From positions 1 to 30,671 of IMG/VR virus record IMGVR_UViG_3300035190_000483: a DNA stretch of 30,671 bases. One strand, given 5' to 3'. Both the position numbers and the translations under genes were made by a program. Source of the stretch: a virus. The notes below the pieces were generated by a model. The model was not told the origin of the DNA. It ran no database searches and saw only the letters and a list, made by a program, of their open reading frames with translations. This document shows, piece after piece, positions 1-30,671 of the stretch (the stretch's first letter is position 1; each line of letters starts with the position of its first letter).

Positions 1-103
1 ACTAAAATTGTATCATCAAGGCACTCCCCCTACCGTGTTAGATGAAGCCGCTCTAAAAGCTGGCGCGTACGTGCCAGAATCAATTAAACGTAGATTTAGG
101 TAA
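1..103 (+). CDS. C-terminal end of an unidentified protein (partial)
   Basis: An open frame (codons from base 2) runs in from the left edge and stops at TAA 101-103, giving about 33 residues that end in the basic tail SIKRRFR. It is followed four bases later by the tail fibre start, so it belongs to the same rightward unit. By P22-type synteny the missing upstream segment should hold needle and ejection-protein genes, so this could be the end of one of those, but the fragment is too short to recognise. The coding call rests on the frame and its tight fit to the next gene. Confidence 0.55.
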   Translation, partial: LKLYHQGTPPTVLDEAALKAGAYVPESIKRRFR

Positions 104-107
104 ACCA

Positions 108-1139
108 ATGACAACCTACCTTTGCCCTATACTCCAAGATTCCCAATTTACCGATAACGGTAACTTCCTTGCGTCTGGTTTAATCTGGTTCTATGAAGCC
201 GGTTCTACTACACCACTAGCGGCTTACACAACGCAGTCAGGTGTATCGACGTGGACTAATCCAATAGTCTTAAACGCACGCGGTGAAACTGGCGGCACAA
301 TATGGCTGGCCGCTGGTCAAGCTTACAAAATAGTGTTGGAAAGTCCACCGGAATACGGTGACACTCACGGCGTTGTTATATCGACATTTGATAACATTCA
401 AGGCGTCAACGATCCGGCCTCACCTACCGGCGGAACGGCTCAGAACTGGTATACCTTTGCAGGCTCTCCGGTTTTTGTGTCCGGCACACAATTTACTCTT
501 GCCGGCGATCAAACAAGCACGTTCCAAGTCAATCGCAGAATCCGCACACAAAACAGCGGCGGCGTGCGTTACAGCACTATCACGGCGTCAGTTTATACTA
601 CATTAACAACTGTCACTGTCGTTAACGATGCTGGCGTGCTAGATGTTGGCCTCAATAGTGTTGACTATGGCTTGATTGAAGTTGGCAGTACCCCAAGTAT
701 TCCGCTAAATCAGCGATTATTTACGACAAGTTCGCCGACGTTTGCTAGTGCTACGATTCCGACTGTTACAGGTAATTTGGTAGGAAACGTCACTGGGAAT
801 GTAACAGGCAACGCTACTACTACGAGCCAAACCAACTTTAGTGCTTTGACTTTGTTAACAAGTCAGGTATGGGCAAATAGCAATAATCCAATATCAAAAT
901 TAAGCAACGGTTACATAAACTTTGCCAATGGATTTCAAATTAGATGGGGTACAGTTATTTTAACTGGTGCAACAACCATTACTTTTCCTTTGGCTTTTGA
1001 TGTTTTTTGTGCGGCAGTCATTGCAACACCTAATATAACACCACAAATCATAACAACTGGATCATACACTACAACCAATTTTGTAGGCACTAACACCGCT
1101 GGCTCGGTTTCAGTGTCTTATATCGCTATAGGATACTAA
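108..1139 (+). CDS. Tail fibre protein with gp53-like C-terminal domain
   Basis: A 343-residue protein of the fibre type. Residues 1-100 form the common virion-binding beta module seen at the start of many fibres (an FYEAGSTTPLAAYT segment, then NPIVLNARGE, then IWLAAGQAYKIVL). The middle (about 200-245) has short G-N-V-T-G-N repeats typical of trimeric shafts. The C-terminus, from about residue 265 (NGYINFANGFQIRWG) to the final SYIAIGY, matches the layout of the gp53-like fibre tip domain. The start ATG follows a TAGGTAA ribosome site. The next gene encodes a fibre assembly protein two bases downstream, supporting a host-recognition role. Receptor and host are not inferable. Confidence 0.85.
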   Translation: MTTYLCPILQDSQFTDNGNFLASGLIWFYEAGSTTPLAAYTTQSGVSTWTNPIVLNARGETGGTIWLAAGQAYKIVLESPPEYGDTHGVVISTFDNIQGVNDPASPTGGTAQNWYTFAGSPVFVSGTQFTLAGDQTSTFQVNRRIRTQNSGGVRYSTITASVYTTLTTVTVVNDAGVLDVGLNSVDYGLIEVGSTPSIPLNQRLFTTSSPTFASATIPTVTGNLVGNVTGNVTGNATTTSQTNFSALTLLTSQVWANSNNPISKLSNGYINFANGFQIRWGTVILTGATTITFPLAFDVFCAAVIATPNITPQIITTGSYTTTNFVGTNTAGSVSVSYIAIGY

Positions 1140-1141
1140 CC

Positions 1142-1606
1142 ATGTCTACATATTATTATGCACCATCCACTCAAGGTTTTTATCTTGATGGTTTGAATCA
1201 GCACATCCCAGACGATGCAATCGTTATTACCGAACAGAAATGGACTGAGTTAGTTAACGGAAAAGCCGCAGGTCAGTTAATTGATGTTATTGACGGCGTA
1301 CCTACGCTAGTCAATCCACCAGCGCCAACGCCAAGCGAGATTGTCTCGGCTCAAGAATCGGTCGTACGCGCTTACCTTAACGCAGGCGCGGCTCAACGGC
1401 ACTATGACAGCATAACCACGGTTTGCAGCTATTCAACTAGCACTAACATTGTATTCAAGGCTGACGCTGATGCGTGCATCCCATGGCGCGATGCGTGTTG
1501 GGAGCATTATTTGATTTATCTGCAAACCGTTGCCGCTGGTGCGCCCGTGTGGACTGATGCAGAACTGATTGCGGATCTGCCTGTTTTGGTGTGGCCCAAT
1601 GTCTAA
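1142..1606 (+). CDS. Tail fibre assembly (Tfa-like) protein
   Basis: A 154-residue protein with the layout of phage tail-fibre assembly chaperones: an N-terminal domain opening with YYYAPSTQGFYLDG and a segment WTELVNGKAAGQLIDVIDG, a proline-rich linker near residue 60 (NPPAPTPSE), then a C-terminal helical half ending in TDAELIADLPVLVWP. Such proteins help the adjacent fibre trimerise and may stay on the tip. The gene starts two bases after the fibre stop with an AGGA site about nine bases upstream, and its last eight bases overlap the holin start. The family call is from pattern recognition; assignment as chaperone also leans on position. Confidence 0.75.
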   Translation: MSTYYYAPSTQGFYLDGLNQHIPDDAIVITEQKWTELVNGKAAGQLIDVIDGVPTLVNPPAPTPSEIVSAQESVVRAYLNAGAAQRHYDSITTVCSYSTSTNIVFKADADACIPWRDACWEHYLIYLQTVAAGAPVWTDAELIADLPVLVWPNV

Positions 1607-1763
1607 ATTCGGCGTTGCGTTTTCTGAACCTTCTACTTGGCGCGGCATCGTGTGGCTTTTAACCGCCGCTGGTGTGGCGCTCGACGAACAACAGTCGCAC
1701 GCCATTGAGATTGCTGGCGCTGGAATTGCTGGCCTGATTTCAGTCTTTTGGAAAGACAAATGA
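1599..1763 (+). CDS. Small holin
   Basis: A 54-residue protein if the ATG at 1599 is used; an in-frame TTG at 1569 would add ten residues but lies deep inside the previous gene. Two hydrophobic stretches are visible (WRGIVWLLTAAGVAL, about residues 13-27, and AIEIAGAGIAGLISVFW, about 35-51), separated by a short polar DEQQSH turn, as in class II holins. The STWRGIVWLLTAAGVAL start is common in small phage holins. The stop shares an ATGA overlap with the lysozyme gene, the classic holin-endolysin pairing. It would form inner-membrane lesions that release or activate the lysozyme. Confidence 0.75.
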   Translation: MSKFGVAFSEPSTWRGIVWLLTAAGVALDEQQSHAIEIAGAGIAGLISVFWKDK

Positions 1764-2191
1764 AAACCAATGGGGCAGGATTGGCGTTAATCCGTCAATT
1801 TGAAGGTTGTCGGCTGAAAGCGTACAAGTGTCCGGCTGGCGTTTGGACTATCGGGTATGGTTGGACTCATGGCGTTAAACCAACTGACCAATGGACGCAG
1901 GCCCAGGCCGAGGAAATGCTTGTAAAAGGCCTGGATCAGTACGAGAACGCAGTGCAATCAGCAATCGGCGCACACTCAACCACCAGCAACCAGTTTTCAG
2001 CACTTGTAAGCATTTGTTACAACATTGGCGCGGGAAACTTTGTAAAATCATCAATGTTGCGTCACCACAAAGCCGGTGAGTATCAAAAGGCCGCTGATGC
2101 GTTTTTATTGTGGAATAAGGCTAGCGGCAAAGTATTGAATGGCTTAATCAAACGGCGACAAGCCGAACGTGCGTTATATTTGGAGGATTAG
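1760..2191 (+). CDS. Endolysin, GH24 T4-type lysozyme
   Basis: A 143-residue muramidase of the phage lysozyme (GH24) family, cutting the glycan strand of peptidoglycan at the end of infection. The catalytic pattern E-8-(D/C)-5-T is exact: Glu15 in RQFEG, Cys24 in place of Asp, and Thr30 in VWTIGYGWT, the Cys form seen in P1- and R21-type enzymes. The later conserved segments FSALVSICYNIGAG and GLIKRRQAERALY are present, and length is normal. No signal-anchor sequence is seen at the N-terminus, so release should depend on the holin just upstream. ATG 1760 is preferred over TTG 1748 because of the ATGA overlap with the holin stop. Confidence 0.93.
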   Translation: MKTNGAGLALIRQFEGCRLKAYKCPAGVWTIGYGWTHGVKPTDQWTQAQAEEMLVKGLDQYENAVQSAIGAHSTTSNQFSALVSICYNIGAGNFVKSSMLRHHKAGEYQKAADAFLLWNKASGKVLNGLIKRRQAERALYLED

Positions 2192-2194
2192 CTA

Positions 2195-2386
2195 GTGTCC
2201 GATGAAAACCTTAAGATTATAGACACTAGCGAATCATTGACAAAAGAGGAATTGCAAGAACTCAAGAAACTGGCGGCATTGTCAAAATCCGCCAGAGTGT
2301 TTATGAGTTTAGTGTTTGCAATCGTTGTGTTTGTGGGTTTCGATAAATTGTTTGAATGGTTTAAGAGTTCTCACAGCGTGGGATGA
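2195..2386 (+). CDS. Small single-span membrane protein of the lysis cassette
   Basis: A 63-residue protein with a GTG start preceded by a strong GGAGG site inside the end of the lysozyme gene. The first 32 residues are charged and helical (SLTKEELQELKKLAALSKS), followed by one membrane span (about residues 34-56, VFMSLVFAIVVFVGFDKLFEW) and a short tail. Position right after holin and lysozyme suggests a lysis accessory role (second holin, antiholin or spanin-like), but there is no lipobox and no typical Rz pattern, so no specific function is assigned. Its last 26 bases overlap tail-to-tail with the leftward gene at 2361-2753. Confidence 0.65.
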   Translation: MSDENLKIIDTSESLTKEELQELKKLAALSKSARVFMSLVFAIVVFVGFDKLFEWFKSSHSVG

Positions 2387-2753
2387 TGCCGTGATGTTCT
2401 TCTGCGAAACGAATACCGTCTAAAAAACTGAGCAGGTGCGCTCCGTCATCGTTGTCCCTACATTCAATGAACCCTTGCAACCGCTCGTTGCTGGTTAGCG
2501 GCTTTCTTTTTGGCTCGGGTCTGGTGTAAAGGGGAATCTTATAATCACCTTGCGTACCCGCATCTTCTGCTGACTGTCTGCTTATGCAAGCGCTTATCTC
2601 TCCCGATCTATCTTTATAACCCCACCCCACAGGCTCCGCTTCTTGCTCGGCGGCGAGATAAGCGTGGATTTTTTGATGCAGTTGCATGCCTATGATGTAG
2701 TTTCGATCTATGTAATCAAGCGCTTGCCTTAACAGTTCGGTTGCGTTACTCAT
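2361..2753 (-). CDS. Phage accessory protein of unknown function
   Basis: A 130-residue protein whose middle (EPVGWGYKDRSGEI ... IPLYTRPEPKRKPLTSNERL) has the recurring pattern found in many small early phage proteins: a W/Y-rich strand, an IPLYT-x-P segment, then KPLT and a helical end. These proteins have no established function. It is the last gene of the leftward cluster; its ATG overlaps the stop of the upstream gene by four bases. The N-terminal 33 residues (TELLRQALDYIDRN ... HAYLAAEQ) look helical. Confidence 0.7.
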   Translation of the reverse strand: MSNATELLRQALDYIDRNYIIGMQLHQKIHAYLAAEQEAEPVGWGYKDRSGEISACISRQSAEDAGTQGDYKIPLYTRPEPKRKPLTSNERLQGFIECRDNDDGAHLLSFLDGIRFAEEHHGIIPRCENS

Positions 2754-2938
2754 TCTCTTCCCCTCAATAATTCCACGCGTTGCTTTGACCTAATCAACGC
2801 TACATACAAAACGTCAGCAAGACACTCCACGTTATCCACAAGTTCTGCTGATACGCTCGTGTTGTCTTGTGTGTGGTACGTTTTGGTCATAGGGTTGTAA
2901 CGAATCAATTGATTATTTGTTTGTTTTTGTTTACTCAT
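2750..2938 (-). CDS. Hypothetical small protein
   Basis: A 62-residue protein of unknown function. It is polar and Asn/Gln-rich at the start (SKQKQTNNQLIRYNP) and helical at the end (LADVLYVALIRSKQRVELL). There is no recognisable domain, signal or membrane span. Four-base ATGA-type overlaps with both neighbours show that it is translated as part of the leftward operon, which is the main evidence that it is real. Confidence 0.6.
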   Translation of the reverse strand: MSKQKQTNNQLIRYNPMTKTYHTQDNTSVSAELVDNVECLADVLYVALIRSKQRVELLRGRE

Positions 2939-3168
2939 TCTTCCTCCAACGCTTTCAGTGCGGCTTTGACTTTTTGGTTATCAAAATGCTGTGTGGTTAT
3001 GTAATCACCATCTATATCGGTGTATCCACTAAAGCGGCAGGTCTTCAACGCCTCGACCAACTCATCCACTAAGTCTGCGCGGATGTATGGAAGGTTAAAT
3101 ATGTCATCTTCAATGGCCCACGCATGAACATCTGTACTCATCCAAATCTTCTTCGGTGCTTTGTTCAT
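2935..3168 (-). CDS. Hypothetical small phage protein
   Basis: A 77-residue acidic protein. The segment LPYIRADLVDELVEALK (about residues 25-41) is of a kind often met in small phage early proteins (PYIRADL plus a helix), but no function is established for these. The C-terminus is a helix ending in KAALKALEEE. It overlaps the genes on both sides by four bases. Nothing suggests a catalytic role. Confidence 0.65.
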   Translation of the reverse strand: MNKAPKKIWMSTDVHAWAIEDDIFNLPYIRADLVDELVEALKTCRFSGYTDIDGDYITTQHFDNQKVKAALKALEEE

Positions 3169-3530
3169 TTCATCTCCCTCCCAATTTGAGCAGCGGCTCT
3201 GACTATGGCCCTGCGTGTTGCGGCGTAGGGGTTTATGTCTAGCAATTCTTCAAATGGATACCAGCAATCATCGCTGTTGTCCCAATACTTACCGGCATGA
3301 ACAACTGGGCGTTCGTGCTTCATATAGGGGGGAAAAGATATGTTTATCCCCAGATTAACCGCAAGGCGCAGAGCGTCACCATCGTCGGCTAGGGGGTTCC
3401 AACAATCATGCCTACCGTTTGCATCATACACATTCAACAGTCCATCCCCCCCCAACCAATCCCATGCTTCATACCCAGCAGCTTTAGCCGCTAGTTCTAA
3501 TAGTTCTCTGTCGTTTAATGGCTTTGTCAT
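3165..3530 (-). CDS. Phage protein, DUF2591-like layout
   Basis: A 121-residue protein using ATG 3530, which is preceded by an AGGTA site; a start 33 bases further up would overlap the upstream gene. It begins LNDRELLELAAKAAGYE, has a Trp-rich centre (WNPLADDGDALRLAVNLG) and ends TRRAIVRAAAQIGREMK. This combination is common in phage proteins that resemble the DUF2591/NinX type: a short N-terminal helix, a W-N-P-L-x-D-D-G-D-A core and a terminal RRAIVRAA helix. Function is unknown. A four-base overlap joins it to the next gene. Confidence 0.68.
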   Translation of the reverse strand: MTKPLNDRELLELAAKAAGYEAWDWLGGDGLLNVYDANGRHDCWNPLADDGDALRLAVNLGINISFPPYMKHERPVVHAGKYWDNSDDCWYPFEELLDINPYAATRRAIVRAAAQIGREMK

Positions 3531-3538
3531 TTTTATGT

Positions 3539-4120
3539 TTACCTGTTGTAAAAAGTAGCCCATTTAGCAATTTCATCGGCACAAATCTCGGCCCAATCTT
3601 CACTGAAACAAGCATACTTCTTATAATGTTCAACTGCGAAATCTATGCCGTTACGACCGGCATCACAAGAAAAGCATCTCTGAAGTTCTTTTAGTTGATA
3701 ATCGTTATAAATCTTAGGAAAGTCATTTGGCTTAATGTTTAACACTTCTATCTCATAGTGCCTAGTTTTGCCGAATATAAGACGTCTTTCTATCTCTTGC
3801 TCTTGAACATATAAAACTAATTCTCTAAAGTTATCGTCGTGTTTATGGGCAAACACTATCCTAGGTGCACTATCTACGTTAACAAACGTTATATCGCCGT
3901 CGTCGTATACAGCATGATGTATTGTTGCTAATAGACCATCACAACCCTCGGCGGTATACATCATGCCCGCATAACCTTCCTGTAAATAAGAATAAGGACT
4001 AGCATCGGTAGTCATTAACCAAGCTGCAAGCTCATTCATATCAGAAGGGTCGTCAATGAACCGTTGAATACTTTTAACTGATTTTTCGTAAATTTTCTTG
4101 AACGCCTTAAACTTATGCAT
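3539..4120 (-). CDS. Hypothetical protein
   Basis: A 193-residue protein not recognised. It is acidic and aromatic-rich, with predicted alpha/beta mixture: an N-terminal basic helix (HKFKAFKKIYEKSVKSI), a central strand-rich part (DGDITFVNVDSAPRIVFAH), and a C-terminal Cys-containing helix region (RCFSCDAGRNGIDFAVEHYKKYACF). Cysteines at about 150-170 could bind metal but do not form a clean zinc pattern. It is the first gene after a 195-base non-coding leader that contains several hairpins; a GAGGAA ribosome site lies about 13 bases upstream, which is rather far. Start choice is therefore slightly uncertain. Confidence 0.6.
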   Translation of the reverse strand: MHKFKAFKKIYEKSVKSIQRFIDDPSDMNELAAWLMTTDASPYSYLQEGYAGMMYTAEGCDGLLATIHHAVYDDGDITFVNVDSAPRIVFAHKHDDNFRELVLYVQEQEIERRLIFGKTRHYEIEVLNIKPNDFPKIYNDYQLKELQRCFSCDAGRNGIDFAVEHYKKYACFSEDWAEICADEIAKWATFYNR

Positions 4121-4315
4121 ACATTTACCAATTCCTCTTTTGATTCTGATTGTGTTTTTCTCATTAAAGTGCCAGCACTAACGCGGCTGGCGAGCGATTA
4201 CCAGTCGGTACTTCGCCTCCCGTTACCACACAAAAATAAAAGCCCGACTGACAAATGGGTGCCGCCCCAGTGGTTCCAATACTCCCGTTAAAAATAGGTA
4301 AGGGCGGCATTAAAC
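4121..4315. promoter_or_regulatory. Structured non-coding leader between thyX and the next leftward gene
   Basis: No convincing gene lies in these 195 bases. Inverted repeats fill the region: GCCAGC/GCTGGC at 4171-4191, GGCGA/TCGCC at 4189-4217 enclosing TACC-AGTC-GGTA (4199-4210), and TGCCGCCC/GGGCGGCA with arms at 4260-4267 and 4302-4309. The word CTCCCGTTA occurs twice (4217-4225, 4282-4290). No T-run follows the stems in the leftward direction, so a simple terminator is unlikely. Read leftward this is the 5' leader of the 193-residue protein gene. No clear -10/-35 pair was seen. Confidence 0.5.
4171..4191 (-). repeat. Hairpin motif, copy 1 (6-bp stem, 9-base loop)
   Basis: The arms GCCAGC and GCTGGC pair perfectly around the plus-strand loop ACTAACGCG. 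A second copy at 14043-14063 has two swapped base pairs in the stem and a single change in the loop. The motif ends 50 bases before a leftward start codon; copy 2 ends 56 bases before another. This shared placement supports a function in leaders of leftward genes. Confidence 0.55.
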
Positions 4316-4963
4316 TTAGGCCATTAAAGCGGCCCAACTGACAGGGAATAATGGCTCTATTAACGCGCTGATTGCTTTCGCCACGTCGCGAGTTTCTTTT
4401 TGTGCGTGTGGATCAAGACGCAACTTACAAACTCTAGCAAAAAACACAAGGCTACCTGTCCAAATCCATGTGGTTTCTGAGCATATCGGAATGACCGCAC
4501 GCGCTTGCTCAGGGCATACGCCACTAGCAATGAGATAATCATATGTGGTCAAACACACTTCCATTGCTTGATTTATGTGTTCCTGATCGACTTCTACCAA
4601 CTCATCGCTTGAGCCTTGCTTTACATTCTCTGCGGCTCTGCGCCATTTGGTAGGCACATCAAGCACAGGCGCGGTTGACACATAACGCCTGCTAACTTCG
4701 TTTACCACGCCCCCAACTTGATGCTTGGCGAGCTGCCTAGCCACGTAGATAGGCATTGTTACCCTGAACTTGATTGCGGTATGTGCAAAAGGCGTCCAGT
4801 GTTTGTGTTTTGCTAAGTAATGAATTAGCCGCTCATCCTTTTCTGACAAAATAGGCGCCCAGTTCCAGTCAAATTCCAATTCAGATTCCTTGTCAAAGGA
4901 CACTCGCGCCGCATTAACTATGCTCCTATCGTCTCCCATGTGATCTAGTAATTCAACGCGCAT
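4316..4963 (-). CDS. thyX: Flavin-dependent thymidylate synthase ThyX
   Basis: A 215-residue enzyme that makes dTMP from dUMP using FAD/NADPH and methylene-tetrahydrofolate. The ThyX signature is present at residues 80-94 as KHQVGGVVNEVSRRY, with Lys-His-Gln in place of the usual Arg-His-Arg, a form found in phage members. Also visible are HWTPFAH (55-61), and the C-terminal helices around WIWTGSLVFFARVCKLRLD and AQKETRDVAKAI. Length is normal. ATG 4963 has a near-perfect GGAGG site; it overlaps the upstream gene by 11 bases. The gene would supply thymidylate for phage DNA synthesis, as MazG and ThyX often do in virulent phages. Confidence 0.93.
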   Translation of the reverse strand: MRVELLDHMGDDRSIVNAARVSFDKESELEFDWNWAPILSEKDERLIHYLAKHKHWTPFAHTAIKFRVTMPIYVARQLAKHQVGGVVNEVSRRYVSTAPVLDVPTKWRRAAENVKQGSSDELVEVDQEHINQAMEVCLTTYDYLIASGVCPEQARAVIPICSETTWIWTGSLVFFARVCKLRLDPHAQKETRDVAKAISALIEPLFPVSWAALMA

Positions 4964-5228
4964 TGTTATCAGCCTCCGTAAGCGCCTGAGAAACCGCATA
5001 GCGCAGATTAAAGTGCCACGCTTTAGTTGGCACAGAACATTGCTTTTCTTCCCACAGTCGCCGGTACGACGGGTATTTAATGGTGCCGCTCGGCACTACG
5101 CACCTGACATAAAAGTCATCCTTAGATATACAAATCAATCCTTTGCGAATTGACACTTCAACGCCAGGTAGTTGATTGATTGCGGCTAATACACGTTGCG
5201 TGGCTTGATTGGTTTTTCCGTTACTCAT
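4953..5228 (-). CDS. Hypothetical protein
   Basis: A 91-residue protein using ATG 5228; an in-frame TTG at 5255 would add nine residues. It starts with a helix (NQATQRVLAAINQLPGVEVSI) followed by strands (GLICISKDDFYVRCVV) and a basic aromatic C-terminal half. The opening is a bit like small nuclease or wHTH proteins, but no catalytic pattern is seen, and no function is given. It overlaps the upstream stop by eight bases and the thyX start by 11, so it is embedded in the operon. Confidence 0.6.
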   Translation of the reverse strand: MSNGKTNQATQRVLAAINQLPGVEVSIRKGLICISKDDFYVRCVVPSGTIKYPSYRRLWEEKQCSVPTKAWHFNLRYAVSQALTEADNNAR

Positions 5229-5622
5229 GACGAAGTCCGTTAGCGGCTTTAGCAAAAGCGGCTGATATGTCTAAAAAAAGAGTTTGCAAGACGTGCGTGT
5301 TGTCTAAAGGTTTTCCAATTGTATGAACAATAATCGGTTGTTGTGCAATAGCATCAGGCTTTGATGCAAATTTGAGTGTTCTTGCAATATCCCACACTGT
5401 TTTTTTATCTTTTTTATCGGCACTCACGCCGCAGACAAGCACACCTTTATCCCTCATGTAACACAACTTGGCGCTAATAATTTTTCGCGCTTTTTTTGAA
5501 TCAATGTGTTTATAAGCGCCGTTTTTTACCAACTCCAAATACACTTCATGCGTAGTTGCTGGTCGCGGCATGTTTTTTAATGTTGTTTCCAACAAATCAT
5601 ATATTGTTGATTGAGCCATCAT
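5221..5622 (-). CDS. Putative winged-helix protein
   Basis: A 133-residue basic protein. Residues about 15-60 (PATTHEVYLELVKNGAYKHI, then KKARKIISAKLCYMRDKGVLVC) have the helix-helix-strand spacing of winged-helix DNA-binding domains that end in a V-L-V wing. No specific regulator family is recognised. ATG 5622 is followed at once by a second ATG; an AGGGGA site is placed four to seven bases upstream. A hairpin-rich leader (5623-5745) precedes it, so it may start its own transcript. A regulatory role is inference only. Confidence 0.6.
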   Translation of the reverse strand: MMAQSTIYDLLETTLKNMPRPATTHEVYLELVKNGAYKHIDSKKARKIISAKLCYMRDKGVLVCGVSADKKDKKTVWDIARTLKFASKPDAIAQQPIIVHTIGKPLDNTHVLQTLFLDISAAFAKAANGLRHE

Positions 5623-5745
5623 TATTCCCCTTGGTTGTTAAGTTGCCAGTCCCTCACCTTCTGCGACTCACGCAGCGCACTCGACTGGCTCCAATGATTG
5701 TGCGGACTCTATTGGCTTATCCGTGTCCTTGCATCAGAGATACAG
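5623..5745 (-). promoter_or_regulatory. Leader with nested hairpin
   Basis: This 123-base gap contains an inverted repeat GCCAGTC (5645-5651) / GACTGGC (5683-5689) that encloses a second perfect stem CTGCG (5661-5665) / CGCAG (5671-5675). A weaker pair CCAAT/ATTGG lies at 5691-5695 and 5711-5715. On the minus strand the nested hairpin would sit 22 bases before the start of the winged-helix protein gene. No strong promoter or T-run was seen. Confidence 0.45.
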
Positions 5746-5925
5746 TCAAGGCTCCATATGCCGAGACTTTTGTAACAGATCATCTAATCTGATTATTGTG
5801 CGCTCAATCTGCCACCACAAAATGCGGCGGCGGATAGCGCGTAAAATGGGCGCTGGTTTAACGGCCTTCGGTATCACCAGGCCGTAGGTGTCCAGCAAAT
5901 CTTCCTTCATGGGTAGGCGACTCAT
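5746..5925 (-). CDS. Hypothetical small basic protein
   Basis: A 59-residue protein. ATG 5925 is chosen because it overlaps the TGA of the 28-residue peptide upstream in an ATGA arrangement; an in-frame GTG at 5937 would add four residues. The C-terminal half is strongly basic and helical (ILRAIRRRILWWQIERTIIRLDDLL), possibly amphipathic and membrane- or nucleic-acid-associated. Its product has no recognised family. It is the last gene of the transcript from the promoter near 7165. Confidence 0.5.
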   Translation of the reverse strand: MSRLPMKEDLLDTYGLVIPKAVKPAPILRAIRRRILWWQIERTIIRLDDLLQKSRHMEP

Positions 5926-6008
5926 TGCGTTGCCCACAAAACCACAATGATTCCAAACGATCCGCCCACCACAAGATGAACGGCGGCCAGTAATAATGCT
6001 TCCTTCAT
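5922..6008 (-). CDS. 28-residue single-span membrane peptide
   Basis: A very short gene, ATG at 6006-6008 and TGA at 5922-5924. The peptide begins MKEALLLAAVHLVVGG and continues SFGIIVVLWATQ: almost entirely hydrophobic, one membrane span, with a charged KE at the N-terminus. A GAGGGG ribosome site lies about nine bases upstream, and its stop overlaps the next start (ATGA). Its ribosome site overlaps the end of the 50-residue gene, so the three small genes look translationally coupled. It is short enough that chance cannot be excluded, but the SD and couplings argue for it. Confidence 0.5.
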   Translation of the reverse strand: MKEALLLAAVHLVVGGSFGIIVVLWATQ

Positions 6009-6012
6009 AGCT

Positions 6013-6165
6013 TTATCCCCTCAATGTTTTTGTAATTGCCAAATCGCGATGGATCCGGTCAATGTCTGTGATTCTGCCATCCATGACGTAGCCCGCCATG
6101 GCGTAACCAAACGTACCGGCGGCAATAGAAGCCGCCAGTGCAAAAATTAAGACTAAAATAATCAT
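6013..6165 (-). CDS. 50-residue membrane protein
   Basis: ATG at 6163-6165, TAA at 6013-6015, 50 residues. The N-terminus is a hydrophobic span (MIILVLIFALAASIAAG, then FGYAMAGYV), followed by a polar tail of about 22 residues (DGRITDIDRIHRDLAITK). An uncleaved anchor with a cytoplasmic or periplasmic tail is likely. It starts one base after the stop of the upstream gene, so it belongs to the operon. No family is recognised; superinfection exclusion or lysis timing are the usual guesses for such peptides and are unproven here. Confidence 0.6.
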   Translation of the reverse strand: MIILVLIFALAASIAAGTFGYAMAGYVMDGRITDIDRIHRDLAITKTLRG

Positions 6166-6166
6166 C

Positions 6167-6466
6167 TTAGTCCCTGTTGTCGTAGATATAGAAATCTACG
6201 GCCTCGAAGGAAGGCTTTTCGCCTTCTGGGGCGCGATTGGCGTTTTCAAATACGCCAATCAAAAAGCTACCGCACAGCCGCATAGCAGCGGCTGGATGAA
6301 CGACAACGACTCCATCGAATGGGCCGTTTTCATGGCCCATGACGTCGGTGACGTCAACGCTAAATGCGTCGCGGTCGCCTATCGGTACTAAAGTAATGCC
6401 CTTGTCAGAGGCCAGTTGGGTCTGGCCGGTGGTTGGCGTGTGGCGGCTGATGAATGCGAATTTCAT
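6167..6466 (-). CDS. Small protein with possible Csx16-like layout
   Basis: A 99-residue protein. It opens with MKFAFISRHTPTTGQ, then GITLVPIGDRDAF, has an acidic middle, then FDGVVVVHPAAAMRLCG, FLIGVFENANR and FYIYDNRD. An N-terminal strand ending in S/T-R-H, followed by a strand and a proline-alanine-rich helix start in the second half, recalls from memory the CRISPR-associated Csx16 (VVA1548) family, whose members associate with type III systems. Similarity is only in layout and a few residues, so the call is a hypothesis. Alternatively it is an unrelated phage early protein. It overlaps the upstream gene by four bases. Confidence 0.65.
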   Translation of the reverse strand: MKFAFISRHTPTTGQTQLASDKGITLVPIGDRDAFSVDVTDVMGHENGPFDGVVVVHPAAAMRLCGSFLIGVFENANRAPEGEKPSFEAVDFYIYDNRD

Positions 6467-7101
6467 ATGGCTTCTCCTGTAAGGTGAAATTTAATCCCGT
6501 AAAGGGATTGGGTTTTTTGCGCTGTAATCTTGGTTTCTGCTCCTATTGGGGCAGATGTTTCAACTCTGAAAGTCTCTCCTTCCCATTCAACAAAGCCGCC
6601 AACGTGCCCGTCGAACTTTTTCCTTACTGAGTAAGGAAATTCTCTTAAAACCAATACCGCGCCGACTGGCGGGAGGTCTTTCTTAAGCCCAACGGTTGGT
6701 TGCACGGCCGGCCGAACCGGCTTTTCGCGCCGCCGAGCATCCATCTGCTCGCGATTGGCCTTAATGGCCGTCCGTGCGGCGGCTAACTGGTCAGCCGTCG
6801 CATGGGTTCCGGCCTGATGCAATGCTTGCATCAAGCGATTTGAAAAATCAGGAGCGCGGTTGCCCATGATGGCAACCACCAGCGGGTCAAAACCCGCTTG
6901 TGCAGAAGACATTACGTCTTCTGCTTGGCGCAGATGCGCCCAAGACTTTTCTGCAATCGCCGCAGCGGCCATCAATATAGCGCCGCTGTGGATGGCTTGC
7001 CATTGCTGGCAGGCCAGTCTGACGGCATTGTCGTCGCCGTCATTTTGAACGCCAACGATGTTGGCGTTGGTCAAATGATTGATGTATGAATCAGTTAACA
7101 T
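6463..7101 (-). CDS. Hypothetical protein, first gene of a leftward transcript
   Basis: A 212-residue protein not recognised. The N-terminal 130 residues are Ala-rich and helical (AILMAAAAIAEKSWAHLRQAEDV; LAAARTAIKANREQMDARRREK), then a Pro/Lys linker (VRPAVQPTVGLKKDLPP) and a small strand-rich C-terminal domain (VGAVLVLREFPYSVRKKFDG ... FRVETSAPIG) of SH3-like appearance. A good AGGAG site lies nine bases before ATG 7101, and a sigma70-type promoter is found about 50 bases further upstream. Being first behind a strong promoter suggests early expression. Confidence 0.65.
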   Translation of the reverse strand: MLTDSYINHLTNANIVGVQNDGDDNAVRLACQQWQAIHSGAILMAAAAIAEKSWAHLRQAEDVMSSAQAGFDPLVVAIMGNRAPDFSNRLMQALHQAGTHATADQLAAARTAIKANREQMDARRREKPVRPAVQPTVGLKKDLPPVGAVLVLREFPYSVRKKFDGHVGGFVEWEGETFRVETSAPIGAETKITAQKTQSLYGIKFHLTGEAI

Positions 7102-7152
7102 CTCTGGAGTCTCCTTGTATTTGCTTCAGCGGATTGCCTCAGCTTGGTGAAT

Positions 7153-7181
7153 ACCATACAACTACACCAAAGTGTCGTCAA
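7153..7181 (-). promoter_or_regulatory. Sigma70-type promoter for the 7101 leftward operon
   Basis: Read leftward: -35 TTGACG (7176-7181, five of six consensus bases), a 17-base spacer, and -10 TATGGT (7153-7158, four of six). It lies in the 91-base gap between the zinc-ribbon gene and the gene starting at 7101, giving a leader of about 45 bases with an AGGAG ribosome site. This is the best promoter seen in the window. Confidence 0.65.
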
Positions 7182-7192
7182 CAACTTTTTTG

Positions 7193-7534
7193 CTAATTTC
7201 TCCACCAGGAACGAAAATTTTTAATTGAGCTAATGGTTGTGCGCGAAACCTCAAACTTGCGCCCTACTTCGGCGCAACTTATGCCGTCATTTAGCAGGCC
7301 GCGAATGAGCGCCACGTCATGCGCGGTTAGCTTGGCGTGATGGTGTGTTTCGCCATAGGTCGGCATCAACCGTTGTTCACGCTCAAACGGTAGCTGGCGT
7401 TGCGCTTTAATTTGACGTACCTGGATCAACTTGCATTGCTTGCACCAGGACTGTAAATATCTTCCCTGTTTTTGTGTATAAAAGTCTGTAACCGGCTTAA
7501 CTGTCCGGCATTTGGTGCATTGTTTTGAGTCCAT
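7193..7534 (-). CDS. Zinc-ribbon / helix-turn-helix protein
   Basis: A 113-residue protein. Residues 6-35 carry a treble-clef-like zinc site: C-x2-C (CTKC), then DFYTQKQGRYLQSW and C-x2-C (CKQC), typical of the N-terminus of many phage HNH-endonuclease relatives. The C-terminal half is an HTH (KLTAHDVALIRGLLNDGISC, then AEVGRKFEVSRTTISSIK). No HNH catalytic core is present, so it may be a DNA-binding remnant of a homing endonuclease or a small regulator. Its first 109 bases overlap the end of the SF2 helicase gene in another frame. An AAGGTGG site lies about ten bases upstream. Confidence 0.7.
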   Translation of the reverse strand: MDSKQCTKCRTVKPVTDFYTQKQGRYLQSWCKQCKLIQVRQIKAQRQLPFEREQRLMPTYGETHHHAKLTAHDVALIRGLLNDGISCAEVGRKFEVSRTTISSIKNFRSWWRN

Positions 7535-9105
7535 GAGCGATTCACCACCTTGTTATATTTCCCGTCGCGCTTGTACTTGATCGTTGTTGGCGGAATCCCC
7601 TTGTTTAAGTTGCCAGCCTGGCGAATCAGGTCATCATCTAAACTTGCGTCAGCCTGTTGTGCAATCGTGACTATTTCTAAGCGTGACTTATGCCCAGCGT
7701 ACCCGTCGTGTAAAACGGGGAAAAATTCGGTTATTGGTTGAACGTCCATCCGGTCACTGTAGTAACGCACTGACAACATGTGCTTACCGCTGGCTTTACT
7801 AATGTACTTCTGCCAATGCCAATCAATGACGGTCATCTCAGTGGCTTCTAGCCCCATAATATCCGCATCACTTAGCTTAAGTTCTTTCTTTTCCTTAACG
7901 GGAAAAACCGCCTCGCATGACGGGCATGTACTCGTTGATATGGCGACAATTTCACCGCATTGTTCGCACGTTTTAGTTGGCGCTTGCCCGTCGCCTTGCT
8001 TTGCCTTATTTGGCGGTTCTACGGCGGTTATAGGCCCGTGTTGCTTCACTACACCGGCAAAATCCAGCACTAAACAATGATCCGTGTGTGACTTAGGACG
8101 CAAACCACGGCCTGCCATTTGCACATATAAGCCTGGTGACATGGTGGGACGCAGCATCGCTATTAGGTCAATGTCGGGATAGTCAAACCCAGTCGTCAGA
8201 ACATTAGCGTTAGTTAACGCTTGAATCTTGCCAGCCTTGAAATCTAACAAAATGCGTTCGCGCTCGGCTTTGGTGGTGGTTCCAGTTACGCACTCGGCGG
8301 TTATGCCTTGCGCCTTAAGTTCGCTGGCGATGTGTTCAGCGTGTTGCACGCCAGCGCAAAACAACAGCCATGCCTTGCGATCACCCGCTAGTGTTTTGAT
8401 TTCATTCACTACGCGCTGGTTAATGGCGTCAACGTCAACGGCTTTTTGTAACTCGCGCTCTATGTACTCACCGCCGCGCTTATGCACGCCTGTCGTGTCT
8501 AGTTGAGTGTGAGTCACTTTTGAACGCAGCGGCATCAAGTGGCCTTTGGTTATCAATTCCTCAATAGTCACCGGCTCAATCAATGCGTCAAAAATTGCAG
8601 GCTTGTCTGTTATTAGGCCGTGTCCCAATCTGAACGGCGTAGCAGTCAACCCGATCACACGCAACGCGGGATTGATAGCCAGTAAAGAGGCTAGTAACGT
8701 CCGATAGCCGCCTTCATCGTTGTGATTTACAAGGTGACACTCATCTATAATTACCAAATCGACATGCCCAACTTGATCCGCGTGTTTCCTGATTGACTGA
8801 ATCCCTGCAAACGTGATGGGTTCCCCCAATATCTTCTGCCCCATACCGGCTGAATATATGCCCATAGGCGCATTAGGCCAGTGTTGACGCATCTTTTGCG
8901 CGTTCTGTTCTATCAGTTCCTTAACATGCGTCAGCATCAAAATGCGCGTTTCAGGCCACGATTGCAGCGCATCCTTGCATAACGCGGCTATAACGTGACT
9001 TTTGCCCGCACCGGTTGGCAAGACAAGACAGGGATTACCTGAATTGCGGCTTAACCAGTCATAAAGCTGGTTTATGGATCGTTGTTGGTAATCGCGCAGC
9101 TTCAT
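7426..9105 (-). CDS. SF2 DEAD/DEAH-type helicase with zinc ribbon
   Basis: A 559-residue ATP-dependent helicase of the UvsW/RAD25-like SF2 type. Motifs: Walker A PTGAGKS (30-36), DECH (121-124), TATPFR (154-159), TTGFDYPDID (304-313) and QMAGRGLR (329-336). A four-Cys zinc ribbon follows (C380, C383, C394, C397). The C-terminal 150 residues are not recognised; the last 35 are encoded in the region shared with the zinc-ribbon/HTH gene. ATG 9105 follows a GGGAGGG site and overlaps the nuclease stop by four bases. With the nuclease and Sak4-like protein it suggests recombination or fork restart. Confidence 0.92.
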   Translation of the reverse strand: MKLRDYQQRSINQLYDWLSRNSGNPCLVLPTGAGKSHVIAALCKDALQSWPETRILMLTHVKELIEQNAQKMRQHWPNAPMGIYSAGMGQKILGEPITFAGIQSIRKHADQVGHVDLVIIDECHLVNHNDEGGYRTLLASLLAINPALRVIGLTATPFRLGHGLITDKPAIFDALIEPVTIEELITKGHLMPLRSKVTHTQLDTTGVHKRGGEYIERELQKAVDVDAINQRVVNEIKTLAGDRKAWLLFCAGVQHAEHIASELKAQGITAECVTGTTTKAERERILLDFKAGKIQALTNANVLTTGFDYPDIDLIAMLRPTMSPGLYVQMAGRGLRPKSHTDHCLVLDFAGVVKQHGPITAVEPPNKAKQGDGQAPTKTCEQCGEIVAISTSTCPSCEAVFPVKEKKELKLSDADIMGLEATEMTVIDWHWQKYISKASGKHMLSVRYYSDRMDVQPITEFFPVLHDGYAGHKSRLEIVTIAQQADASLDDDLIRQAGNLNKGIPPTTIKYKRDGKYNKVVNRSWTQNNAPNAGQLSRLQTFIHKNREDIYSPGASNAS

Positions 9106-10118
9106 CCAATTACCCTCCCATTCAACACGTCGCGCATTGCTTCACTAGTATTGTCAGGATTAGCGCACGCGCTAGGATTCGCGAGTATTTCACTGCTAGA
9201 AAACACAAACGCATCAGGTTCACCGTTACGAACCGGATTTCCGTCAACTTCAAACGTCAATTCATGCTCGCTGTGATCTATTATTTTCCATTGCACAAGG
9301 TCAGGATGCAGCAAATGCGACTCGCAACCTGTGCGCTGAAACTCGACAGGAATCTCAGAATCATCATGCCTGGCACACGTCCAAGTGCTTTTATCTGTCG
9401 CGGTTGCATGGCAGCATGTCCTGCAATTAACTTCCTTCGTTGTGTGGCTTTTGTGGCAAAAGTCATAAGCCGCGCACATTTTGCAAATATACCAACTAGG
9501 ATCAACGCTCATTGGTTCCGGCATACGGTCAGATTGCACCAATCGTTTACCGCGATCTATATACCTTTGTGCTATTTCCTTATTAAGTCGCACTCGTTCT
9601 GTATAGATTTCGTCATTATCTTTACATATCGCATAATACAACGCTCGGTCAATCTTTAAGCCAAGCATATAAAGTTGCATTTGTATGTAATGTTGCGGCT
9701 TAGATTTTTCTACGCCATTCTTTTGCAAGTCATCAAATGACTTTTTGCCATGAGTCTTGCACTCCAAAACGTGATACTTCAGCGGTGCTTCCGGTACGCC
9801 AGCGGTTATAACACCGTCCACGCTTCCTGATATGTGCCAGCCAAAGTCAACCGATGATTGGCGATCACTGACTTTTACGCCAACGGCACGCAAGTCTTGC
9901 AAGATAGTTGATTCCTCTAACTGGCCTCTGCGAAACAGCCTCAATATGCGTCCGTCGAATTTTTCAATCACGGCCCACCGAAATGACAGCCACAAATAGC
10001 GGTCACAAGGATGGCCCAGTATCGAACAACCCATGTGCGGGCGCGGCGGTTCTTGTGTATCGGAGTGATGCTGGTCAATCAAACCGGCCAACGTGATTTC
10101 TGGTTCAGGTATTTGCAT
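9102..10118 (-). CDS. PD-(D/E)XK nuclease, Cas4/RecB-like
   Basis: A 338-residue nuclease. The active site is visible as D101 (SGSVDGVI), E119-x-K121 (VLECKTHG) and the Q146xxxY150 motif (QMQLYM). C38 (GHPCDRYLW) together with C212, C215 and C221 (CKMCAAYDFC) fits the four-Cys iron-sulfur layout of Cas4 and AddB-type exonucleases. More cysteines follow (C232, C235, C236, C248, C265), which might bind a second metal. It would resect DNA ends with the SF2 helicase whose start it overlaps. The start overlaps the upstream stop by one base (TAATG). Cas4 itself is unlikely since no cas genes are nearby. Confidence 0.85.
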   Translation of the reverse strand: MQIPEPEITLAGLIDQHHSDTQEPPRPHMGCSILGHPCDRYLWLSFRWAVIEKFDGRILRLFRRGQLEESTILQDLRAVGVKVSDRQSSVDFGWHISGSVDGVITAGVPEAPLKYHVLECKTHGKKSFDDLQKNGVEKSKPQHYIQMQLYMLGLKIDRALYYAICKDNDEIYTERVRLNKEIAQRYIDRGKRLVQSDRMPEPMSVDPSWYICKMCAAYDFCHKSHTTKEVNCRTCCHATATDKSTWTCARHDDSEIPVEFQRTGCESHLLHPDLVQWKIIDHSEHELTFEVDGNPVRNGEPDAFVFSSSEILANPSACANPDNTSEAMRDVLNGRVIG

Positions 10119-12403
10119 TAGAATAATTCCTCTTGTTTTTCTTTTAACTTCACTGAATCAAGATTTTTGCACGCTATGTCAAAATAGGATTTCTTCAATT
10201 CAGCGCCAACAAAATGACGTCCCATGTTCAATGCAACATATCCTTCGCTACCAATTCCGGTGAAAGGCGAGAATACTAAATCGCCAGGGTTAGACCACAA
10301 CTCAATACAACGCTCAATCACGTCCAACTGCAAAGGACAAATATGACGTTCTTCGTTTTTTTCTTTTGCTAATTTGTAATTCAGCACATTAGTTTGATCT
10401 ATGTCAAACCACACCGGCGAAGCGTAACGCTGCCACACAGCAATCGAATACAATCTTTGTTTTTCGGTTTCACTTCTAGCGCGTCCCCAGTCCTTTGTTT
10501 GTGGAGCGTTATAGCTTGATCCAATGTAATCAAAAAACCGTTCTTTGCCTCGCGTCACGGCTTCCCAATCTTCCTCGTCTGCCCATTTCCTCATGACGAT
10601 TATGTAGTCAGCCATGCCCTGACGCGATGCGCTAGAGTCTTTGCACAACTGTTTGTACAAAAGTCCGTGGTTTTTAGTGCGTTGCATTTCTATCGCAGGA
10701 TCTTTCCAAATTGTCACGCGGCTATGATATTGCCAGCCTTTTGATTCATACATTTTTATAATTTCACCAGGAAAGTCGCGCAAACCGGCGGCACCATCGC
10801 GGCCCTTGTAAGTCGGCAAATCCTTGCAATGTATAGCGGTCAATCGTCCTGGCTTTGTGATCCTGTGCAATTCTTCCGCTAGGTAGCTGTAATGCTCCAT
10901 AAATTGACCGTCATCGGTACTGTTACCCATGTCGTATTCTGAATCTGAATAGATATACAGATTAGAAAACGGCGGCGAATACACGCTAAACCCAATAGAA
11001 TTGCTGTCAATCATCTTGGCAACATGAACGCAATCGCCATGATGCAAAGTCCAATTGTCTGATTGAACAGTTTCAAAGTATGCAACGTCGTTCATTTGAG
11101 TTTCCCTCTTGTGATAGTTTGCAATGGCCTCAACCATGGCTTCTTTCATTTCGTTATGCTTTTGTTCTTTTGCTTTGATAATTGCAAGAATTGAACTCTC
11201 AGAATCAGCGGCCATGACATAACTGTTAACTGCTTTAGTTTGTCCAAACCTGTAGCATCTACGAATTGCTTGGTAATAGTTCTCGTAAGAGTACGATAAA
11301 CCAACAAAAGCCATATTCCTACAATGCTGAAAATTTAATCCCATGCCAGCGATTGACGGTTTAGTAATCAATACTCTTGTTTTTCCGTCAATAAACGACT
11401 GCAATGATTGTTCTTTTTTGTCAATAGTATCCGATCCGCGCACGTCAACCGCATCAGGAATCAAACCTTTCAACGCATCGGCTTCATAATTTGTATTGCA
11501 CCACACTAGCCACGATTCATCTGAATTGTTGACCAATTCAGCCACCTTAACGGCGCGTTTATCAACCGTTAAACGTCCTTCTTTGTGTACGCTAGTCGCG
11601 TTGATTGTTACGTTCCTGAACAATTCCCCGTCGGCTGGCGGCAAGTCATCCGTATTGATTCTGATAAATTCCTGATTCAATGGCGGCAAATTGTAGGCGC
11701 TTCCGTCATAACCTAAATCAGCCGGATTGCTAATGCACATTGCCCATGACGCCAGCCATTCCCAAAACTTAGTAGCCGCGTGTGGCTTCAAAACATACGC
11801 TCCGGCTTCCATCGTGTCGTTTTGGAAAAACCGCATAATCATTTCATTGCTTGGCATGATCCCCAAAAATTCCGCATGATTGCCGAGTTCTAGGTAATCG
11901 TTAGGCGATGGTGTAGCAGTGCAAGCGAGACGGTACGGCACCGGTTGACACAACTCAATCAATGCACGCTTGGTTTTTCCCATGTAGCTTTTCAAGATGC
12001 TGGATTCATCAAGCACTATTCCGCCAAAAGTTGAAATATCAAAATTATCAAGCATTTCATAGTTAGTGATGATGATGTTTTTTTGTATTTGTTGTTGGTT
12101 TCGACAGTATTGAATGTCAATCCCAAATTTATTGGCTTCATTGACTGTTTGTAACGATATGCACAATGGCGCAACAATTAACACACGTTGCCCTGTATGC
12201 CGCACAACCTCATCGGCCCACGACGTTTGCATGATTGTTTTGCCTAGTCCGGTATCTGCAAAAATAGCAGCGCGGCCTTTTTTGACCGCCCACTCAGTGA
12301 CATATTTTTGAAAATCAAACAAGTTGTTGTTTAACGCAATTGGCGCGTGTCCAATTGTGATTTCATGTTGTCTTTTTTGTTGTATGAACTCATCGTATTG
12401 CAT
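10118..12403 (-). CDS. SNF2-type helicase fused to DNA methyltransferase
   Basis: A 761-residue fusion. Residues 1-430 are an SF2/SNF2 helicase: Walker A TGLGKT (51-56), DESS (132-135), TATPSP (162-167), GMGLNF (353-358) and QAIRRCYRFGQ (378-388). Residues 450-755 are an amino-methyltransferase of beta order: motif IV SPPF (476-479) precedes motif I FSPFTGIGSEG (711-721). SPPF favours N4-cytosine, though N6-adenine is possible. No partner endonuclease of a known restriction type adjoins. Such fusions in phages are thought to protect phage DNA, as P1 DarB does; that role is inferred. An AGGGTGAT site precedes ATG 12403. Confidence 0.92.
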   Translation of the reverse strand: MQYDEFIQQKRQHEITIGHAPIALNNNLFDFQKYVTEWAVKKGRAAIFADTGLGKTIMQTSWADEVVRHTGQRVLIVAPLCISLQTVNEANKFGIDIQYCRNQQQIQKNIIITNYEMLDNFDISTFGGIVLDESSILKSYMGKTKRALIELCQPVPYRLACTATPSPNDYLELGNHAEFLGIMPSNEMIMRFFQNDTMEAGAYVLKPHAATKFWEWLASWAMCISNPADLGYDGSAYNLPPLNQEFIRINTDDLPPADGELFRNVTINATSVHKEGRLTVDKRAVKVAELVNNSDESWLVWCNTNYEADALKGLIPDAVDVRGSDTIDKKEQSLQSFIDGKTRVLITKPSIAGMGLNFQHCRNMAFVGLSYSYENYYQAIRRCYRFGQTKAVNSYVMAADSESSILAIIKAKEQKHNEMKEAMVEAIANYHKRETQMNDVAYFETVQSDNWTLHHGDCVHVAKMIDSNSIGFSVYSPPFSNLYIYSDSEYDMGNSTDDGQFMEHYSYLAEELHRITKPGRLTAIHCKDLPTYKGRDGAAGLRDFPGEIIKMYESKGWQYHSRVTIWKDPAIEMQRTKNHGLLYKQLCKDSSASRQGMADYIIVMRKWADEEDWEAVTRGKERFFDYIGSSYNAPQTKDWGRARSETEKQRLYSIAVWQRYASPVWFDIDQTNVLNYKLAKEKNEERHICPLQLDVIERCIELWSNPGDLVFSPFTGIGSEGYVALNMGRHFVGAELKKSYFDIACKNLDSVKLKEKQEELF

Positions 12404-12447
12404 GTTATCACCCTATATAAAAGCCGTCCTTGGCTATGTTGATTATG

Positions 12448-12927
12448 TTATTTCTTTGCCCAAGGCGGAGCGCCAGCACTTGATGGCGTTGACGGCGCAC
12501 TGGTCGGCATAGTGGGACGTGGTATCGCGCTTCCTTCAATGGCTTTCCAACCACGAATGTCGTTGTTAGGCTCGTATTGCTCAGATTGCGTAACCTGAAC
12601 TTTAATGCTCAGTTTACCGCCGATGAAGTCATCAGTGTCGCTCAAACGTGACAAACCGATTGCCCGCATAATGTCACCAAGTTGCTGACGGCCGATTTCC
12701 TCGGCCTTCGGATTGGCATTACGTATGTTTATGTTGCCAAAAACAAAGCGGCCAGCGTGTGTCGGCCCAAGCACTTCGTACTTGAGCGCAATCATCTTGC
12801 CACCGCTTTTAGTCGGCCTGATTTCCGCGCTGTTGATAGACGCCATGTACCAACCCGCCGGAAGCGGCTCGAATGATGGTTGGCTAGTGGGCAGACTGTC
12901 GAGGTCAAAAGATTCATCAAGTAACAT
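12448..12927 (-). CDS. DUF669-family putative ssDNA-binding protein
   Basis: A 159-residue protein. The core (PLPAGWYMASINSAEIRPTK, KYEVLGPTHAGRFVFGNINI, and GDIMRAIGLSRLSD) fits DUF669, a phage family found beside recombinases and thought to bind single-stranded DNA. The C-terminus is Pro/Ser-rich and disordered (from about residue 136), ending PPWAKK, a tail seen in many phage members. It lies in the same leftward unit as the Sak4-like ATPase, which commonly pairs with an SSB. An AAGGAG site lies eight bases before ATG 12927. Binding itself is not shown by the sequence. Confidence 0.75.
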   Translation of the reverse strand: MLLDESFDLDSLPTSQPSFEPLPAGWYMASINSAEIRPTKSGGKMIALKYEVLGPTHAGRFVFGNINIRNANPKAEEIGRQQLGDIMRAIGLSRLSDTDDFIGGKLSIKVQVTQSEQYEPNNDIRGWKAIEGSAIPRPTMPTSAPSTPSSAGAPPWAKK

Positions 12928-12931
12928 TGGT

Positions 12932-13315
12932 TTACTCCTTTATAGTAATAGTGAAACTGGGACGCCCTGGCGTGGTTGTAATAGCGTCCAGCAGAGGATC
13001 AGTGATTGTATGGTCTGCGGCCTTCCACGCTGTCATGGATAGTTCAGGCTTCCACCTGAACAGTGTGGCGAGATGATCCGCCAAGCCATGCTCTGCGGCG
13101 ATTTCAAGCAACCGTTCATCGTCAATCTTGCGGTTCATACGACAAACCGCCTTAATGACGATGATTCCTTCCTTGTGCGTTACGGTTCCTTCTTCGTCCT
13201 CCTGAATCCTCATGGCTTTCGCCAAATCATCCTCTATGGCGCGGCGTTTTTGTGTGGCGGCCTTTTCGCTGGCCTTTGCGATGAGCCATTCTTGGCTTAG
13301 TTTTTCTATGCTCAT
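12932..13315 (-). CDS. Unknown protein of the recombination cassette
   Basis: A 127-residue protein. The N-terminal third is a charged helix (SEKAATQKRRAIEDDLAKAMRI) that may be a coiled coil, followed by two strands (GTVTHKEGIIVIKAVCR) and a helical part. The C-terminus ends PSFTITIKE. Proteins of this kind are found between Sak4-like ATPases and DUF669 proteins in phages, but no function is established. Its start overlaps the ATPase stop by four bases, so the two are probably made together. Confidence 0.7.
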   Translation of the reverse strand: MSIEKLSQEWLIAKASEKAATQKRRAIEDDLAKAMRIQEDEEGTVTHKEGIIVIKAVCRMNRKIDDERLLEIAAEHGLADHLATLFRWKPELSMTAWKAADHTITDPLLDAITTTPGRPSFTITIKE

Positions 13316-13986
13316 TTCCCACCTATCTTGGTTATTATTTCATTGAGGTTCGGCGCTTCCCATGAATCTAACCGGCCTGATCTATCTTTTGCTGTCCACA
13401 TGCCGTCACTGTCGCACATGAATGCCCGCTGAGTGTTTCCGTCAGCGTCGCGCTCGACACGCAGTGCCAGCACTTCGTCGAAAAAGTAGGGCAGTTGTTG
13501 TCCCAACTTCTGACCTGGCATTGATGGCGCATACAGCATCCTGCCCATTTCATCCTGAGACTTTTCCACCTTGGCGGTCATCAGTACGTGCTTGCCAGGC
13601 AGATCGCGGAATGCGCGAATCAGGTCAGTCATTTGCTCTTGCATCGCGCCATAGGCTTGACGTGGATCTTTTGTCGACTTTTTTTCCGCGTTCAAACAGA
13701 CTTCGGCGATTTCGGAAATAGAATCCAGCGCCACCGATTCAAAGCCGCTGGCCTCGACTGAAGATGTAAGCCATGTGTAGGCTTCCATCAGGTCGCTCAT
13801 TGAAGTGATTTCAATGAACGGAATGTCAGCGCCTGCCAGTGAAAGCAAGCCGCCTTCAGCCGATAAGATAATCGGCGCGGGGAGTGTGGCAATGCTGGTT
13901 GTTTTTCCCGCTCCGCTTGCGCCGTACACGAGCATTTTTACACCGTTGGCGCTAAGGCCGTCGGTGCGCTTTAATTGAATAGCCAT
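13312..13986 (-). CDS. Sak4-like RecA-fold ATPase
   Basis: A 224-residue P-loop ATPase of the AAA_24/Sak4 group, RecA-like proteins that serve as single-strand annealing or recombination factors in phages. Walker A is GASGAGKT (22-29) and Walker B is VALDSI with Asp88 (85-90). LILSAEGGLLSL-like and HVLMTAKVEKSQDEMG segments fit the family. Length is typical. An AAGGAG site lies four bases before ATG 13986. It is the first gene of the leftward recombination block and faces the divergent primase gene across the structured gap. It may work with the DUF669 protein. Confidence 0.87.
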   Translation of the reverse strand: MAIQLKRTDGLSANGVKMLVYGASGAGKTTSIATLPAPIILSAEGGLLSLAGADIPFIEITSMSDLMEAYTWLTSSVEASGFESVALDSISEIAEVCLNAEKKSTKDPRQAYGAMQEQMTDLIRAFRDLPGKHVLMTAKVEKSQDEMGRMLYAPSMPGQKLGQQLPYFFDEVLALRVERDADGNTQRAFMCDSDGMWTAKDRSGRLDSWEAPNLNEIITKIGGK

Positions 13987-14260
13987 GTGGCTCCTTATTG
14001 GTTTTTGCTACGGTCAGCACAATGCTGGTTGTAGCGTTGGATGCCGACACTTACGCGGTCGGCTTACGTTTTGGGCTACACTACCCGCGCAATCTGGACT
14101 ATTTTCTTTGCCGGAAAACCAGATTACGCGGGCCTTTGCATTTGCATGGCCCGAATTAGATGCTAACACCGGCGACACTCCCAGAGTCTTTCTTCTGGCA
14201 CCGGCGTTAGCGGCACTCCCGCCCGTTGAGTTTCGGGAGTGGTTGTATGATGCTGGTTGT
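13892..14260 (+). repeat. Three copies of an 11-base direct repeat ATGCTGGTTGT
   Basis: Identical copies on the same strand at 13892-13902 (inside the Sak4-like gene), 14022-14032 and 14250-14260. The last two flank the hairpin set. They could be protein-binding sites (iterons or operators). Three exact 11-mers within 370 bases are unlikely by chance, though hairpin geometry at 14007-14035 explains part of one copy. Confidence 0.5.
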
Positions 14261-14302
14261 CGCGTATCATGTCAACACTTTTTCACCCGATGAGTACACA
14301 TA
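13987..14302. promoter_or_regulatory. Divergent, hairpin-rich control region (candidate origin)
   Basis: No supported gene in these 316 bases. Consecutive inverted repeats: GCTAC-3-CAGCA/TGCTG-3-GTAGC (14007-14035); GCCGAC/GTCGGC (14043-14063); a 14-base pair with one mismatch, arms 14084-14097 and 14119-14132; GCTAACACCGG/CCGGCGTTAGC with one mismatch (14162-14172, 14201-14211) around CCAGA/TCTGG (14181-14198); and a perfect 8-base pair CACTCCCG/CGGGAGTG (14214-14221, 14234-14241). TTACGCGG occurs at 14051-14058 and 14124-14131. This may be an origin, structured RNA or operators. No strong sigma70 promoter was found on either strand. Confidence 0.6.
14043..14063 (-). repeat. Hairpin motif, copy 2 (6-bp stem, 9-base loop)
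   Basis: Arms GCCGAC and GTCGGC flank the plus-strand loop ACTTACGCG. Relative to copy 1 at 4171-4191, the fourth and fifth stem pairs are exchanged on both arms while eight of nine loop bases are the same. It ends 56 bases before the leftward start of the Sak4-like gene. Confidence 0.55.
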
Positions 14303-16306
14303 ATGGCGGACTTAACTAACATCCTTGGCGGCGCATGGTCGCCACCAACACAAACCTTTGATACACCTGAGAATCAGCTACGAGATGCGATCATCCGCGC
14401 AGGGCTTGAGCCACCGGATTACATACAAATTGACGGTGCGTTGCATCGCTTTAAGAGCGGCACCAAAGGCACGCCAGGACACGGTGATAAATCAGGTTGG
14501 TACATTGCTTTTCATGATGGTGTACCAGCAGGCCGGTTCGGTTGCTGGCGTGCAGGGCATGAGCAATCTTGGGTAGCCAATGTTGGACGCCAACTAACTG
14601 TTGCTGAACAGATGGCGCAAACCAGACGCATGACGGAGGCCAAGCGAATAAGGGACGAGGAACGCAAGAAGCAACAGGAAACAGTGGCGGAAACTGTCGA
14701 AACTATTTGGTCAAACGGCCTTGGTGCGTCACCCGATCATCCATACTTACAAACCAAGAGTATTCAGCCACACGGCGCAAGAGTAGACAGCGCAGGGAGG
14801 TTGATGACACCGCTGTACAGCGATGACGGCGCACTTTCATCACTCCAATACATAAACGATGTGGGGCGCAAGTTATTCCATACCGGCGGCGCTACGTCCG
14901 GTAAGTTCTGGATTATCGGTGAAGTAAGTCATTCTTTATATATAGCTGAAGGGTACGCTACAGCGGCGACTATCTACGAGTGTACCGGTCAGGCGTGCGT
15001 CATAGCTTACAGCGCGTCGAATGTGGTTCACGTGGCGCGTTTCATGCGCGAACGATACGGCATAGCGCAGACCATTGTAATTGTCGGCGACAATGATGAA
15101 TCAGGAACCGGCCAGAAATACGCAGAGCAGGCCGCTACAGAAATAGGTGCGCGGTTAGTGATCCCACCAATAATCGGGGATGCAAACGATTACGCGCAAG
15201 CTGGTCATGATTTGGCTGGTTTACTGAATCCACCATCCGATGATGATGAATGGTTAATTCACGCGGATGAATTTAGTCAACAACCGGCCCCTATCAAATG
15301 GTTAGTCAAGGACTGGGTTCAGGATCAGGCTTTCATAATGGTTCACGGCCCTAGCGGCGGCGGTAAGACGTTTTTTGTGCTGGATATAGCTAACACGATT
15401 GCGTCGTCATTGCCGGAATGGAAAGGCCACAAAGTCACACCAGGAACAGTTGTATACCTAGCCGGTGAAGGGCATCACGGCTTGCGTAGCCGTATCGCCG
15501 CGTGGAAACAATATAACCAAGTCAGTCAGATGAATATGTATGTGAGTCGTCATGGGTGCGACTTAAATACATCAGAAGGGTATCACAAGGTATTAGAGTC
15601 TGTTAGAAAATTACCTGAAACACCACGTTTAATAGTAATAGATACCTTACACCGGTTTCTTAAAGGCGACGAAAATTCGTCGGAAATCGCTAAAACCATG
15701 ATTGATGCGTGCGGTTTGTTGATGCGTGAATTTAATACATCAGTATTATTAGTACACCATACCGGAAAGGATGAAAACTCACAAAAAGATGGGCGCGGTT
15801 CATCGGCTTATCGCGGCGCTTTGGAAATAGCCATTAGCGTTGTACCCGCTACAGAGTCAACACCAATACAGATTATACAGCGCAAAGCCAAGGACTCAGA
15901 ACTGGCACCCGACAAGCACATGCGACTTGAGAAGGTGACTATTAACGGATGGTTTGACGAGGATAATGAACCAGTTACTAGTGTGGTTATGGTTGAGGAT
16001 GATGCGCCGGTAAAAGTAGATAAAAAGGATCAGGTTTTACTTAAAAACCTAAAGTATTTTGAACGCGCATGGTGGGCCAGTGGGACGGAAATAAGAATGG
16101 GTTTACCTTATGTTACCCGTTCGGCTTTGCGTGACTTGTTACGCCAAGATGGCAAGGCAGAGCAGACTATTAAGAACGCTCTTAATCCCAAGAGCGAACA
16201 CAAAATGACACACATCTTAGTCACGGCAGGCATGATTGAGGAGTACGAAAATGGCTTCATTGTGACAGATGAAGTTGAGTCTTCCGCGTGGCTTTTAGCC
16301 TTGTAG
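14303..16306 (+). CDS. Primase/helicase (Toprim plus RecA-fold ATPase)
   Basis: A 667-residue replication protein. Residues 35-95 resemble the N-terminal domain of phage primase/helicases (GALHRFKSGTKGTPGH, WYIAFHDG, GRFGCWR). A Toprim domain follows with IAEG (214-217) and GDND (262-265). A RepA/DnaB-like ATPase (AAA_25) has Walker A GPSGGGKT (349-356), a VYLAGEGHHGLRSR segment, RLIVIDTLHRF, and SVLLVHHTGKDE. It would prime and unwind at the fork. There is only weak ribosome-site sequence upstream. It faces the recombination genes across the candidate control region. Confidence 0.9.
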   Translation: MADLTNILGGAWSPPTQTFDTPENQLRDAIIRAGLEPPDYIQIDGALHRFKSGTKGTPGHGDKSGWYIAFHDGVPAGRFGCWRAGHEQSWVANVGRQLTVAEQMAQTRRMTEAKRIRDEERKKQQETVAETVETIWSNGLGASPDHPYLQTKSIQPHGARVDSAGRLMTPLYSDDGALSSLQYINDVGRKLFHTGGATSGKFWIIGEVSHSLYIAEGYATAATIYECTGQACVIAYSASNVVHVARFMRERYGIAQTIVIVGDNDESGTGQKYAEQAATEIGARLVIPPIIGDANDYAQAGHDLAGLLNPPSDDDEWLIHADEFSQQPAPIKWLVKDWVQDQAFIMVHGPSGGGKTFFVLDIANTIASSLPEWKGHKVTPGTVVYLAGEGHHGLRSRIAAWKQYNQVSQMNMYVSRHGCDLNTSEGYHKVLESVRKLPETPRLIVIDTLHRFLKGDENSSEIAKTMIDACGLLMREFNTSVLLVHHTGKDENSQKDGRGSSAYRGALEIAISVVPATESTPIQIIQRKAKDSELAPDKHMRLEKVTINGWFDEDNEPVTSVVMVEDDAPVKVDKKDQVLLKNLKYFERAWWASGTEIRMGLPYVTRSALRDLLRQDGKAEQTIKNALNPKSEHKMTHILVTAGMIEEYENGFIVTDEVESSAWLLAL

Positions 16307-16449
16307 ATCGGTACCCATGAGTACCCTTTTTGATAGTTGGGTACCAGGGTACCAAAAAGGATCAAATCAACGACTTAGACCGGTACCCAAGTACCCTAGC
16401 CTCTCTTTAGAGGCTAGGTACTGGTGCCGATGTCGGTGATCGGCGTGTC
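16307..16449. repeat. Cluster of GGTACC-type repeats with alternative hairpins
   Basis: Non-coding gap after the primase/helicase. GGTACCC or GTACCC occurs at 16310-16316, 16321-16326, 16339-16345, 16347-16353, 16382-16388 and 16391-16396. The first four can pair as GGTACCC/GGGTACC and GTACCC/GGGTAC; alternatively CCTTTTT (16325-16331) pairs with AAAAAGG (16354-16360). A separate perfect 9-base stem CTAGCCTCT/AGAGGCTAG with a 4-base loop lies at 16396-16417, extended by GTAC/GTAC with a bulged C. No T-run follows the last stem. A GGTGATC ribosome site for rusA is at 16435-16441. Confidence 0.7.
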
Positions 16450-16854
16450 ATGAGTACGAAAATTGAGCAAAAAATGAGCATCACACTGAGACTAGACTAT
16501 CCACCATCCGCGAACCGGTACTGGCGTTGTTTTCGCAATCGTATGGTGCCTAGTGCAGCGGCGACAGCGTACAAGAAGCACGTCAAGACCGTGGCTCACA
16601 CAGACGGGCTTGTATTGCACAATGATTCTATTTGTGTCAATATAAAACTACTTCCGAAACTCACGGCAAAAGGCGACGCCAGCAAAATAATTCTTGATCT
16701 TGATAATTGCCTCAAAGTGGCGCTCGACGCACTTCAGGGTGTGATTATCGAAAACGATAATCAGGTTAAGGAAATACATGCTAGTTATGGCGTACCAACA
16801 CAGAACGGCGGATTGATAGTTGAAGTAACAAGGATTAAAGATGCAAAGGTATAA
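16450..16854 (+). CDS. rusA: RusA-type Holliday junction resolvase
   Basis: A 134-residue resolvase that cuts four-way DNA junctions left by recombination or replication. The RusA core is clear: YPPSANRYWR (17-26), then DLDNCLKVALDAL (83-95) and GVIIENDNQVKEI (97-109). Asp83, Asp85, Lys89 and Asp103 correspond to the active-site residues of E. coli RusA. ATG 16450 has a GGTGATC site eight bases upstream; an in-frame ATG at 16474 would remove eight residues. It overlaps the DUF551 gene by 14 bases. Confidence 0.93.
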   Translation: MSTKIEQKMSITLRLDYPPSANRYWRCFRNRMVPSAAATAYKKHVKTVAHTDGLVLHNDSICVNIKLLPKLTAKGDASKIILDLDNCLKVALDALQGVIIENDNQVKEIHASYGVPTQNGGLIVEVTRIKDAKV

Positions 16855-17038
16855 GTCAGAATATCAACCGACGTGGAAACTGATTTCCAGAACGCCACCA
16901 CCAACGGGAACCAAAATACTGTTAAGGATGAAATACGGAACGGCGGTTATAGGTCAGTATTATGAGGAAGGCGGTTTTACTCATTGGTGTGGTTTACCTA
17001 AACTGAGCGGCGAAGACAAGCATGACATGGTGGGGTGA
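16841..17038 (+). CDS. DUF551-like protein
   Basis: A 65-residue protein with the pattern of DUF551: W-x-L-I-S-R-T-P-P-P-T-G near residue 12-23, then KILLRMKYGTAVIGQYY and FTHWCGLPKL (47-56). DUF551 proteins are small phage products of unknown role, usually found between replication and packaging genes as here. The gene overlaps the end of rusA by 14 bases and ends one base before the next start. Confidence 0.75.
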   Translation: MQRYKSEYQPTWKLISRTPPPTGTKILLRMKYGTAVIGQYYEEGGFTHWCGLPKLSGEDKHDMVG

Positions 17039-17039
17039 G

Positions 17040-17273
17040 ATGGGTATCAGGCGCGAAGTAACAGGGAAAGTATTCGGTAGCTGGCGAATACTTCATGATG
17101 TTGAGTCCAAGCACAACACTCGATGCGTGTCGGCTCAGTGTGCTTGCGGCACGATCCGCACGTCCTATTTGCACAACCTTACGTCAGGCCGCTCTACGTC
17201 ATGCGGCTGTCAGCAGAAGGTCAAGTGTAGTAAATTTATGAAGCAATACTGGCAAAACAAAAGAGGGGAATAA
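17040..17273 (+). CDS. Zinc-ribbon DNA-binding-like protein
   Basis: A 77-residue basic protein with the pattern G-K-V-F-G-S-W-R-I, then CACG (C-x-C) and SGRSTSCGCQ (a C-x-C pair), as found in the small zinc domains that accompany phage AP2/HNH homing endonucleases. No nuclease domain is attached. ATG 17040 lies one base after the DUF551 stop; ATG 17022, in frame, would add six residues and overlap DUF551. A GGTGG site is better placed for 17040. Confidence 0.65.
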   Translation: MGIRREVTGKVFGSWRILHDVESKHNTRCVSAQCACGTIRTSYLHNLTSGRSTSCGCQQKVKCSKFMKQYWQNKRGE

Positions 17274-17275
17274 GT

Positions 17276-17605
17276 ATGACTGAACTTCGCGATTATCAAT
17301 TCATGGCTACTAGGACGGCTAAGAATCTGGGATTCAGAGACGGTTTGATCCATGCCGCCCTTGGCTTAACCGGTGAGGCCGGTGAGTTCGCTGACGCTGT
17401 AAAGCGCGTGGCAGTGTATGAAGGCGCTCCGAACCGCCAGCACATGATTGAGGAACTAGGTGATATTTTGTGGTATGTTGCGTACGCTTGTGAGGTTTTA
17501 GGAGAGCCGTTAGAGATTATCGCTAGGGATAACGTTGAGAAACTGAAAAAACGCTACCCTGAGGCTTACAGCGACTTTAACGCTCATGCGAGGCTGGACA
17601 AATGA
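17276..17605 (+). CDS. mazG: MazG-like nucleotide pyrophosphohydrolase
   Basis: A 109-residue all-helical MazG-type protein. Metal-binding acidic residues are seen in GLTGEAGEFADAVKR (E34, E37) and IEELGDILWYVA (E59, E60, D63), the family hallmark. MazG hydrolyses nucleoside triphosphates and, in phages, is proposed to lower non-canonical dNTPs or reset host (p)ppGpp signals; which applies here is unknown. An AGGGG site precedes the ATG. Its TGA overlaps the next start in ATGA fashion. Confidence 0.9.
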   Translation: MTELRDYQFMATRTAKNLGFRDGLIHAALGLTGEAGEFADAVKRVAVYEGAPNRQHMIEELGDILWYVAYACEVLGEPLEIIARDNVEKLKKRYPEAYSDFNAHARLDK

Positions 17606-17838
17606 TGAAGGCAGATGCAAACCAGGTTGGCGGATTGCATTACAACAAGCTAGAGATTCAGCCATGGACGGCGATGGAGTCATGGCTTACGCCTGAACAG
17701 TTCGCTGGCTTCCTGCGCGGCAACGCAATCAAGTACCTGGCTCGCGCTGGTAAAAAAGGCGACGCGCTGGAAGACATAAAAAAGGCGCAACACTATTTGG
17801 AAAAGCTAATCGAAGTCATGGAATCTGGCCATGGTTAA
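17602..17838 (+). CDS. DUF3310 (SaV-like) protein
   Basis: A 78-residue protein with the DUF3310 pattern: GGLHYNKLEIQPWTAME (10-26), FLRGNAIKYLARAGKKG (37-53), and LEDIKKAQHYLEKLIE (56-71). It is a nucleotide-kinase-associated phage family with no firm function. Two adjacent ATGs (17602 and 17605) are possible starts; 17602 gives an ATGA overlap with mazG. The end overlaps the next gene by eight bases. Confidence 0.85.
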   Translation: MMKADANQVGGLHYNKLEIQPWTAMESWLTPEQFAGFLRGNAIKYLARAGKKGDALEDIKKAQHYLEKLIEVMESGHG

Positions 17839-18064
17839 AGGTGTCGAGCAGATTTGCGCAACATGTGAGTTTTATGGTTACTATCGATTTGATACTTTTA
17901 GCTGTATTTGCACTCTTAATCCTGGTTCAGTTGAAGAGTCAATAGTGGAGCCAACGGACTCTTGTGAGTGGTGGTTAGCGATTCAGCCGCGCAAAACACT
18001 CAACGATGTGAAACCGGAAGAATGGGATGCGGTTGCTAAATTAGGTAAAAAAAGCCATGTCTGA
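17831..18064 (+). CDS. Small Cys-rich protein
   Basis: A 77-residue protein with Cys at about 9, 12, 25, 27 and 45 (QICATCEF, FSCICTL, DSCEWW). The first four could bind a zinc ion. The C-terminus is charged (KTLNDVKPEEWDAVAKLGKK). It overlaps DUF3310 upstream and the terminase small subunit downstream, so it sits in the pre-packaging operon. No family is recognised. Confidence 0.65.
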   Translation: MVKGVEQICATCEFYGYYRFDTFSCICTLNPGSVEESIVEPTDSCEWWLAIQPRKTLNDVKPEEWDAVAKLGKKSHV

Positions 18065-18338
18065 AAAAAAGCCAAGAATTGGCGGAAGGCAAAAAGGAAC
18101 GCCAAACAAAATCACAAATGAAGCGCGTGAAGCTATTGCGTTGTTCGTTGACAACAACGCGCACCGCTTAGAAGGATGGCTTGAACAGGTTGCTGAAAAA
18201 AACCCTGAAAAAGCGTTTCAGTTGTTTCAGTCAGTGATTGAGTACCACATTCCTAAGCTGGCGCGAACCGAACAGACTCTGACCGGCGCGGACGGTGGGC
18301 CGGTTGAGCATTCAATCAAAGTGAGTTTTGATGAGTGA
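18057..18338 (+). CDS. Terminase small subunit-like protein
   Basis: A 93-residue protein beginning GGRQKGTPNKITNEAREA, the GRxKGTPNK opening common to small phage proteins placed right before the large terminase gene. The remainder is helical with an acidic end (VSFDE). By position it would recognise the packaging site and guide TerL. It is shorter than classic TerS proteins and lacks a clear HTH, so the name rests partly on its place. It overlaps TerL by eight bases. Confidence 0.75.
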   Translation: MSEKKPRIGGRQKGTPNKITNEAREAIALFVDNNAHRLEGWLEQVAEKNPEKAFQLFQSVIEYHIPKLARTEQTLTGADGGPVEHSIKVSFDE

Positions 18339-19599
18339 AACAGTTGCTAAATTCCCGCCGAAACTGAAAGGTCTGTTTAATCCGGCCCGTTACAAAGTGC
18401 TGTACGGTGGGCGCGGCTCCGGCAAATCTTATGCAGCAGCTTCGGCGCTTTTGATTGAGGCCGCACAGAAACCGTTGCGCGTGCTATGCGCTCGTGAAGT
18501 GCAGAAGTCACTCAAGCAGTCGGTTCACACTCTGCTAGTCGATCAGATCCAGACGCTAAACCTTGGCTACTTTTACACTGTCACGGAATCCGAAATAAGA
18601 GGGATTAACGGCTCAGTTTTTACGTTTAGCGGCTTGGCAAGCCACACGGTTGAGTCTATCAAGTCCATGGCGAACATAGACCGCTGCTGGATTGAAGAAG
18701 CGCAAACGGTTAGCAAAAAATCTTGGGAGATATTGATCCCAACGATTCGCGCAAACAATAGCGAAATCTGGGTAACAATGAATCCAGACTTGGACACAGA
18801 CGAAACTTATGTTCGTTTTATACTGAATCCACCGCCGGACACGTTTATTGTCACCATCAACTGGTCAGATAATCCTTGGTTTCCGCTAGTGCTGGAAAAA
18901 GAGCGCCAGCATTGCTTAAAGTCTGACCCTAAAAGTTACGCCAATATCTGGGATGGCAAACCCAAGACAGTAGTGGACGGCGCAATCTACGCTGATGAAT
19001 TCCAAGAGATGGTGGATCAACATCGCATCAACCTGGTTACTCATGATCCAATGTTAAAGGCGCATTGCATCTTCGATTTGGGCTGGAACGACTCGATGAC
19101 TATCATCGTGGCCCAACGCGCAGGCTCAGAGGTGCGCATTATTGATTACATTCAAGAGTCATTCCATACCCTAGACTGGTACTCAAACGAACTTAAGAAG
19201 CGCCCTTATAACTGGGGAAAAGTCTGGCTTCCTCATGACGGCGTTACAAAAGACTATAAGACCGGCAAAAGCGCATTAGACATAATGACGGCGCTCGGCT
19301 GGAACTGCGAGATTATTCCTATTGGCGAAGTTGAACACGGCATACGGCTGGCGCGTATGTTGTTCCCCAGGCTTTGGATGGATAAAGAGAAAACCACACT
19401 CCTGCAAGAGTGCTTAAAACGCTACAGGCGCGCAATCAATTCAACAACAGGCCAGCCAACCGGCCCCTTGCATGATGAGTATTCACACGGCGCTGATGCG
19501 TTTCGGTACCTTGCGACGTGTGTGGATATGTTAAAGAATGATAATATAGTCAAAAGACGACGCGCTGACGATTATCGCACCGGCGACTGGATGAGTTAA
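18331..19599 (+). CDS. terL: Terminase large subunit (PBSX-type TerL)
   Basis: A 422-residue packaging motor. Walker A GGRGSGKS is at 26-33, the Walker B region RCWIEEA at 118-124, and the C-terminal nuclease has acidic residues D249 and D254 (FDLGWND), D303 (PHDG) and D389 (GADAFRYL). Length fits the PBSX/Terminase_3 family, which typically packages by headful. ATG 18331 with GTGAG upstream is chosen over TTG 18328. The portal gene follows after 13 bases. Headful packaging would fit the circularly permuted map order seen here, but ends are not visible. Confidence 0.93.
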   Translation: MSETVAKFPPKLKGLFNPARYKVLYGGRGSGKSYAAASALLIEAAQKPLRVLCAREVQKSLKQSVHTLLVDQIQTLNLGYFYTVTESEIRGINGSVFTFSGLASHTVESIKSMANIDRCWIEEAQTVSKKSWEILIPTIRANNSEIWVTMNPDLDTDETYVRFILNPPPDTFIVTINWSDNPWFPLVLEKERQHCLKSDPKSYANIWDGKPKTVVDGAIYADEFQEMVDQHRINLVTHDPMLKAHCIFDLGWNDSMTIIVAQRAGSEVRIIDYIQESFHTLDWYSNELKKRPYNWGKVWLPHDGVTKDYKTGKSALDIMTALGWNCEIIPIGEVEHGIRLARMLFPRLWMDKEKTTLLQECLKRYRRAINSTTGQPTGPLHDEYSHGADAFRYLATCVDMLKNDNIVKRRRADDYRTGDWMS

Positions 19600-19612
19600 C
19601 ACAGGAATCCCA

Positions 19613-21778
19613 ATGGCAAACCTCGACACTGATAGCATTTATAACTCACTCGGCCTCGGCGCTGATACCGACGTGGACGATACTGACCAAGAAACTCTCA
19701 GGGAAATACGCCAGCGGTTCAGTGATGCGGTTGAGTTTAGCGCGACTGTCAGACAAGAAATGCTCAATGACATTCGGTTTGCAAGGCTTGGCGATCAGTG
19801 GAGCGAATCGGCCAAGTACGACAGGAACCGCCCTGGCAAAGAACGCCCCATGCTGGTCGTCAATCGGCTTTTGCAGTTTAGGGATAGAGTTGTCAACGAA
19901 ATCCGGCAAAACACGCCAAGCATTAGAATCAGGCCGGTAAACGATGGCGCAGACCAAGAAACCGCCGAAGTGTTGATGGGACTGGTTCACCACATACAAG
20001 ACAATTCTAATGCATCGATTGCTTACGATACCGCCGTAGAATGGCAGGTTGATGCTGGCCTTGGCTATTTCAGAGTGCGGAATGATTATGTGGACGATAC
20101 TTCATTCGATCAGGATATATTTATAGACCGCATCCCTGACCCGATGAAGGTTTACTTTGACCCGCACAGCAAACAGCCGGACGGCTCAGATGCTGAATGG
20201 TGCATCATAGCCGAGGAAATCAGCAAAGAAGAATTTAGACGCATGTATCCCGATGTTGATGAAACCTCATTTGAAGCCGCTGGAAATGGGGACATGCAAG
20301 GCTGGTATACCCAGGATTCTGTACGCATTGCAGAGTATTATTATATTGAGTACGACGAGGCTCAGGAAATATACGACGAGGAAACAGGGCGCTCGCGCAC
20401 GATACAGCCTAAGCGTTGCATGTGGTGCAAAGTCACCGGCGACAAAGTGCTTGAGCGTACCGAATTACCGACTAAATACATTCCTGTAATTCCCGTTATT
20501 GGTCACGAGATATGGGTTCAGGGTAAACGCTATTTATCAGGCTTGATTCGGAACGCGAAGGACGCGCAGCGCCTGTATAACTATTACCTGAGCGCCAACG
20601 CGGAAAATGTGGCGCTCGCGCCTAAAGCGCCATTCATCGGCGTAGCTGGTCAGTTTGAGACTGACCCGAACTGGGGCAGAGCAAACAAAGAGTCAGTGGC
20701 CTACCTTGAATATGATCCGGTCAGCATTGCAGGAACGCCCGTCGGCGCACCTCAACGCGCTATGCCGCCGCAAGCAAGCAGCGCAATTATGGACGCAATC
20801 CGATTGGCTGAAAATGACATTATGCAAAGCATGGGCATTTATCAGCCGTCACTTGGCGATCAGTCAAATGAGACCTCAGGACGTGCATTACTGCTCAGAC
20901 AAAAGCAATCAGAGACGGGTAACTTCCACTATCAAGATAACCTAAACCGTTCAATCCGGCATTGTGGTCGCATAATCGTTGACATGATTCCAAAAGTATA
21001 CGATCGGCCCCGAGTTGCTCGCATACTTGGCGAGGATGGTACACCGCGCACTGTTAACCTTGATCCTAATCTACCGCAAGCTTCTGTTGGCACCGATAAC
21101 CCTGCAATAGATTCAATTTATAATCCTACGATTGGTCAGTATGACGTGGTTTGTGACTCAGGACCCAGTTATGCCACTAAACGCGATGAAGCAGCAAATA
21201 TGATGCTGGCGTTAACCCAAGCCAATCCCGCGTTATTCCAATCCATCGGCGATCTGATGATGAAAAATATGGACTGGCCTGGAGCAGAGGAAATTAGCAA
21301 AAGGCTGCAAATGCTATTGCCTCCGCAGTTACAGCAAATAGCTGGCGGTGACAAGGTAGATCCGCAAGTTATGCAGGCTCAACAGATGATTGAACAGATG
21401 GCTGACCAAATGGAACAGATGAGCGCAGAGATGCAGCAGTTGCGGGATCAACGCGCAATACTGTTGAAAGAAAAGGAGCGCGAGTGGTTCGATTCTGAAA
21501 CGAAACGGATGGAAGTGGAAGGAAAAATCATGATGACGGATAGCCAACTACAAGCGGCTGTAAGGGAAAACATCATGCTGATGATGGGAATCGGCACCCA
21601 ACAATCATTGGAACAACAACCGGAATTTGAAAGGCTGGAAGCGCAACTGGAACAGCCCGTACAAAAACCTCAACCACAAGGCGGCGCACCGGCACCGGCT
21701 AGAGGCGCTGGCAGTATGACGCGCGAGGCAGATACAGAAGCACTAACGGGCGAAGCAAAGCCTGGCGAGTCTGAATAA
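19613..21778 (+). CDS. P22-type portal protein
   Basis: A 721-residue protein, close to P22 gp1 (725). It begins with the typical helical N-terminus (ETLREIRQRFSDAVEF) and a RLGDQWS segment, contains RPMLVVNRLLQFRDRVVNEI (about 80-99), the IDRIPDPMKVYFDP wing (about 170-183), and a C-terminal Gln/Met-rich helical barrel region (QQMIEQMADQMEQMSAEMQQL). It would form the twelve-subunit portal ring through which DNA enters. AGGAA precedes the ATG. Its family is unmistakable. Confidence 0.95.
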   Translation: MANLDTDSIYNSLGLGADTDVDDTDQETLREIRQRFSDAVEFSATVRQEMLNDIRFARLGDQWSESAKYDRNRPGKERPMLVVNRLLQFRDRVVNEIRQNTPSIRIRPVNDGADQETAEVLMGLVHHIQDNSNASIAYDTAVEWQVDAGLGYFRVRNDYVDDTSFDQDIFIDRIPDPMKVYFDPHSKQPDGSDAEWCIIAEEISKEEFRRMYPDVDETSFEAAGNGDMQGWYTQDSVRIAEYYYIEYDEAQEIYDEETGRSRTIQPKRCMWCKVTGDKVLERTELPTKYIPVIPVIGHEIWVQGKRYLSGLIRNAKDAQRLYNYYLSANAENVALAPKAPFIGVAGQFETDPNWGRANKESVAYLEYDPVSIAGTPVGAPQRAMPPQASSAIMDAIRLAENDIMQSMGIYQPSLGDQSNETSGRALLLRQKQSETGNFHYQDNLNRSIRHCGRIIVDMIPKVYDRPRVARILGEDGTPRTVNLDPNLPQASVGTDNPAIDSIYNPTIGQYDVVCDSGPSYATKRDEAANMMLALTQANPALFQSIGDLMMKNMDWPGAEEISKRLQMLLPPQLQQIAGGDKVDPQVMQAQQMIEQMADQMEQMSAEMQQLRDQRAILLKEKEREWFDSETKRMEVEGKIMMTDSQLQAAVRENIMLMMGIGTQQSLEQQPEFERLEAQLEQPVQKPQPQGGAPAPARGAGSMTREADTEALTGEAKPGESE

Positions 21779-21802
21779 TTCAACACAACAGGGGATAACG
21801 TT

Positions 21803-22681
21803 ATGACCGAGGAAAACGCAGTCTTTGAGACAGTAGACGATAATCTAACAACGGAAACCGTAGAGGATGCGGCGAGTGATCCGTCAGAACTTGAATCGGA
21901 ATCACTTGAACAAGATCAGGCTAACGAGGAAGCATTAGCTGACGCTGACGATTCAAAAAAAGACCCATGGTATAAGCGGCGCATAGATGAACTAACCCGA
22001 GACAAACACGAGGCTCGACGCCAAGCAGAGCGGCTTGAAAAGATACTGGAACAGCAGGAGTCAATGATGCGGCAATATATGCCGCAGACGGCTCCAGAGT
22101 CTCAAGGATTGATGCCGCCTGACCCGTCGCAGTTTGCCGGTGGTCAGTACGATCCGCGTTACATGGACGCGATGATGCAGTACACGCGCGAGTCAGCGAT
22201 TCAGGAAGCAAGACAGGCAGTTGCGGCGGAATATCAGCAACGCGAACAGGCGCAAGCAGCAGCGCAGGCCCAAGCTCGATTAGTTGAGGCAGAAGCCGCA
22301 ACAAGAGCAAAGCATGCCGACTATGACGCGGTGATTGAGCAAATTACATCTGATCCGCGATTAGCCAATAACCCAACCATTCGCCAAGCGTTACTGGGTC
22401 TGGATAACGGCCCTGAGATTGCTTACACACTGGGGCGCAATTTGGATGTTGCTTATCAAATTGCAAGCATGAATCCTATTCAAGCTGGCATGAAGCTGGC
22501 TGAAATAATCGGCACACCGGCTAAACAAGCAAGCAGAGCGCCGCAACCAATCCGCCCAATCAGCGCAACAGGTAAGCCACCGCGCAACGAAAAATCTTAT
22601 TCTGAAATGAGCACCGAAGAATACATAGCAGCGCGTAATGCAGAAGATTTAGCACGTCGCCAGGCGATGATGAAACGTTAA
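21803..22681 (+). CDS. Scaffolding protein
   Basis: A 292-residue protein, similar in length to P22 gp8 (303). It is strongly acidic at the N-terminus (about residues 1-55), then a long charged helix (RIDELTRDKHEARRQAERLE, EKILEQQESMM), a Gln/Ala-rich middle (QREQAQAAAQAQARLVEAEA) and a basic helical end (AARNAEDLARRQAMMKR), as needed for contact with the coat. It would direct procapsid assembly and then leave. An AGGGG site lies ten bases before ATG 21803. A terminator follows. Confidence 0.87.
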   Translation: MTEENAVFETVDDNLTTETVEDAASDPSELESESLEQDQANEEALADADDSKKDPWYKRRIDELTRDKHEARRQAERLEKILEQQESMMRQYMPQTAPESQGLMPPDPSQFAGGQYDPRYMDAMMQYTRESAIQEARQAVAAEYQQREQAQAAAQAQARLVEAEAATRAKHADYDAVIEQITSDPRLANNPTIRQALLGLDNGPEIAYTLGRNLDVAYQIASMNPIQAGMKLAEIIGTPAKQASRAPQPIRPISATGKPPRNEKSYSEMSTEEYIAARNAEDLARRQAMMKR

Positions 22682-22704
22682 AAGTTTACGTTTCCACCCC
22701 TCTT

Positions 22705-22732
22705 ACCCCATTGCAATGATGGGGTTTTTTTT
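22705..22732 (+). terminator. Rho-independent terminator after the scaffold gene
   Basis: A 7-base stem ACCCCAT (22705-22711) / ATGGGGT (22719-22725) with a 7-base loop is followed by eight T's. It lies 24 bases after the scaffold stop and would separate terminase-portal-scaffold from the coat, or reduce read-through between them. Confidence 0.9.
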
Positions 22733-22891
22733 GCTTTGATTTTGTGATATAAAGGCATTACGTCTTTTTACCTTTTTGCCGAGGTAGATTGTCAGGCAGT
22801 ACCCTGGTCATTCGAAGGATAGGCTCCTACCGGCGGGAAAAAACATAAGGCTAATCACTTTATCTTTTTTCGCTATTACAGGAGTCACACC
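22733..22891 (+). promoter_or_regulatory. Coat gene leader
   Basis: A 159-base non-coding leader. A TATAAA at about 22749-22754 could be a -10, but the -35 at 17 bases would be only the T-run of the terminator, so the promoter is tentative. Further on, CAGG/CCTG and CCG-GGTAG/CTACC-GG pairs within about 22779-22836 allow a branched fold. A CAGGAGTC ribosome site ends just before the coat ATG. High coat output would require strong initiation here. Confidence 0.4.
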
Positions 22892-24133
22892 ATGGCGAGT
22901 AACAATCTGCTGACTATCAGCATGATTACTAATGAGGCCCTGCGGGTTCTCACCAACCAGTTAGTCTTCACCAAAGCCGTAAACCGTCAATACGATTCGA
23001 AGTTTTCCATCGAGGGGGCCAAGATAGGCACCACGATCAACCTTCGCAAACCGCCGCGTTATGTCGGTCGTACCGGCCCCGCGCTTCAGATTGAATCCGC
23101 AGTTGAGACCTACGTCCCCCTGACGCTGGATACCCAGTTCGGTGTGGATATGGCGTTTACCACTCAGGATTTGAGCCTCAATATCTCAGACTTTTCTGAC
23201 CGGTTCATCAAGCCCGCTGTTGCCGCTATTGCAAACAAAATCGACTACGATGGTTTGCAGCAGTTCAAGAACGTTTACAACCTGACCGGCACCGTTGGGC
23301 AGCTTACCGGCACCCCGACTCTGGCGCAGGCTACCAAAGCCATTCTTGACGCACGCGCTAGACTGAATCAGGAAGCCGCTCCGGTTGATGAGGATCGTAG
23401 CTTTATCGTTGACCCGACTATCGAAGTTGGTATCGTCAGCGGCCTGACCAACCTGTTTAATCCGGCTGGCACCATTTCGCGCATCTTCAACAAGGGCGCG
23501 TTGGGTGATTCTACGTTAGGTTTCAACTTCGCAATGGATCAAAACGTAGGTAACTTTACCTCCGGTACTGCCACCGCGTTCACCGTATCCGCGCAGTCTG
23601 GCGGAAGCGTACAGAACAACGCGCAGTCAACTTTTAGCTTGGCTGTATCGTCTACGTCCGGCACGCTGACCAAAGGAACCGTATTCACGATTCCTGGCGT
23701 TTATGCTGTCAACCCGCAGAATCGTCAGTCTACCGGCGCACTGCGTAACTTTGTTGTTACTTCCGACGCACCTGGTTCTAGCACTTCACTGAGCGTTTTC
23801 CCCGTTCCGGTTTTCAGTGGACAGTTCCAGAACGTGACTTCCAGCACCGGCACCATTGGATCCGGCACCGCAACTATCTTGTCCGGTTCTACCGGCGCGG
23901 CTGTATCAGTTCCTAACGCACTGGCGTTCCACAAGGACGCATTTGCACTTGGCACCGCTGACCTTCTGCTTCCGCAGGGCGTTGACATGGCTGGACGTGC
24001 TTCTGCTGATGGCCTTTCAATTCGTCTGGTTCGTCAGTACGACATCAACAGCGATCAGCTACCCACAAGGCTTGACGTGCTTTACGGCTGGTCAACGATC
24101 TATCCTGAACTTGCTACCCGCGTCACTGGTTAA
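22892..24133 (+). CDS. Major capsid protein, P22 gp5-type
   Basis: A 413-residue coat protein of the P22 family (P22 gp5 is 430). The N-terminus (NNLLTISMITNEALRVL) and the following RQYDSKFS, KIGTTINLRKP and RDLSLNI-like segments are typical. The centre, about 235-345, is rich in Ser/Thr/Gly strands, fitting the inserted Ig-like domain, and the end resumes the HK97 fold (SIRLVRQYDINSDQLPTRLD). A strong GGAG site lies about eight bases upstream. It forms the icosahedral shell with the scaffold. Confidence 0.95.
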   Translation: MASNNLLTISMITNEALRVLTNQLVFTKAVNRQYDSKFSIEGAKIGTTINLRKPPRYVGRTGPALQIESAVETYVPLTLDTQFGVDMAFTTQDLSLNISDFSDRFIKPAVAAIANKIDYDGLQQFKNVYNLTGTVGQLTGTPTLAQATKAILDARARLNQEAAPVDEDRSFIVDPTIEVGIVSGLTNLFNPAGTISRIFNKGALGDSTLGFNFAMDQNVGNFTSGTATAFTVSAQSGGSVQNNAQSTFSLAVSSTSGTLTKGTVFTIPGVYAVNPQNRQSTGALRNFVVTSDAPGSSTSLSVFPVPVFSGQFQNVTSSTGTIGSGTATILSGSTGAAVSVPNALAFHKDAFALGTADLLLPQGVDMAGRASADGLSIRLVRQYDINSDQLPTRLDVLYGWSTIYPELATRVTG

Positions 24134-24148
24134 TAGGAGTATCTCAAA

Positions 24149-24523
24149 ATGGCAAATCCAGGCCCAAATATCGTAGCCGAGTCCGGCATACGCGCTCAGT
24201 CAGTTATCGGTTTTAGTATTACCGGTACTAGCATTAGCTCTAACCTTTCAGCCGAGTATACTGTCACCGTTAACGGCCTGGCCGTTGGCGATGTTGTATA
24301 CGCAAGCGGCTCTACCGGCAACGCAACCATCATGCTTGGCGCTTATGTTTCAGCGGCTAACACGCTGAAAGTGCGAGTGCTGAATCCCACCGCTGGCGCA
24401 CTTACTCCAGGCAATACGGGTTACTCCGTACTGGTTGTTCGTCCGTATCCGGCAGCGTCTAGCACCAGTGATTTCCTTGTGAACTCACCGGCTAACTCTG
24501 GCGCTATACCCCTGAGCGCATAA
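24149..24523 (+). CDS. Putative capsid decoration protein
   Basis: A 124-residue Ser/Thr/Ala/Gly-rich beta protein that follows the coat gene by 15 bases with a TAGGAGT site. It has no catalytic motif and no transmembrane span. Strand-like segments include IGFSITGTSISS, YTVTVNGLAVGDVV, and TLKVRVLNPTAGAL. Position directly after the coat and size match head decoration (cement) proteins, though a fibre-base or minor head role is possible. A strong terminator follows the stop. Confidence 0.65.
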   Translation: MANPGPNIVAESGIRAQSVIGFSITGTSISSNLSAEYTVTVNGLAVGDVVYASGSTGNATIMLGAYVSAANTLKVRVLNPTAGALTPGNTGYSVLVVRPYPAASSTSDFLVNSPANSGAIPLSA

Positions 24524-24537
24524 CCAGGGATTGAACG

Positions 24538-24559
24538 GGGGGAGTTCGCTCCCCCTTTT
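24538..24559 (+). terminator. Rho-independent terminator with UUCG tetraloop
   Basis: Stem GGGGGAG (24538-24544) and CTCCCCC (24549-24555) closes a TTCG loop and is followed by TTTTC. A G-T pair may extend it by one. It would terminate or attenuate the coat-decoration transcript, so that the abundant coat mRNA is separated from the following genes. Confidence 0.93.
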
Positions 24560-24579
24560 CTTTAATTACTGAGGTATTT

Positions 24580-24789
24580 ATGGATTTTCCGACAGTAATG
24601 CACCATCCACACCGTTATGACTGGTCAGTTGTAATTGAAGATATTGCAGAGTACTCACGACTAGCTGCAATCGGATGGATTTCTAACACTGATTGGCACT
24701 CTGGATCTAAAGAGTCAGCCGACATTGTTGAAGAAGTTAAAGAGGAAGTAAAAAAGCGTGGCAGACCGCGCAAAACGGATGACGAATGA
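24580..24789 (+). CDS. Hypothetical acidic-basic small protein
   Basis: A 69-residue protein. It opens FPTVMHHPHRYDW, and its C-terminus has an acidic helix (VEEVKEEVKK) and the AT-hook-like RGRPRK. Function is unknown; proteins with the KRGRPRK end are frequent beside phage head genes. An AGG site is present upstream. Its stop overlaps the start of the next gene by four bases. Confidence 0.65.
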   Translation: MDFPTVMHHPHRYDWSVVIEDIAEYSRLAAIGWISNTDWHSGSKESADIVEEVKEEVKKRGRPRKTDDE

Positions 24790-25142
24790 AGGAGTTAATC
24801 GCTCTACTATTTCTAGCGCGTGAAATTGCTCACAGAGAGCATCTTAAAACGCGATCATTTGCCGCGCACATGGCGTTAAATGAGTTTTATACCGGCATTA
24901 TTGAAAATGCCGATGCGATTGCAGAAGCGTATCAGGGTCAATACGGGAAATTGCTGTCAATTCCGTACATGAAAAACCCTAACAAAGCCTCGATTGAGTC
25001 TATTTTTCGCAATCACTTAGACTGGATTGAGAAAAACAGATACAACGATGTACCTGTAACGCAAACCGCTATACAAAATCTGATTGATGAGGCCGTTTCG
25101 ACGTATCAAACGGCGCTGTACAAACTGAAATTCCTATCTTGA
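24786..25142 (+). CDS. DUF5856-like helical protein
   Basis: A 118-residue all-helical protein. The segment FLAREIAHREHLKTRSFA (about 9-26) followed by HMALNEFYTGIIENADAIAE and YQGQYG matches a phage-encoded family sometimes described as Dps- or ferritin-like (DUF5856). Glu/His pairs in helix one and two (E13, H16, E18, E33) could bind a metal, but a full di-iron site is not evident. Its location among virion genes suggests either a minor head component or a moron gene. Confidence 0.65.
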   Translation: MKELIALLFLAREIAHREHLKTRSFAAHMALNEFYTGIIENADAIAEAYQGQYGKLLSIPYMKNPNKASIESIFRNHLDWIEKNRYNDVPVTQTAIQNLIDEAVSTYQTALYKLKFLS

Positions 25143-25150
25143 GATAAACC

Positions 25151-25504
25151 ATGCCAGAGCAATATACTGTACCCGTTCAAATTCCAGCGATTGATTCTAA
25201 CAACGTCGCTGCATCGCTGTCCGGCACCGTTACTAGTGCAACGGCGGTGGTTTTAGACACTTCCGACATGGCTTACCCCTTGACCGTTACGATTAAGTGT
25301 CCGTCCGCTACTACCGGAACGTTGGAATTCTCCACGACTCCGCAAGCATACGCGAACGCAGGAACCGCAAACTGGCAGTTCTGGCCCAGCGGTACAGTAG
25401 CAGCATCAACGGCGGTTACAGACGTTTTTAATGGCCGTCTGATGGCATTGCGTATTAGTCGGGCTTCCGGTTCCGGCGCTGTAATTTACGAGGTAACAGC
25501 ATGA
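25151..25504 (+). CDS. Putative virion beta-structured protein
   Basis: A 117-residue Ala/Ser/Thr-rich beta protein (SGTVTSATAVVLDTSDMAYP, TVTIKCPSATTGTLEFS) with a final GSGAVIYEVTA. No family name is recognised. It is coupled to the following fibre gene by a four-base ATGA overlap. A head-tail or fibre-attachment role is likely from context only. Confidence 0.6.
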   Translation: MPEQYTVPVQIPAIDSNNVAASLSGTVTSATAVVLDTSDMAYPLTVTIKCPSATTGTLEFSTTPQAYANAGTANWQFWPSGTVAASTAVTDVFNGRLMALRISRASGSGAVIYEVTA

Positions 25505-26136
25505 GTGGTTGGATTGGCGCGTGGGGAGTTTCCGCAACGGTTGCTGATTTAACTGTTACTAACAGTCAAGTTATAGCAGTTAACACGTCAACCAACGCAT
25601 TAAGAATTACGCAAACCGGCTCAGGTAATGCGCTGGTGGTTGAGGATAGTGCAAATCCTGATTCAAGTCCATTTATTATTGATAATGCGGGCAATGTGGG
25701 TATTGGGCAAACCTCGCCCGCGTCAAGACTGCATGTTCGACAGGATCAAGACGGCACCACTAGAACCATTATTCAAAATAGGAATAGTTCAGGCACGCCA
25801 TTGTCAGAACTAACCTTTATAACTGGCGCTTTTGATTTTTCAGATAATAGATACGCTTATATCCAGTCAGGCGGCGGCAGCAGCACATATCTTTCTTTTG
25901 GTACTTCCAATGCAGGTGCGCCCACTGAAAGGATGCGGATTGATAACGTCGGAAATATCTACGGCACGACGGGCACTACAGGTATGACTAATGGGTTCTT
26001 CCATATACCCGCCGCTGCTGGCGCTCCATCTGGCGTACCCACCGCCGTAACAGGGCGTGTACCGATGTATTACGACACTACGAACAACAACTTTTACATC
26101 TACAACGGCGCTTGGAAAAAAATACTGCTCGCTTAA
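25501..26136 (+). CDS. Fibre-like protein
   Basis: A 211-residue protein with fibre features. It has a repeat rich beginning (SATVADLTVTNSQVIAVNTS), the GNVGIGQTSPASRLHV segment common in fibre and tailspike shafts (about 72-87), and a C-terminal strand pair MYYDTTNNNFYIYNGAWKK typical of carbohydrate-binding or trimer tips. No S74 chaperone or lyase motif is present. It lies just before the tailspike and could be its partner or an adaptor. Confidence 0.7.
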   Translation: MSGWIGAWGVSATVADLTVTNSQVIAVNTSTNALRITQTGSGNALVVEDSANPDSSPFIIDNAGNVGIGQTSPASRLHVRQDQDGTTRTIIQNRNSSGTPLSELTFITGAFDFSDNRYAYIQSGGGSSTYLSFGTSNAGAPTERMRIDNVGNIYGTTGTTGMTNGFFHIPAAAGAPSGVPTAVTGRVPMYYDTTNNNFYIYNGAWKKILLA

Positions 26137-26163
26137 TTTGTAAAAGCACCATCGGATTAAAGC

Positions 26164-28239
26164 ATGTCCAATCTATCTAATCAGCAGATAAATCAAACCT
26201 TTGACGGCTTGTTGCGAGTACCTGGCGGAATTACGTCTAACTTGCAAACCGTTCAAGATGGAAACGGCAACCCTACCGGCTTGCAACTGAGCAGCAGCGG
26301 TGCAAGTGTAACGACTTCTAGCACTTTTGTACCATCGGTAGGCGGAACGCAAATCACGGGCGCGATTCCTCGATTGATTTCCGATGGCTTTGGCGACTAT
26401 GTTTCTGTTAAAGATTTTGGCGCGGTTGGCGATGGAGTTACAGATGACACTGCCGCATTAAATCTTGCTATTGCAGCAATCAATCTTGGTACTGTTCGTG
26501 ATTTATACATTCCAGCCGGAACATATATCATCACAAGCAACCCGACAACAATTACTAAGCCCTGTCGTATTGTTGGTAGCGGGCGCAGGACGTGCCACAT
26601 GCGTTTTAACGCATGTAACGGCTTCAATTTTGACCTTAGCGCAACGACTGGGACCGGCAGTCGCTATATCAATAGCAGCATTTCAGAGATTACTTTCCTC
26701 ACAAACAGTACGGGGAAAACTGGCTTATATTACAAAGGCGTTCAGTCGTTTGCGCCGCATGATCCTGCAATCGCTCTAGTTGGCGTGTCTTTTGACACTC
26801 AATTTGTATATGATTCAAGCCTTAGCAGTTCTACCCAATGGGAGATTGGGTTTTATATTGATAACACTGACGAGGTATTGTTAGACGATTGTTATTTTAA
26901 CGGCTCCAGTCTTAACGGTGCTTATGCTACATTAACAACATCAATTGCAATCAAAGTTGACACCTGCACGGGTTTGCGTTGCGTAAACACTCAAATCTAT
27001 CAATTTGGCACTGGGATTGATGTAATTGGACAATCGGAAGGATTGATTGCTCAAGGCATTACAATCGTTGCTGTAGGTAAAGGACTTTATTTTCATAGTT
27101 TAGTCAATCCAGCAAACAATCACGTTTTAGCAAATAGCCATATTTCATCAGTCATCTCTGCAATAAAAATCGACAATTCATCTGGTTATTGGCCTCAATC
27201 AAATTATATAAATAATTGTTTTTTTACAGAAACAGGCGCAGCTGCTGGAAAACCTGAACACGTTCAGATTGATGCGTATATGCGCGATTCTGTTATAAAT
27301 AATTGTGCGTTGCAATGCAATTCAGGAACAACACCCTCTAGGATTGGCATTAGAATCAATAACAGCTACAACATAATGGATAACATTTATTCATTAAATA
27401 TGTTGAATCTTGTTTATATGATTGATGATGGCTTAACAAAATTTAGTATTCTTTCTAATAGTGTTGCGACTGGCACCATTACCAATGTCACGCAAGGGGC
27501 AACTGACAAACTAAAGCAAATCTTCAATTCAAATTCATCTGAACCGTCTAGCTTAACTTCTAATACTGATTTGTACAGGTTTAGAGATTTAGCTGGCAAG
27601 TCAATGCTTGAACAAAGCAACGAACGCACGTTATTAGGTGGCGATAGGCAAAACTCAAACACGTATATTGATTTTCGTTCTTCTACGAGTGGAACAGCGG
27701 CGTACGATACAAGGCTGTTATCAATAGGTGGCAGTGCTGGATCAACAAGCGGTCAAGCTAGTGTGTATTTGTACGGCGCTACTATAAACTTTAGCGGCGA
27801 TACGCGGCCGACTGCTGATAACACTAAAAATTTAGGCAGTGCATCATTTCGATGGGCAACTGTTTATGCTGGCAATGGCACCATCAACACATCAGATGCT
27901 AACGAAAAACAAGATATTGAGCATTTGAATGATGCTGAAATGCGAGTTGCTAAAGCATTGAAAGGAATAATTAAACGGTTTAGATTTAAAGATGCTGTAG
28001 CGTCAAAAGGAAATCAAGCGCGTATTCATGTTGGCGTTATTGCTCAAGAAGTCAAAAGCGCATTTGAATCTGAAGGTTTAGTGGCTGAAAATTACGGAGT
28101 TTTCTGCCATGACACATGGGATGAGCAATTAGAAGTTTTGGACAAAGACGGCAACATTATTACGCCACACAAGCCCGCAGGGGATCGTTATGGAGTAAGA
28201 TATGATGAACTGTTGGCGTTTATAATAGCGGCGCTGTAA
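26164..28239 (+). CDS. Tailspike with pectate-lyase-like fold and S74 chaperone
   Basis: A 691-residue tailspike. After an N-terminal shaft (about 1-75; GGITSNLQTVQDG), the entry VSVKDFGAVGDGVTDDTAA (80-98) marks a right-handed beta-helix of the pectate_lyase_3 type that likely binds or cleaves host polysaccharide. The C-terminal 115 residues are an intramolecular chaperone (Peptidase_S74): Ser577 in TSDANEKQDI is the expected autocleavage point, and RIHVGVIAQEVK and YGVRYDELLAFIIAAL follow. The chaperone is removed after trimerisation. Unlike P22, it lies between coat and gp4. Confidence 0.88.
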   Translation: MSNLSNQQINQTFDGLLRVPGGITSNLQTVQDGNGNPTGLQLSSSGASVTTSSTFVPSVGGTQITGAIPRLISDGFGDYVSVKDFGAVGDGVTDDTAALNLAIAAINLGTVRDLYIPAGTYIITSNPTTITKPCRIVGSGRRTCHMRFNACNGFNFDLSATTGTGSRYINSSISEITFLTNSTGKTGLYYKGVQSFAPHDPAIALVGVSFDTQFVYDSSLSSSTQWEIGFYIDNTDEVLLDDCYFNGSSLNGAYATLTTSIAIKVDTCTGLRCVNTQIYQFGTGIDVIGQSEGLIAQGITIVAVGKGLYFHSLVNPANNHVLANSHISSVISAIKIDNSSGYWPQSNYINNCFFTETGAAAGKPEHVQIDAYMRDSVINNCALQCNSGTTPSRIGIRINNSYNIMDNIYSLNMLNLVYMIDDGLTKFSILSNSVATGTITNVTQGATDKLKQIFNSNSSEPSSLTSNTDLYRFRDLAGKSMLEQSNERTLLGGDRQNSNTYIDFRSSTSGTAAYDTRLLSIGGSAGSTSGQASVYLYGATINFSGDTRPTADNTKNLGSASFRWATVYAGNGTINTSDANEKQDIEHLNDAEMRVAKALKGIIKRFRFKDAVASKGNQARIHVGVIAQEVKSAFESEGLVAENYGVFCHDTWDEQLEVLDKDGNIITPHKPAGDRYGVRYDELLAFIIAAL

Positions 28240-28241
28240 AC

Positions 28242-29345
28242 ATGGCTAAATACTTCACCCTTGATCTGGTTCCACAATCTGGCGGCCAATTAGGTGCGCC
28301 GGTTTATGTTACGGTTTACTATCACGGCACAATAACGCCAGTCACGTTATTCTCTGACTTAGCGTGTACCACACAGATTAACAATCCTGTTACCGTAGAC
28401 GGCTATAACATATCGTTTTACGTTGCAGACGGCACGATTGAGTATGATTTGTTGGTTTATGGCGGTAATGTTGCGCGTCCGGTAACGATTCCAAATATCT
28501 GGTCATTGCCTGGCCCAGTGTGGGTTGAACTGTCAACGCTGTGGGCATCCGAACCGCACGTTTGGGCATGGGTGAGTCCGTATACAATCGCCGTTAAGAC
28601 AGTTCAAAACGTCGGTCAAATGTATACCGGCAATGACTTGATTCGAGCCGCTATGAGGCTTATACAGGTATCAGCGGTTGATACGGATCTAACCGCGTCA
28701 GAATTGCGCGATGGTTTGGAATCACTGAACCGGATGATTGACGCATGGGCGCTTGAGGAACTCATGCTGTATCAAGTTACGCGTGAGACCTTCCCACTCG
28801 CGGCTAGTCAACTTTCATACAGTGTAGGAATAGGCGGCGATTTTGATACAGTGCGGCCTACTAAAATAGTCGGCGCTTATCTGACAATTAGCACGGGTGC
28901 AATTCCTGTTGATTACCCAATGCAGGTTATTGGTTATGATGATTACAATGACATTCGTCTGAAAACGCTGCAAACCAACTTCCCCAGTTATTGTTATTAT
29001 GAACCGGCGTTTCCTTTAGGAAATTTGTACGTTTATCCGGTTTGCGCGGTTAACAATGAAAGCATAACATTGACCAGTTGGAAGCCGCTTGCAATGATTG
29101 CTGATCCCACCGCAACCGTTAGCCTACCGCCTGGTTACTGGGAAGCTTTGGTATTCAATTTAGCTATTCGTATTGCTGAAGAATACCAGTTTAATATACG
29201 GCCAACGACTGTTGCATTAGCTGAATCAGCGTTGAAAAAGATTAAACGATTAAATCAGCGCACTCTGACTCTGCAAACTGACGTTGCGCTGATGAATACT
29301 AGCCAGTTGCGTTACAACATCTACGCAGACGGGTACGGGCGCTAA
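28242..29345 (+). CDS. P22 gp4-like tail adaptor with N-terminal fibre-type domain
   Basis: A 367-residue protein. From about residue 127 (MYTGNDLIRAAMRLIQVSAV) it has the layout of the P22 gp4 head-to-tail adaptor: a paired helix (SELRDGLESLNRMIDAWALE), a DFDTVRPTKIVGAYL strand set, and a helical end (PPGYWEALVFNLAIRIAEEY). P22 gp4 is 166 residues. The first 126 are a separate beta domain (YVTVYYHGTITPVTLFSDLA, NISFYVADGTIEYDLLVY), of the virion-binding kind found on fibres. An internal ATG at 28620 could give a shorter product but lacks a clear ribosome site. Confidence 0.85.
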   Translation: MAKYFTLDLVPQSGGQLGAPVYVTVYYHGTITPVTLFSDLACTTQINNPVTVDGYNISFYVADGTIEYDLLVYGGNVARPVTIPNIWSLPGPVWVELSTLWASEPHVWAWVSPYTIAVKTVQNVGQMYTGNDLIRAAMRLIQVSAVDTDLTASELRDGLESLNRMIDAWALEELMLYQVTRETFPLAASQLSYSVGIGGDFDTVRPTKIVGAYLTISTGAIPVDYPMQVIGYDDYNDIRLKTLQTNFPSYCYYEPAFPLGNLYVYPVCAVNNESITLTSWKPLAMIADPTATVSLPPGYWEALVFNLAIRIAEEYQFNIRPTTVALAESALKKIKRLNQRTLTLQTDVALMNTSQLRYNIYADGYGR

Positions 29346-30671
29346 TGCCTAGCACAATCAAACTGCCAATACTCGGCCCTGGCGTTGATGGACGATCTCG
29401 CGCTATCACTGCTCAAGTTCGCCAGAACATATTCCTAGAAGTCAAAAAGGAACAGGACAAAAGCGCGTTAGTGGCGTACGGAACGCCAGGCTTAAGGCTA
29501 TTTACTGACTTCGGCGGTAATCCAGCACGCGGTATGTGGTGGTTTCAAGCGTTAAACCTGTTATACGTTGTAGTCAATAACGAACTTTTTGAGGTTCGTG
29601 GTGATGGCGTAAGCATAAGGCGCGGTGCGCTGGCTACCGGATCTGGCACCGTGTCCATGTCCGATAATGGTCAACAACTCATCATTGTTGACGGCGAAAA
29701 CGGTTACATATTTCAACCACAAACTGCTTCATTGGCGTACAGTCGCACGCTTACTCTGGTCACGGTTACAGAACCGCTCACAAACCGCGTGACAGGCGAT
29801 GTTGTAACGATTGATGGCGACGCTAACATTCTCGGCGGTGACTACACCATCACGGTCACTGGCGGCAACGAGTGGACGTTTAACACCGTCGCCAGCGGTA
29901 GCGCGTCCGGCACTATTAAGGTTGTCAACAACTTTAGAGAAATAACATCCGCCAGCACTGGCGTTGATTTTCCTGGCGCTAACACGGTCGTTTTTCTTGA
30001 CTCGTATTTCATAATCAACAATCCTGGTACCAAGCAATTCTGGCTGTCAGGGCAGTACGATGGACTCTACTGGGATCCTTTGCAATACGCCAGCAAAGAA
30101 GCGTACACGGATGATCTGCAAGCCGTAACTGTCGATAACGGCAATTTGGTTTTGCTTGGCGCTATATCTCAAGAATACTGGCAAAACGATGGCGGCTTCC
30201 CGTTTCCGCTGTCACGCATTGCCGGCTCACCCACTGACATTGGTATCGCGGCTCGTTGGTCAATGGCTCGATGCGGTGGACAGCTATTCTATCTGGGACG
30301 CACTCGGCGCGGTGGGTTGTCCGTCGTCAAGATTCAAAACTATCAGCCCGTAGTTGTCTCCACAACTGACTTAGATTATCTGTTTAGCCAATACAGCAAC
30401 CCAGGCGATGCTATCGCGTTCAGCTATCGCCAAAACGGGCATGAGTTTTATCAGATTTCATTCCAGCAAGAAGGCGTAACGTGGCTGTATGACGATACAA
30501 CTGAGGTATGGTCGAAACTGCAATCGGGCCATGATACGCGTCACTATGGGAATCGCGGCACTCAGTTTATCAATCAAGCAATAACCGCCGATTATCGCAA
30601 CGGCAAATTGTATTATCTTGACCCTGAGCATTTTACCGACAACGGCGAGGAAATAGCGCGGGAATTGATAA
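29345..30671 (+). CDS. P22 gp10-like packaged-DNA stabilisation protein (partial)
   Basis: A 442-residue open frame cut off by the window end. It begins MPSTIKLPILGPGVDGRSRA and contains QNIFLEVKKEQDKSALVAYG, GTPGLRLFTDFGG, then WWFQALNLLYVVVNN and a beta-propeller-like repeat chain, ending near LDPEHFTDNGEEIARE. P22 gp10 is 472 residues, so at least about 30 more are expected. The start TAATG overlaps the gp4 stop by one base. It seals DNA in the head and supports the tail needle, whose gene should follow outside the window. Confidence 0.9.
   Translation, partial: MPSTIKLPILGPGVDGRSRAITAQVRQNIFLEVKKEQDKSALVAYGTPGLRLFTDFGGNPARGMWWFQALNLLYVVVNNELFEVRGDGVSIRRGALATGSGTVSMSDNGQQLIIVDGENGYIFQPQTASLAYSRTLTLVTVTEPLTNRVTGDVVTIDGDANILGGDYTITVTGGNEWTFNTVASGSASGTIKVVNNFREITSASTGVDFPGANTVVFLDSYFIINNPGTKQFWLSGQYDGLYWDPLQYASKEAYTDDLQAVTVDNGNLVLLGAISQEYWQNDGGFPFPLSRIAGSPTDIGIAARWSMARCGGQLFYLGRTRRGGLSVVKIQNYQPVVVSTTDLDYLFSQYSNPGDAIAFSYRQNGHEFYQISFQQEGVTWLYDDTTEVWSKLQSGHDTRHYGNRGTQFINQAITADYRNGKLYYLDPEHFTDNGEEIARELI

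Follow-up and report, generated by a model that had tools for sequence, protein, structure and literature searches.

A predicted compact RNA pseudoknot upstream of genes, tRNAs and a tmRNA in unrelated phages

Two copies of the element in one phage record

The window analysed in this paper, a stretch of 30,671 bases, is taken from the IMG/VR virus record IMGVR_UViG_3300035190_000483. Its genes include those for a terminase, a primase/helicase, a Sak4-like protein, a thymidylate synthase and an endolysin. The terminase shows 53% identity to terminases of Pseudomonas phages, and a 761-aa ORF at 10118-12403 has matches to DNA helicase families as well as to DNA methyltransferase families.

As seen in Table 1, the window holds two copies of a short element, and the minus strand is the functional strand of both, co-oriented with the leftward genes. 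No PHROG match was found for the 193-aa gene beyond copy 1. Copy 2 heads an operon with Sak4-like and SSB-like genes. The putative promoter of its leader agrees with the sigma-70 consensus at 10 of 12 positions (1 match found, 0.2 expected), and copy 2 is located some 170 nt past it, well inside the leader and not at the leader end. The second leader hairpin is kept in close relatives, including the pseudoknot-less L007. Further strong hairpins can be observed in this leader (14090-14241, minus strand), among them CACTCCCG/CGGGAGTG at 14214-14241 and GCTAACGCCGG/CCGGTGTTAGC.

Table 1. Features of the window that bear on the element (S1 and S2, helices; L1 to L3, loops).
Feature	Position	Strand	Basis
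Pseudoknot copy 1	4171..4196	-	sequence; pair counts; covariance model R2
Copy 1 S1 5' strand, CGC	4196-4194	-	pseudoknot part
Copy 1 L1, UC	4193-4192	-	pseudoknot part
Copy 1 S2 5' arm, GCCAGC	4191-4186	-	pseudoknot part
Copy 1 L2, C	4185	-	pseudoknot part
Copy 1 S1 3' strand, GCG	4184-4182	-	pseudoknot part
Copy 1 L3, UUAGU	4181-4177	-	pseudoknot part
Copy 1 S2 3' arm, GCUGGC	4176-4171	-	pseudoknot part
Pseudoknot copy 2	14043..14068	-	sequence; pair counts; covariance model R2
Copy 2 S1 5' strand, CGU	14068-14066	-	pseudoknot part
Copy 2 L1, AA	14065-14064	-	pseudoknot part
Copy 2 S2 5' arm, GCCGAC	14063-14058	-	pseudoknot part
Copy 2 L2, C	14057	-	pseudoknot part
Copy 2 S1 3' strand, GCG	14056-14054	-	pseudoknot part
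Copy 2 L3, UAAGU	14053-14049	-	pseudoknot part
Copy 2 S2 3' arm, GUCGGC	14048-14043	-	pseudoknot part
193-aa gene, downstream of copy 1	3539..4120	-	ORF; relatives L084-L087
Sak4-like ssDNA-annealing protein gene, first gene downstream of copy 2	13312..13986	-	PHROG 124, E 2.3e-60
Putative sigma-70 promoter (TTGACA-17-CATCAT) at the start of the copy 2 leader	14247..14275	-	consensus match only
Second hairpin of the leader, on the 3' side of copy 2, GCUAC..CAGCA-UUG-UGCUG..GUAGC (ends approximate)	14007..14035	-	sequence

A sequence-only reading of the window had described the two copies as hairpins, GCCAGC-ACTAACGCG-GCTGGC at 4171-4191 and GCCGAC-ACTTACGCG-GTCGGC at 14043-14063. The two compensated stem changes that it reported are real (they are at stem positions 4 and 5), the loops do match at 8 of 9 bases, and the leftward genes start at 4120 and 13986, 50 and 56 bases from copy 1 and copy 2. 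Its caution that two copies cannot prove an element was also sound: similar hairpin pairs arose in 31 of 200 dinucleotide shuffles of the window, and therefore the two copies by themselves are weak evidence. What decides the question is evidence from outside the window, from the scans of IMG/VR reported below. A look-alike hairpin on the opposite strand (5013-5033, GTGCCA-CGCTTTAGT-TGGCAC) lacks S1; it is not a copy and probably arose by chance.

The predicted fold

The element is very probably a compact H-type RNA pseudoknot of about 26 nt, as judged from pairing and covariation. Its consensus can be written C[G/C]Y-AA-(S2, 6-7 bp)-C-G[C/G]G-UNAGU-(S2'). In this layout S1 has 3 bp, L1 is usually AA, S2 has 6-7 bp, L2 is C and L3 is usually UNAGU; S1 is formed by C-[G/C]-Y just 5' of the hairpin stem, paired with G-[C/G]-G of the loop. 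The earlier proposal of a structured RNA in 5' leaders was right, but the description as a hairpin with a simply conserved loop was not, because the loop bases pair and covary with the bases that directly precede the hairpin. This pairing makes the element an H-type pseudoknot that extends 5 bases beyond the hairpin coordinates first given.

The first model, R1, was a bulged-C hairpin with a GNRA tetraloop. In two sets of relatives, L005/L009 and a third copy in L359, CCUAA..CGGGUAAGUG replaces CGUAA..CGCGUAAGUG, and this class suggested the linker-loop pairs C4-G18, G5-C17 and Y6-G16. S1 was tested in one scan with the pattern CSTAAG-N5-CGSGTAAGTG, in which both positions were free to be G or C. 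Among the distinct sequences, G-C occurred 12 times and C-G 8 times, with C-C and G-G once each; when all five stem positions were required to pair, the counts were 10, 6, 0 and 0. A structure search of 4.4 Mb of fetched sequence, with unrestricted S1 bases, returned 52 matches, 50 of which are CGY/GCG or CCU/GGG. The loci searched had been picked by the earlier patterns, so this search is only supporting evidence.

For S2, only free letters were counted, because pattern scans fix the conserved letters. With the pattern CGTAAG-N5-CGCGNAAGTG, all four free positions are paired in 11 of the 12 distinct sequences whose last N is T (the GUAA core) and in none of the 13 in which it is A, C or G. 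S2 comprises an inner C-G pair and a further 5 or 6 bp (4 in rare cases), and the unpaired motifs are unchanged as its length varies; the spacing therefore follows the helix rather than any fixed sequence.

Across 34 aligned, distinct sequences, all nine pseudoknot pairs hold in 100%, and double changes occur at seven of the nine. All of 500 shuffles scored lower, and slid controls were 24-52% paired. The boxB-like alternative, a bulge and GNRA tetraloop hairpin, was rejected, with its inner pair (stem CGC/GUG) broken in 13 of the 34 sequences. Under covariance model R2, built with both window copies included, copy 1 scores 42.1 bits (E 2.4e-11) and copy 2 scores 47.2 bits (E 5.4e-13).

A U-G wobble is present in S1 of 27 of the 34 sequences. 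In DNA this pair would be mismatched (T-G), so RNA is likely to be the active form. The first G-C pair of the element is conserved. The 3' tail is often, but not consistently, AC or ACCA, and it is CCA-like in a minority. A boxA-like tail (GCACUUUAA) occurs mainly in one lineage.

Further copies and their carriers

Pattern scans of IMG/VR found the element in unrelated phages. The check called for at the outset, that related phages should have more copies whose stems covary, came out positive. Records searched whole have 1-3 clear copies. At least two were found in each of L087, L122, L160, L172 and L197, typically before different small genes. Pattern matches inside coding sequence (e.g. L155, L169, L263) were taken as chance.

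Among relatives of the Sak4-like and 193-aa genes, the element precedes the same or inserted genes. In the lineage of the window it can occupy a tight gap that separates a stop codon from the following start; in both L085 and L122 it lies 6 nt past the stop codon and about 20 nt before the start. In a further group (L218, L227, L231 and others) it comes right after the stop, with another hairpin 5' of it. Several copies, for example in L466 and L371, adjoin no obvious gene start and no called tRNA. Two copies lie within 600 nt of each other in L087, and a low-complexity repeat, GGCTCCGGTTTCGGCTACGG, is located between two element copies there (2695-2885). L359 (7500-8560) has three copies, arranged in tandem units that also contain long hairpins and have a GUUGAUGAAUGUGCAG..UGCAUG block in common; these units adjoin a tRNA and a tRNA-Sec-like sequence.

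The carriers are phage records, and cellular genomes are almost without the element: one of 395 Bacteroidota genomes, a Niabella chromosome, gave a match, and a second phylum gave two marginal matches among 398 genomes. From their proteins, the carriers appear to infect several bacterial phyla, with hosts or relatives indicated among Proteobacteria, Actinobacteria and possibly cyanobacteria. No protein family common to the carriers was detected by all-against-all blastp of 17 records. Also, blastn against 50,697 records of named phages gave no convincing match, and the covariance model did not match three named relatives.

Neighbouring tRNAs and tmRNA

A placement in mRNA leaders, as first proposed, applies to many copies, but many others adjoin tRNAs or a tmRNA. 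A called tRNA begins 5 nt downstream of the element in L249, L461 and L278 and 6 nt downstream in L261; the copy in L249 stands in the middle of an array. In L216 and L230, tRNA-like sequences were recognised by eye 5 nt downstream, where the programs made no call. ARAGORN placed a tRNA within 300 nt at 8 of 31 loci (one per group), all on the same strand, compared with 0.3% of background positions. Because the background consists of other fetched contigs and a few groups may be related, the binomial p (5e-14) should be taken as approximate. In L369 the element is upstream of a permuted tmRNA (RF04321, 53.2 bits, above the Rfam gathering score). In this region of L369 (1629-1800) the gene is flanked by two pseudoknot copies, the second shortly before the next ORF.

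Comparison with known families

At the element, no Rfam 15 family matched above its gathering score in the loci scanned, and no description was found in the open literature searched. The element is therefore presented as a new family of predicted phage leader pseudoknot, widespread in unrelated phages.

Several known elements resemble this one in some respect. Twister-sister ribozymes have similar repeated GNAAG letters; RF02681 was not among the Rfam matches with E up to 3-5, and a separate positive control was silent. CGUAAG is common to the element and T4 rnaC (species 1 RNA). In relatives of rnaC, CGU changes to CAU or UGU while GCG stays, so S1 is not co-conserved and homology was dropped. 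The start-associated sequences of cluster K mycobacteriophages reportedly include the ribosome-binding site, and we know of no pseudoknot or tRNA link for them. They are likewise short elements repeated before phage genes (PMC3203893). The STAXI motif is also a small pseudoknot and lies close to ssb and other genes for DNA handling, but it differs in its tandem repeats and frequent UUCG loops (RF01728; PMC2864571), and RF01728 had no match in the element loci.

Proposed role

The element precedes genes, tRNAs and a tmRNA, and therefore an action on translation initiation only is unlikely. As blastp detected no protein common to the carriers, the likeliest partner of the element is a conserved host factor, or there is none and the RNA itself acts. 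We put at about 0.5 the probability that a pseudoknot fold together with a cis-acting 5'-boundary role is the joint explanation. On its own, the boundary mechanism, whether RNA processing or protection, is tentative and falls somewhat short of even odds. The pseudoknot would fold 5' of a functional RNA unit, namely the ribosome-binding region of an mRNA, a tRNA or a tmRNA, and would act in cis on its own transcript. A host factor that is widely conserved and takes part in RNA processing or decay may recognise it or be blocked by it, and the downstream unit would gain a defined, protected 5' end. Against this model stand the position of copy 2 well inside its leader and the several copies, those of L466 and L371 among them, that adjoin no obvious gene start or called tRNA.

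A translational operator is an unlikely alternative. In the mRNA leader of T4/T2 gene 32, a compact H-type pseudoknot tens of nt before the start is the operator for gp32 (PMC3014915, PMC535899). By analogy, the element would nucleate a single-strand-binding protein, which would cover the ribosome-binding site and repress translation. The topology is the same, the T4 pseudoknot lies 67 nt upstream of its start compared with the 50-56 nt seen here, and the operon of copy 2 has fitting Sak4-like and SSB-like genes. However, the helices, loops and sequence differ from those of gene 32, and the element occurs in unrelated phages, among which blastp detected no shared protein, before diverse genes as well as before tRNAs and a tmRNA, which are not ordinary translated genes.

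Quite improbable is an antiterminator similar to HK022 putL/putR, which are cis-acting structured RNAs in phage leaders that need no phage protein (PMC9378689), a property that for the element would be by analogy only. The nascent RNA would alter the elongation complex of RNA polymerase; dependence on a host factor suits the absence of a shared protein, and the sites include early-operon leaders and untranslated, Rho-prone tRNA arrays. However, put is about 70 nt long, with two bulged stems and a triplex (PMC9378689), whereas the element is much smaller. The putL region of HK022 showed neither evident sequence likeness nor a model match, and copies in mid-array (L249), twice within 600 nt (L087) or right after a stop codon (the L218 group) are awkward for this mechanism.

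The pseudoknot in the acceptor arm of plant-virus tRNA-like structures has a similar helix order, size (3 bp and 6 bp) and position of the 3' tail. A trans-acting, tRNA-mimicking RNA, serving either as a substrate of RNase P or as a decoy for some host enzyme that targets tRNAs, would accord with this likeness of helices and AC/ACCA tail, with the conserved first G-C pair and with the tRNA neighbourhood. We give it little credence: the plant-virus structures end genomes, whereas the element is internal to transcripts and has no conserved CCA, with CCA-like tails only in a minority; many copies are in mRNA leaders, and a separate transcript lacks support.

The boundary model can be extended to a minimal mobile RNA module that provides mRNAs, tRNAs and tmRNA of unrelated phages, across several phyla, with defined and protected 5' ends through a universal host factor. 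This wider claim is doubtful; if true, the element would be the counterpart, in viruses of prokaryotes, of viral RNA elements that resist nucleases. The coding and non-coding sites, the different phyla and the failure to find a common phage protein lead to the prediction that the active agent is either a conserved host factor or the RNA itself. As a widespread phage pseudoknot with strong covariation, the element also bears on the processing of tRNA arrays by phages.

Accessory distribution

L007, a close relative, has the neighbouring leader hairpin without the element, which is therefore accessory; under the boundary model this accessory module would travel along with gene cassettes. A palindromic DNA site that spreads such cassettes, acting in recombination or replication, would fit this distribution and the repeated copies flanking exchangeable small genes (L087, L172, L197), but it is hardly credible given the S1 wobbles, mismatched as T-G in DNA, and the tRNA neighbours within 300 nt, which are all on the strand of the element.

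An association with Sak4 as such was rejected, the element being present in none of 69 relatives at 75-78% identity. A different leader hairpin was observed in these relatives (L015-L046), upstream of Sak4 and just after a TTGACA promoter. Its outer stem seems to covary (e.g. CTGCGC-GAACGGAATCACCCAAAG-GCGCAG versus CACCAC..GTGGTG).
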